Translations under genes and position numbers: made by a program | Notes under the pieces: model-generated | What the model was told of the DNA's origin: nothing | Database searches by the model: none | The model's input: only the letters and a program-made list of their open reading frames with translations | Source of the DNA: Stomorhina lunata | Lineage: Eukaryota; Arthropoda; Insecta; Diptera; Rhiniidae | NCBI GenBank assembly: GCA_933228675.1 | Contig: OW121741.1 | Span: forward strand, 42,369,080-42,433,079 | Direction: 5' to 3' | DNA: 64,000 nt | Shown: positions 1 to 64,000 of the stretch, in pieces | How positions within the stretch are numbered: the first letter of the stretch is position 1 | Layout: each line of letters starts with the position of its first letter

Positions 1-136
1 TATCACGTGCAATTATAGTGTTGAATAATATAAAGCTTCCAATCGAGCAATAATTTTTCAAAAATCTGTCGATTATCAGCCTAAAATCCGGGAATTTCCG
101 GTTGCCGTGAAAGTTGTGAGCAATATCTTGAAATTA
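1..136. other. Unassigned flank left of the mariner
   Basis: AT-rich sequence in which I see no coding region, RNA gene or recognisable repeat. It ends at the TA dinucleotide that abuts the left terminal repeat of the mariner element. Confidence 0.5.
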
Positions 137-245
137 TAAGGGTCATCCATTTCGTAGCTTCAAGAGTATAGGACTGGAATTTGACATCTGTCAAACTAAG
201 TTGTTAAACCAATTTTTTTCTTTTCAGTTGAAAGTCTGACATTGA

Positions 246-633
246 CGAAAATTAATCGCTTAAGTATCACAAAAAGCATACAAATTATCAAAACATATAA
301 AAATGGTGATTCTGCAACAGCCACATATTGTGCTTTAAGAGGAGATTATGGTTTATATAATCGTAGAACTACGCAAGCAATTGGATAATTGTAAAGAAAT
401 TTGAAAAGACTGGAGCGGTTACAAATATTATAAGGCCTGTATATCATCGTATAGCTCGTTCCGCTGAAAATATTGCTTCTGAAAGTGAATGTGTAGCCGT
501 AGGCCCGAATGTGTCGATTCAAGAATTAGGACTGTCTTACGGCACATTATGGCGTATTTTGCATTTAGATCTACACCTACATCCATATAAAGTCAAGCTC
601 ACACAACAACTGAAGACAGCTGACCATTCACAA
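246..633 (+). pseudogene. Mariner transposase, N-terminal half
   Basis: Degenerate reading frame for the DNA-binding half of the mariner transposase. Readable blocks include the first helix-turn-helix region (near 290-370), a VKKFEKTGAV-like block (near 390-420), a linker with IARSAENIASESE (near 450-490) and a second helix-turn-helix block ending HPYKVKL..LKTADHSQRR (near 570-635). There is at least one in-frame stop and a likely frameshift. The frame stops at the CGTCG duplicated by the Transib insertion and resumes at 4460. No function is expected. Confidence 0.82.
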
Positions 634-638
634 CGTCG
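634..638 (+). repeat. Transib target-site duplication, left copy (CGTCG)
   Basis: Five bases CGTCG directly precede the Transib left end and recur directly after its right end at 4455. A 5-bp GC-rich duplication of CGNCG type is characteristic of Transib insertions. It falls inside the mariner coding sequence, so the empty site can be reconstructed. Confidence 0.93.
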
Positions 639-666
639 CACAGTGGGATTTCGCTGGCAAAAAATA
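639..666 (+). repeat. Transib left end: heptamer, 12-bp spacer, nonamer-like block
   Basis: Heptamer CACAGTG at 639-645, a spacer of exactly 12 bp (646-657), then CAAAAAATA at 658-666. The A-run block resembles the RSS nonamer consensus ACAAAAACC. The first 14 bases are repeated inverted at the right end. Role: transposase binding and cleavage site, inferred from the family. Confidence 0.85.
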
Positions 667-1731
667 CATTTTTCGAGTATAAAATATCGAAAATCTAATT
701 ATGCAGTTTTGTAGAGGACTGTTTAGTTAAGAGAAATGCATCATTAGTTTTTTTATTTTTTTATTTTTTCTTTTCAAAATAACGCGGCAAAGTCACCTAA
801 ATGAAACTCTGCAGAAACTGTTTAAAATTTTCATGAATTTCAATTGCTCGGCAACATAATTTCTTTTTGCGATATATATTTACTGTAAGTATATTTTGAA
901 AATATAGTACCTCCACATAAATTAAGAAAAAAATTATGTTGGAAAACTATAACAGCTTATAAGATATTAAGGTTTAAATGATGGCACTTCAAAATGCAGT
1001 GTTTTAAATTTTTGTTGGAAAAAAAAAAGGTTAGCTTTGTCTAGCTTTGTGCTCTAGTTATAATCAAATGAAAGGTGGGAGTGTATTCTTTCGATTTGAT
1101 AAATAAAATTCCCATAATATTCCATACTGTTGAACAAAGTTATAAATTTTATAAAAAAAGTCACATGAAATTTCACTTTAATATTTCAAAGAAACATCTT
1201 AGAAAAAGTAGTGCATGCTTTTAGGCTTAATTAATTTTATGTTATGAATAATAGCAACAAATGGTTAAATATTATTTAACGGGTATTTAAAAGAAGTGAT
1301 GAATAAGAAAAACAAAACAAAATTTACAAATCGGACTGCAATATTCGGATACGTCGAATCTTAAATACCCTTCACCATAAATTATTAACAATTTGTTAAC
1401 GATTATTTGTCTGGTACTTAAAAGAATTGGTCAAGAAGAAAAAAGGAAAAAATTAAAAAAAATTTGGAGTGGAACACACGGGTATACCGAATCCCGCATA
1501 CCCTTCACCACATGTCAGTAACTATTTCATCACTTCCAATGTACTTTTTCTTTGTTATGTAAAGTTTTGTATGGAAAATTTTAACATACGGAATAATAAA
1601 TTTATAATACCCTTATCACCCACGATGAACGGTATAATAAACATCAAAATGAGAAGTTCTAATTATTTTTAAGACGTGTAAAAGTGTGAAAGAAGTTAAA
1701 TCGCGACTTTATATTAAAAAAAAATTATAAA
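667..1731. other. Transib 5' non-coding region
   Basis: AT-rich sequence between the left end and the transposase start. It should hold the promoter, but I see no confident core-promoter motif. Short AAATACCCTTCACCA-type strings near 1365 and 1495 resemble the ends of the dispersed repeat families elsewhere in the window. Confidence 0.5.
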
Positions 1732-3749
1732 ATGTGTACTTTTGAAGTTACTTATTTCGATCTAGCTACGGAGCTTTTTCGTTGCCGTAATAATACTGAT
1801 CTGCTAAGCGATTACATTAAATCAAAAAATGAGCTTTTAACAAGAGAAGAAATCGAAGAAGTTAAAGTCACAATTCAAAGGCGCTTTTTGGGAAATTTTT
1901 ACAAAAGACAAGAAGAGTCTTCAGGAAATCGTGACTACTTCTTTAAAAAAAATGACTTGTGGTTAAAAAGTATGTATCAAACAAAAATATGTATCAAACA
2001 AATAAAAAAAAAAAAAAACAAAAATATACAAGATTTAAAATCTGACAAAATTAAAAAAAAAACTTGGTTTCCAAATATTATTATGAGAAACTTATTTCTG
2101 CCTTTAATTTTGAATTAGGAACATTTAAAGTGTCCCTGCTCGATGATAGACCGAGTTGTTCAAAAGCAAGGGGAAGGCCTGCAATGGATTTTGATGATTG
2201 TAAAGATCGCGCAAAACGGTATAAAGCTTCTGAATTAGCATCAAAATATTCTAAAGAACATTTACACATGGCTACTAAGGCAATTGAAGAAAACAAAGGA
2301 AGTAAATCCTACATTACTTCTTCTGCTGTAGTAGCCTTGATGATGGATGCAGAGCTTACAAAATATCAATACGAGTGCATTAAAAAATTTCTTAAAGAAG
2401 AAGGATACGATATTTTACCACCGTATGCGAAACTTAAAGATGAAAAGGAAAATTGCTACCCGAATAATATTAATATTACTGAAAAAGATGCATCTGTTAG
2501 CTTGCAAAGTTTAATGGATCATACGATAAGCCGTTTGTTTTTAACTTTTTGTAATGAAGAAATAATTAACATGGAGGAAAATAGTTTAACATTAACATCT
2601 AAATGGGGTTGCGATGGTTCTTCTGGACATTCGGAATACAAACAAAATTTTACCGCTGGTGTAACTGACAAAAATTTGTTACTAGCTTGTTTGGTGCCAC
2701 TAAGGCTAGAGTCGACTTCAGGAAGGGAATTTTGGCGAAACAAAGCTCCATCATCAACTAGATACTGTCGTCCTATTTATTTTGAATTCGCTAAAGAAAC
2801 AAAGGAACAAATGTTAAGGATTGTTGGTAAAATTAATTCCGACATTGCAGCTTTGAATAATACTGAAGTAATCGCCTGTGGTAAAAAATTTACGATAGAA
2901 CACAATTTAGTATTTACAATGTTAGATGGTAAGACGGCTCAAACAGTTACAGGTACGACATCAGCAGCTGTTTGCTACATTTGTAAAGCGAAGCCCATTG
3001 AAATGAATGATTTAGAATTAGTTTCAAGAAAAGCTATTGATATCGAAGCATGTAAGTTAGGCATTTCCTCCTTGCATGCACGAATTAAGTTTATGGAATG
3101 CATTCTTCATCTTGCTTATAATTTACCATTTCAAAAGTGGTCGGCGTCGAAGGACGAGCACAAAATTCTTAAACAGGAAAATAAACATCGCATTCAAGTA
3201 GCCTTAAAAGAGCGGATGGGTATAAGAGTAGATGCTGTTCAACAGGGAACCGGGTCTTCCAACGATGGCAACACTTCAAGACGTTTTTTTTTGAACCCTC
3301 AAGTTGTTGCTGACATAACTGGGGTCAACGAGGATCTTATTGATCGATTTCGAGTTGTATTGCAAATAATAACGTGCGGCCAGAAAATAAACTCATCTCA
3401 GTTTAAAAATTTTGCATGGGATACGGCGAAACTATTTGTAGAAAAATATAGATGGTTCTACATGCCGGTTACGGTTCACAAAGTACTTATTCATGGAAAA
3501 CAAATTATGGATGCTGCTTTACTTCCAATAGGTTTGCTTTCAGAAGAAGCTGAAGAAGCTCGAAATAAAGACTACAGAAGGTATCGGCTAATGTTCGCCA
3601 GAAAGTGCAGCAGGATGGCAACAAACACAGATGTTTTCCATCGCCTTCTTGTATCATCAGATCCTTATATTACCAGCATAAGACGTCAACCCCATAAACA
3701 TGTTTTAGAAGTTGATGATGTCGTTAAAGAAATGATAGAAGATGAATAA
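1732..3749 (+). CDS. Transib transposase (RAG1-core homologue), spliced, about 622 aa
   Basis: Cut-and-paste transposase of Transib, acting in the nucleus on the element ends. I read two exons, 1732-1969 and 2119-3749, joined by a 149-bp intron with donor GTATGT and acceptor TTAG; the join is in frame and gives 622 residues. Visible landmarks (spliced numbering) are WGCDGSSGHSEY with the first catalytic Asp at 245, TMLDGK with the second at 349, a CYIC zinc pair at 365 and 368, HKVLIH with His 533 and 538 (the same spacing as the RAG1 zinc histidines), and EARNKDYRRYR with the likely catalytic Glu at 559. The N-terminal region has a GRPAMDF motif of the kind common in Transib. No stop or frameshift is seen after splicing. 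Without splicing, the first exon runs into an A-rich tract and stops at 2118. The intron is inferred; the homology is very secure. Confidence 0.92.
1970..2118 (+). other. Probable intron of the Transib transposase
   Basis: Begins GTATGT and ends in a pyrimidine-containing tract plus TTAG. It is A-rich, with poly-A runs near 2008 and 2055. Splicing creates an Arg codon (A + GA) and joins NDLWLK to TFKVSLLDD in the same frame. The alternative is a frameshifted single exon. Confidence 0.72.
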
Positions 3750-3750
3750 A
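3745..3750 (+). terminator. Poly(A) signal overlapping the Transib stop codon
   Basis: AATAAA overlaps the TAA stop of the transposase (gatgAATAAAag). A signal this close to the stop would give a very short 3' UTR. It is a short motif, so chance occurrence in AT-rich DNA is possible. Confidence 0.4.
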
Positions 3751-3810
3751 AGTCTATGTTTGTTACTAATTTTGATATTTATTCATTCCGATGTTTTGAA
3801 GAACAATAGG

Positions 3811-4335
3811 GGGTGGTGGGCGTGGAAGGTTCTCTTGAAACTTTGTAAATTTGAGATAAAATATATTTCCCAATTACATGTGTGGTGGGCGTTGGGCGTG
3901 GCAGATTTTCATGAAACTTTTCAGATATTTAAATTTCATAATACTGATAACTTGCACTAAGTTTCTTTATGATCGGTTAAGAAACAAAACTTTGTAGTGG
4001 AAAAATATTTTCGTTTTATGTAGGCGGGGGTGGGGGGCGGTAGGCGTGGCAGATTTTCTCGAAACTTTGTATTTTCAGCTTTATAACACTGATGATTTGT
4101 ATAAAGTTTCATGAATTTTGGTGAAGAAATAAAAATTTTTGGGAAAAAATATTTCCGGCTTACATGTGCGGTGGGCGTTGGGCGTGGCAGATTTCCATGA
4201 AACTTTCCATATATTTAAACTTTGTAATACTGATGATCTGTGCCGAGTTTCGTTACGAACGGTTAAGAAATAAACATTTGGGGTGAAAAAATATTTTTGG
4301 ATTATATGGGCGGGGGGCGATAGGCGTGGTCAATT
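3811..4335 (+). repeat. Tandem repeats at the Transib 3' end (about 143 bp)
   Basis: A G-rich block (GTGGGCG..GGGCGTGG, then CAGATTTTC.TGAAACTTT) recurs near 3882, 4025, 4168 and 4311, a period of about 143 bp, with a partial copy near 3811. Two variants alternate: GTTGGGCGTGGC at 3882 and 4168, and GGCGGTAGGCGTGG or similar at 4025 and 4311, giving a 286-bp higher-order period. This part is much more GC-rich than its surroundings. Function unknown. Confidence 0.82.
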
Positions 4336-4415
4336 TTGATGAAACTTTAAAATTTTCTTAACTGAGTTGATAGAAGCATATGTACCAAATTTCAATGTTC
4401 TACGAGCTCTCCTTA

Positions 4416-4454
4416 TATTTTTTGCCAAGAAATGTATGGAGAAATCCCACTGTG
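4416..4454 (-). repeat. Transib right end: heptamer, 23-bp spacer, nonamer-like block
   Basis: Read on the minus strand from 4454: heptamer CACAGTG (4454-4448), a spacer of exactly 23 bp (4447-4425), then CAAAAAATA (4424-4416). The A-rich block is identical to the one at the left end but lies 11 bp further in. The first 14 bp match the left end perfectly. Confidence 0.85.
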
Positions 4455-4459
4455 CGTCG
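4455..4459 (+). repeat. Transib target-site duplication, right copy (CGTCG)
   Basis: CGTCG directly after the right heptamer, identical to 634-638. Collapsing the two copies restores continuity of the mariner reading around the QRR motif. Confidence 0.93.
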
Positions 4460-5109
4460 TAGATACGTACGAATGGGTGCTTGAACAACAGGCGGTTGAC
4501 AGCGATTTTTCGAACAAAATTTTCTTCAGCGATCAAGCACATTTCTCACTCGGTGGGTATGTTAAAAAACAAAATTGTAATATTTGGGGTTCTGAGAATC
4601 CTCAAGTAATTGAAGAGAGGTCATTATATCCAGAAAAAGTCACTGTTTGGTGCGCACTTTGGTCAGAAAGTTTGATTGGACCTAACTTCTCCGAAAACGA
4701 CGATGAAACGACTTTCACCGTTAATTCGGAGCGTTATTGTCATATGACAAACGACTTTTTTGCCTGCTATTGAAGAATACGACTTGGAGAATATGTGGTT
4801 TCAAGAAGACGGTACCACATGCCACACAACTCGAGCGAATATGGCTTTAGTGCAAGAGACATTTCCAGGCCGCGTAATTTCTCGTCGTGGCTATATCAAC
4901 TGGCCAACAAGATCATGCGATTTGACACTATTAGACTTTTTTTTGTGGGGCTACGCAAAGACCGTGTTTATGCAGTTAAACCTTTAACTCTTGAGAACTT
5001 AAAAACAAACATTCGTCAAGTTATGGCTGAAATACCGCCCAATATGTGTCAAAAAATGGTCGAAAACTACCTCAAAAGAATCAATGCTGGCAACATTTCG
5101 CGTGCTTGA
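4460..5109 (+). pseudogene. Mariner transposase, catalytic half
   Basis: Continuation of the mariner transposase after the Transib. It reads EWVLEQQAVDSDF and FFSDQAHF (first catalytic Asp, near 4530), VWCALW and FTVNSERY, then after a frameshift near 4755 FQEDGTTCH (second Asp), WPTRSCDLTLLDFFLWG (third Asp, 41 residues on) and the C-terminal ENLKTNIRQVMAEI block. The frameshift and a further frame change near 4980 disable it. A related fragment lies at 37150-37580 on the other strand. Confidence 0.88.
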
Positions 5110-5209
5110 TATTTAAATCATGTAGTGTTTTACACATAATGTCAACGTTCAAACTTCATAATAAAAAAGAAACGTTTACTTTTGAAACCGCAAAATGGAT
5201 AACCCGATA

Positions 5210-5979
5210 TTTGGCCATAATTTTGCTTCATTGGGTGTTTAAAATTTTGTGAATTTTCTGTCGGTTTAAATAATGTTTCTAGAGACGCCAACAGCTGACT
5301 GTCATTATGATAACGCAGTGCAGTGCCAACGTACGCAAGCTCAGAAACAAGAACCAATTTTGAAAAACTCAACCCGATTTAATTCTTAAATAACGGGATT
5401 TGTTCTCATCTGTTCTTATCCAAAAGTTGACCGTAATTTGTAAACTTGTGTTATTTGAAATCTTTGGAATAAAAATGCTATTGAGAAGTGGGCTAAACAA
5501 GTCACCAGCGCTATAAATATCGCTCATTTCGTAGTGGTAAAACCAGGACAAACAACAACCACGATATCGGTCGCAAGAACTAAAAAATTCCAGAAGACAA
5601 GCAAAAAAAATGTTCACCTATATAGTCCAAAAACTTGTTCTTGAGGTAAAAAAAGCTGCAATATTAAAAACACTTCCGAAGGTGCTACCTAGTAGGTTAT
5701 CTGATTGGATTATTCAACAAAATCCAGTAATGAATTGCTGAAATAACTCACTTACAACTGCTGAAATGAGGCCTCTGCGGACAGTACTGGTACTCTGGTC
5801 TGGAAGTGACCTGGTAATTTATAAACCATGTCTTAGTAAGCTATACATCGATCAAACATATATCCCAAATATGGGGAGAAAGAAGTATTTGTTCTTAAAA
5901 AGGCAAACATTTATTGTACGTGATCGGAAGATTTCAGAACTCTTAGCCTGTCTTTATTTCTTCTAAAGACATAAGAGAG
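5210..5979. other. Unassigned sequence
   Basis: No supported gene. Near 5766 the string GAGGCCTCTGCGGACAGTAC starts what may be the remnant of the LINE that becomes readable at 5980. Confidence 0.4.
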
Positions 5980-6270
5980 GCAAACCGATAAATATCTTAG
6001 GAATATCGACCAGAATCAGCTGTTAAGAGGCCAGCATGTTCACAGCAAGGGAGATGAGATATTTCTGCATGATTTGGTGTTATACATTGAAGGTTTACCT
6101 TCCGTAAAAGATTATACCATAGCTTATTTTCTAGGTATAAAAGGTGCGTTTAATAACATTACTAAAGATGCGTTAGCTAATTCTCTATATAATCTCGGGA
6201 TGGACGAAATGAGATGTATTAGAGCCAAATTAGGTCCTGAGCTTTTTTTATATATTTCTTATCTTTAAAG
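5980..6270 (+). pseudogene. LINE reverse transcriptase fragment (R1/Jockey-like)
   Basis: Degenerate non-LTR reverse transcriptase. The clearest part is at 6074-6250, where YIEGLPSVKDY is followed by FLGIKGAFNNITKDALANSLYNLG, the usual RT block 3 (F.D..GAFN) with the catalytic Asp replaced by Gly. Upstream, a readable GQHAYSKG..VE-like block needs frameshifts. Downstream similarity fades by about 6300. Dead copy. Confidence 0.72.
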
Positions 6271-6986
6271 GATATTCTGGTATTTCTGTAAGAGATTGCT
6301 ATAAAGGTAGTCGAAAATACAAAAGTTATAGAAGTGGTCAGACAGGAACGAGTTTTTTTAATATTCTCAGAGACATTTTCTCACTACTGGAGCATAGAAA
6401 TCAGTTTCGCGGACTGTATCGAAGCATTCGGAATAGTCCTTAACATTAATCGGTATTTCTAGAATAACATCACATATGAAAAGGTCATTTGGAACAAAAT
6501 AGGGATTGAAACCTAGCACTATTTGTTAATCACAGTAGTAGATTAAGTGAGCAATCACAATGACCGAATAATGTTTAAAGTCATAATATAATTCCTAACA
6601 TGATGCCAGATGTCCAAGCACCATTACTTACACTCTGGCAATATCATTGAGAGGCAAGGAGTATAAAATATCTGATAAAGATGCGTGGCTAAGCGGAATT
6701 TCTATATGAATAGCTCCGAACTCAATAATCAGACCTAAACAATATGGCTGACATAGATATCAATCGGCTTTAGAAACTTTTAAAGTGGTTCGTATTGTTC
6801 TGCGGGGAGAGATGGGAAAACACTAGTTGCTAGCATCTACTGCATCACAATTAACTCCATAGTTCATGTAAGTCTGATTAAAGGACTGTTACATTGATAT
6901 TACTTATATATCATCTCTCTGAATAAGATTTAGTTTTTTTTAATAAAAATTAAATAACACTTTATATATCTCTCATAAACACTTAC
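6271..6986. other. Degenerate LINE-derived or unassigned DNA
   Basis: No open frame that I can support. Parts may continue the LINE above. The right end is the intron side of the minus-strand exon at 6987. Confidence 0.35.
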
Positions 6987-7047
6987 CAGCTTCTGTATCC
7001 AGAACTGCCAATAAAACACATGTCGCTATTAAAATTGCTCTCCACAT
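6987..7047 (-). CDS. First coding exon of a secreted protein (signal peptide)
   Basis: On the minus strand an ATG at 7047 opens 20 codons that read as a classical signal peptide: MWRAILIATCVLLAVLD then TEA and a split Gly codon. The exon ends at 6987 directly before a strong donor GTAAGTG. Eight bases upstream of the ATG-containing stretch lies a good acceptor (TTTCTTTCAACAG, exon from 7057), so this looks like a second transcribed exon that starts translation, behind a 5' UTR intron. The mature protein would be encoded further left, outside or beyond the transposons, so the product cannot be named. Many fly secreted cuticle or matrix proteins have this exon plan. Chance is possible for such a short exon, but acceptor, start, hydrophobic core and donor all agree. 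Confidence 0.6.
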
Positions 7048-7057
7048 ATCGATTCAA

Positions 7058-7640
7058 CTGTTGAAAGAAAAAAATTTGTAAAAATAAATATTAAAAATTC
7101 AAATACTAATTATAATGTTAAACAAATTGAAAAATCAAACAAAAAGAAAATCAAGTTCTATTGTGATCATTAAGTAGATAATTATTAACTTTGAATGTAT
7201 AATTTTTATAATTTAAAACACGAAAATGATAAAAGTGTTGAATGGTTTATTCCGATGAGTTTTATTTTTGTAATTAAGTAATTTAATTGGCAAGAAAGTT
7301 TTTGCATAGTGGGACAACTTTTATAAATTAGTAATAAACATATTAAATTTTTTGCTTGAAATTTATCGATCAGTTACATTGATGGTACCTTTGATAAGTC
7401 CCAAAAAAAGAAAGTATACTAATTTTACTCTAATTGTGAAACAAATAACGTAAACGATTTTTCAATTAGAGCAAGTACAAAATTGCTCATAAAATTTATG
7501 TTTGTTCGTGCGTTTATGTGTTTTTTCATTGTTCTTTATTCACTTTAATTTTCTTTTGACAGAAAAAAATGTATGGAGTGCAATATTTTTATATTATACA
7601 GTCTTTGCTAAAAGATCAATTAAAGCCATTTTCTATAACT
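7058..7640. other. AT-rich non-coding, likely upstream intron
   Basis: Between the acceptor of the signal-peptide exon and the LINE remnant. No gene, RNA or clear repeat seen. Confidence 0.4.
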
Positions 7641-8460
7641 TATTTGTTAAAGTGCCTCCGTAGTAAAACGTTGAATAAGAAACTAGTGAGAGACATAGGA
7701 AATAGGTAGATATTGGTCGACTTAAAAGTTCAAAGGGGTAAGCCAGTCTAATAGACTAGACTCACTTAACCAAATTAAGCTTTTTGATACTTCCGTATTA
7801 ATACAATTGACACTGAAGATATCAAAAACCATATGACTGGCTCCACCATAAACCCATCGCTTAAAAATGCTTTTTAGAGATGCTTCAGCTAATAGAACCA
7901 GAGTTAGCCCCATTCTGAACGTCAGTGCAAGACAAGTTCACAGAAGATCTTTTACAGACTCTTGTATGTCAACACACCTTTTACAAAAGTCACGATACTT
8001 AACCTTCAGACTTCAGAGGGTTCCGGGTTACAGCAACATCGATGGCAACGAAGTTGCTGACAAAGTCGCTAGACAAGGCTCAAGCTAAGACTTGATTCAA
8101 AGAGTGACGGACATAGCTCCTCCTATCTGTCATTTCTATTTCGGCATCAAGTCTTAGATCGGAAAGAAAACCACAAAGACTGTCCGATGCTCAGACATTT
8201 AGGGAAAACACGGTTACCTGCCTAAACCGGGCATTAGTGAAACCAAAACTCTACTAGGTCTGAATAGGCTAGACTTTGACAGGACACTGTGTCTTATAGG
8301 CTTAACAGGTGGGATGGTAGCATTTCGTACTTCTGCGGACTATGGCAGGATGAGGATTCGTTCGAATCGGTATAACACATTTTCTTTCACTGTCCAATGC
8401 TTAGACATCTAGGCAGTAAATTCTATGATAAACTTCAGAATCTGTAGCAATGCAAACTGT
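7640..8460 (+). pseudogene. LINE C-terminal fragment with RNase H domain
   Basis: Degenerate 3' part of a non-LTR retrotransposon of the RNase H-bearing R1/I-like type. At 8005-8085 the frame reads RVPGYSNIDGNEVADKVARQG, the typical VPGHxxxxGNExAD motif that closes the RNase H fold. Further on, shifted frames give a LNRLDFDRTLC..GLTG-like block (8255-8310) and remnants of the C-terminal cysteine region. Several frameshifts and stops. The RT fragment at 5980 may be from the same family but is separated by non-LINE sequence. Confidence 0.68.
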
Positions 8461-9502
8461 ACGATATTGTAGGGTTTATTACTGGACTCAGTTGGCTTAG
8501 ATAGGCCATATAATTTCTAGTTTCTCCTTTTATTCTTCTGACTCTTTCTATATCTTTCCTCAGATTCTCAATCTCCTTCCGCTTCTATCTATCTTTAAAG
8601 GATCACAATGGACATCAATGGACTCCGAGTGAAGGTGTCATTTGAACATCACCTTTCAAACGTAACCTTCAGACAAAACGCGTGCCTTCAAATCAGATAG
8701 TGTCTTCTCATCATGGGAAGAAACATCAATCCTATCTAAAAGTCTAGAGTGAATAGATCCCCGGACTAAAGCCAACTATTATTTGCGAAAGAGCATGCAC
8801 TTTCTCACAAAAAAAGCTTGCAAGTGGTTAGATGCATGCAAACAGATTCTAAATCATATGAAAAATACATACAAGGTAGTCCCAAGTCTTGTTAAATTGT
8901 TTGAGTGTGACCGCGTGTATATTCAGTGACTAGTACTTGGTTTACATTTCTAATGTTCCCCAATTGCATAAGTATTATTCCATTAACCTTCTTGTCTAGT
9001 AATACTTGTAGGTACTTGGAGTATCAGAACGAGATTCCATGGTAAGGAAGTTATAAATATCTTCAAGACATACGGCCCTAATTTGGACCTTAGAGAAGTT
9101 TAAACACAAGGTTATAATACCAATATCCACTTCTGGATAAGATATAATAGAGAATAATGTATCACAGAAAACCTATCCTTTTATGACGAGTAAACCCGCA
9201 AAGAATCTCAAAAAGTCACCCAGAGCAGTTTCAGTAATAGCAGCTTCTGATGAAAATGTTCCCTATGGTACCATACAATTATGGATTCGGTTAACATTTT
9301 TCTTGTAACGGCCGAGTGTTGCTGGCACTACTGTCCGCAGTTAGGTTACCTTTGAAAGGAGGATTATTTAAAATTTTTGTTATACTGCCAATTTTATTTC
9401 TTTTACATCGATGGCGTGTTATTGATGTAGAGCTTACCGCCGATGTAGGATTTTGTGGCTATTAATAATTTTAATAAAAATAAGTAATTACAGAAATTAA
9501 TG
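8461..9502. other. Unassigned sequence
   Basis: No supported gene or repeat boundary found. No open frame of note on either strand. Confidence 0.35.
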
Positions 9503-9590
9503 TTGCCGTGACTGGGGATCGAACCCAGGAAGAATTAAATATGTTATGGTTAGTAGTCGATGTGCTAGCCAACTAAGCCACATCACTCTC
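9503..9590 (-). repeat. tRNA-derived SINE head
   Basis: On the minus strand, GTGGCTTAGTTGGCTAGCAC matches a Pol III A box and GGGTTCGATCCC matches a B box at tRNA-like spacing. The putative acceptor ends pair poorly and the loop between the boxes is enlarged, so I read it as the head of a tRNA-derived SINE rather than a tRNA gene. It is followed (minus strand) by CAACATTAATTT and an AT-rich tail ending TATTAAAA, as in the similar copy at 52185. Confidence 0.5.
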
Positions 9591-9890
9591 AAAAGTGTAT
9601 GTGTGTATTCAGAAGTAACTCAAGTGCTTCTTTATAGTATTTTGTTCCGTTCCTTCTATCTCAAGAAACCAGCTTGGGAAATTATTATATTGTTTTATAA
9701 TTTACCCTAGGTTTTCTTTTATTTTAAGGTTATCAATTAGTTTTTCCCAGTATTCTGAAGTTCTTGTGGAGTTAGTTCTGTAAAAAACTTCTTTCAGAAT
9801 ACGTTGAGATTAAGTAGATCCTGCAAATAATATTGTGGCAGTAGTTTATCCCTAACATTACATTTTGGATTTGGATCCTACATTACATGA
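9591..9890. other. Unassigned sequence
   Basis: No gene seen between the SINE head and the RTE-like LINE. Confidence 0.35.
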
Positions 9891-10605
9891 GGATTTCAGC
9901 GTGGCAATAACCATGCGCGAACTGTAGAGTCAAATTTCCGAATATTATAGCGACCACCAACATCCCAAGAAATAACAGCTGCAATTAAAACGGCTAAAAT
10001 CTGTAAAGTCTGCAGATCCTGATGGGATACCACCCGAGTTTTTTTTTTTTGTTAAAGCCTCTAATCACGAAGTATTAGTCTTATTATAAAACTGCCAAAG
10101 AAAGGAAATTTGCAGGACTGTTCGAATTGGAGGGGTATTCTTAATATAGCGACCATTGTCGAACCACAACTAAGACGCAAACAAGCAGACTGTAGACCAA
10201 GCAAATCATGTAATGACTTAAGAGTCATTATGGAGCAGTCATAACCTATCTACTATTTATAGACTTCAAACACGCATTCGACACATTAGAACACAGCGCA
10301 ATCTAGGAAGCTCTAAGGTGTAAAGGAGTCCCTGAAAAGATTATACGACTCATCAATGCATTCTGCTGTATTCTTCATGAAGGTTCAAAGAGCAAACCCA
10401 TTAATGTTAGGGTATTAGTTAGCCAAGGCTGTGTGCTGTCTCAACTGCTATTTAACATAGTGCTCGATATTGTTTTGTGTCATTCGATGTCTGACCAACA
10501 TGGTATATCGTGGGGCCTTCATGATAGACTAGATGGCATCGACTACGCTGATGACGTATATCTATTTCCTCACCGTTTTTTCTAGCATGTAGTTAAAAAT
10601 CCAAA

Positions 10606-10613
10606 CCTTTGCA
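10606..10613 (+). repeat. hAT target-site duplication, left copy (CCTTTGCA)
   Basis: The 8 bp CCTTTGCA directly before the hAT element recur at 11745-11752 directly after it. Confidence 0.92.
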
Positions 10614-11744
10614 CAGAGGGCGAAGCCGACTACAAATTATCGGCGGCTGGAGAAAAATGGACCAGCGGCGGCTGTGCGCCTGCTTTAAGCCGAATACAAA
10701 CATAAAAAAATCATATTTCTTATTTTGGTTTCATCAATCCCATATTGTCATGCACAAACAATTGTTTTTTTTATTGTGTTAGGATTTAGGGAACTTCTTT
10801 TTTGGGTTACACAGTTGTATGAATGAAAAGGCTTGTTTCGACGATGCTGATGTAGCTGGTATCCTGAAATATAAATTTGCTAGTTTTGCAATATTGGGAT
10901 AACTTCGCTATCAAGATATTTTTGAATTTCAAGTTCCATTTTATTGTTCAGATTAGGCATTATTGTTCCCATGAATTCTAGCATTTGCTATCTTGTATAT
11001 ATAAAATTATAAAAAAAATCATGACACTATACTTTGATCTTTTCGATGGGTCCCTCAGATTGATTTGAACATTTGCTGGTAGATGGACGATTGATATCAA
11101 TATCGTCTAATTTTTGTATTTCTTCTAAAATTAACTTTGATTTAGAAACTGAATTATAGGATACATCCAAGATTTGAAATAAATTTAACGCGTTTTGTAG
11201 AATCATATTAATATACTTCTCCAAAGCTGGCAAATTTTGTTTGGCATGTATCCATTAAAGCTGCCACCACTTGTATTTTAAAAATCTTTAAACGTTTTTT
11301 TTTTCAGTTCTGCTTTGCAAAACCGCACAATTGTATTGCGAGTTCAAAATATGATTCAATTTCTGTCCTTTCTCATGAAGACATTATATTTTTATAAGAA
11401 TATATAAAAGAGCTTATAGTGGGATAACTTTGACCTTGGAAAAATTTTGTTGCGTTTCCAGTATTATACACTTTTTCACTTATTCTCATTTTCTCGCATA
11501 CAAAAAAACGAGCTTTAAATGAAATATTAATTTGATAATACTTTTATGTATCTTCTTATTAAATATAAAAACCATGTCTAATTAAAAAAATTAGTATTAA
11601 AAAATATCTTTATCTAAAAATGAAACTACTTCGGATTGAAATTTAAGCCGACATGAGCCGGTTCTTTCGGCGGCGGCTGACTATCGAAAAATTATACTGG
11701 CGGCGACTCAGCGCCGGCTTAGAGCCGCTCGGCTTCGCCCTCTG
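10614..11744. mobile_element. hAT element, non-autonomous or decayed (1,131 bp)
   Basis: Perfect 16-bp terminal inverted repeats CAGAGGGCGAAGCCGA flanked by an 8-bp CCTTTGCA duplication: the hAT signature. GC-rich subterminal arms (CGGCGGCTG-type) contrast with an AT-rich centre. A minus-strand frame at 11027-11290 (PALEKYINMILQNALNLFQILD) may be the remnant of a coding region, but I do not recognise a hAT catalytic domain. The element must depend on a transposase encoded elsewhere. Confidence 0.88.
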
Positions 11745-11752
11745 CCTTTGCA
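11745..11752 (+). repeat. hAT target-site duplication, right copy (CCTTTGCA)
   Basis: Identical to 10606-10613 and directly adjacent to the right inverted repeat. Confidence 0.92.
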
Positions 11753-12360
11753 TCCCGTCCTGCTTTAGCTGGGCTTTAAATTAACATTAAGAAAAGTAAG
11801 TCATTTCGATTAAACTCACTTAATGAGTCCAAATTTTATCTTTATGGGCATTATATTGAAGAGGTTGAAACTTTCTGCTACCTAGGAAGTATTGTATAAT
11901 CTCTAAAAGCGGTTTCAGCAGAGAAGATATCCAAAATAGATTGTGCAAAGCAAAACGGCTCGACAATTACCAAACTCAAAGTATTTAACACTTATGTCAA
12001 ACCCGTGCTCTTATATGGCTGTGAGACATGAAATATTTTGAGTCGAGAGATAAGCGGACTACAAGCATTTATCAAGAAAGCCAGCTACTGATATAAATCG
12101 TCAAGCTATCGAATATAATCCTAAAGGTTGCAGGAGGTCTGGTAGACCAGCAAACACGTGGAGGCGGCAAACTGAGAAGGAGTAACGAGAGTTCGGAGTA
12201 TCATAGAGGGAGATGAAAGTCTTGACTACTGATAAACATACATGGAAAACATTTGTTGAGACCCTATATGGAATATAACATTTCTATGTCGATCTGATAA
12301 TTAATAATCAATTTTAAAATACCGAAGATATGCTTAAAGTTCCTTAATTTAATAAGATGT

Positions 12361-12482
12361 AGTTCTGATTGGTCTAAACAAGCCTAGGCAAGCCCAGACC
12401 TATCTTGGTTATCCTTTATCTTAACTGTGGACACTGACTTTCTCATGGTATCACACAGAGAACTACGTTAACACCCGTCTCT
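12361..12482 (-). repeat. Dispersed repeat shared with 51881-52015
   Basis: Read on the minus strand this segment (GTGATACCATGAG, GTGTCCACAGTT, AAGGATAACC, AGACCAAT) matches a plus-strand segment near 51930-52015 in the same order. It is probably a conserved 3' piece of a retroelement, but no coding sequence identifies the family. Confidence 0.6.
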
Positions 12483-14979
12483 CCTGGAAAAAAGTATCAC
12501 TATAAAACGGCTCCCCTAATGTTAAAAAAGGGCGTCCGAAACTTCGATGAAAAAACTAAGCAAAGGAACAATTTTTAAATTTTGGCCTGCGAAATTGAAG
12601 AATATGCGCACAAGATCGAAGCGCATGGAATTCTAAAATATGCTCGGCCTCGGTTGTAAATATAGGCCATTTAACCCTGCAAAGAAATCCTTATTTTTTG
12701 TATGTTTAAGATAACGATACGTCTATTTGACGTATGGTTTTTTCACATCCATTAAAGGACTTTGTAGAAATAAAACAGAGACAGAGATGAAATTCAAAAA
12801 GTCATACGTCTGATAGACGTAGCTTATCTAACTAGGGTTAAGTAAGAAGGTAATTCAATAAAAATAAGGAGATGCTTATATCAAAATGTAGGGTATTCAT
12901 AAAAATGGAAATCCCCAGTTCTTTAAAATTTGCCAATATTCAAATTGGTAAAAGTAACCGGTTATTTTATATTATAAATATTAAAAAAAAAATAATATTT
13001 AATTAACATCAGAATACAATACATTTAATTTAATTTATTTTTTTTTAACATTAATATGTGATAAATTTTAATATTTTGATACACGCACGTTAATTTTGTT
13101 ATTAAAAAAAAAAAATTGATAATATTTTTGTTTAAATTTTAATGAATTTTTTTCTATAGAAATATTTGTCATGCACATTTAAATATTATTTTTAGTTGCG
13201 TTTCTTTATCAATTGTTTTTCAAATTTTTATTTTAAAGTTTCAAAGTCAGGGTGTAGTTATTTTTAGTTGGGCCACGAGTGTCTTGAACAAGGTTTGAGA
13301 TTTCTTTTTTTTTTTTTGATTGAAAAATGAAAAACACTTCATTATATCATCACAACAGGAAATAATTAAGTTTTAATTTTTTTTTTTTAAATAAAGTACA
13401 ATTAAGTGTTTATTTTTCCACATTGTTTGTCTTTTCTTATTTTTGTTGAAAATGTTTTTTTATTAGTTTTACCAAGAAAAAATAATTAAATTTGTTTAGA
13501 GATTTCTGCTAACAATAGAGAAATTCACAATCACTGCGATCTTAAAAATTCTGGCGTGTAAAACACTTTGCGTAAACTGGCAAAACTGATCATTTCCCTG
13601 AATTTGGATTTTCAATAATACTTTTGAATTATTTATTTTTTTCAGAACAATTTCAAATCGCGATAACATTCAAGATCATTGAAACTTATTCAATAGTATT
13701 TTGTTTTCTAGTTTTCTAAAATTTTCAAATCTGACAGGAAAAAACTTAATCTTATTTTGTTAATTATTTTCAAGTCCGTTAACATCATCTTCATCATCAT
13801 CATTATCAAAATAATCGTCATTATCACTTGATTAATGTAAACATAATAATTATGAATCATTATGTCATTTCTGATATTTGAAGCTCACTCAAATTGAAAC
13901 TTTTGAAAAGAAACAAAATTCGCAAACTACGTCTTAGTTTTTTAAATAAAATTATTTCACGTTATGGTTTCAAAAAAAAAAGGTTTTTTTTTCGAAAATT
14001 TCCTATTTAATTCTGTTGATGATCACAATAATAAATTTGATTGTTCTTTGTTAATTTTGGAATTTTGCTGGTCTTTTATTTTAAATCCAGTTCTTTAGAA
14101 ATTTATTTATTTTCTTGTTCAATATTTTTAATTTATTTTTTGTTATTTTGCTCTTAATTATTTACCGGTATTTAAATTTTGTTTATTTTGTTATTTTATT
14201 TTTGGCTAAAAAGACGTCTTAACTGTTTGACATCAAATGAACGTTTAAACTGAAACTGGTAATAGAACGTCTTTTTATAAATGTGAGCAGCGAAATTGAA
14301 TAAAAATGGTGTTTTTAAAATTTAAATTTACCTGTAAATAAATATAAAATAAACAAATAAAAAATATTTTTTTTAAGTGTTTTTTTTTTTTTTTTGCTTT
14401 ATTTTGTCTTAGGTGATGACCAGCGACCGCATCTCTACTCTTTCCTATTGTTGTACTCATTCCTTTCCATTCCCATAAATTATGTTTGTATGTCGAAAGG
14501 TGTTTGTGTCGGGCATTAGTTTAGACACCCTACTTTCCTGAAGTGCAATTTAAAACCAATTAATAACTTAAATAAGGAAATATGCATAATTCGAAAAATT
14601 TTCTGAAATGAAAGACTTCTCTTTTTGACGAGGTCAAACCTATATCTTGCGAGGGCATAAATTATGTATGCAGTTTTACTAGCTTTGATTAAGGATCACT
14701 TTGGGCAAGGTTCTTTAAGTTAGGCCAGGTAATAAGATATCAATCATGTTAACCAACAGTTATAGTGACAGAACCAGCAGACCACGTCAAATTTAACCGT
14801 AGGTTGCTTTGCTGGCGATTATAAAATTATTTAATTAAATAAGATAATATATGAAAAGAATACCTATCCTACGATGCATGACTTGTCAAAATCGGACATG
14901 TCGTTTCAAAAATATTGAGCTCATACCAGATTTTGTATGCTTCTGACAAATCTACAGAAAAACTCTAAACATCGAATAT
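12483..14979. other. AT-rich non-coding stretch
   Basis: Long homopolymer-rich AT sequence with no supported gene. A short ATC-repeat near 13783-13803 would encode Asp codons on the minus strand but has no exon context. Nothing else found. Confidence 0.45.
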
Positions 14980-17131
14980 TTTTATACCCACCATCAAAAA
15001 GAATGGGGGGTATATTGAGATTGTCAATCCGTTTGTAATTTCCTTAATATTGGCTCAAAAATCCAAAACGATATATATTCTGAATCCTTCTGAAATTCTA
15101 AGACGATTGAGCGATGTCCGTCTGTCTGTCTGTTGAAATCACGATAACGCCTAAACGAAAGGAGCTAGCTCACTGAAACTTAGTAAAAATATTCTTCATC
15201 TCCGAGAAAATTGGGCAAAATCGGTTCACATTTGACCATAGCTCTCGTATAACCCCGTTTAAGCTAATCGCTTATTTGTTAAAAAATAACAAATTATATA
15301 AGTTATAATGATAAAATTTGGTACATAGAAGTTTTACATAAGCACTAGGCAGCATATAAAATTTCATTGAAATCGGTTCACATTTAACCATAGCTCCCAT
15401 ATAAAAAACTTACTAAAACAGCCTAAATTTCACCTAAAATACACTTAAATGCCAATAAATCTAAAAGTATAACATATATAACCACTAAATTTGGCACAAG
15501 AAAGTCTTATATCAATGCCAGCCAATGTGCAAAATTTTGTCGCAATCGGTCACCATTTGACCTAGCTCCCATATAAAAAACTTACGAAAACACAAAAATT
15601 CAAAAAGGAAAGGGGATTTATGTCCGTCTGTCCGTCAGATAAAATGATAGCTCCTTAACTACAAAAGCTAGTAAGACTAAATTAAGCACACGGAAGTCAT
15701 ATGTCAATGTCAGCCAGTGTGCAAAATTTTGTCATAATCGGTCACCATTTGACCATAGCTCTCATATGAAGAACTTATGGAAACACAAAAATATATAAAG
15801 AAAAGGTTGTTTATGTCCGTCTGTCCGTCAGATAAAAGCACGATAGCGCCTTAACGAAAAAAGCTAGAGGGACAAAATTTTACAAAAGTATTTTGGATAT
15901 CTTGAAAAAGATGTGTGTTGAAAATGGACAAAATCGGTTCAAATTTAGTTAGAGCTCCCATATAACCCCGCCCCGGGAAACACATTAATGCTGATAAATT
16001 GAATACAATTGTAATAGCTATGACGATTAAATTTAAAATAGTTAAGTTTTATGCATTTTTTTATCAGTTTATCAAATTTTATAGGAATCAGTCCATATTT
16101 GACTTTAGCTTTCATATAAAAAACACTCACGGAAACCAAAAATTTTAGCAAAGGCCAGTTAAAAGCTATTAAATTAGAAACTATGATAGCTATGGGCACT
16201 AAATTTTGCAAGAATAAGCTTTATATATACTTAGTAGGGACATAAATACTGTTACTAATATGTTGCTCTATAAAACAAAAACAAATTAATGGTTTTGGAC
16301 AAATTTTTTTGTATATATTTATTGATATGTATTGTATACAAAAACATAACTCTTATTCAAAATGTCCGCCCTTGGCCTTCATACACGCCTTAAGTTGAAT
16401 AGGCCAGTCATCAATAGCTGCACGCACCTCATTCATTGGAAAATTGGCTACAGCACGAACCAGAGCTGTCTTAAGAGAATCAATGTTATGGTATCTTTTG
16501 TGGGATACCATATCCTCTAAAACCGTCCACAATTTGTAATCCAAAGGATTCAAATCTGGGCTGCCAGATGGCCAATCTTCAGAGCATATAAAAGCTGGTT
16601 TGTGTCGTTTTAGCCTTATGAGCTGGTGCTGAATCTTGTTGGATAGTCCAATGCTGGTTTTGGAACAGGGAATTGTTGAGCGGCTTTACAACTGTTTCCA
16701 AAACGGTTTCCTGGTAAACTTTGGCCGATGTTTTGACCCCTTGTTCACAGAAATGCAAGTCAGTCACCCCATCATAAGAGACACCCCACCAGACCATGAC
16801 TGCAGCTGGATGATGACCCTTTTCGACCCGTAGAATGAGTTCTGATGCTTCTTTAGATGACCGGGCATAAACTCTATCATTTTGTTTGTTGAATTTTTCT
16901 TGTACGGTAAACATTTTTTCATCGGTAAACAAGATTTTTCTGTGCAACTGCAACCGAAGTTATTCCAAATATTTTACCAACAATACCAACTAGCGTAACA
17001 ACTTTTTCCAATTTGGTCCACATTTTAAAGTTGCTGCATCCTCGTAGATATATGAGATATGTTTCTAAATTTAACACAATTTGATGGTGGGTGTATAAGA
17101 TTCAGCCGAATATAATACACTTACTTGTTAT
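14980..17131 (+). repeat. Family A dispersed repeat, copy 1
   Basis: Starts TATACCCACCATCAAAAAG and ends ATAATACACTTACTTGTT. Between lie a CCGTCTGTCTGTCTG block, then several degenerate sub-repeats of about 200 bp carrying ATCGGT(T)CACATTTGACC, ATAGCTCCCATATAA and TATGTCCGTCTGTCCGTC motifs. Same family at 18306, 22420, 23404, 26788 and 40903. A maT-like mariner remnant is inserted at about 16330-16975. Non-coding as far as I can see; the mobilising enzyme is unknown. Confidence 0.75.
16330..16975 (-). pseudogene. maT-like mariner transposase remnant
   Basis: Minus-strand transposase catalytic region of a Tc1/mariner element. In order it reads LHRKILFTDEKMFTV (first Asp, near 16925), VMVWWGVSYDGVT, WTIQQDSAPAHKAKTT (second Asp, near 16640), then after a short deletion WPSGSPDLNPLDYKLW (third Asp, near 16540) and the C-terminal AAIDDWPIQLKAC.KAKGGHFE block. 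The N-terminal DNA-binding half is missing: sequence right of 16975 is family A. The deletion between the second and third Asp disrupts the frame, so it is inactive. The sequence motifs resemble the maT/DD37D group. Confidence 0.85.
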
Positions 17132-17505
17132 AAAAAAGATTACGAGTCCTGGAATAATATAAAACTTGTAGATTTTGTAATTTTTATTGCGTCCACAATT
17201 ATGTGACCACTACCTATACTTAAATAAACTATATAAGGGTCACTCAAAATTAAAGATATTTTTGTTTTTTTAACTTTATATAAAAAATTTTGCATAGAAT
17301 TAGAAATAAAGCTAAAGAAAATGGCATACAAATCACGCCTATATTTCACTTAGGAGGTGTCACTAATAACGTTATAATCCTTAATGCAGAGGGATATGAA
17401 ATTCATAGAACTTATAAATGATTCAATACAGCTATTAGAGAATATTGAGCTTCAAACTCTTAAAATCTCTAAAAATTCTGACATTAAAATTTAATTAATA
17501 AAAAA

Positions 17506-18298
17506 GAAGTAAGAAAGTGCTATCGTCGGTCAAACCCGACCATACGATACCCTTCATTACTAAAGTCAAAGGTGTTCTTTTTCCCGTATAAGGACAAATC
17601 TTTGCTAAATTTTGCCATCATACAAACATTTTCTCAAAACTTCTATATTTAAGATGTTATCGTCATTTGGACTTATATGAGAGCTAGGGTCAAATGTGAA
17701 CCAATTATTTCGAAATTTGGCAAATTGATTACAGTTGTTAAAAAAATTATGTTGGCAAAAAATAAACTTAAAATTCTTATTATCTTTAGATTTAAGAGCG
17801 TTTTAGTGATTTTTGTCCCATTTAGTGCGTTTTGACACATATGTTTGTATGGGAGCTATGATCAAATGTGGACCGATTTCAACAAAATTTGGTACAGTGA
17901 TTTAAGTTTAAATGCAGTATTTGTTTTAAATTTCATGAAAAAAATATTGATATTTATGGCGAATAAATCAATTCCGGGAAGTGGGACCTATGAGAGGTAC
18001 CATAAATAATGCACCAATTTTGACGAATTTCAGCTTCGAAAATTTCACTATCATAAAAATTATTTGTGCCTAATTTCATCAAATTATCTTTAGAATTGCG
18101 ACCTGTACTTTGATTACAATGTTTACATGGGGGTCCAGCCAGAAGGACAGACGGACTGACATCGTTAAATCGACTTAGAAAGTGGTTCTAAGCCTATTGG
18201 TATACTAAAAAGGTGGGTCTAAGACAAATATTTATATGCATTATATACATCAGCACAAACCTGTAATACTCTTTCCACCTTTGGTGGTGAAGGGTATA
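17506..18298 (+). repeat. Family B dispersed repeat, copy 1
   Basis: Starts AAGTAAGAAAGTGCTATCGTCGGTC and ends GGTGGTGAAGGGTATAAA. It contains GATACCCTTCA near the start and its reverse near the end, so the ends are partly inverted. Internal motifs (CAAATGTGGACCGAT, GGGAGCTATG) are shared with family A in reverse orientation. Further copies at 21984, 29460, 60863 and 61695. Confidence 0.75.
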
Positions 18299-18305
18299 AA
18301 AATTA

Positions 18306-19938
18306 ACAAGTAAGAGTGTTATATTTGGCTGTGCCGAATCTTATATACCCACCAACAAGTTGCGTTAAACTTAGAAACATATCTCATATATCTACGAGGG
18401 TACAGCAAATTCAAAACGTGGACCGAAATCCGAAAAAAATTTTTACGCTAGTTGATATTTTTGGTAAAATATTTGGACTAAATTCTGTTCCAGTAGCTTT
18501 ATAGTTCAACACTTAGAAGTATGTAAGTGGTTTCCCTAGTATTTACTTTGAACAAAATTCGTTATAGTAACCGGATATGGTTTTACATTAATAAGTTGTT
18601 AAATACTTTTCGTTTATCTTAATATTTAGTTAAGATAAAAATGTTTATTGTAATACGACAGGTCCATATATTTAGTTAGGAGTTCCTAGTGCATCCACCG
18701 TATATAAAGTCTGGACTTTGGTGCAATCTTAATATGATGCTTGTACCTCCGAATCTTTTTGATTGTAGATATATAAGAAAAGGTGATTAAATATATATAT
18801 ATATATATAGTACCTGGTAGACCGAGCCTTGCTCGGAGCTTTATGATAAGCATTTTGAGGAAAATTTTAAAGTTTTTATATATTTTATATTATAAAGTGC
18901 TAAAATAAATTTAGAGGAAAGACATTGTAGAAATATTCAGTTAATTTTGAATTATTTGATTTATTTTGTCCGACCAACACATAGTTTGCATAGTTTACAG
19001 TTTAACTCATTTTGAATAATTTTGGAAATTATTCATATCAACAGAAACCTCTGTCGACTCATGCGCAACAACTTTGCTAAAGATTATAGTCTGATCAAAT
19101 GCACAGTTTACGATTTAATTCATTTTGAGTAGTTTTCTGTGGCGCCACCTGTCGGACTTTGCTTATTCCAATTCATAAACCTTCTTCGGCTTATCCGTAA
19201 CAACTTTGCTGAAGATTATAGCATGATTAAATGTACAGCATACGATTAAATTGACTTTGAGTAAATTTCAGTAGCGCCACCTGTCGAAATTTCTTCATAC
19301 CAACTAAGAAACCTTCGTCGGCTCATGTGCAACAACTTTGCTAAAGATTGTAGCATGATTAAATGTACAGATTACGATTAAATTGACTTTGAGTAAGTTT
19401 CTGTAGCGCCACCTGTCGGCTCATGCGCTACAACTTTGCTAAAGATCATAGCATGATCAAGTGTACAGTTTACGATTTAATTAATTTTTAGTAATTTTCA
19501 GTGGCGCCATCTGTCGAAAATTAGTCTTATCAATTTAAAAACATTCGCTTCTTATCCGCAACATCTTCGTTAAAGAGCATAACATGATCAAATTCACAGT
19601 TTACTATTCTATAAAGAACATACATACAGACAAACATTCATTTGTTCAAAAGGTATAACAATACTAATTTTTTCCCCTTTTTATCCCCTAATTTCAAAAA
19701 GTTCCATATGCATATTTGGTACTTTTGGTGAAGAATATTTATGCCAAATTTCAGTGACCTATATTCTTTCTTTAAGGTTTTATCGTGCCAACAACATACA
19801 GACAGACAGATAGACATCGCTCAATCGTCTTAGAATTTCATAAGGATTCAGAATTTTTTTTTGAGCTAATATTAAGGAAATTGCAAACGGAATGACAATC
19901 TCAATATACCTCCCAATCTTTTTGATGGTGGGTATAAA
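18306..19938 (-). repeat. Family A, copy 2, split by a DINE-like repeat
   Basis: Starts with the reverse complement of the family A tail (GTAAGAGTGTTATATTTGGC, CCGAATCTTATATACCCACC) and ends with the reverse complement of its head (ACAGACAGACAGATAGACATCG ... GATGGTGGGTATAAAA). The part between 18811 and about 19735 is a different repeat inserted into it. Confidence 0.7.
18811..19735 (+). repeat. DINE-like interspersed repeat with tandem units, copy 1
   Basis: Starts GTACCTGGTAGACCGAGCC with a 6-bp-stem hairpin (CCGAGC-CTT-GCTCGG) and ends near CATATTTGGTAC. The centre is a tandem array of roughly 132-bp units carrying CAACTTTGCTAAAGAT, ACAGTTTACGATT and GGCGCCACCTGTCG (GCGCCACC near 19143, 19275, 19407 and 19504). 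A second copy lies at 49470-50345. Hairpin plus internal minisatellite resembles the plan of DINE-1/Helentron-derived repeats, but the hairpin position and termini do not prove it. Confidence 0.6.
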
Positions 19939-20191
19939 AATAACGCATTTTAAATTAAGATTAGTTAAGTGGTTCTAATCATATAAACGGTTTGCCTTTT
20001 TCTGCCTTTTTTTGGAAAAAGGCCAATTTTACACTATCGTAGTGAAATCTAGTGATAATGCGTTTAATTACTGCAATCGTAGAAAAACTACCTTTGCTAC
20101 GATACTACAATCTTGGCTGTGGACACAACGCTTACAAAAATATGTGCTGCTAAAAACTGAAATTTAAGTGGTTCTAATCATATAGTAGTTG

Positions 20192-20226
20192 GTACACATG
20201 AGATATGTTAACAGAATATGAAAATA
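20192..20226 (+). repeat. Left arm of inverted repeat around the coiled-coil exon
   Basis: GTACACATGAGATATGTTAA plus CAGAATATGAAAATA reappears inverted at 21240-21275 with few mismatches, so the two arms bracket about 1.0 kb that includes the coding exon at 20680-20890. Confidence 0.65.
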
Positions 20227-20398
20227 GGCTTAAAATAAAGAAATACGTGTCTCGGCGTTTTGCTGTAGCACGTCAGAATTTTAAGAAAATCGATTTTAAA
20301 GATTCGAAGGACCGTGAAGGTTCACTTGTAACGAAATACTATTATAAAAAGTTCTATAAAAATAGAATGGGTGAACCGATTTAAATGCTTAAGCCAGT

Positions 20399-20530
20399 TT
20401 TGAACTCGTGTCCGCAGACACGAGTACTCCTTTTAAGCTCCTTATGGAGTGCTCCCTTTAGTCTTAAAAATGACGACAGAGGGAGTATTCGTTTTTGTCT
20501 CCTAAAGGAGCAAAAAGGGAAGTAAACATT
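20399..20530. repeat. Cluster of short perfect palindromes
   Basis: Within about 130 bp lie ACTCGTGTC-CGCA-GACACGAGT (9-bp stem), an AGCTCC..GGAGTGCT near-palindrome and CTCCTAAAGGAG. Such clustering suggests the end of a foldback element. It lies 150 bp past the 3' end of the coiled-coil exon at 20680 (minus strand). Confidence 0.5.
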
Positions 20531-20662
20531 CATATAAAATACAAATTTGGTTATTTTTTACAAAAATAAGAAAATATTGATTTTTATTTATGTATATTGG
20601 AAACGTGCCTTCAAGGGCTCTGGAAAATTAAGAAAACTCAAATGTAAGCGCAAAATTTAAAA

Positions 20663-20668
20663 TTTATT
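20663..20668 (-). terminator. Poly(A) signal of the coiled-coil gene
   Basis: AATAAA on the minus strand 11 bases beyond the stop codon at 20680-20682, consistent with a very short 3' UTR. Confidence 0.5.
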
Positions 20669-20679
20669 GTAAATTTTAT

Positions 20680-20890
20680 CTACTTTTGTTCAGCTTCCTT
20701 GGCGGCCTTGATAGCTTCCTCAACTTGTCTTTCGATTTCAGCCAAACGGTTCATTTCTTCCTCCTCTTCTTGGCGTTTGCGTTGTTCTTCGGCTAGACGT
20801 GCAGACTCTTCTGCTTGACAAGCGGCTTCTTCTTTAGCCTTACGTGCGGCAGCTTCTTCGGCTGTACGTAGGGCTTCCTCTTCTAAAGCT
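20680..20890 (-). CDS. Terminal exon, Ala/Glu/Lys-rich coiled-coil protein
   Basis: Minus-strand exon with a good acceptor (CTTTTAATTCTAG, exon from 20890), 69 full codons and a TAG stop at 20680. Translation is a strongly charged helix: ALEEEALRTAEEAAARKAK at the start, RLAEEQRKRQEEEEEM in the middle and a tail EEAIKAAKEAEQK. Codon choice is markedly GC-richer than the surrounding AT-rich DNA, which supports selection on coding. Upstream exons must lie to the right, but I could not identify them, so start and product are unknown. Cytoskeletal, muscle or RNA-binding proteins of insects have such tails. A retrocopy is unlikely because a splice acceptor is present. Confidence 0.68.
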
Positions 20891-21069
20891 CTAGAATTAA
20901 AAGTTAGTTCAAATTAAATAAAAGACAACGCGTAATATATTATTTAAAACATGCAATAAAAAATTCACCAATTACCGAAACAAAAAAAGTAAAAAAATTT
21001 ATATTTGTTTATTTTTTGATCCATTGCAATTTAATTTGAGCAAAATATTTTTTGTTATGTCAAAGAAAA

Positions 21070-21240
21070 AAAAAACGAACTGATGCATCAATCGCTGATC
21101 CATTTGGAGTATTAAGCGAGGCATAAACAATAAAACAAAATAAAAAGTTTCGATAGCTCGCTTATTACTCCAAATGGATGAACAAGTCGTTACTCCTTTG
21201 TTGCTCGATTATGGATTAATCCATATATTTTTTACTGGGT
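21070..21240. repeat. Small foldback/MITE-like element
   Basis: GATCCATTTGGAGTATTAAGCGAG near 21098 is repeated inverted as CTCGCTTATTACTCCAAATGGATG near 21158, forming a hairpin of about 24-bp stem. The right end reads ACTGGGT, like the terminal ACCCAGTAAAA of the element at 51054. Confidence 0.55.
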
Positions 21241-21275
21241 ATTTTCATATTCTGTTAACATTACTTATGTGTACT
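21240..21275 (-). repeat. Right arm of inverted repeat around the coiled-coil exon
   Basis: Reverse complement of 20192-20226 (TATTTTCATATTCTGTTAAC followed by ATTACTTATGTGTAC). Confidence 0.65.
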
Positions 21276-21983
21276 CAAAAAAATTTGATTTTGTCGTACT
21301 GTGTAATAGGTTTTCATTGAAAATATGTTTATTCGTTTTTCTCGGAAAAGTTTATGGTAAATTATGTGTGACTCTAATATTAGTGGTGTCCTTCAGCAAT
21401 AACGTTTTATATGCAATGTCCTGCTAATCTTAGTTTCTGAGGTTACATATTTCCTCTTTTAGATACATAGCAAAAAAAAATTCAAAATTATTGACCAACT
21501 TAATATATTGCCCATTTGTGAAGAGTGCAAAAACAAGTTAATTTCTATAGAATTACAGAAAATATGAATATTAACATGATTCGTTATGAATTTAAATAAT
21601 ATTAACAAATTGTATCCACAAAAAATAATTACAATAATAGCTTTAACATATTAGCGGTTTAGACACTTAAATTAAGTTCTAAAAACATCAAAACTACAGT
21701 AAAACATCGATTAACTTCAAAAGCTTAAGGCAACTAATTATTGGACTTTGATCGAATACTCTATTTTGTAAATCGAGTTTATACTGTTACTAGATTTTAA
21801 GTTGTTCGCTTTTTTTTCTTTCTTCTGCTTTGGGGCTTTTTTTCACTCAAAACTCGAATCAACAACAATCGACGTCGAGATTTCAGAAAAGAGAAATCTC
21901 CATTTAATCGTGTAAATAAAATGCAAATCATTTGGCAAGTAGTCGGACAAGACAATAAAATATATATAAGAAAATAATAAAAA
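21276..21983. other. AT-rich, unassigned (probable intron)
   Basis: Would lie in the intron upstream of the coiled-coil exon. No exon or repeat boundary supported. Confidence 0.4.
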
Positions 21984-22415
21984 AGCAAGTAAGAAAGTAT
22001 TATAGTCGGTCGAGAACAACCGTATGAAACACTACACCACTTTAAATTTGGAACAATAGTCAACAAACTAAAAAAATTCGATTCAAAACTTGTATAACCT
22101 TTGTTTTGTTTCCGAACAAATACAAATATTATTTACATATTTATATCAAAGTCATTTGCGGAATTGGGTTTTATGAAAGCTAGCCTCAAATTTCGACCGA
22201 TTGTGAAAAACTTTACCTAATCTATATTTAAGTTTACACAGAAATTATCTGTTCAAAGTTTATATTCAGACGTAGGAAGATTTTGAAGTTTAACTGTATA
22301 TTAGGTGTTATTGTAGATGCTATGATCATATATGGATCGATTCCAACAAAACATATACCGACATTTTATTTTTGCTACTATATTTAAATATAAAGTACAT
22401 ACAATTTAGTAAAAT
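21984..22415 (+). repeat. Family B dispersed repeat, diverged partial copy 2
   Basis: Starts AAGTAAGAAAGTATTATAGTCGGTC and follows family B for about 400 bp with many changes, then gives way to family A at 22420. Confidence 0.6.
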
Positions 22416-22419
22416 TTGT

Positions 22420-23403
22420 ATATCCACCATCAAAAAGAATGGGGGGTATATTGAGATTTTCATTTCGTCTGAATTTTCCCTAATATTGGCTCAAAACCCA
22501 AAATTAAAGTATATTCTGAATCCTTTTTAAATTCTAAGACGATTGCGCGATGTCTGTCTGTCGTCGGCACGATAAAACCTTAAGAAAAGGATATAAGTCA
22601 CTAAAATTTGGCATAAATATTTTTAATTTCTTGAAAAATTTTGGTATTGAAGTCGGGCCAAATCGGTTCACATTTAAACATAGCTCCCGTATAACCTTGT
22701 CTAGGCTAATCGCTTATTTGCTAATAAATGACAAATTATAACAGCTATAATGATTAAATTTGGTATAAACATAAGTAGTAGGCAGCATATAAAATTTCAT
22801 CCAAATCGGTTCACATTTAACCATAGCTCCCATACAAAAAACTTACGGAAACAGAATAAATTCCACCTAAAATATACTTAAATGCCAATAAATGATAAAC
22901 TGCTTTGGCCACAAAATTTAGCACAAGGAAACTTTGTGTCAATGCCAGCCAGTGTGCAAAATTTTTTTACAATCGGTCAACATTTGACCATAGCTGCCAT
23001 ATAAAAACTTACGAAAACATAAAGTACAAAAGAGGGCGTTTATGTCCGTCTGTCCGTCAGATAAAAGCGCAATAGCGCCTTAACGAAAAGAGCTAGAGGG
23101 ACAAAATTTTACAAACGTATTTCGAAAAAGTTATGTATTGAAAATGGATGAAATCGGTTAAAATTTAGTTAAAGCTCCCATATAACCCCGCCCCTGGAAA
23201 CACATGAATGCCGATAAATTGAATACAATTGTAATAGCTATGACGACTAAATTTAGAATAGATAAGTTTTAAAAGCTATAAAATTAGAAACTATGATATC
23301 TAAGGCCACTGAATTTTATAAATACCAGCCAGTGTGTAAAATTTTGTTACAATCGGTCAACATTTGGCTATAATTCTTATATATACATATGTAATATCCC
23401 CTT
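22420..23403 (+). repeat. Family A dispersed repeat, 3'-truncated copy 3
   Basis: Starts ATATCCACCATCAAAAAG and follows the family through the TCCGTCTGTCCGTCAG block; it stops where copy 4 begins in the same orientation, so the two are tandem. Confidence 0.7.
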
Positions 23404-25150
23404 TTTATACCCACCATCTAAAAGAATGGGGGGGATTTTGAGATTGTCATTCCGTTTGTAATTTCCTTAATATTGGCTCAAAAACCAAAAATGATATATA
23501 TTCTGAATCCTTATGAAATTCTTAGACGATTGAGCGATGTCCGTCTGTCTGTCTGTCTGTTAAAATCACGATAACGCCTGAACGAAAGGAGCTAGCTCAC
23601 TGAAGCTTAGTAGACATATTCTTCATCTCCGAAAAAATGTTGGTATTGAAATTGGGCAAAATCGGTTCACATTTGACCATAGCTCCCGTATAACCTCGTC
23701 TAGGCTAATCGCTTATTTGTTAATAAATGACAAATTATAACAGCTATGATGATAAAATTTGGTATATAGAAGTTTTACACTAGCCCTAGGCAGCGTATAA
23801 AATTTCATCAAAATCGGTTCACATTTAGCCATGGCTCCTATACAAAAAACTTACGAAAACAGCCTAAATTTCACCTAAAATACACTTAAATGCCAATAAA
23901 TCTAACAGTATAACAGATATAACCACTAAATTTGGCACAAGAAAGTCTTATGTCAATGACAGCCAGTGTGCAAAATTTTGCAATCGGTCACTATTTGACC
24001 TAGCTCCCATATAAAAAACTTACGAAAACACAAAAATTCAAAAAGAAAAGGGGATTTATGTCCGTCAGATAAAATCGTGATAGCTCCTAAACTACAAGAG
24101 CTAGTAAGATTAAATTAAGCACAAGGAAGTCTTATGTCAATGCCATCCAGTGTCCAGTGTCACAATCGCTCACCATTTGACCATAGCTCCCATATAAAAA
24201 ACTTATGGAAACACAAAAATACATAAAGAAAAGGTTTTTTATGTCCGTCTGTCCGTCCGATAGCACCTTAACGAAAAGAGCTAGAGGGACAAAATTTGAC
24301 AAAAGTATTTTGGATATCTTGAAAAAGATGTGTGTGTACAAAATCGGTTCAAATTTAGTTAGAGCTCCCATATAACCCCGCCCCGGGAAACACATTAATG
24401 CTGATAAATTGAATACAATTGTAATAGCTATGACAATTAAATTTAAAATAGTTAAGTTTTATGCAATTTTTGATCAGTTTATCAAATTTTATAGGAATCA
24501 GTCTATATTTGACTTTAGCTTTCATATAAAAAACACTCATGGAAACCAACAATTTTAGCATAGGCCAGTTAAAAGCTATTAAATTAGAAACTACCACTAA
24601 TTTTGAAAGAATGACCTCTATATATATACCAGCTAAGTGTGGCTATAATTTTTATGTGTATAACATCCCCTTTCTTTATATCTACAATCAAAAAGATTTG
24701 GAGGTACATTCATTATATTAAGATTGCACCTATGAAATTAGATAGGCATCAATCAATGTTCAGCCCAGACTTTATATATGATGAATGCATTAGGAACTCC
24801 TAACGAAATATATGGGCCTGCCGTATTACTATTAACGTGTTTAGCCTAACAACATATTAAGCACAACGAAAAGTATTTAACAACTTATTAATGTAAAACT
24901 ATACCCGGTTATGAGACCGAATTTTGATCAAAGTAAATACTGGGGAAACCACTAAAATATTTTTAAATGTTAAACTATAAAGCTACGGCAACCGAATTTA
25001 GTCCAAAGGTTTTACCAACAATAGCAATTAGCTTAGCGATTTTTTAGTTTTGGTCCAGATTTTGAATTAGCAGCACCCTGTTTCTGAATTTAACACAACT
25101 TGATGGTGGGTATATAAGATTCGGCACAGCCGAATATAACACTCTTACTT
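23404..25150 (+). repeat. Family A dispersed repeat, near full-length copy 4
   Basis: Runs from TTATACCCACCATCTAAAAG to the terminal CCGAATATAACACTCTTACTTG. It includes four or more of the roughly 200-bp internal units and the AGGAACTCCTAAC..GGGCCTGCCGTATTACTA tail module. Confidence 0.75.
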
Positions 25151-25602
25151 GTTATATCTACATTCCAAAAGATTTGGAGGTACAAACAGTATATTAAGAT
25201 TGCACCAATGTCCAGACTTTAGATGCATTAGGAACTCCTTAAAAAATATATGGACCTGTCGTATTACTATCAACATCTTTATCCTAACTAAATATTCAGC
25301 TATACGAAAAGTATTTTAAAACTTATAAATGTTAAACCATACCCGGTTACGATAACAAATTTTGTTCAAGGTAAATACTGGGGAAACCACTTACATATTT
25401 TTAAATGTTGAACTATAAAGCTGTTGCAACCAAATTTTGTCCAAATATTTTACCAAGAATGCCAACTTGCGTAACAACTTTTTTCGAATTTGGTCCACAT
25501 TTTGAATTTACTGCACCCTCGTAGATATATGATATATGTTTTTAAATTTAACACAACTTGATAAGATTCGGCACAGCCGAATATAACGCTATTTCTTGTT
25601 TA
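25151..25602 (+). repeat. Family A tail module, copy 5
   Basis: Only the tail of family A (GATTTGGAGGTAC, AGGAACTCC, GGACCTGTCGTATTAC, GGCACAGCCGAATATAAC) repeated directly after copy 4. Confidence 0.68.
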
Positions 25603-26445
25603 ATCTGACCCTGCAAAATCTTAATTCTGGAATGTAAGTCCTATTAATTATTCCTGAAATAATGTACCTATTTTGGGTAATTTTAACACTGTTGGTCCGT
25701 TTAGAAACCAAGTGATTCAATTATTCTTAAGTGGAAAGTAAAAACACCTCAGAAATGATTTTGAGTCGACTGCTATAGTTTTAAGTTGATATTAGACAAA
25801 TATTTCTTTGCGTTACAAACATTTGCTCACACTCACTATAGCCTTCCCACCTACGTTTGTGTAGGGTATACGAGTAATAAAAAAAAAAACTCGTGTCAAT
25901 AGATAAAACTCTCTTGAATTGAACATGTTTCTTTGATTTACTTCTGGGATTCACCCACTATCCAGAGTTGCCATTTAGTTTTTTTGCTGCTGTCATCCAT
26001 TTACTTCGTCTATATGTTTATCATCTGATTAAATTGGTTTTTTCGGTAAATGAGTAACATGTAAATTTTGAATAACATTTTTTTTTTGTTTTTGATATAT
26101 TTGATTGTTTTTGAATAATCGATTATATCACATGCCGTTTCAGCACCAAAAAATCGCATCTGTTTAAATTTGTTTTCGTATTTTTTTTTCTCCCATTTCT
26201 CCTCATTAATTATTTTTATTGGAACCAAAAAAAAAAACCAAAACTGAATTGATAGAAAATTAATTAAATTAACTGATTTTTTTTTTGTTTTTATTTTTGT
26301 ATTGCAGCATTTAAAAACAATTAATCATTTTGTTTTAATTTAAAGTTGTAAAATATTTACATACATATACCATTTTTTTTTGTTTATAAATATTTAGGGG
26401 TTGCACAGTATTTTAGAACAACAATATTTTTAACTTATCCAAGTC
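25603..26445. other. AT-rich unassigned DNA
   Basis: Poly-A/T rich. A fragment ACTATAGCCTTCCCACCT..GTAGGGTATACGAG near 25835-25875 resembles family B ends. No gene. Confidence 0.4.
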
Positions 26446-26449
26446 GTAG

Positions 26450-26790
26450 AATTAACGGGCGGATCAATAAGTCCGTTACTTTTTGAACAAAACACAGTTT
26501 TTTTTTGCAAAACAAAAATTTATTTTTCAACATAATCTGCTTAAAGCTCAATACACTTAGTCCAACGTTTTTCCACTTTCTATATCCCTTCCAAAAAATA
26601 GGATTTTTCAAAGTCCTCAAAAAATACATTTGTTCGGTCAATAATTTCATCGTTGGAGCTCTAAATGTCCTTTCACCCAGCCATTTCTTTAGATTTGAAA
26701 ATAGAGGCTAAATCCGGAGAATATGGCGGATGAGGTACCAATTCGTAGCCCAATTCATAGAGCTTTGCCAATGAGACCCGTGCATTATTA
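26450..26790 (-). pseudogene. Mariner transposase C-terminal fragment
   Basis: Minus-strand fragment of a third mariner type. Frames combined read NARVSLAKLYELGYELVPHPPYSPDLAS (third-Asp region; the usual Asp is lost), then FFEDFEKSYFLEGI, KRWTKCIEL and DYVEK, the characteristic mariner C-terminus. It stops abruptly where family A copy 6 starts. Frameshifts and stops throughout. Confidence 0.78.
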
Positions 26791-27656
26791 TATCCACCAA
26801 CAGAAAGAATGGGGGGTATGTTGAGATTGTCATTCCGTTTGTAATTTCCTTAATATTAGCTTAAAACCAATTATTCTGAATCCTTATGAAATTCTAAGAT
26901 GATTGAGCGATGTCCGCCTGTCTGTCTGTATATCTGTCTGTCTGTTGTCGGCACGATAAAACCTAAACGAAAGGATATAGATCACTGAAGTTTGGCATAA
27001 ATATTCTTCATTTCTTGGAAAATTTGGTAATGAAATCGGGCAAAATCGGTTCACATTTGACCATAGCTTACGTATAACCTCTTCTAGGCTAATCGCTTCT
27101 TTGCTAATAAATGACTAATTATAACAGCTATGATGATAAGTTTTACATAAGTACTAGGCAGGATATAAAATTTCATCGAAATTGGTTCACTTTTAACCAT
27201 AGCTCTAGGGTTGCCAGACACAAATCCTGAAAAAGCTGGACATAAGGGAAAAAAAGCTTGACTACCCAAAAATTAGCTGGACATTAAAAATAAAAAACTT
27301 GCTTTAATAATTTGCTTCGATGAATCTTTCAATTTTTGATAAACCGAATACCGTAATTAACCGCAGCGATATCGAGAGAAAATGAAATCGTCCGAGATGC
27401 TGCAGCTAATACATATATATATATAATTCCCCGACAACATTCCAATTGGAACAAGGGGTACTTCTCTCAGACACTGAGCTGCATCCGATTCTATTTTTAA
27501 ACTCATTGAAAGGGACCTACATTTTAACGCCGGCTCCGAACGGCGAATGCATTAGTTAGAGAAGTTTTTCATAGCCTAATACTCAATAACCAGTGGCTAG
27601 CTGAGTTATGAGGTGAACCGCCGCTTTTTCGAAAAATTATTTTTTTCAAGTGAATC

Positions 27657-27727
27657 TGGCCGGGGATTGAACTTGGGCCTCTGGTATGCTAGGCGGATGT
27701 CTTACCTGCTATACCACGGCGGTTCAC
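27657..27727 (-). repeat. tRNA-derived SINE head inside the hAT
   Basis: Minus strand: GTGGTATAGCAGGTAAGAC (A-box-like) and AGTTCAATCCC (B-box-like) at tRNA spacing, framed by GTGAA and TTCAC which could pair as an acceptor stem. No clean anticodon arm, so a SINE head or pseudo-tRNA. Confidence 0.45.
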
Positions 27728-27749
27728 AATAATACACCTGAAACAATTT

Positions 27750-28106
27750 TCAACAGAAAACACATTCTACTTGCGTTTGTCGATGACATTGATATCATGA
27801 GACGGACGCACATTTCGCGATACGACTGCCGCCTTTTCAAGTATCGAGAAGGAATGTAATAAAATGGGTCTAGTTGTCAATGAATCAAAACAAAACTTAA
27901 GGATTGGACCACATGTGATCACTGAGAACTATAGCTACGAGGTTATAAAAGAATTTCTTTATCTTGGTACCGCCGTCAACATAATTCACGATATATACTT
28001 GCCAACAATGGGTAAATTTGATAGAGGGTTATTTTATTGCAAAATGAACTTGATCAGGCAATCAATTAATCAACGTATAAATCACGTAAGTAAAAAAGAA
28101 AAATAG
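27750..28106 (+). pseudogene. LINE reverse transcriptase fragment inside the hAT
   Basis: Reads TIFNRKHILLAFVDDID (a variant of the xADD active-site block), then MGLVVNESK, IGPHVITENYSYEVIKEFLYLGTAVN in a second frame. These are RT palm and thumb blocks of a non-LTR element. It ends without the C-terminal domain. Confidence 0.72.
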
Positions 28107-29459
28107 TTTTTCTTTAAAAATATTTAATTTTTGACCTTTCAGCTGGACAAATTTAATTTTAGCTTGACACTGGACAAACATTAAAAAAGCTGGACAATCC
28201 AGTCGAATCCAGCCTGACTGGCAACCCTACATAGCTCCCATGCAAAAAACTTACCAAAACAGCCTAAATTTCACCTAAAATATACTTAAATACCATGAAT
28301 GATAAACTGTAATAGCTTTGTCCACTAAATTTAGCACAAAGAAGTCTAATGTGAAAACCTGCCAGTGTTACAATCGGTCACCATTTGACCATAGCTCCCA
28401 TATAAAAAACTTACGGAAAAAATACAAAAAGAAAAGGGGGGGTTTTGTCTGTCTGTTCTACAGTTAAAAACGCAATAGCGCCTTAATGAAAATAGCCAAA
28501 AGGACAAAATTTTACAAAAGTACCTTTTTTGATATCTTGACAAAGTGTATTGAAAATGGACGAAATCGGTTCACATTTAGTTAGAGTTCCTATATAACCC
28601 CGGCCGGAAATCACATTAATGCTGATAAATTGAATGCAATTGTAATAGCTATGATGACTTAATTTAGAATAGGGAAGTTTTATGCAACTGTTGGTCAGTA
28701 TATCAAATTTTATAGGAATAGGTCCATATTTAACTATAGCTTTCATATAAAAAACACCAAAAACCAAAAAAAAAAAAACCAAATGTAGCAAAGGCCAAAT
28801 GGCCACTAAATTTTGCAATCTTTATATAAATACCAGGTAGTGTCTAAAATTTTGTTACAATCGTTCAACATTTGTCTATAATTCTTATATATATAACATC
28901 CCTTTTTTATCTACTATCAAAAAGATTCGGAGGTACAATCAGCATATTAAGATTGCATTGAGGAAATCAATGTAAAGACATTATATACGGTAGATGCATT
29001 AGGAACTCTTAACAAAATACATGGACCTGTCGTATTACTACAACATATTTATCCTAACTAAATATTAAGCTAACCGAAAAGTATTTAACAGATTATTAAT
29101 TATTAACTATACCCGGATATGAGTTTATAATTTGTGCAAAGTAAATACTTGGAGCACTTAGACCATTTAATATGTTGAATTATAAAGCTACTGCAACCGA
29201 ATTTAGTCCAAATATTTTACCAACACAACTTGATGGTGGGTATATAAGTTTCGGCGCAGTCGATTATAACACTCTTACTTGTTTTTATGAAAAATTATTT
29301 TTTTCTTGGCTATATGAGGTCGCGACCGGTCGTTTTCTTTTTAAAGCTCGGAGGCCAATGTAAGCGCTCAGGACGGCAATTAACTGTTTAATTTCATATC
29401 AGCAATGAAAACAAGTAGAACAAAAAGTAGCCATATTTAATTATATCCTACTCAGATAT

Positions 29460-30240
29460 TTATACCCTTCACCACCATAGGTGGAAAGGGTATTATAAGT
29501 TTGTGCTGATGTTTGTAACGCATAGAAATATTTGTCTTAGACCCACCTTCTAGTATACCAATAGACTTAGAATCACTTTCTGAGTCGATTTAGCGATGTC
29601 CGTCCGTCCGTCTGGCTGGCTGGTTGGCTGGGCCCCCATGTAAACCTTGTTATCAAACTACAGGTCGCAATTCTAAAGATAATTTGATGAAATTTGGCAC
29701 AGATAATTTTTTTGATAATGTGACCATGGCTATTGAAATTGGTCAAAATCGGTTCATTATTTATGGTACCTCCCATAGGTCCCACTTCCAGGAATTGCTA
29801 TATTGGCCACAAATATCAATATTTTTTCATGAAATTTAAAACAGATACTGCTTATGTAAACTTAAATCACTATATCAAATTTCGTTGAAATCGGTCCACA
29901 TTTGACCATAGCTCCCATACAAACTATTCTTCAAAAACGCACTAAATGAGACAAAAAATGACTAAAACGCTCGTAAATCTAAAGATAATGAAAATTTTGA
30001 GTTTATTTTTTGCATACGTAATTTTTGTGACAACTGTAATCAATTTGCCAAATTTCGAGATAATCGGTCCACATTATAAGTCCAAATGACGGAATATATA
30101 TACGTTTTGAGAAAATGTTTGTATGATGGCAAAATTTAGCAAATATTTGTCTTTACACAGGAAAAATAACACCTTTGACCTTAGTGGTGAAGGGTATCGT
30201 ATGGTCGGCTTGACCGACTATAGCGCTTTCTTACTTGTTT
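29460..30240 (-). repeat. Family B dispersed repeat, copy 3
   Basis: Reverse complement of the family: starts ATACCCTTCACCACCATAGG, has GTCCGTCCGTCTGGCTGGC near 29600 and ends GACTATAGCGCTTTCTTACTTG. Confidence 0.75.
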
Positions 30241-30741
30241 TTTATATGAATATTTTTGTAAACAACCCCGTTTTATGCACTACATAGTAATACTACGACC
30301 AAAGTGAAATTCAAAATTTTTAAGAACTTCAAAAATTGTATGAGCTAGAAGAATGTATGTACTCGTATATACAAAATTTCATCGAAATCGTAGATGGTTT
30401 TTGATCTGACCCCATAATATAGTTTAATAGTTTACAATTTTAATTTGTTCTACCTTCAACTAAGAGCAATTTGCAATCATTCTACGCAGTTATTTGGGAA
30501 TTTCTGTGGTTTGTTTTTTTATAATTAAAGTGAATGTGAATAATTAAATAATTTAAGAAAACCATAGACATTAAAATTTCGACAGGCCATATAAAAATGA
30601 AGGGGATTAACGAAGTTTGACGTAAATTTGATCTACTTTTCTTATGTACTTGAAGTATAAATTGTAATATTCAGTCGCTATCTCCCTTATAGCCAGAGCC
30701 TTTTAAATTTAAGATGTTCAATTGTTTGTGGTTTAAAGTCA
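30241..30741. other. Unassigned flank left of the LTR element
   Basis: No gene. Contains GATCTGACCCC and AT-rich sequence of unknown origin. Confidence 0.4.
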
Positions 30742-30745
30742 TAGA
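30742..30745 (+). repeat. LTR-element target-site duplication, left (TAGA)
   Basis: TAGA adjoins the left LTR and recurs at 37098-37101. A 4-bp duplication fits the gypsy/errantivirus group. Confidence 0.85.
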
Positions 30746-31044
30746 AGATAATTCAATAATGACTGAATTGATTCGAGTTCTTGACTGCGACTAATTTGTC
30801 GTTGTCATTTTCTTTATTTAAATAATTCTTTTGTTTTCTTTGTTTTCATGATTTGGCCAACATTAAGCCAGACTGCAAGATTGCATTAAATTATAGTAAC
30901 AAAATTCTTAATAATTTTGCAATCTGCCTTATGTTGGTTCAGGTAAGTACAATGAATTAATAGGAAATATTGCAGACATAGTGTCAGCACAAATTATATA
31001 GGTTAATTTACAAAAAAATTCTTAAAATATTTAATATCTTAACT
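30746..31044 (-). repeat. 3' LTR
   Basis: 299 bp, identical by eye to 36799-37097, directly preceded (element sense) by the polypurine tract. Confidence 0.95.
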
Positions 31045-31055
31045 CTTCCCCTCTT
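31045..31055 (-). promoter_or_regulatory. Polypurine tract (AAGAGGGGAAG)
   Basis: Minus-strand AAGAGGGGAAG abuts the 3' LTR, the expected place for the plus-strand primer. The env stop codon lies immediately at its start (31054). Confidence 0.88.
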
Positions 31056-31908
31056 AATTTCCAGCGTCCTCGTTGGATGGGTAATGAATGTAAGTATTTG
31101 ATGCTTCTACGGGTTGTACTGGCTTTTCATCATTATTAATTTTAAGACAGGCTTTTCTTTTTAGCAACTTGAAAGTTAGGGCACCTATCAATGCCATTAT
31201 TAGGGCAATCCATGCAGCCACACTAAATCTGTAATTGGTAGCTAATTTTTTTATCTCACCAGCGTTGTTGATGTTAAGCTCCTTGAGCATTTCCAAAGAC
31301 AACATTTCCTCGTACCTTTCAACAGTATTAGGTGCGTTTATCACTGCTGGTAAAGGTTTCATCATTGAGATTTCTTTGCTGGAATATTTTTTTCCGCCTA
31401 TGGTGATTGTAGAGTTGTGATACTTGATGATAAATGTGCCAGTTATATTAATTTCTCTATCTTCAGTTGTAATTGACCCATCGTAACCATTCAACAACAT
31501 AATTCCCGGTGCTATTTCGTTCACTACGGGTAAGTGTTGATTGTTAGAAGTTGGACATTCCGACGGTAATCCGTTAAGCAATCTTGGCAAACAATTAGAT
31601 TCAGTAATATTTTCTAAATTGCGATCGTTACAAATATCCACGTCATTAACCCTTCTGCAGGCTGCTTTTACTTCAAGGACAGAGTTTTTACATAATACAA
31701 AATTTTCTTTATCAATTTTAACCGATACATTTAGTCTCTTAACGGGTTTTATAAATAAGCTATTACATGTTTCCTTTTCTGTTATTGGCAAATTAATCAT
31801 GTAAAGGATAGTAGTTTTATTCATCCCTATTTTCACTTCCCCGAACTCTAAAGCCTCAATTAGATTGATATAGGGCATATTAAATTCGTTGAAGTGTTTT
31901 CTAGTCAT
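31054..31908 (-). CDS. env: env-like gene, N-terminally incomplete
   Basis: Membrane glycoprotein gene of errantivirus type. From the first Met it has 284 codons; the frame is open back to 32034, inside the end of pol. The C-terminal half of the family is recognisable: a cysteine-containing ectodomain (residues about 48-118), a conserved GTFIIKYHNSTITI block with an N-linked glycosylation site (about 156-170), a coiled region, a transmembrane segment AAWIALIMALIGALTF (about 231-246) and a short basic-then-acidic tail. There is no signal peptide and no N-terminal surface domain, and the usual length is clearly greater. It is therefore unlikely to give a functional envelope. Insect env genes are normally expressed from a spliced RNA; I cannot place a splice acceptor here. 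Confidence 0.82.
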   Translation of the reverse strand: MTRKHFNEFNMPYINLIEALEFGEVKIGMNKTTILYMINLPITEKETCNSLFIKPVKRLNVSVKIDKENFVLCKNSVLEVKAACRRVNDVDICNDRNLENITESNCLPRLLNGLPSECPTSNNQHLPVVNEIAPGIMLLNGYDGSITTEDREINITGTFIIKYHNSTITIGGKKYSSKEISMMKPLPAVINAPNTVERYEEMLSLEMLKELNINNAGEIKKLATNYRFSVAAWIALIMALIGALTFKLLKRKACLKINNDEKPVQPVEASNTYIHYPSNEDAGN

Positions 31909-31940
31909 ATTCAGTTCGTATTCGGATAAAATAAAAGAGT

Positions 31941-34925
31941 TTATAATTCCTGCTTTAAGTCTTTTCTTTGTTTTTCCGTCAAGCTCTGTATAATTTTTAG
32001 TCTGTCTTGTTTTAAAGATGTTGGGTCTTTGTTCCTACCGAAAAATACTTCAATTGGTTTTCTATTTATTGTAGAATGAACAGAGTTGTTATATTTATTC
32101 AAAGAGTTGTTCAAAAGGTCTTCAAAAGAATTATAAACCTTTTCCGCGTTCATACACCTCATAATTTCCGTTAGTGTCGAATGGAAACGTTCCACCTGAC
32201 CATTTACAGAACTAGTGTAAGGTGGTGTTTTGTAAATTTTGATTCCCAGTTGATTCTCTAACATAAAAGTTACTGAAGCCGAATTAAGGGATTTTTCGTT
32301 GTCAATAACAACATTTTCGGGGGTACCGAAAGAAGTCAGTAACTCCTGTAAAGGAAGTTTTATATCTTCCGTTGCTCTCGACTTGACTATCCTTGCCTGG
32401 GCGTACTTGGAAAATTTATCTATTGCGGTTAAAATAACTCTATTGTTTGTATGGTAAATATCTATGTGCACGTATTGTCCTGGATATTGAGGAATAGGTG
32501 TTTTCCCCAAAACTATGTTATTTGGATGACGATCGTACTTGTTCTCACAACATATTTTACACTGTTTCACTATTTTCTTTATCTTTGCATGCATTTGGGG
32601 AAAATAACATTTAGTAAGTAATTGAAGTTTGTTTTCCTTTGGATTTCTGTGTGCTCGTCTATGTTCATTTATAATTTCAGTCTCTTGTTCAATGTCCGAT
32701 GTCAAATCTTTAACCATTGTCCTGGTGTATTTTGTGCGAAATTTAGAAAAGTAGGTTGACCACAACTCTTGTATTGTTCCTAGGATCTGATCTTCGGTCA
32801 TGATAGCATTAGTTACGGAAGGGTTCAAGTATGATTTCAGAATTTTTACAAGCCTGTCACTATCAAACTTTGTGTCTACTATTGTATGTCTATGATATGT
32901 GGGGAATATTATCTCAAAGTTATAAGAGGGCAGCTCGCCTTTTGAGATAATAATTTGGTTTTTAAACACATTAAGGGGAGACTCTGTGAACTGGATTAGA
33001 TTTTGCGACGAGCTTTCGTGACTGTGCTGTGTGGCTGTCAGTGAATTCACTTCAACAACTTGTGGAGGTCTTGACAATGCGTCGGCCACGATATTGCTGC
33101 TACCGGGCTTATATTTTAATTCATAATTATATTCTTCCAAGATGGCTTTCCATCTTTTTAATTTACTATTGGTGTTCTTATTCCCAAGAGCATATGTCAG
33201 TGGTTGATGGTCAGTAAAGATTTTCACTAATACTGGACCATATAAATAATTCCTTAATGATTTGAGAGCCCACACTATTGCGAGCATCTCCTTTTCATTT
33301 GTGGCATAATGCTCTTCTGCCTTATTTAGAGTTCTTGATATGAACATTATTGGTTTACCCTCCTGTTCAAGGACTGCTCCAAGAGCATAATTGGACGCAT
33401 CTGTTGTCAAGTGAAATTCTTTTCCAAAATTAGGGAATGCAAGCATCACTTCTTCAGAGGAAAGAGAGTTTTTTATCTTTGCGAATGCCTCTATGGCCCT
33501 ATCATCAAGTGTTACTGGGATTTTGGCAGACTCTCTTTTGGACATACGTCCCTCCTCGCCCCTTAAAAGGACGGTTAGGGGTTTTGCAAGCTTCGCATAA
33601 TCTTTTATGAAGCGCCTGTAAAACCCTGAGAGTCCTAAAAATGATCGGAGCTCTTTTATTGTTTTTGGAGGTGGAATTTCCTGAATAACTTTGACTTTTT
33701 CAGGATTTGTCCTTATCCCTTCCGTCGATATGATAAAGCCCAGATATTCTACTTCCTTCTTGAGGAATTCACATTTATCTAATTGTATTTTCATATTCGC
33801 CCGTTGTAGGGTGTCAAAAATGGTCTTTATGTTTTCTAGATGAGAATTTTCATCTTGACCAAAGACTATGATATCGTCTATATAGACGAAACATATTTTC
33901 CCAATATGCTCTCTTAGCATATCATCTAATGCTCGTTGAAATGCTGCGGGAGCATTTTTCAAGCCGAATGGTAATCGGAGAAACTCATATTTTCCGTTAT
34001 TTACAGAAAATGCTGTTTTCTCAATATCTTTTTCCCTGAGCGGTATTTGGTGGAACCCGCTTTTCAGGTCTAATACTGAAAACCACTTATTTCTACCGAG
34101 TTGAGCTAGAACCTCGTTTATTTGTGGTATGGGGTATCTGTCCGGTATAGTCACACTATTTAATTTTCTATAGTCTATGACCATTCTATATTTCTTCTCG
34201 TTGGAAGCATCCATTTTTTTCGGTACCACCAATACTGGAGAATTGTATGGGGACCTGGATGGTCTTATTATTCCGTGATCGAGTAACTCATTAATTTGTT
34301 TCTCGACTTCGTCTTTCATAGATGAAGGATATGGGTAACTTTTCGTATAAATTGGGTCGTCAGTCGATGTCCTTATTTCTGCTTTTACATTTGTAGTAAA
34401 TGTTAGTTTTTCGTCTGGTTCCGAAAAAAGTGACGAGTATGTTCTACATAGTCTCATTAATTTTAGTGTCTGTTCGTTTGTCAAGTGATCTGCTCCGATG
34501 TTCATACTATTAACCGATTCTGATTGTTGTTGTCTAATATGTACCTTTATAGAGTTATTAACTATCATATAATTTTTGGAAGTGTAAATAATTGCATTTA
34601 GCGTTTTCAAACTGTCGTTACCTAGGATACCATGGAAGGATTTCAGTGATGGCAATAGAAAGAATTTTAGATTTTCTGATTTTACCCCAAATAGATTGAT
34701 CAATGTATGATGGGTAATTGTGACCTTCCCACCAACGGAGTTTGCTTGGAAAATGTTTTCATTGGGTATTGGGTTTTTAATTAATTTAGGTTGAATGTAA
34801 TTTTTATTTGACCCTGTGTCGATTAAAAACCTAAATATTTTGCCATTGCGATCTTTACACCGAAAATAAGGTAACGTTGAATTGCTTAGTCTAAAAAATG
34901 AATATCCGCCAATTCGGTATATTCC
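31941..34925 (-). CDS. pol: pro-pol polyprotein (protease, RT, RNase H, integrase)
   Basis: Open frame of about 994 codons in the -1 frame relative to gag; it overlaps the gag end by 40 nt and has no ATG of its own at the start, so it is made by frameshifting. In order: protease with LIDTGS (near 34820); reverse transcriptase with FSVLDLKSGFHQIPL, LPFGLKNAP and the active site YIDD (near 33880); RNase H with TTDASNYALGAVL and TDHQPL; integrase with an HHCC zinc finger (H..H..CKICC) and the D,D,E catalytic set (HIDIYHT, VIDNEKSL, NGQVERFHS). The protein stops shortly after the integrase core, without the usual C-terminal integrase domain. It makes the enzymes for copying and inserting the element. 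Confidence 0.94.
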   Translation of the reverse strand, partial: GIYRIGGYSFFRLSNSTLPYFRCKDRNGKIFRFLIDTGSNKNYIQPKLIKNPIPNENIFQANSVGGKVTITHHTLINLFGVKSENLKFFLLPSLKSFHGILGNDSLKTLNAIIYTSKNYMIVNNSIKVHIRQQQSESVNSMNIGADHLTNEQTLKLMRLCRTYSSLFSEPDEKLTFTTNVKAEIRTSTDDPIYTKSYPYPSSMKDEVEKQINELLDHGIIRPSRSPYNSPVLVVPKKMDASNEKKYRMVIDYRKLNSVTIPDRYPIPQINEVLAQLGRNKWFSVLDLKSGFHQIPLREKDIEKTAFSVNNGKYEFLRLPFGLKNAPAAFQRALDDMLREHIGKICFVYIDDIIVFGQDENSHLENIKTIFDTLQRANMKIQLDKCEFLKKEVEYLGFIISTEGIRTNPEKVKVIQEIPPPKTIKELRSFLGLSGFYRRFIKDYAKLAKPLTVLLRGEEGRMSKRESAKIPVTLDDRAIEAFAKIKNSLSSEEVMLAFPNFGKEFHLTTDASNYALGAVLEQEGKPIMFISRTLNKAEEHYATNEKEMLAIVWALKSLRNYLYGPVLVKIFTDHQPLTYALGNKNTNSKLKRWKAILEEYNYELKYKPGSSNIVADALSRPPQVVEVNSLTATQHSHESSSQNLIQFTESPLNVFKNQIIISKGELPSYNFEIIFPTYHRHTIVDTKFDSDRLVKILKSYLNPSVTNAIMTEDQILGTIQELWSTYFSKFRTKYTRTMVKDLTSDIEQETEIINEHRRAHRNPKENKLQLLTKCYFPQMHAKIKKIVKQCKICCENKYDRHPNNIVLGKTPIPQYPGQYVHIDIYHTNNRVILTAIDKFSKYAQARIVKSRATEDIKLPLQELLTSFGTPENVVIDNEKSLNSASVTFMLENQLGIKIYKTPPYTSSVNGQVERFHSTLTEIMRCMNAEKVYNSFEDLLNNSLNKYNNSVHSTINRKPIEVFFGRNKDPTSLKQDRLKIIQSLTEKQRKDLKQEL

Positions 34926-36271
34926 TCATCCTCAGAAACATTGAAATGTTCATCTGAGTAGTCCGTTAGGTTCTGTATTCCTTTATCCTCTCGTGAAGGT
35001 TCCCATGTATCTGTTTTTTCGACGGTGTCAGGTACGGGGTCTTGGTGATCTTCAATATGATTTACTCTTTGCATCTTGCGAGGTTGATTAAATTGTGCAG
35101 ATTGGGGTAAAGGTCTAAGACCTGAAAATCTATTGTCCGGTAAAGGCCGATTAATATAATTTACTTTCTTGGAATACATAGTAGGATCAACGTCCATAGG
35201 GACTGGAGGTTTTGGTTGATTAGGTCTTGGTGGTGGTAAATGGAAATTTTGTTGTTGTGGGTAATTATAGTTATAATTTTGTCTGTACGAGTTTTGGAAA
35301 TTTTGTTGATATGGGTTATGGAAATTTTGTCCGTTTGTGTTATGAGATTGATGTCCTTGAATGTTACCTGGATGCATATTAAATCTTGGCATAGAAGGCT
35401 GAGGGATATGTGCCAGTTGTGGATAGAATGTTTGGTTTGGATTAGTATTGTTAAATTTCCTATGAGGAATGGGAGGTGGAATTCTGTTAGTGCCACTAGC
35501 TTGTTGTGTTCTGAATTGTTGGTTTTCCAACTTTAGGCACAAGTGTAAGGCTTCGTGTAGGTCCTTGGGTTCTCTAATTCCCAGTAATCTTGGTAAATCA
35601 CCTCTTAATCCTCTGACAAACGTGTCAAGAGCCTTATTCCTATAGTTTTTGGTCAGCAAATAAATGGCATCTTCACTTTCATCTAAACAGGCTATCTTGT
35701 TTAAGATTAGTGATAGATGACCGTAAATCCTCTTATAAAATTCCTGCACTGTATTATTACCTTGAATCATAGAGATCAATTGGTATTCGAGGGTGCCGAG
35801 GTCTCGCTGGTCTGCGTAATGAACTGTCAAGCATTGGATTATACTTTTCCAGTTCAGTGGAGTATTATAACTTTCTAGCGCAATGTCCGCGTCGCCCACA
35901 ATTTTATTTCTGATAACGTTTAGTATGCCGAAATATTTTGCTGAACCTCTAAGAGGTTCGTAAATTTTAAGTACTCTCTCTGTACTTTTTTTCCAGGAGC
36001 TAAATTCTGTTCTGTTCCCTGAAAATTCTCTAAGAGACCTTACTACGTCTGGTATTTTATCTAAGTCTGTTAGGTCATTGCCACGGTCTATTCCCTGATC
36101 TACTCTAGGTTCTGGTTCATTATGAGAAGCTCGTTCTTCTAACAGTATTCTACGTACTATATTTGCAATATTGGCTTCCTGATCTTGTACTAAGGCATTT
36201 TGAGCCTGGGGTGGGTGAGGGGGGGGATGATTAAGCATTGGGGGCCGAATTAGGTTATTTTGATTTGCCAT
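34886..36271 (-). CDS. gag: gag polyprotein
   Basis: 461 codons from an ATG at 36271, the first long frame after the leader. N-terminal Pro-rich stretch (about residues 8-22), then an alpha-helical capsid-like region (about 65-255) of the errantivirus kind, a Gln/Asn/Pro-rich segment (about 256-350) and PMDVDP near residue 361, a motif often seen near the end of insect gag proteins. No CCHC zinc knuckle is seen, which is common in this group. It forms the particle core and packages the RNA. It ends in the slippery site that leads to pro-pol. Confidence 0.9.
   Translation of the reverse strand: MANQNNLIRPPMLNHPPPHPPQAQNALVQDQEANIANIVRRILLEERASHNEPEPRVDQGIDRGNDLTDLDKIPDVVRSLREFSGNRTEFSSWKKSTERVLKIYEPLRGSAKYFGILNVIRNKIVGDADIALESYNTPLNWKSIIQCLTVHYADQRDLGTLEYQLISMIQGNNTVQEFYKRIYGHLSLILNKIACLDESEDAIYLLTKNYRNKALDTFVRGLRGDLPRLLGIREPKDLHEALHLCLKLENQQFRTQQASGTNRIPPPIPHRKFNNTNPNQTFYPQLAHIPQPSMPRFNMHPGNIQGHQSHNTNGQNFHNPYQQNFQNSYRQNYNYNYPQQQNFHLPPPRPNQPKPPVPMDVDPTMYSKKVNYINRPLPDNRFSGLRPLPQSAQFNQPRKMQRVNHIEDHQDPVPDTVEKTDTWEPSREDKGIQNLTDYSDEHFNVSEDEEYTELADIHFLD
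34892..34898 (-). promoter_or_regulatory. -1 frameshift slippery site TTTTTTA
   Basis: On the minus strand, gag frame codons CAT TTT TTA GAC TAA contain the heptamer T TTT TTA in the correct X XXY YYZ phase two codons before the gag stop. Slipping back one base enters the pro-pol frame. I did not identify a downstream stem or pseudoknot with certainty. Confidence 0.75.
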
Positions 36272-36788
36272 TACAGATTACAAATTTTTTAATTTTTAAA
36301 ACTTTTATTGAAAGTATTTAATAGTTGTGCTTAGATCTAAATTATTTACTTAATTCTATGATTAATTCTTACGTGAATATAATTGTTTTCAGCATCATAA
36401 TTCTTTCTTGTTGGTTTGTTGTTTTTCTGGTGTTTTTCTTCTGGTGTTATTGCTGGTGGTGGTGATAGCTGTTGGTGCTAGGATTTGTGTTGTTCCTTAA
36501 TGTTCCACTGGAAGATGTTAGGCGTTGTTTCACACAAATGTTGCTTTTGGTTGTTAGTTCTTTAAAAAATTTTTTCAGCTTTTTGCTTATTTAATTATTT
36601 TTATTGTTTTTTTTTTCAGCTTTTTCTCAAACTTTTATGTTCTTCAATGCTTTTTTTTTGCACTATTGTTTTGTTTTAATCATTGGACGTTTCTTTATTT
36701 TAATTCTTGGTTTTATTAGTTTTTCTTTAATTTTAAAAATTTATTTTTGATTTTAACTATTATTTTAATTTTTTACACTAATGTTTTA
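36272..36788 (-). other. 5' leader of the LTR element
   Basis: About 0.5 kb between primer site and gag, T-rich on the plus strand, with no open frame of note. Expected to hold the packaging signal and, for env, a splice donor. Confidence 0.6.
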
Positions 36789-36799
36789 GTTGGGCGCCA
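36789..36799 (-). promoter_or_regulatory. Primer-binding site, tRNA-Lys type
   Basis: Minus-strand TGGCGCCCAAC is complementary to the 3' end of tRNA-Lys. Its first T is also the last base of the 5' LTR if the LTR is defined by the TAGA duplication, so the two overlap by one base. Confidence 0.85.
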
Positions 36800-37097
36800 G
36801 ATAATTCAATAATGACTGAATTGATTCGAGTTCTTGACTGCGACTAATTTGTCGTTGTCATTTTCTTTATTTAAATAATTCTTTTGTTTTCTTTGTTTTC
36901 ATGATTTGGCCAACATTAAGCCAGACTGCAAGATTGCATTAAATTATAGTAACAAAATTCTTAATAATTTTGCAATCTGCCTTATGTTGGTTCAGGTAAG
37001 TACAATGAATTAATAGGAAATATTGCAGACATAGTGTCAGCACAAATTATATAGGTTAATTTACAAAAAAATTCTTAAAATATTTAATATCTTAACT
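36799..37097 (-). repeat. 5' LTR
   Basis: 299 bp, identical by eye to 30746-31044. It should contain the promoter and the R region; I cannot place the transcription start. Confidence 0.95.
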
Positions 37098-37101
37098 TAG
37101 A
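37098..37101 (+). repeat. LTR-element target-site duplication, right (TAGA)
   Basis: TAGA directly after the right LTR, matching 30742-30745. Confidence 0.85.
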
Positions 37102-37149
37102 CAAGTAACTTAATATAAACCCAAAGAAAATAATCCAATGTAGTTAAAT

Positions 37150-37580
37150 CACACGCCAATTAATAGGGCCATTATGTGAAATTATTTTTTCAACAAAAGT
37201 TTCTTCAATGAAATCTATTGTAGCGCCAGTTGTGTGTCATATTGCTCTATCCTTTTGGAACCGCAAATCAGCAAGACTAATGTCATGTTTATAGGGTATG
37301 CAAAAATTTCTAATCATATTCCTATACCGTTCAGCATTGACAGTAACATTCTGGCCATCATCGTTTTTGAAGACATGTGGGCCAATGACGCCGCCTGCCC
37401 ATAAAGCGCACCAACCTTAAATTTTCTTTAGATGTAATAGAGATAAGCGACAATTCTGCTTATTTGCATACCCATTCAAATAGAAATGGTCTTCATCGAA
37501 AAATAAAATTTTGAATGGAAATTCAAAATCAATATCAATCTGTGCTTCAGCCCATAAGGAGAAGAAACTGTTTCTTAAGG
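37150..37580 (-). pseudogene. Mariner (DD41D-like) transposase fragment
   Basis: Minus strand, same family as the mariner at the left of the window. Blocks: ILFFDEDHFYLNGYANKQNC (first Asp region), WCALWAGGVIGPHVF, DDGQNVTVNAERY, and FQKDRAI.HTTGATIDFIEETF with the second Asp. It is cut off before the third Asp near 37150. Stops and frameshifts make it inactive. Confidence 0.83.
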
Positions 37581-38221
37581 GAAATACGGCTCAATCGAGA
37601 TAACCTCCCTGGTCCCTAATAATGCTTTTGCAAAATCATAGCACTTTTGTCTTAGTCGCCAAAAAAGCAACAACAAAAGTGTGGGAAATAAAGAAAAGAT
37701 AAAACTGAAAAATGTTGTGTGTTTCTGTTCAGTTAATAATCACCTATTTATGTTGATATTTGTTGGACACAATCATTTGTATTTATTCTGCCCCTCCCAT
37801 AAGATATAATGTGTGGTTTTCGCACTGTCAAGAATTAGGAATAATCCTCCTGAAGAAGATGGCCTAACAAACCATCGAAACGCTTCGAGGAAAGGTTTCC
37901 TCACCAAAATTTTTTCGGTTTTATCAAAAACTATTTATTTTATTAATAATAAATAATTGTAATAAATTGGGATCTTAGTGAAATACACAATAGTAAAACT
38001 TTTTAACTAAAATCACGTTCAGTTAGTCGAAAAAAAAATTAACGAAAATTTTCAAGCTTAATGACAATTTTATGTGGATGGTCCACAAGGCCAACGGAAT
38101 CAATTCGCACGTTCTAATCGGGAAGTTTGCATAAGATGACAATACGCACAAATCATGCGTCATCCTGTTTTAAGACAAGTAAGTCTCAGGCAAATACCGC
38201 CTATACAATTGTGTAAAATGC
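37581..38221. other. Unassigned sequence
   Basis: No supported gene. A short frame near 37850-37910 (GAAGAAGATGGCCTAACAAA) could be a retroelement remnant but no domain is recognisable. Confidence 0.35.
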
Positions 38222-38225
38222 ACAT

Positions 38226-38615
38226 ATGGGCAAATCCGAAAAACCTTAAACCAAGGACAAAATTTTAAGACTGTCAAAATCGCGTATTTGTGTTTACGGA
38301 AAAATTGACAATGTATTGATCCTTTAGAACATATAATAGATACAATTTTTGATTGCTCTATTCGTGAATCGCGGGGGTTTATTTGCACCCATCTCGAATT
38401 TTTTACATTTTTTAAAATAATAGGTTTTTTAAAAGTTCATAAAAGTCGCAAATACCTCCATTTAGGTATCAAGTTTCAATAGGGGCTCAAAGTCTGCTTA
38501 ATTTTATACAATTAAATGTAAAAGTAATCAAAAGTAATTGGAGTCATATAAATAACATCAAGTAAAAATGGGCTCTCAGTGTGTAGCGTCCGTCGCAGAA
38601 ATAAAGTTTTTTTTT
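38226..38615 (+). repeat. Left inverted end of the compound repeat
   Basis: Shared blocks with the right end include AATTTTAAGACTGTCAAAAT, TTGATTGCTC, TTTGCACCCAT, AATAATAGGTTTTTTAAAAG and CAAAGTCTGCTTAATTTTAT. Confidence 0.75.
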
Positions 38616-39416
38616 TAATTTGACTAGTGCAATTTTTCTTTTTTTCTCCAATTGATCTTGGTTCGTAAAGAGAACTTATATAGCATTTTACAAAATAATA
38701 TGTAAAGGAAAGTGTGTAGCGTCCGTCACAGTGTATATTTTTTACAAAATAATATTTATTAAATACAAAATTTACGAACACATGTCTGTCTTATTCATAA
38801 AGCAATAATACTGTATATATCCACAGAATAAATTTAAGATGTTAGGTGTTAAAAAATATACAGTTTGGCAAATTTGATTATATGTATTTAGCAGTTTTGT
38901 TAAACATGAAAAGGAAGGAGATGAAATTCGGGAACAAAAAAAAAACATTATTTTCACTGATAAACGAATCTTTAAAAAAAATATGAAATATGAATTTTTT
39001 CCTTATAAAAAACATTCAAGTAAAAACTGTATCGTCCGTCACGTAGCGTCCGCGACAGTACATTTATGGATTTTTGGTGAAACTGGAATCTTAAAAATAT
39101 TTTATAAAATCTGTTTTGGAATCCTCTGATTTTCCTCTATCTTCAATGTATTTACAATTTTTTTTATTACCATGGCCGATTTGATGAAATTTACAGAAAC
39201 AAGTGTTGAAAAACAAGTCACATCCATTTTTTGTAGCTTCCGTCACAGCACTTTAAAAGCGAATATATTTTTCCTCCAAAAGAAGTATGTAAATTAACAG
39301 ACACTTTCGATAGCACAATTGATGGGCTAATATTCCCTGAAATCTGTGCAAAGCTATCTAGTGTAGAACGACAATGGGATACATTTAATCGTCCGTCACG
39401 CAGGATTTGCCCATAT

Positions 39417-40550
39417 GAAAGGGAATAATAGAGAGGTGAAAATGTGCCAAGAACAAAGCCACAACACCCTTAAAGCACACAAATGCAAAAAAATTTAGAT
39501 GTAACGGTGCGCTCAAAGCAGCTTTGGATCTCAAGTGTTCAAGAACCATTCATTTAGTAACGGGTTTCATTAATAAGAATAAATTTTGATGGAAATTAAG
39601 GTCAGTTGCCATTTGCTCATATACTTTTTATAGAACACAACGCCCATGGTCGTTTGCATACAGTTCCAGGGGTAGTTGATTTGACAAAAGACACGATGCA
39701 AAATTCTCGAATTTATGGTATGTGAAGGGACTAGTATGTACTTGTGAAAGACGTGTTGTTAAATGATATCCGTCAAGGTAATTTGCCAAAACAGAATGAA
39801 TAAACGACAACTATTTTGACAAATTTAGCTTGAACAAGATGGCTGTTATCAACTGTCAAAATTCGGAAGTCTCTGTTAAAACCTGCTTTTAGAATTTCTT
39901 TAGATGATTTAATTTATAAAGTGTTAGTTTTGCCACAATCAAGTTTTGACGTCATTAATGTAAAAATCTAAATATTTTAATAATAATGAAATTTAAAATC
40001 AATAAAAGTGTAAATAAGAGCATAAATCTGAGAATTTACATCAAGATTAATAAAAATTTCGTGCTTTAATAAAAATGAGACTTGAGAAAAAAAGCTTCTT
40101 TCTTAAAATTTTTTGTCATAAATTAAACATTTTTGTTATTTTTATTTATGAAAAGCAAAATAAAATTTCAATATTATGAAAAATTTAAAAAAGCAAAATT
40201 TTGATATCGAGATCTCGCTAACGAAAATTTTGAATAAGTCCGCTATTTATTCAATTCGTCTGGTTTTTTAGCGATTTTTTTTTAACCTGCGGATTAATGA
40301 ACTAATTTTTGTTATTTTAAAGATTTTTATATAAAGTAGGAAAAAAAATGTATTCAGAAGATACAAAAGTTTTATTATTATTATTATTTGAATTCTGGTT
40401 TTATGAAATGTTTATTTATGTTTTTATTATTGTCCTCTATAAATAAATCATTCATATGCAAATATCAAAACTATTAGTTCCAAATAGTATTGTTTTCAAC
40501 ACGAGTCGATATAAAAAAAGTTTTAGTAACTTAATAAAGACAATTTAAAT
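39417..40550. other. AT-rich interior, unassigned
   Basis: No gene. Contains many short A/T tracts and no motif I can assign. Confidence 0.4.
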
Positions 40551-40712
40551 ATGATAAATATCTAGATTTTATCTTCAAGATTGTGAACTTAATACATGAC
40601 CGTCACGTGTTTCTCTCTCTGTATACTTTTTTCTGTATAAGATCCTTTGTTTGAAAATCTTACTTAGACTGAAGTCTAAAAATTATATTTGTTCAATAAA
40701 ACTATTAACACC
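40551..40712 (+). repeat. Direct repeat, copy 1 (LTR-like piece)
   Basis: From ATATCTAGATTTTATCTT to TTCAATAAAACTATTA, repeated in the same orientation near 44060-44222 (ACATGACC.TCACGTGT, GATCC.TTGTT, CTGAAGTCTAAAA). The TCAATAAAA end resembles the poly(A) part of an LTR, but I cannot tie it to an element. Confidence 0.62.
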
Positions 40713-40902
40713 ATAGCACAGTGGGAAAATACGGCCACAAGACAATAACTTCGCTATTTATTGGGTTATTGCTCTGAAATTTTCTGTGTTGATAATTAAG
40801 ACTCTTTTCCTTATACTGTTAAAAGAAAATTTTAAGGGTGTGTCCAGTAAAATTTGTACATACAAAATACGTTTAAAAATCTTAGTTAATGAGTATATAT
40901 AT

Positions 40903-42358
40903 AAACAAGTAAGAGTGTTATATTCGGCTGTGCCGAATCTTGTATACCCACCATCAAGTTGTACGAGAGTGCATCTAATTCAAAAAGTTGAATAAATATG
41001 ATATTGTTGGTAAAATATTTGGACTAAATTATATATATAAGAATTATAGCCAAATGTTGACCGATTGTTACAAAATTTTATATACTGGCTGATATTAATA
41101 TAAAGTTTATTTGTGCAAAATTAAGTGGCCACAGCTGACATAGTTTATAATTTAATAGCTTTTAACTGGCGTTTGTGGCATTTTAGTGGTATCCGGGAGC
41201 GATTTTTTTATGAAAGCTATGAATAAATAAAATTTAACATACTGACTGAAAGTTGCATAAAACTTCTCTGTTCTAAATTTAGTAGTAATAGATTTTAAAA
41301 TTTTATTCAATTTATCAGCATAAATGTGATTCCAGGGGCAGGGTTATATGGGAGCTCTAACTAAATGTGAACTGATTTTGCCCATTTTCAGCACACAATT
41401 TCTACAACATATCGAAAATACTTTTGCTAAATTTTGTCTCTCTAGCTCTTGTAGTTAAGGAACTATCGTGCTTTTCTCTGACGGAAAGACAGACATAAAC
41501 CGTGTTTTATTTTTGTATTTTATATATATATATTTTTATATGGGAGCTATGGTCAAATAGTAAGCGATTGTAACAAAATTTTGCACACTAGCTGGCATTC
41601 ACATAAGACTTCCTTTTGTAAAATTTTGTTGCTGTAACCCTTTTCGTTAAGGCGCTATCGCGCTTTTATCTGACGGACAGACGGACATAAACCCCCTTTT
41701 CTTTTTGTATTTTTGTGTTTCCGTAAGAGTTTTATATAGGAGCTATGGTCAAATGGTGACCAATTGTGACAAAATTTTGCACACTGGCAATTGACGTAAG
41801 TCGTTGGCATTGACATAAGACCTCCTCGTACTAAATTTAGTGGTTATATCTGTTATAGTTTTAGATTTATTGGCATTTAAGTGTATTTTAGGTGAAATTT
41901 TTGGCTGTTTCCGTAAGTTTTTTGTATGGGAGCTATGACTAAATATGAACTGATTTTGATGAAATTTTATATGCTGCCTAGGGCTTATGCAAAACTTTTA
42001 TATACCAAATTTTATCATCATAGCTATTATAGTTTGTTATTTATTAGCAAATAAGCTATAAGCGTAGGCGAGGTTATACTGGAGCTATGGTCAAATGCTA
42101 ACCGATTTTGCCCAATTTCAATTTTCTCATAGATGAATAATGTTTTTACTAAGTTTCAGTGAGCTAGCTCCTTTCGTTTAGGCGTTATCGTGATTTCAAC
42201 AGACAGACAGACAGACAGACGGACATCGCTCAATCGTCTTAGAATTTCATAAGGATTCAGAATAAGCATCGTTTTTTATTTTTGAGCCAATATTAATTAA
42301 ATTACAAACGGAATGACAATCTCAATATACCCCTCATTCTTTATGATGGTGGGTATCA
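40903..42358 (-). repeat. Family A dispersed repeat, copy 7
   Basis: Starts CAAGTAAGAGTGTTATATTC, ends GATGGTGGGTAT. It has the inverted ACAGACAGACAGACAGACGG block near 42200 and several of the roughly 200-bp units. Part of the tail module is missing. Confidence 0.75.
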
Positions 42359-42359
42359 T

Positions 42360-43690
42360 AAATGAACTGTTGCGGACGCTACTTGACGGCCGATACCGTT
42401 TTACTTACACCTTTTTTTAGGAATAATGCACATTTCTTTTTTTTTAATGGTTCGTTAATTAGTAAAAATAATGGTGTTATTTGTTCCCGAATTTCATCTC
42501 CTTCATCTTCATGTTGGCGGTTAAAAATGCGATTTTTGTGCACAATTTAATATTTCGCAAAAAGGCAACATAAATATATTTATAAAACACTATTCCGACC
42601 GAAGGTGTCAAAAGACACCTTTTCAAAGTTTTAGACTTTTTACATATCGTCGGCCTATATCTCAAATGGCTTATTTGCAAAATACTGATTTTTCAGGAGA
42701 AGCAAAAAACTCTTTAATTCTATATGATTGGTAGACCCCTTCTCATGTTCTGAAATAAAATTTATTAAATAAAAACTAATATTCGCGATTTTACCGTAGA
42801 TCAGCCATTTTGTCTTCGAAAATTTTTATAAAAAATTTTGAAATGTGTAGATAAACCATTTTGTTTATAGTGAATTTGTAGGAAAGTGGATTGCATAGTA
42901 TAATTTAAGAAATTTATGTTATTCCGATTACACAATACTCCCTCATGATTTGGGATACATAAAAATGTACTATATGCGACGTTTATTACATTTTATTGGT
43001 AATAATTTATTTTTTGAAAAAGTAAATTTTTCGAAATGCACTTTCTTTTATAAAAGTTAAAAGATTGTAAAATTTGTCGTCTTTCCTACTTGAAGGAGGA
43101 TATCTTCTTATTGTTAAGACTTATAGAATGTATTTTTGGAAGTTTATGCATAGTCAATAGCCTTTTAAACATCACTAAAAAAACTGAATTTTTTCGCATT
43201 TTCTGTTGAACAGTGTAAAGATACAAGAATTTTGAAAGCACATTTGAGTTTAGCGTATTACCACTCTTCAGAAAAGTAAAAAAAATTTTAATAATTTTTC
43301 CTTTTTACAGATTTTTAGTTAACAACTTCTATGACTATTTAGTAAAAACAATGTAGATAAACCATTTTGTCTTCGAAAAATAAATTGTTTATGTAGATAA
43401 GCCAAACAAAAAAGTGAATAAGTCGCGAATAAATTAACATTTTGATAAAAAATTTACACTATAGGTAAAGCGCGTCATACGGAATCGTATGGTTTAAAAA
43501 TCTCAATTTCTAAAATCTGCAGATAAGCTATTTTAGATATAGGCCAACGATATATTATTCTGTAAAATGCTATATTAACATCTATATATGTTTAGCCTAA
43601 TGTATAAGTTCTCCTTATGACCCAAGTTCAATTCGAGAAAAAAGAATAACTGCATTAATCAAGTAAAAAAAACTTTATTTCTATGACGGA
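42360..43690. repeat. Inner foldback segment of the compound repeat
   Basis: Begins GCGGACGCTACTTGACGG and ends GACGGACGCTACATACTG. CGTCGGCCTATATCTCAAAT near 42650 recurs inverted near 43530, and GATAAACCATTTTGT recurs near 42850 and 43355. No coding potential seen. Confidence 0.5.
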
Positions 43691-44053
43691 CGCTACATAC
43701 TGTGAGCCCTTTGTTACTTGAAATTATTTATATCACTTCAATTACTTTTGATGGGGTCTTTTACATTTAATTGTATAAAATTAAGCAGACTTTGAGCCCA
43801 TACTGAAACTTGATACCTAAATGGATGTTTTTGTGATTTTTATGAACTTTTAAAAAACCTATTATTTAAAAAAAATTTTTAAAAATTGGAAATGGGTGCA
43901 AATAAAAACCTGCCATTCACGAAGAAAGCAATCAAAAATTGTATCCATTATATATTCTAAAGAATCAATATATAGTAAATTTTTTCATAAACACAAATAC
44001 GTGATTTTGACAGTTTTAAAATTTTGTCCTTAATTTAATGTTTTTCGGATTTG
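43670..44053 (-). repeat. Right inverted end of the compound repeat
   Basis: Reverse-complement match of 38226-38615 ending TTTTTCGGATTTGCC. Confidence 0.75.
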
Positions 44054-44059
44054 CCTATA

Positions 44060-44222
44060 TCTAGATTTTATCTTAATGAAATACATAAACTAAAGATTGT
44101 TAACTTAATACATGACCCTCACGTGTCCTTTTTTCTATATCATTTTCTCTGTATCAGATCCCTTGTTAAATAATATTACTCACACTGAAGTCTAAAACTT
44201 TTATTGGTTCAATAAAACTATT
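44060..44222 (+). repeat. Direct repeat, copy 2 (LTR-like piece)
   Basis: Same as 40551-40712 with substitutions and a small insertion, located directly outside the right inverted end. Confidence 0.6.
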
Positions 44223-44248
44223 AGGCATTTCACACTAGGGAGCGGCCA

Positions 44249-44432
44249 ACCCCCAGATTTGCTCGAAATACTAAAAAAATATATCTTAAGCATTTGAGGT
44301 TAATTGGATGGGGGGAAAGCGTGCCTACGGCCCGCCCAAAATTTACAAAATACCTGATTACGTTTCCCCCCATCCGATTGACCTCAAATTTTCAAGGGAT
44401 TATGTTTTAGCATTTTGAACAAATCTGGGGGT
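44249..44432. repeat. Foldback/MITE with 70-bp arms
   Basis: ACCCCCAGATTTGCTCGAAAT (44249) through GGATGGGGGGAAA (near 44318) is repeated inverted from TTTCCCCCCATCC (44363) to ATTTGTTC..AATCTGGGGGT as its reverse. Arms of about 70 bp, loop of about 44 bp. Confidence 0.78.
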
Positions 44433-45446
44433 AGGCCGGAGACGTATTTCCGCAAAAAATAGGCTACTGGCACTCTAAGTAAAAGTTTCTAACAAAATTA
44501 GCATACTTACAATGTACGTTGTCCGACTAATGTCGGATTATTTAAACGGACACATGATTGTAGCCAATTGCTTTTCAATTAAAAATGGGGTTTTACACGT
44601 GCAAATTGTTTGGCCATAGTTTAAATTAATTAATTATTAGCCATTTTAATTACAAAGTCATGAAAACAAAAGAGTAATAAAACATTTTAAAAATTGTTAT
44701 GATTTATTGTTTTATTTTAAAATTTCCAACTTAAACCGCAAAACACGAAATTTCTTTTAAATAATTATTTCATCTAAGCAAAAATTTGCAAAAAACATGA
44801 ATTTAATTGTCTTCGTCTGAGGTATTAGGGTAGCTCTAATTTCATGGAATATAAGTAAGAAAGTCGATCATGACCGATCATGATCGACTTTGTCATATAT
44901 AGACCAACAACTCAACAAATTATTTTCTTCCCAAGTTTTTAAATATTCCATTATATGTATCTATAAAAAACATTAACATTAGGTATACATTCCTTTTTTT
45001 AATTTAAACCTTTTTAAAAGCTTTATATTGACGATGTTTTTTGACATTTTCGTAATTCTCGCGGTTTTTACTCAGTGAAAATATAAAAACTTTAGAAAGG
45101 ATCTTTGTTTAAAAAACCAATAAGGCCCAGATTTTCTCCATCAGATGCAGTACCTGCAAGTTTACCACGACCTAATTTAAATCAATTCATCACTTCATCA
45201 AGCGTTGTTTCAACATTAATGCCTTGAGTTGTTTCGATAATAGCTACTAGGTCTAACTTTTCTTTTTTCTCATGGACGCCTCAAGATACAAAGCGGCATG
45301 GTTAATTGTGAAACATCCTAAATGTCAGTTAAAGTTTTTAACAGGGGCCGAAAATAAATGTTATTTCTTTAATTTTTGATTAAAAAAGGCAAACGCAAGG
45401 AAATGTTGTAAAATTTATGATGAATGAATGCGACATGGTATGTGCA
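44433..45446. other. Unassigned sequence
   Basis: No supported gene. AAGTCGATCATGACCGATCATGATCGACTT near 44861 is a local palindrome within a family B-like start (AAGTAAGAAAGTC). Confidence 0.4.
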
Positions 45447-46127
45447 CACTAGGGTGACAATTTTTTGTATAAAAGAAAATGTTTTTTTCGAATTTTATAA
45501 CTTTTTCAACGGAATACTATGACACAAGGTCTAAAAGTCTAGTTCTGAAAATTAAAGCCAAATCGGACAACGTTCTACGGGCGCGTATCGGGTTCAAAGT
45601 TTAAGAGCCTATTTGTATGGGTAAAATTGGGTTATTTATTGATTTTTGAAACCGACCTGAAAAAAATGTACCATTTTCCAACATAGAACTAAGTAAATTC
45701 GATTATATTTAAGCGAAATTGAACTTTTCAATACTAACGAGTCATTTAATGATAAATTATGCCTAATTTTTAAATTTCTTTATTTATAACATACAATTTT
45801 TGGTGCATATCCTTAGGCGCGTTTTCAAGGACATGAATTTTCAGGTGAAAAATAGAATAATTCCAAAACTAGTTCATAGATTTTTGTTTTCGACTACTTG
45901 AAATATAGCTGTGTTAGTTTTTTTTAATATTCCATTATTTTTTCTTGTAAAAATTGTTTATTTTTGGTTGAAATTTCTCAAAAATAAAAAAATAACCCAA
46001 TTCGCGCCCATAGAACGTTGTCCGATTTGGCTCAAATTTTCAGAACTAAACTTTAAGACCCAGTGTCATAATATTCCATTGAAAAACATTTGAAATCAAA
46101 GAACAAAATGTTCCTGTCACCCCAGTG
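45447..46127. repeat. MITE-like element with long inverted ends
   Basis: Ends CACTAGGGTGACA and CACTGGGGTGACA (inverse), with inverted similarity continuing inward for about 150 bp: GACACAAGGTCT / GACACTGGGTCT and GCCAAATCGGACAACGTTCT on both arms. Total 681 bp, no coding sequence. Confidence 0.72.
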
Positions 46128-46139
46128 CACACGTTATAC

Positions 46140-48110
46140 GAAACTGACATGTTGTGTTATAAAATCGATTTGCTGGCGGTACAAGAAGCAAAATGGACAG
46201 GGCAAGGGAAAATACTTTAAAAAAATACTTTACTCCCCTCCGATTGTAGGGGTGTAGGCTTTCTGATATCTTAAAGAATAGCTAAATTCATCATAGCATG
46301 GTACCCTATCACTGAGAGACTAATGACAATAACACTTAAGACTAAAGTTCGTAATTTGATAATTATCAATGTCTACGCTCCTACTGAAATCCAATCTGAA
46401 AACGGCAAAAATTAATTTTACGATGTACTAAGCAGTTGGATAAACACCGGGTTGAAACATTACATTGGTAAGCACGGTGTCGGAGTATGGAACGATAACG
46501 GAAAAAGACTGATCGAACAATGCTGCGAAAAGAAAATCGTTTGTTTTCCCCCATAAATAGCTTAGATACCGCAGAACGGCTTACATGGAACCAAATTTAT
46601 CATATTTTGATCAACTAAGTGGCGATTGTCTTTAATTGATGTACGCTCGAGATGCGAAACAGACATAAACAGCGACCACCACTTAGTTATATGTAAAATT
46701 CTGAGGCTCTGAGGTCTGATACGGCAAAGGCAGATCGGAATCTTGATGTTGGAAAACTGGAATTAGAGACACATAGAAATGGCTTTATCACTTCTTTAAG
46801 GAATCGGCTTCCAGATCTGTTAACAGCAATTAATAATGTGGATGGATGAACAGGCGAGCCAAGCTAAATCAGTAAAGGCGACATGAACCCTTATACAATA
46901 TATGAAGGACATTGAGTGGCAACTCTTGAGTAGTAGTGGCATACTTCTCTCAACCCCTAAAGAACAATTAATACGATGATGAAACACTTCAAGTCAACAT
47001 TTAACAATCCTATTGGATTGGAACCACTGACGGAAATTTCATGACAATTCACCAACAATACAAGAAGTGAAGAACGCCATTAAAAGCCTTAAGCGCAACA
47101 AAGCTCCGGGCTACAAAATATAATATCTCAGCAAAGATGCCTTTATGTGATATTGAAGGATCGTTGAGACTGTGGCACCCATTTGTTTTTGCCAACCTCC
47201 AAAAATGAAGGTATATTAGTCAAAATACCAAAAAAGGGGACTCCAAAGGCTGCAATAACTTTTTTTAATACCGAGCAAAATACTTATTCAAGTAATTTTT
47301 AATACCACATCCGATGCAGTTTCCGCTGCACTCCGCGAAAGTCAGTTTGGGTTCAGAGAGAATCGATCTTGTGTTGGCATAATCAAGACAGTAAGAATAG
47401 TACTAGAGCATTGTAATGAATTCCGCACTCTCATTTACCTAGCGTTTTTCGCATTTATGAAGACCTTCGACAGTGTCAATAGAAGCTACCTATGGAGAAT
47501 TTTTGGCCATCGAAAATTCTGAACTTTATTCAGGCAATGAACGCGGATTTTAAATGTCGGGTCCTGCACAAAGGTAACTTGTCTAATCCATTCGAAGTTA
47601 CTACTGGAGTAAGACAAGCATGTATTTTGTCACCTATACTTTTTATCCTCGTCATCGACAACATAATGCGCACGGCTCTGAATGGTAGACGCGGTATCCA
47701 ATGGACACCCTTTAAATAACTTTAGGATATGGAATACGCTGATGACGTATGTCTTCTAAGCCAAAGCTAAGGTCACCTTCAAAAGAATACTAATGCAATC
47801 ACTGCTGAATTTCGTATAGCTGGTCTGGAAATGAATATTTCCAAGACAAAGATCATGCCCGGAGGCTATGGCGCAAACCCGTTGACACACATCAATGTGG
47901 ATAACGAAGTTATTGGATGTGTAGATACCTTACCTTAGGAAACGGTCGTCGTGTTGGTGCACCTGTTAGAACGTGGATGAGGTTAATTGATGCGGAGTTG
48001 TAAGCAGCAAACTATTCATGGAATGAAGTATGTCTAACATCTCGCAATAGAGTCCGATATAAAAGGATGGTTGAGGCCCTATGCTCCAAAAGAAGAAGAA
48101 GAATTCCCTA
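46140..48110 (+). pseudogene. Degenerate RTE-like LINE
   Basis: An almost full-length but heavily decayed non-LTR element. The endonuclease start reads IDLLAVQEAKWTGQG (46165-46210). RT follows: a degraded GAFN region near 47450, then 47560-47690 reads LHKGNLSNPFEVTTGVRQACILSPILFILVID and 47730 EYADDVCLLS with the YADD site. The tail near 48040-48090 reads RVRYKRMVEALCSKR. Many stops and frameshifts. Probably the same clade as the copy at 9900-12330. Confidence 0.78.
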
Positions 48111-49469
48111 ATGTGCCAAATTTCATACTCGCAGCTTTTAAGCTAAAGTAAAGCTCGAAGTAAAGTTCTAAGTTGATCAATATTTTTAAATTACGTTATC
48201 AGAAGAAAATTTCGATACTTTGCAAACATTAGCACAAACCACAATCCATCCTACAAATGGTAGTGTAGGGTATAAAAATATAGTAATTATAAACCACATG
48301 TTTTAAATTGCATAAACATCATTGACTCATATTACGACGCTTTTTATTAGATGACACCAGTTTTTCAGAATTCCCCAATGGTTATATTAAAGCATTCAAA
48401 AAATATTATATTTTGCTTATTTTAATTATTCAATATATTCGAATTTGTTCTATTTTCACTTCGTAACAAGTGGGATAAATTTTTATCGATATGTTAAAAT
48501 ATTAATCAGCCATAAATTTAGAAATCTGTGACTAATTCATGCCACAATTGTTCTTAAATTCTTTTATACTCTTCATCGTGGTTATAAGGGTATTATGGGT
48601 TTGTTATTCCGGTTGTATTTTTTAGAAAGTTCTTCTAAGTCCCTAGGGTAATGTGGAAGTCTGAATACATATATATACATTTAATGTATATTGTGATAAT
48701 ATCGAATCGTCTGAAAAGATTTTTACAGGATCTCCCCGTTAAACAATCCAGATCACCATAAAAACATTTTGCCAGCCAATATCTAAGTCAGGCAGATCGC
48801 ATAGCTCTTTAAACAATACCAGATTCATTTACGCCAGGTCACGTCAAGTGCAGAGAATGTCTTAAGATACTATAAAGTTAATATATTTTGGATCTTTATA
48901 TACATATATCTTTGTCGATTCTGCAATGTAGGTCCCCGATATCTGAATTAGCTATAAGTGTTATATTTCACGTTTTAGGTAATTATCATCCGCTTTATTT
49001 ATTGGCTCCATCAATTTACTTTCGACCAATAACAAAAAACTGAAAGGGTATATAAGATTCGTTATAGCCAATATAGTATTCAGACTTGTTGAATTTTTAA
49101 TATTCTTTTTTGATTAAAATTAATAATTAATTTTAAAGTGTCGTTCAAAAAAATGTCTTCCATAAGAAAGTAATTTTAATCGATTCAACCACAAAAAAAA
49201 CGCTTTCCAAAAAAAACCCTCAATTAAAATGTATATTTTTTTATTTCTTTTCTTAAAACCCCAATTTTTGGATTGTATAACAAAGATGGTTTTATAAATT
49301 TGGTTGTGATGCAAAAAAGTGTGTGATAAAATATAAATTGTTTAATTAATTATTAATTTATTACAATACAAACATTGTTATGCGATTTTGTTTTGTGATT
49401 TTGCATGTAAAGGGTGATCCAAAAAAATTTAAAAAACTTTGTGTTCAATATGAATTTTGTGGAGCCATC
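48111..49469. other. Unassigned AT-rich DNA with dispersed-repeat remnants
   Basis: TAGTGTAGGGTATAAAAA near 48260 and TATAAGATTCGTTATAGCCA near 49040 look like family A/B ends. No gene. Confidence 0.4.
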
Positions 49470-50345
49470 GGCACAGTACCTGGGCGACCGAGCCTTGCTC
49501 GGAGCTTTATATAAGCATTTCGAGGCGAATTTTAAAGTTTTTATATATTTTATTTTATAAAGAACTAACCAATTAAAATAAATTTAGAGAAAATACGGTA
49601 CGCAAATATCCAATTAATTTTGAATCATTTTATTTATTTTGTCCAATCAACACATGATCAAATGCATAGTTTAATATGAATAATTTTGGAAATTGGTCAT
49701 ACCGACTTAGAAACCTCCATCGACTCATAGCCCGATAAAATGCACAGTTTACGATTTAATTTATTTTGAGTATTTTTCAGAGGCGCCACCTATCGAAAAT
49801 TGTTGATACCAACTAAGAAACCGTCGACTCATGTGCAACAACTTTGCTAAAGATAAAATTTGAGTAATTTTCAGTGGCGCCACCTATTGGAAACTGTTCA
49901 TACCAATTAAGAAACCTTCACCGGCTCATTTGAAGCAACTTTGTTTAGGATCATATTCAACTTCGCTAAGGATCATATACAACTTCGCTAAAGATATAAA
50001 TGCACAATTTACGATTAAATTCATTTTGAGTTATTTTCAGTGGCGCCGCCTGTCGGATAGTGATCTTCTTCTTCTACTGTTATCCTTGACTCCCAGTGGA
50101 GCATAGGACCTCAGTGACCTAATCGGATAGTGATACCAACATAAAAACCATCGTCGTCTCATGCTCAACAATTTTAGCTAAAGATCATGCATGAGCATAA
50201 CATGGATTTAAGCATAGTTTACTATTCTATAAAGGAAATACAGACAGAAAAACACTAATTTGTTAAAAAGTTATAACTTTACCAATTTGTCCCCTTTTAT
50301 CCCCTAATTTCTAAAAAGTTACATATGCATATTTGGTACTTGGTA
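49470..50345 (+). repeat. DINE-like interspersed repeat, copy 2
   Basis: Starts AGTACCTGGGCGACCGAGCC with the same hairpin as the copy at 18811, carries degenerate units with GGCGCCACCTAT, AACTTTGCTAAAGAT, and ends CATATTTGGTACTT. A short foreign segment (CTTCTTCTACTGTTATCC) interrupts one unit near 50070. Confidence 0.6.
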
Positions 50346-50847
50346 CCAATTGAATTCAGTACTTTTTAAAAAAACTCAGTTAACATATTGTTCCTATTCA
50401 TATTACTTCATGAGGTGTTGAGTTATCATTTTATCCCTTTTTTTACCCATTTTGGCCCCAGAAATCAAAAAAGAACCAAACACGTATTTAATATTTTTCT
50501 CACATTTATTGATTGCATTACAAAATTCTTTTCCATATTGTTTGGTTCAAAAGATAAGAGCGGCCTAAAAATGGTACTAAAAAAACTATTTTCTACCTTT
50601 TTTACCCCCTATCGGGAATAGATTGAAAAAAGTACCAAACACCTGTCCGCTTATTTTAACAGCTATTCAAAATATAATTTAAATTTTGTTTCTATGCCTA
50701 GTACTTTAGTAGATATAGCATTTTCGATTTATTCCACTTTTTACCCGTTTTTACCCTCTTAGAAGCAAAGGTTCCAAAAGTCCCTTCTTACTCGACCAAT
50801 ACATCAAAATAGAGCCGTTTTCGAGATAGCCATTCTATATATAGGTA
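50346..50847. other. Unassigned sequence
   Basis: Contains a series of CCTTTTTTACCC(C)-like pyrimidine blocks near 50440, 50600 and 50740 at irregular spacing. No gene. Confidence 0.4.
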
Positions 50848-50853
50848 TATATG

Positions 50854-50931
<78 letters not shown>
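50848..50931. repeat. (TA)n microsatellite
   Basis: Nearly uninterrupted TA dinucleotides over about 75-80 bp. Confidence 0.95.
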
Positions 50932-50935
<4 letters not shown>

Positions 50936-51295
50936 CTTAGTTCGAACCTTGTGCTGACGTTTGTATCTCATATTAAATAGTCTGACATCACCTTTTCGGC
51001 TATAAGTCAATTTAATGATGTATTTTTGTATGAAAGGTGCAGTCTTAAAGGTAACCCAGTAAAACTTTTCATTACCAAATAATGAGTTAAACAGTTAAAC
51101 TATTGAACACGAACTACTTACTCATTCGCTGTTTACATTAACATGGGGATGTCATTGGAGGCAAGTACTTACCAATTGCAGAAAAGTAATGACTTGGGTA
51201 AGCAATTTGAAAGCAACAACAACAACAGCAACAACTTTTTTGTTGTTGTTTTATTAAAAACATATATTTTTAAACGAAATACAAATTTTTTTTAT

Positions 51296-51366
51296 GATCC
51301 CATGGGGGCTCGAACCCAGACCCTCCGACTGGTAGGCAGAGACTCTTCCACTGAGCTACTTCATAT
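51296..51366 (-). repeat. tRNA-derived SINE head
   Basis: Minus strand: GTAGCTCAGTGGAAGAG (A box) and GGTTCGAGCCC (B box) at correct spacing. It is the most tRNA-like of the four copies, but the acceptor stem does not close. Followed by an AT-rich body ending TTTAATAAAA. Confidence 0.55.
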
Positions 51367-51880
51367 GTTGAAAACTTAGCAGCTTATAATTACTATAAGC
51401 AATTTTTATTTTTAGATCCAAAATCATGTAAAAATAACTTTGTTTTTCGCTGCTTTTTTTTGCTTTGTTGTAATTTTTGAAAAAATATTTTTATACGATT
51501 TTTTGTAATTATTTTAAAACTTTTTTAAAATTATTTTAAAACTTAAACAATTTAAATCTTCTTTTTTGTATAAGTTTCTACATAAGATTGACTCTTACTT
51601 ACTTAAATGTTACAACCTGTTAAGGTCAAAGTCCGAGCATATTTTAGAATTCCATGGATTTCGATCTTGTGCGAATATTCACCAATTTTATAGGCCAAGC
51701 TTTGAAAAATGTTCCTCTACTTGGTCTTTCTATCGAAGTTTCGGACATCCTCATCTAATATTAGGTAGTGGGACATTTCAATTCTAATTTTATCCTCTTC
51801 ATTGTATTTTTTTTCAGGAGAGGGTTACTAGCCCGTAATCCTAACCCATTTTTATCGATCTAATGGGACAACTCTCGGAA

Positions 51881-52015
51881 CATGTTAACTCACAATATTA
51901 ATGGGTGTTAAACTAGCTCCCCGGGTGATACCATGAGGAGGTGTGTGTCCACAGTTGAGATGAAGGATAACCCAGATAAGTTGGGCTTACCGAGTTAAGA
52001 CCAATTAGAATCGTG
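51881..52015 (+). repeat. Dispersed repeat shared with 12361-12482
   Basis: Plus-strand counterpart: GGTGATACCATGAGGAG, GTGTCCACAGTTGAG, AAGGATAACCCAGA, AAGACCAATTAGAA in the same order and spacing. Confidence 0.62.
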
Positions 52016-52184
52016 TTTGGTATTCAACATCCCCTACATATCAAAATTGACTCATGATGGTATTTTTTCATTAACGTGAGTTAGTTTTACAAATTTTTTT
52101 TACAGAAGATAATATTTAAGTTCTTAAAATTCAAAAATCATTTAAAAAGACTCTTTTAATAAAAAAAAAAACTAAAAAAAATTG

Positions 52185-52262
52185 TTGCCCTTGGTGGGAT
52201 TTGAACCGGGGCCATTCAGTTTAAATTACCATCTTAATTACAAATAAGTACTTCTGTAATAA
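52185..52262 (-). repeat. tRNA-derived SINE head, diverged
   Basis: Minus strand: B box GGTTCAAATCCCACC is clear; the A-box side is diverged by an AT-rich segment. It ends GGGCAACAATTTTTTTTAG, like the copy at 9503 which ends CGGCAACATTAATTT. Confidence 0.45.
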
Positions 52263-52573
52263 CTTATTATTTATTCGGATGGTATGTTGTAGTCGTTACA
52301 AGGTAACCAGTTATCAGAGTACTTGCCATTACCAAAGTTTTGCTGGGTAAATATTAACCCCCAACGAATTATAAAATTATTTCGTATATGAATTAGGGGA
52401 GCTGTTAAACATGCATTTAAAACCATATCGAGAGCCTGTATTCAATACCGTCTATGAACCAATCAAAATCACCCTTTATTGGGAAACTGTTTTTTATAAT
52501 AGTTACATCTCTTTTCATAAATATCAGAATGACAAAAAATCTATTTAAGAGCTTTTGCTTAAATACATATCGT

Positions 52574-53209
52574 CACCTGAAATGTAAAAGGGCGTAACTA
52601 CACTTCTAGTTTAACAGGAGAAGCAAAAAACGTTATAATTTTAAAACTATAAGAAACATCAAATCCAAAGATAAGTTTTGAATAATTTAAAATATGATAT
52701 ACAGAGTTTTTTTTAAGAGTTATTTCAGAAATAACCCCGTAACTTTTAAACGGTTAAAGGTACTTTAATGAAATTTCATATACTTCGAACAGAGAAGCTT
52801 TAGAGTTGATCTGTAGACAAACCAGTTAATATACGGTCGGAAAGCTAATTTATAGCCTTCAAAAATCTTAGTCTCGAATAATAATTTTTTGTATGATAAG
52901 CAAAAAAAACATCATAACTTTTAAACTAAATGAAATATTAATTCCAAGTTTTGAAATTTGTTCAACAATGCAACTGCAAAGGCATTCCTGACAAAAAACA
53001 AATAATTTTTAAGTAATTGCGAAAAAAACAAAAGGGCTTAACTACAAGCTGAATATTTTCTAAAACCAAAAGGGCTTAACTACAGTACAAATTTTGAGCA
53101 ACATTTGGTTTTTAGTGAATAAAATCGCTGTTTTTGACCGTATCAATCAAATCGATCAAAAAATCAATTTTAATTTTTGTGTTAGTAACGCCCTTTTGCA
53201 TTTCAGGTG
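52574..53209. repeat. MITE-like element with CACCTGAAATG ends
   Basis: Ends CACCTGAAATGTAAAAGGGC and (inverse) CACCTGAAATGCAAAAGGGC, about 22-bp inverted repeats; AAAAGGGCTTAACTAC recurs internally. 636 bp, no coding sequence. Confidence 0.72.
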
Positions 53210-53394
53210 ACCATATAAATATTGTACATGAAATATTGACTTCCATTTAAATAATTCGATTTAGTTCATAGAAGGTATTAATTATAGGCTTTCGATATGC
53301 TAAATTTATATAAAAATTTCAATCCTATATACCTACTCTTTTGCAGATAATAGTGACATTTGCCATACGTATTCATTCAATTATAGACCAAGCT

Positions 53395-54040
53395 TCTTTG
53401 AGGTAGGTGTTATGATACAATACATGAATGAATCATTATATCTGAATGGGGCCGCCTGAATCCTCGAAAAACTCAATGTTGTTTGCTTACACATAAGCGC
53501 ACGGCAGATCTTGTTACTTCATCTTTTTTCATAGATGGTGTAAATATTCAGGAATCAGACGCTCTTGATGTTCTGGGCATGAGGATTCAGTGTGATGTTC
53601 GCTGGACTAACCACATTTTTCAAGTGTCGAAAGAAGCATTCAAGTGCCTCGGTTTTCTAAAACGGTGTACGAGATACTTCACTCCAGCTGGTCTTTGAAC
53701 TATTTACACCACCTATATCCGACCAAAAATGGAATACAACTCTCATTTATGGGCCGGTGCTTCAAAGTCTATTTTGGATCTTCTCGACCGAGTACAGGAG
53801 AGGGCGAAGGTGCTTATTGGTAACAGTAGGATATCCAACTCCATTGACTCACTTGAACACCGTCGCAGTGTGGATTGTGTTTCACTGTTCTATCGTTACT
53901 ACTTTGGAATGTGATTTAACGAAATCAGGGAACTTGTTCCCAAAACTCGAATTTTCATGCGCAACACTCGTTTATCTGTTAGAGCTTATCCCTTCGCGGT
54001 CGATTGGCCAATAGACCGAACAACGCATTACAGAGAAAAT
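53395..54040 (+). pseudogene. LINE reverse transcriptase C-terminal region, cut by the satellite
   Basis: Plus-strand C-terminal part of a Jockey/CR1-like ORF2. It reads NPRKTQCCLLTHKRTADLV, SDALDVLGMRIQCDVRW, EAFKCLGFLKRCTRYFTPA, TTYIRPKMEYNSHLWAGA and LDRVQERAKVLIG, then in a second frame IGQ..RTTHYREN at its end. One TGA stop near 53697 and a frameshift near 53905 disable it. The frame breaks off exactly where the 31-bp satellite starts. Confidence 0.82.
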
Positions 54041-56035
54041 TCGTTCTTCTTCTATAGAAAAGTTATCAATAGGATGACTTTTCTACAGAAAAGTTATCGA
54101 TAGGATGACTTTTCTATAGAATAGTTATCGATAGGATAACTTTCTTGTTGTCGTTATGATGACTTTTCTATAGAAAAGTTATCGATAGGATGACTTTTCT
54201 ATAGAAAAGTTATCGATAGGATGACTTTTCTATAGAAAAGTTATCGATAGAATGACATTTCTATAAAAAAGTTATCGATAGGATGACTTCTCTATTGAAA
54301 AGTTATCGATAGGATGACTTTTCTTTACAAAAGTTATCGAAAGAATAACTTTTCTTTAGAAAAGTTATCGATAGGATGACTTTTCTTTAGAAAAGTTATC
54401 GATAGGATGACTTTTCTATAGAAAAGTTATCGATAGGATGACTTTTCTATAGAAAAGTTATCGATAGGATGACTTTTCCATAGAAAAGTTATCGATAGAA
54501 TGACTTTTTTATAGAAAAGTTATCGATAGGATGACTTTTCTATAGAAAAGTTATCGATAGGATGACTTTTCTATAGAAAAGTTATCGATAGGATGACTTT
54601 TCTATAGAAAAGTTATCGATAGGATGACTTTTCTATAGAAAAGTTATCGATAGGATGACTTTTCTATGGAAAAGTTATCGATAGGATGACTTTTCTATAG
54701 AAAAGTTATCGATAGGATGACTTTTCTTTAGAAAAGTTATCGATAGGATGACTTTTCTATAGAAAAGTTATCGATAGGATGACTTTTCTATAGAAAAGTT
54801 ATCGATAGGATGACTTTTCTATACAAAAGTTATCGATAGGATAACTTTTCTATAGAAAAGTTATCGATAGGATGACTTTTCTATAGAAAAGTTATCGATA
54901 GGATGACTTTTCTATAGAAAAGTTATCGATAGGATGACTTTTCTATAGAAAAGTTATCGATAGAATGACTTTTCTATAAAAAGTTATCGGTAGGATGACT
55001 TCTGTATTGAAAAGTTATCGATAGGATGACTTTTCTATAGAAAAGTTATCGATAGGATGACTTTTCTGTAGAAAAGTTATCGATAGGATGACTTTTCTAT
55101 AGAAAAGTTATCGATAGGATGACTTTTCTATAGAAAAGTTGTCGATAGGATGACTTTTCTATAGAAAAGTTATCGATAGGATGACTTTTCTTTAGAAAAA
55201 TTATCGATAGGATGACTTTTGTTTAAAAATATTATCGATATTATGACTTTTCTTTAGAAATGTTACCGATAAGATGACTTTTTTTAGTAAAATTATCGAT
55301 AGGATGACTTTATTTAGAAAAGTTATCGATAGGATGTCTTTCCAGAGAAAAGTTATCGATAGGATGACTTTTCTATAGAAAAGTTATCGAACGGATGACT
55401 TTTCTATAGAAAAGTTATCGAACGGATGACTTTTCTATAGAAAATTTATCGAACGGATGACTTTTCTATAGAAAATTTATCGATAGAAAGACTTTTCTAT
55501 AGAAAAGTTATCGATAGGATGACTTTTCTATAGAAAAGTTATCGATAGGATGACTTTTCTATAGAAAAGTTATCGATAGGATGACTTTTCTATAGAAAAG
55601 CTATCGATAGGATGACTTTTCTATAGAAAAGTTATCGATAGGATGACTTTTCTATAGAAAAGTTATCGATAGGATGACTTTTTTATAGAAAAGTTATCGA
55701 TAGGATGACTTTTCTATAGAAAAGTTATCGATAGGCTTTTCTTTTCTTCTGAAAAGTTATCGGCAGGATGACTTTTCTTTGGAAAAGTTATCTATAGGAT
55801 GACTTTTCTTTAGAAAAATTATCGATAGGATGACTTTTGTTTAGAAATATTATCGATAGGATGACTTTTCTTTAGAAATGTTATCGATAGGATGTTTTTT
55901 TTTAGTAAAATTATCGATAGGATGACTTTATTTAGGAAAGTTATCGATAGGATGACTTTTATATAGAAAAGTTATGGATAGGATGACTTTTATATAGAAA
56001 AGCCATCGTTAGTGATATTTCTTTAGGAAAGTCAT
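54041..56035. repeat. 31-bp satellite array, about 64 units
   Basis: Tandem array with consensus unit GATGACTTTTCTATAGAAAA + GTTATCGATAG (31 bp). Central units are almost identical; both edges and a zone near 55200-55470 and 55730-56030 are diverged. Each standard unit holds a perfect 16-bp palindrome CTTTTCTATAGAAAAG and the 8-bp palindrome TATCGATA. Not a CRISPR: no spacers, eukaryotic context. It starts inside a LINE fragment and ends about 0.75 kb from the 3' end of the ACOX3-like gene. Confidence 0.97.
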
Positions 56036-56790
56036 CGAAGCTTTTAACGAGAGGCATACGAGTAAGAAATCATTCAAAGACGAATTCCACGATAGTTAAA
56101 ACCTGAATGAAATATTTTTCTTATTAAATTAAAGAAAAACAAATTAATTGGAAAACAAATTTTGTCAAATTAAATTAAGTTTTTTTTTTAATAATATGTA
56201 AATAATTTCATACATTCATACAGATTCAGAATCAAATTATTAATTATATTCTTTATGAAATGCACAAAAACGGCAATAATAACAATTTTTCAAACATTTG
56301 TATACAATTAATTCGGTTTTATGTAAATTAACTCAAAATACAATAAATACATAATTGTATTTAATAAAAAATAGATACTTGTTTTTTCTTTTGGATTGGG
56401 CTTTAACAGATAACATATAGTATAAGTAAGATATATAAGTATTAAGAAATCTGTTATACAATCACTTTATCCATTAAACAATAAATATAGATAAATTATA
56501 GAGACATTCGAAAATGAAACTATTAAGATTTGAGAATAATACAATACAAATTTTGAAAAAATAATAATACAATACAAATTTTGAACAATACAATTCATTA
56601 ATTATAATTAAGTCAATTGAAATATGTAAGTAAATTTGGTTTAACAGAGATTGCTTCATTTTAGATCTTAATTATGGATTTAAGATTTTTTCTCCCTTGA
56701 GGATTTAAAATCTAATTTACAAAATATAAAGAAACTGAAAAATCATACATGAAAATACATAAAAGGAAGTGTTTAATTTTATGAAAGTCT
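56036..56790. other. AT-rich gap between satellite and ACOX3-like gene
   Basis: Would hold the 3' UTR end of the ACOX3-like gene on its right side. I do not see a confident poly(A) signal. A short segment after the array (GCTTTTAACGAGAGGCATACG) is not satellite and not identified. Confidence 0.4.
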
Positions 56791-56792
56791 CT

Positions 56793-57343
56793 TCAAAGTT
56801 TGGATTTTACTTGGGGTATGATTATATCACGCCACCAGGGAGCTCTTTCGAAGGCTCCTGTATTGGTCATAAATTCACTTTGTAAATTCTCATAGAGCAA
56901 ACCATCGGACTTGGCAATGACGGAGTTTAAGGCAAAATCGGGTGGAGCCAAGGCATCGGCCACTGATACGGCAGAATCTTTGAGAATACCGCATTTTTGC
57001 AATAAACGTTTTCTAATTAAATCGGCAAATTTGGAGCCCTGAGCAAAACCACCCACATAGAAAGTGGTCATGTGACGGTCCAAACACCACATGGAATAGA
57101 CATCGAAAACCAGTTTTAAAATTGTGGCATATTCGCCACTAATATCAGGGCGTCGGAAGCGTTCAACAAAACGTCTTAAGCAAAAGTACTCAGCATAGGC
57201 TAAAGACATTTCACGGGCTCCATAAACTTGGGAATTGTTGCGAGCCTCAAAACGATGAACGTTCTTATCAATATCATTGGAAATTCGAGATGAAGTGGTC
57301 TGCAGTAGATGACACAACATCCACTCGTAACAGCTTAAAACAA
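56793..57343 (-). CDS. ACOX3: ACOX3-like acyl-CoA oxidase, last exon
   Basis: Starts after acceptor CATTTTAG at 57343 in phase 1 (FVLSCYEWMLCHLLQ) and ends VKSKL-stop at 56793. It encodes the C-terminal helical domain of the acyl-CoA oxidase fold. The final Ser-Lys-Leu is a perfect type 1 peroxisomal targeting signal, which places the enzyme in the peroxisome matrix. No break seen. See the exon at 62885 for the gene description. Confidence 0.93.
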
Positions 57344-57409
57344 CTAAAATGGAAAATTAAAAATAAATGATAAAATTTCAAGAAATTAACTCTCTCAAAA
57401 ATTACTTAC

Positions 57410-57752
57410 ATTCCATAGATTCCATATCATGTTTCTTCAAGATATCTTCACTGTTTTGTTTTAGTATGGTCTCACGATTGTTCAAAAAGTTTGCTGTACC
57501 CACAGGACTCTCGACAGTTCCATTCCATTGTCTTAATAGCCAATTGGAGGCTTGTTGCCCCAAAACATTATTGTCTCCCTCATAGGTGCAACTTGGATCG
57601 TGATCGTTGCGTAGATCTCCCAGTTTGGAAGCCTTAAGATAACCGTGTCCACCGCATGCCTCTCTAGCCTCCTGTATGGCATCACGTGCTGTCCATGTGA
57701 TCATAGGCTTGGATGAAGAAATAACTGCATGTATTTCAGATACTATTTGTGT
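57410..57752 (-). CDS. ACOX3: ACOX3-like acyl-CoA oxidase, penultimate exon
   Basis: Begins after TTTTGCAG at 57752 (TQIVSEIHAVISS) and ends in phase 1 before GTAAGTAA at 57410. It contains EACGGHGYLKASKLGDLRND and CTYEGDNNVLGQQASNWLL; the Glu of TYEGDN is the expected catalytic base that removes the alpha proton of the acyl-CoA. A 66-bp intron separates it from the last exon. Confidence 0.93.
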
Positions 57753-58022
57753 CTGCAAAATAAAAAAATTATAATCATGTTTGTGATATTTATTTAAGAA
57801 ATCGGTAGAAATATGAAAGTTTTTTCGGAAATAAATAATTATAATTAAATGCTTTCATTGACTTTAATCTAAGACCTAAAGACATTCGATGCCAATTTTA
57901 TTATATCAATTAAATACATAGCCTAAAAGGGAGTATTCAGGAAACTAGATGATTTGAAAAGTGTTTTTTGTATTAACTTAAGGGGACTTTATCCCAAAGT
58001 TACTAAAATCAGAATTCTAAAA

Positions 58023-59618
58023 TATTCAGGGGTGTCATATCAACCAATTTCATTGGTATTGGTTTTGAAAACGACAAAAAAATTAAATTGGTCATGAATT
58101 CCAATATTAATGTTCGAGCTACATTTTCTATTGGTTTTATGTGTCACAGAAAATAATATTATTGGTTTAGTATTGGAAATAAACCAAGCAACTTACAGTT
58201 AACAGATTTCATTTCAAAATTGGACTATCAATTTAAAACAAAGGCGTTACTGGCCAACTGGTGCCTTTTTCGATTTAAAGATCCACTAAGAACAGATTTT
58301 TGAAAATTTGGCCTTGTGGGGGATAAAAAAGGGAAAATTCAATAACGCTGTAATTCCCAAACTAAAAACAATAGAACCAAAATTGAAATCGATTTAGATC
58401 AGTTACAAAAATAATAAAAAAAATAACAGTACAAGTGGTAAGTACTTTTCGAAAAAAGGGGAGAAAAAGAGAAAAAATGTTTTTGGTACTTTTTAGCTTT
58501 AACTTTCAAATAAAAAGAGATGGGTGAAAAGTTTACATAGCATTTTTTATCGTGTAATAAAATAAAAACAAGTTTTGGTACTTTTTTATGTCTTTGGAAT
58601 CAATGAACCGTATCGACAAGCATAAAAAATATCAAAAATGGGGAAAATTGTAAGGCTAGAACATTCTTTGTGTGGAAGTTGATATGCATTGGCTTGATTT
58701 TTTTGTGAAACATCAAAAATCAAATAAAAATTATTAAAAAAAATAATTTGAAGAAAATTTTCAGTTTTTTGCGATATTTGTAATATAGGTATAAAAAAAC
58801 GCTGCCATTTGGATAAATGAAGCTTGTATACCCCAACATAATAGAATGACCGAATTGCGGACTGAAAAAAATTTAATCTACCTACACCAAGAAACAAACC
58901 ACAGCAAATCAAAGGATGATTGTCACTTACATGGAATATCCGTTAAATTGATATGCATTTGCTTCGCCGGTACCTTTACACAAAGAATATTCTAGCCTTA
59001 CAATTTTCCCCATTATTGAAATTTTTTATGTTTGTCGATAAGGTTCATTGATTCCAAAGACACAAAAAAGTACCAAAACTTGCTTTTATCTTATTACATG
59101 ATAAAAAATTCTATGTAAACTTTTCAGCCATCTCTTTTTATTTGAAAGTTAATGCTAAAAAGTACCAAAAATAATTTTTCTCTTTTTCTCCCCTTTTTTC
59201 GAAAATTACTTACCACTTGTACTGTTATTTTTGTAGCTTATCCAAACTCGATTTAAATTTTAGTTCTATTGTTTTTAGTTTGGGAATTATATCGTTACTG
59301 AATTTACCCTTTTTTATTTCCCACAAGGCCGAATTATCAAAAATCCGTTCTTAGTGGATATTTAAATCGAAAAAGGCACCAGCTGGCCAGTAACGCCTTT
59401 GTTTTAAATTGATATACCAATTTTGAAATGAAATCTGTTAACTGTAAGTTGCTTGGTTTATTTCCAATACTAAACCAATAATATTATTTTCTGTGACACA
59501 TAAAACCAATAGAAAATGTAGTTCGAACATTAATATTGGAATTCATGACACCAATTAATTTTTTTGTCGTTTTCAAAACCAATACCAATGGAATTGGTTT
59601 CTATGACACCCCTGAATA
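58023..59618. repeat. Long foldback element: about 650-bp inverted arms
   Basis: The sequence from TATTCAGGGGTGTCAT (58023) to CATTCTTTGTGT (about 58673) is repeated inverted from ACACAAAGAATATT (about 58978) to ATGACACCCCTGAATA (59618) with only scattered differences. The loop is about 300 bp. It lies wholly within the ACOX3-like intron. A partial extra copy of the arm tip (TTTCTATGACACCCCTGATT) follows at 59740. Confidence 0.9.
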
Positions 59619-59779
59619 AACAATTGATTTGAACATTTTGTTTGATTTAAAGCCAATAATAAGAAAGCCGACTTGGTTTCATGACACCAAATATAACCAG
59701 TATTGGTTTTCAAAACCGAGAAATTTAAAAACTGACTTGGTTTCTATGACACCCCTGATTATGTTTGTTCCCGATGATG

Positions 59780-60070
59780 ATTGTATAAGAGACGTAGAAT
59801 TTATAGGACAAGAAAAACAAAACTATTCTTTCGCTTCTTAGAAGATGTAAACCTTTGGCGAGGTGCCAATATTGATAGCGATCACCTCCTAGCAGGAATT
59901 TTAAGACTTACACCTATCGCCATTAAAACATCTAGCATATACTACCCCAACATCGTAATAATGTGCAATAGCTCTCTAGGGTTAACAAATAACCGAAAGT
60001 GAGGACGGACCTTAAATCAAATTACTGACAATTGGAAAGAAGGTAGTAAAACAGCGATTCCGATCACCTT
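59780..60070 (+). pseudogene. LINE fragment in the ACOX3-like intron
   Basis: Reads FLEDVNLWRGANIDSDHLLAG, resembling the DVRxxRGxxxDSDHxLV motif that closes the endonuclease domain of RTE-type LINEs. Too short and broken to place further. Confidence 0.5.
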
Positions 60071-60862
60071 CTAAGCAAATCTAAAAACTAAAGAGGCATA
60101 ATTTTATTCGACTCTATAATAAGACTGATGGCAAAGTTTATATTACAGCGAACGCCACTAGTGGTGGAGTCGCCATAACGAACAGTGTTCGATCCCTAAA
60201 TCTACTGACCAAAAATAGTAACTTCAGAAGTAAACAGCATATAAAGTCTTTTTTTTGCTAGAAACTTAAACTCTTCAACATAAAATTTTGACAAAATTTA
60301 AATTTAAGAGAATTTCTGGTGATTTCTTTCAGGTAAACTGCTCACCTCACATAGAAAATCCTTATAAAAAAACTGAAAAATTCCGCCCAGAGCACGCGGT
60401 TAGTTCTCTTTTATAAAAAAAATATATAACATTTTTTAAGTCGTTTCAAGAAAACTTCTATTCTACAAAGCAAGATCTTCATCTGCTGAAAGACCTATTA
60501 CGAGATCAGTTTTTTACCTTTTCATTTTAAAGAAGTTCAAGTTTGTGGTGAAGCCAATACCAATATATAGGAGAAGTCGTTTTTTTCGTATGATCGCATC
60601 TCTGCTTCAACTGTCATTACTAGCTGATCCCAACTTACAATATAAGTCAACTAATAAAATTTCTTTCTCTTCAATATTTTTTTTCGGGCAATACCGGTCT
60701 CAACAAAAAAAATATTCAATTATATTCAACCGATAACTTGTAATTTACTTCCAAAGATACATGTTTTTTCCAAGCGAAATAAAAAAACATTTATTTACAT
60801 TTTACTGATATTTATAGTACCGATATATCATACATTATTCAATTCTAACAAAATTTGTGAAA
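60071..60862. other. Intronic unassigned sequence
   Basis: AT-rich, no gene or repeat boundary recognised. Confidence 0.4.
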
Positions 60863-61647
60863 ACAAGTAAGAAAGTGCTATAGTCGGTCAAGCCCGACCA
60901 TACGATACCCTTCACCACTAAGGTCAAAAGTGTTATTTTTTATGTATAAAGACAAATATTTGCTAAATTTTGCCATCGTACAAACATTTTCTCAGAACTT
61001 TTATATTTAAGCTGCTTCCGACATTTGGACTTATATGAGAGCTAGGGTCAAATGTGGACCGATAATCTCGAAATTTGGCAAATTGATTACAGTAGTTACA
61101 AAAATTATGTATGGAAAAAATAAACTTAAAATACCCATTATCTTCAGATTTACGAGCTTTTTAGTGATTTTTGTCTCATTTAGTGCGTTTTTAAAGAAAA
61201 GTTTGTATGGGAGCTATGGTCAAATGTGGACCGATTTTAACGAAATTTGGTACAGTTGACATAAGCAGTATTTGATTTAAATTTCATGAAAAAATATTGA
61301 TATTTGTGGCCAATATATCAATTCCGGGGCGTTTGACCTATGGGATGTACCATAAACAATGGACCGATTTTGACGAATTTCCATGGTCCCATTATCAAAA
61401 AAATGATCTGTGTCAAATTTCATCAAATTATCTTTAGAATTGCGACCTGTACTTTGATTACACGGTTTACATGGGGGTCCAGCCAGCCAGACGGACGGAC
61501 GGACGGACATCGCTAAATCGACTCAGAAAGTGATTCTAAGCCTATTGGTATACTAAAAGGTGTGTCTAAGACAAATATTTCCATGCGTTACATACATCAG
61601 CACAAACTTATAATACCCTTTCCACCCATGGTGGTGAAGGGTATAAA
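60863..61647 (+). repeat. Family B dispersed repeat, copy 4
   Basis: Starts AACAAGTAAGAAAGTGCTATAG, ends ATGGTGGTGAAGGGTATAAA; well conserved with copy 5 which lies inverted 48 bp away. Confidence 0.8.
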
Positions 61648-61694
61648 TATCTTAGCAGAAATGCTCTTATTCAAATAACATGTTATATTTTTTT

Positions 61695-62385
61695 ACACCC
61701 TTCACCACCATAAGTGATAGAAATATTTGTCTTACCCACCTTTTAGTATACCAATAGGCTTAGAATCACTTTCTGAGTCGATTTAGCTATATCAGTCCGT
61801 CCGTCTGGCTCGACGGCTGGCTGGCAGGATCCCCATGTAAACCATGTAATCAAAGTACAGGTCGCAATTCTAAAGATAATTTGATGAAATTTTGCAGTTT
61901 TTTTGATAGTGGGACTATGGCTATTGGAATTCGTCAAAATCGATTCACTACTTATGGTACCTCCCATAGGTCCCACTTCCCGGAATTAATAATTTGGTCA
62001 CAAATATCAATATTTTATCACGAAATTTAAAACAGATACTTCTTATGTAAACTAAAATCACTGTACCAAATTTCGTTGAAATCGGTCCACATTTGACCAT
62101 AGCTCCTATACAAACTCTTCTGTAAAAACGAACTAAATGAGACAAAAATCTCTAAAACGCTCATAAATCTGAAGATAATAAGAATATTGAGTTTATTTTT
62201 TGCACACATAATTCGTAAAAACTGTAATCAATTTGCCAAAATTTCGAGATAATCGGTCCACATTTGACCCTAGCACTCATACAAGTCCAAATGACGGAAG
62301 CAGCTTAAATATATAAAAGTTTTGAGAAAATGTTTGTATGATGGCAAAATTTAGCAAATATTTGTCTTTATACAGTAACAAGTAA
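61695..62385 (-). repeat. Family B dispersed repeat, copy 5 (inverted to copy 4)
   Basis: Reverse complement of family B from ACACCCTTCACCACCATAAG to ATTTGTCTTTATACAG, lacking the last 40 bp or so. With copy 4 it forms an inverted repeat with arms of about 690 bp. It joins directly a family A-type start (AACAAGTAAGAGTGCTATG) near 62375. Confidence 0.8.
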
Positions 62386-62693
62386 GAGTGCTATGTACGC
62401 CTATGCCGAACCTTAAATACCCTTCACCAATGGTTTTTGGTCAATTACAAGTGTAAATGTTTCTGAAGACTGATTTAGGTGAATGCTAATCTGAAAAAGT
62501 TTCAAATCTCGATAGGTCGACAAATTTTGACAATAGATCTGAAATTATTACTCATTTGTTCCTATAATGACTTCAGGAAGTTGAAAAATTTGCTCGAAAA
62601 TTAATAAATTCTCAAAATGTACAACCCACAACTATACTTAAAATATACTTAAACGAAATATAAATATTACAGAATTACTAAATCTATTCTTAC

Positions 62694-62819
62694 CAAAAGT
62701 TCGAAACCATTTGAATCAGCCTGAGATCTTTCAATAATTTTTAAGTATTGCTCTGTCAATTCAGCCACAGAAACTTTCAAAACACAAGCAGCCGCCAAAT
62801 AGGGGAATATTCTCCATTG
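62694..62819 (-). CDS. ACOX3: ACOX3-like acyl-CoA oxidase, internal exon
   Basis: 42 codons between acceptor TTCTAG and donor GTAAGA, phase 0 at both ends: QWRIFPYLAAACVLKVSVAE then LTEQYLKIIERSQADSNGF. QWRxxPYLAA is a strong ACOX3-type block. It continues directly from EYQLH of the preceding exon and into TQIVSEIH of the next. Confidence 0.92.
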
Positions 62820-62884
62820 CTAGAATATAAAAAAAATGAAATTTAAAATATTTCTAAAGCCATAAAATTATTCTATATAATTAC

Positions 62885-63808
62885 ATGTAATTGATACTCA
62901 ATGATAGGCATTTCGGGACCAGTCTTCTCGGGTCCAAACTGTTTTCTTAAAGCAGCATAACGTACCGCTATAACAGCAGCACTCGATAAAGTATTAACAG
63001 ATTCTTGCATAATGCCAATACGTCCCGCTGAAAATGATTCTAAAGCGGCCCCTAATACTTTGCCGGGTTCGGTAAAAACACTTTCATATTGGCCCTCGGG
63101 AGTAACATCTCCAGTACGATTGAGTAGATTCTCCCGAGGTATACGGTAGTTGGTAAACATAACGAAACCATTGTCAATGCCATTTAAACCGATCTTCTCA
63201 CCAATATCACCCACCAACACACCCGGATAGGGCTTTAGGGTATTCGGATCTCTAATGGGTATAAGGAAACCATGTAAACCCTGACTTACACCATCAGCGG
63301 TATACAAATTGGCAAAAGTCATAGCAACTGTGGATGTCTTACCCAAGTTGCCTACCCAACATTTGGCAGCCTCAAAATCTGGGGTATTAATAATGAACTC
63401 CTGAGTCTCAGGATCATATGTAGCGGTGGTACGAATACTTTTTGTGTTACTGCCATGAGAAACCTCTGTTATGGCCAAACAGGTAACCACTTCACGATTC
63501 CAAGCAGCCTCATAATACTTCTTATGCCTCTCCGTGCCCATGGCACGAATAGCATTATTAAACAGACCCACTCCCAGGGCGATCTTAACCGATAAACTGG
63601 GACAGTAGGAGTGTAAAGCCTCATTAATGCTCATTAAATATTTGGTTTTTTCGCTAAACGAATGTTGTTCGATTTCCTTAGGAACTAAATCCAAATGAGC
63701 CATACGATTCATTTGCATGGCACAAATACGTTTCTGTTCATCGGTGGGTAGTAGGGCGATGGGTTGGGAGAAGAGAGGATCATTCTCTAGGATTTTCCAA
63801 ACCTTGTA
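62885..63808 (-). CDS. ACOX3: Peroxisomal acyl-CoA oxidase 3-like, large internal exon
   Basis: Peroxisomal flavoenzyme that oxidises branched or long-chain acyl-CoA to trans-2-enoyl-CoA and hydrogen peroxide, the first step of peroxisomal beta-oxidation. This exon (308 codons, phase 0, acceptor TTTCTTTAG at 63808, donor GTAATT at 62884) carries the N-terminal helical domain and the beta domain: AITEVSHGSNTKSIRTTATYD (substrate/FAD region), FIINTPDFEAAKCWVGNLGKT, HGFLIPIRDPNTL, GDIGEKIGLNGIDNGF, NRTGDVTPEG and the RKQFGPE flavin-binding block. Four visible exons sum to about 647 residues, so only a few dozen N-terminal residues lie to the right of the window. RTGDVTPEG and EYQ..QWRIFPYLAA fit ACOX3 better than ACOX1. 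No disruption; codon use is clearly that of a host gene. Confidence 0.93.
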
Positions 63809-64000
63809 CTAAAGAAAGATATAGAAAAAGGAATTGATTAAAAAACTCAAATATACATACACTTGTTCAGCAAGAAGGTATTAACTCAAAATTTTTAAAT
63901 TTTCACTTTTTTTTAAAGAAATTGATGTGTAGTAGTCTTATCTACCCACAGTAAAAATCTGACATCATTCTCACTATAATTTCACCAAAAAAAAACTACA
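63809..64000 (-). other. Upstream intron of the ACOX3-like gene
   Basis: Begins with the acceptor side (TTTCTTTAG) and runs AT-rich to the window edge. No further exon is visible. Confidence 0.6.

What the first reader, a model, noticed from the sequence alone, without database searches (positions are those of the whole stretch)
639..4454. Transib whose two ends form a 12-RSS/23-RSS-like pair
Both ends start with CACAGTG, the exact consensus heptamer of vertebrate recombination signals, and both contain an identical CAAAAAATA block. The spacer between them is exactly 12 bp on the left (646-657) and exactly 23 bp on the right (4425-4447). The 11-bp difference is about one helical turn. That Transib and RAG1 are related, and that Transib ends resemble RSSs, is established; whether a natural 12/23 asymmetry has been described for this lineage I cannot check. 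If it is functional it would show the 12/23 layout in a transposon without V(D)J recombination.
Basis: partly seen in the sequence, partly recalled or inferred. Interest (0 to 1): 0.92.

Follow-up and report, generated by a model that had tools for sequence, protein, structure and literature searches.

The report
Active Transib with 12/23-like ends
A recently mobile insect jumping gene related to the antibody-gene recombinase RAG1 has one end whose two DNA signals lie about 12 bases apart and another where they lie about 23 apart, a layout already reported for a few relatives, while most of the related families examined in the same genome have equal ends.

Summary
Window 639-4454 is a complete Transib transposon (5-bp CGTCG duplications, one transposase gene, catalytic D, D, E present). 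Left end: CACAGTG-12 bp-CAAAAAATA; right end: CACAGTG-23 bp-CAAAAAATA. The ends differ by an 11-bp gap; in the best RSS-nonamer register the spacers read 11 and 22.

The host genome holds at least 8 full-length copies differing at 0-10 positions; 9 of 9 young two-ended copies have perfect 5-bp duplications, so it moved recently. Older relatives largely keep the layout: 18 of 18 left ends at 12, 20 of 24 right ends at 23, though ancestry alone could explain this.

It is not a rule of the lineage. Of 9 Transib families in this genome with both ends resolved, 7 are symmetric at about 23, one symmetric at 12, and only the window family is 12/23. Transib 12/23 asymmetry is in print (Drosophila Transib5, Anopheles Transib2 and N1-N3, after Kapitonov and Jurka 2005, read through a 2021 review), as is an NBD-like GRP region in Transibs.

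Most likely the transposase reads heptamer and inner block at a distance that tolerates one helical turn; asymmetry is permitted, not required. A new member of a known kind, useful because it looks active and sits beside symmetric cousins.

The parts
634..638 (.). left copy of 5-bp target-site duplication CGTCG
   Evidence: perfect 5-bp duplications in 9 of 9 young two-ended copies
639..645 (+). left-end heptamer CACAGTG
646..657 (+). left 12-bp spacer GGATTTCGCTGG
   Evidence: 12 bp in 18 of 18 distinct older left ends (duplicate L067 left out) and 7 of 7 free-gap pattern hits (two of these are L018 and L031 again)
658..666 (+). left A-rich block CAAAAAATA (nonamer-like; RSS register starts one base earlier)
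1732..1969 (+). predicted exon 1 of the Transib transposase (start MCTFEV)
   Evidence: ORF; splice model chosen by eye, joined and translated without stop; family consensus WLxxxFxV is met across the join
1970..2118 (+). predicted intron GTATGT...TTAG
   Evidence: inference, no RNA data
2119..3749 (+). predicted exon 2; whole model 622 aa; open frame 2064-3749
   Evidence: HzTransib 6pqn E 7.7e-119
2172..2180 (+). GRP motif of the NBD-like (nonamer-binding-domain-like) region
   Evidence: residue 98 of the spliced model
2613..2615 (+). first catalytic Asp (D184 of the open frame)
   Evidence: falls on HzTransib D126 by the alignment (residue numbers)
2925..2927 (+). second catalytic Asp (D288)
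   Evidence: HzTransib D225
3555..3557 (+). catalytic Glu (E498)
   Evidence: HzTransib E436
4416..4424 (-). right A-rich block CAAAAAATA
4425..4447 (-). right 23-bp spacer GGATTTCTCCATACATTTCTTGG
   Evidence: 23 bp in 20 of 24 distinct older right ends (others 24, 22, 20, 19)
4448..4454 (-). right-end heptamer CACAGTG
4455..4459 (.). right copy of target-site duplication CGTCG

Best explanation
This is a full-length, very recently mobile Transib cut-and-paste transposon. A dimer of its predicted 622-aa RAG1-core-like transposase grips the first ~14 bp of each end (heptamer plus GGATTTC) and, through an N-terminal GRP/NBD-like region, a second A-rich block; it cuts both ends and inserts into a GC-rich 5-bp target. 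The block may sit one helical turn nearer to or farther from the heptamer without leaving the same DNA face, so 23/23, 12/12 and 12/23 families all arise. In this family an 11-bp loss in the left spacer (or gain in the right) made the pair asymmetric. The asymmetry is tolerated, not a pairing rule. Shown here: anatomy, near-identical copies with target duplications, spacing in copies and in other families. Inferred: the dimer and cut-and-paste chemistry (from HzTransib and RAG), DNA contacts of the GRP region, turn tolerance, direction of the 11-bp change.
For: HzTransib match E 7.7e-119 with D, D, E in register. At least 8 full-length copies with 0-10 differing positions and 9 of 9 young two-ended copies with perfect 5-bp duplications. 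Free-gap pattern in the genome: 31 hits, 10 at spacer 12, 20 at 23, 1 at 24, none between; reversed control 0. A second free-gap pattern (0-30): 7 of 7 at 12. Other families: 7 symmetric at ~23 and one symmetric at 12, with 5-bp duplications. The GRP stretch lines up collinearly with RAG1 GGRPR in a profile match and is published for Transibs (PMC9435367 passages).
Against: No binding or cleavage data. The GRP-to-NBD match is weak at domain level (i-E about 0.6 in the two RAG1 chains printed), a single-sequence search of that stretch found no RAG1, family H reads GRH there and no such stretch was found for family C, although both have the ~23 layout. The inner block is AT-rich but not A-rich on the same strand in families C, F and H (GATTAATTC, ATTWWATTC, ATTTWATT), so calling it one element across families is my reading. 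Older copies show no sign of selection on spacer length beyond control intervals.
Confidence: 0.6

Rival explanations
1. The asymmetry is a true pairing rule for this family: the transposase pairs a 12-type with a 23-type end, as RAG1/RAG2 does, so that two left or two right ends are not used together.
For: 9 of 9 young two-ended copies have one end of each kind, and non-autonomous derivatives that spread have both kinds. Amphioxus ProtoRAG is reported to prefer its asymmetric pair (PMC8289069 passages).
Against: Any transposon with two fixed ends shows this. Eight of nine resolved families of the genome are symmetric. No RAG2-like gene was seen in the element (no further frame over 74 aa); a review says 12/23 asymmetry is recognised only when RAG1 is complexed with RAG2 (PMC8355894 section 6).
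Confidence: 0.13
2. Only the outer ~14 bp matter; the A-rich block is a leftover of the original inverted repeat, and the 11-bp indel and the match to 12/23 are accidents.
For: HzTransib ends are said to have little or no nonamer similarity (PMC8289069 passages), and the solved HzTransib chain begins after the GRP region. The indel-rate test is negative. In the best nonamer register common to both ends the spacers are 11/22.
Against: On older left ends, which were found without using these letters, the block is the best-kept part (0.97 identity against 0.81-0.84 elsewhere; the right-end figure, 0.94, is inflated because 10 of its 25 rows were found with a pattern that contains the block). An inner block at one common distance on both ends recurs in the eight other resolved families, with differing spacer letters clearest in B, C and M.
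Confidence: 0.24

Closest known systems
Transib5 (D. melanogaster) and Transib2, N1, N2, N3 (An. gambiae), Kapitonov and Jurka 2005 as described in PMC8355894 (Fig. 2 legend and section 6; the 2005 paper is not held)
   Same: Transib transposons whose two ends have 12 and 23 (+-1) bp between heptamer and nonamer-like block
   Different: Sequences could not be compared (figure not held); whether the present family descends from the same asymmetric ancestor is not known
HzTransib (Helicoverpa zea; 6pqn and related entries)
   Same: Transposase homologous over residues 88-546 of the window frame, same D, D, E
   Different: Reported symmetric ends with little or no nonamer similarity (PMC8289069 passages); solved chain lacks the GRP region
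V(D)J recombination signals and RAG1/RAG2
   Same: CAC-first heptamer, A-rich second block, about 12 and 23 bp apart; RAG1-core homology
   Different: Here both ends belong to one transposon, no RAG2 seen, block departs from ACAAAAACC, common best register 11/22
ProtoRAG (amphioxus)
   Same: Bipartite asymmetric ends, 5-bp duplications
   Different: Different second element, reported 27/31 spacers, RAG1L plus RAG2L (PMC8355894 and PMC8289069, passages)

Membership tests
Transib superfamily | Transib transposase with D, D, E catalytic residues | tested here: met
   HzTransib E 7.7e-119; D184, D288, E498
Transib superfamily | Terminal repeats beginning CAC with heptamer-like start | tested here: met
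   CACAGTG at both ends
Transib superfamily | 5-bp, usually GC-rich target duplication | tested here: met
   9 of 9 young two-ended copies
Transib with 12/23 asymmetric ends | Heptamer to block 12 and 23 +-1 bp | tested here: met
   12/23 to CAAAAAATA, 11/22 in the common best nonamer register
Transib with 12/23 asymmetric ends | Descent from the same ancestor as Transib5 or Anopheles Transib2 | not tested
   their sequences were not fetched
12-RSS/23-RSS pair | Nonamer close to ACAAAAACC | tested here: inconclusive
12-RSS/23-RSS pair | Recombination only between unlike signals (12/23 rule) | not testable with these tools
   needs cleavage assays; 8 of 9 resolved families are symmetric
RAGL transposon | RAG1-like plus RAG2-like gene | tested here: not met
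   apart from the two transposase frames no frame over 74 aa in 639-4454; no RAG2 profile was run

The most novel reading that the evidence does not exclude
Transib ends are quantised in helical turns: the second block sits about 12 or about 23 bp from the heptamer and rarely between, and families in one genome hold three pairings (23/23, 12/12, 12/23), so the raw material of the 12/23 rule was standing variation in the transposon lineage, with exclusivity added later.
Probability: 0.35. Interest if true: 0.68.

Novelty: new member of a known kind. Interest (0 to 1): 0.45.

Why it matters
The origin of the 12/23 rule is an open question. A Transib with 12/23-type ends that appears to have moved recently, in the same genome as symmetric ~23/23 families and a 12/12 family, allows a direct test of whether spacing preference predates RAG2. 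The layout itself was already described.

Tried and rejected
Chance: rejected for the block itself (2 of 3000 simulated pairs), not for the exact numbers 12 and 23.

Selection on spacer length within older copies: not shown. Left 0 of 19 rows changed (one duplicate included); the six nearest control intervals had 2/18, 1/17, 0/16, 0/18, 2/18, 0/17 changed and two farther ones 10/15 and 5/9. Right 4 of 25 rows changed against 0/21, 0/20, 3/22, 4/21. Rows with alignment score under 80 or not reaching the terminal two bases were dropped there: of 40 loci given (29 from the DNA search, 11 from the pattern), 19 gave a left end and 25 a right end. L067 is the same place as L011, so 18 and 24 are distinct. 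Of the 24 right ends, 15 come from the DNA search (12 at 23) and 9 from the pattern (8 at 23); the pattern leaves the length free but demands intact letters, so right-end letter conservation is inflated.

Copies outside the host genome: none in viral contigs by protein or pattern, none in phages by protein. DNA behind the homologous proteins (536 under the cut, 120 listed) could not be reached.

Tree: a first tree put the window family and D in one half (98/99) with A, B, C, F, G, H, J in the other; with M added, G left out and J's other copy used the arrangement of halves stayed but its bootstrap fell to 50 (50/98). D and J are long branches. I draw no history from it.

Host identity: an acyl-CoA-oxidase-like exon was searched; best named hits are Timema and Nilaparvata, but the tool's length limit shuts out full-length relatives, so no order is claimed.

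The family G locus (L083) gave no ends. A single-sequence search with the GRP region found no RAG1. The pattern GGATTTCTTCATACATT-gap-CAAAAAATA and a pattern for family D ends did not complete, so D rests on two copies.

On print: in the listings of searches and in the passages I opened I saw no mention of a 12/12 Transib; figures, supplements and the 2005 paper were not seen, so I do not claim it is unpublished.

Full report
WHAT IS THERE. The element runs from 639 to 4454 (3816 bp) between two CGTCG duplications. Its left end reads CACAGTG, 12 bp, CAAAAAATA, and its right end, on the other strand, CACAGTG, 23 bp, CAAAAAATA. The ends are the same for 14 bases (CACAGTGGGATTTC) and again over TGGCAAAAAATA, with an 11-bp gap between. 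Measured to the best match with the RSS nonamer common to both ends the spacers are 11 and 22 rather than 12 and 23, so 'exactly 12/23' depends on where the block is said to begin.

THE GENE. The open frame 2064-3749 matches the solved HzTransib transposase (6pqn) at E 7.7e-119 and, more weakly, RAG1. D184, D288 and E498 fall on HzTransib D126, D225 and E436. An upstream frame (1732-2118) joins it through a plausible intron, GTATGT at 1970 to TTAG at 2118, giving 622 residues without a stop; across the join the family pattern WLxxxFxV of the 42-protein consensus is met. The intron is an inference. The N-terminal part holds GRPAMDFDDCKDRAKRYK. A regular expression for GRP with room on both sides matched 80 of the 120 listed homologs; some of the rest begin at or after it, and P0005 and P0073 have it too near their start for the expression. 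In the other families of this genome the longest frames of A, B, D, F, G and one J copy have it, the other J copy reads GRS and H reads GRH at that place, M has GRP in another frame, and none was found for C. A profile of 42 Transibs lines the stretch up with GGRPR of the RAG1 nonamer-binding domain, in the right order with the other matched parts but weakly (domain i-E about 0.6). An equivalent NBD with GRP in both Transib subgroups is already reported (PMC9435367, passages). The solved HzTransib chain begins after this region.

COPIES. The host assembly (728 Mb, 104 contigs, unnamed) holds at least 8 full-length copies; counts are lower bounds because only 40 of 1143 candidates were scored. 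They differ from the window at 0 to 10 positions. These 8, the window included, and one copy with an internal deletion (L039) all have perfect 5-bp duplications: CGTCG, CGCCG, CTTCG, CGGCG, CGCCG, CGTCG, CGCCG, TGCCG, CGGCG. The open frame is unbroken in 7 of the 8. The family therefore moved very recently. A pattern that leaves the gap free (3-30) finds 31 ends in the genome: 10 at spacer 12, 20 at 23, 1 at 24, with none for the reversed control. All ten of the 12s and ten of the 20 are the young copies, so they are not independent.

OLDER COPIES. Among older relatives (longest matches 77-85% identical), distinct left ends are at 12 in 18 of 18 and right ends at 23 in 20 of 24, the others at 24, 22, 20 and 19 (filters and origin of the rows are in Tried and rejected). 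A second free-gap pattern gave 7 of 7 at 12, two of them counted already. Of 16 older loci looked at for structure (of 29 fetched), 13 run to about element position 642-688 and resume at 3018-3023: a shared deletion, that is, a non-autonomous derivative that spread. None of the 18 older left ends has the heptamer CACAGTG; 9 have CACACTG and 3 CACATTG.

OTHER FAMILIES. The transposase finds 78 places in the genome (78 of 2061 candidates scored); 11 are this family and the other 67 are Transibs at 36-48% identity. I fetched 16 of those 67 places, which fell into nine families by their ends and DNA identity; eight families gave both ends. A, B, C, F, H, J and M are symmetric with the inner block about 23 bp from the heptamer; D is symmetric with CAAAACT at 12 on both sides, in two copies. 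M reads CACGGTG-23-ACAAAACCC and CACAGTG-23-ACAAAATTA, B reads CACACAG-23-ACAAAAATG and CACACAG-23-ACAAAAATA: at these ends as close or closer to the RSS nonamer than the window family. Target duplications are perfect in 14 of 15 of these copies and 4 of 5 in one; for L084, L085 and L086 the duplication was part of how the ends were found. In C, F and H the block is AT-rich but not A-rich on that strand, and in A, F and H the likeness of the two ends runs on through the spacer. So one resolved family of nine is asymmetric, and its two spacings differ by 11 bp, as do the short and long classes. Trees do not firmly place D or J and are not used to order the changes.

WHAT IS KNOWN. A 2021 review names Transib5 of Drosophila and Transib2, N1, N2, N3 of Anopheles as having 12/23 asymmetric ends, after Kapitonov and Jurka 2005 (PMC8355894, passages and section 6; the 2005 paper itself was not held). 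PMC9435367 (passages) states that Subgroup II Transibs have both asymmetric and symmetric ends. PMC8289069 (passages) says most Transib families are symmetric. The window family is thus a new member of a described kind. What the present data add is that it looks recently active and that three layouts coexist in one genome.

MECHANISM. Best supported is cut-and-paste by a RAG1-core-like dimer that needs the terminal ~14 bp and is helped by a second block whose distance can change by one helical turn. Asymmetry then arises from an 11-bp indel and is tolerated. A true 12/23 pairing rule is possible but is not what the other resolved families show, and no RAG2 was seen in the element. That the block does nothing remains a real rival.

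Noticed in passing
window 511-638 and 4460-5109: The element sits inside a decayed transposase-like gene (by recalled motifs mariner/Tc1-like; Pfam found nothing for the pieces given); the joined flanks continue its reading for a few residues and then show a frame break.
   Followed up: partly
L004, L005, L039 at the insertion site: Three copies of this family lie at the same position of a repeated sequence (306 bp at 88% between L004 and L005, 53 bp shared with L039), L005 in the opposite orientation, which suggests separate insertions into one favoured site.
   Followed up: partly
L075, L076 (family D): A Transib family with 12/12 symmetric ends, CACGATG-12-CAAAACT and CACAGTG-12-CAAAACT, duplications CAATG and CCATG.
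   Followed up: partly
L086 (family M): Transib end with ACAAAACCC 23 bp from the heptamer, 8 of 9 to the RSS nonamer.
   Followed up: partly
L083 (family G): Transib-like transposase match at 44% with no recognisable ends in 5.1 kb: decayed or possibly domesticated.
   Followed up: partly
window 3847-4348: Tandem array of a 142-bp unit, 3.5 copies at 70% matches, inside the 3' part of the element.
   Followed up: no
window 31054-36271, minus strand: LTR-retrotransposon-like block with a reverse transcriptase/RNase H/integrase frame and further frames on both sides.
   Followed up: no
window 62873-63718, minus strand: Acyl-CoA oxidase exon, probably a host gene.
   Followed up: partly
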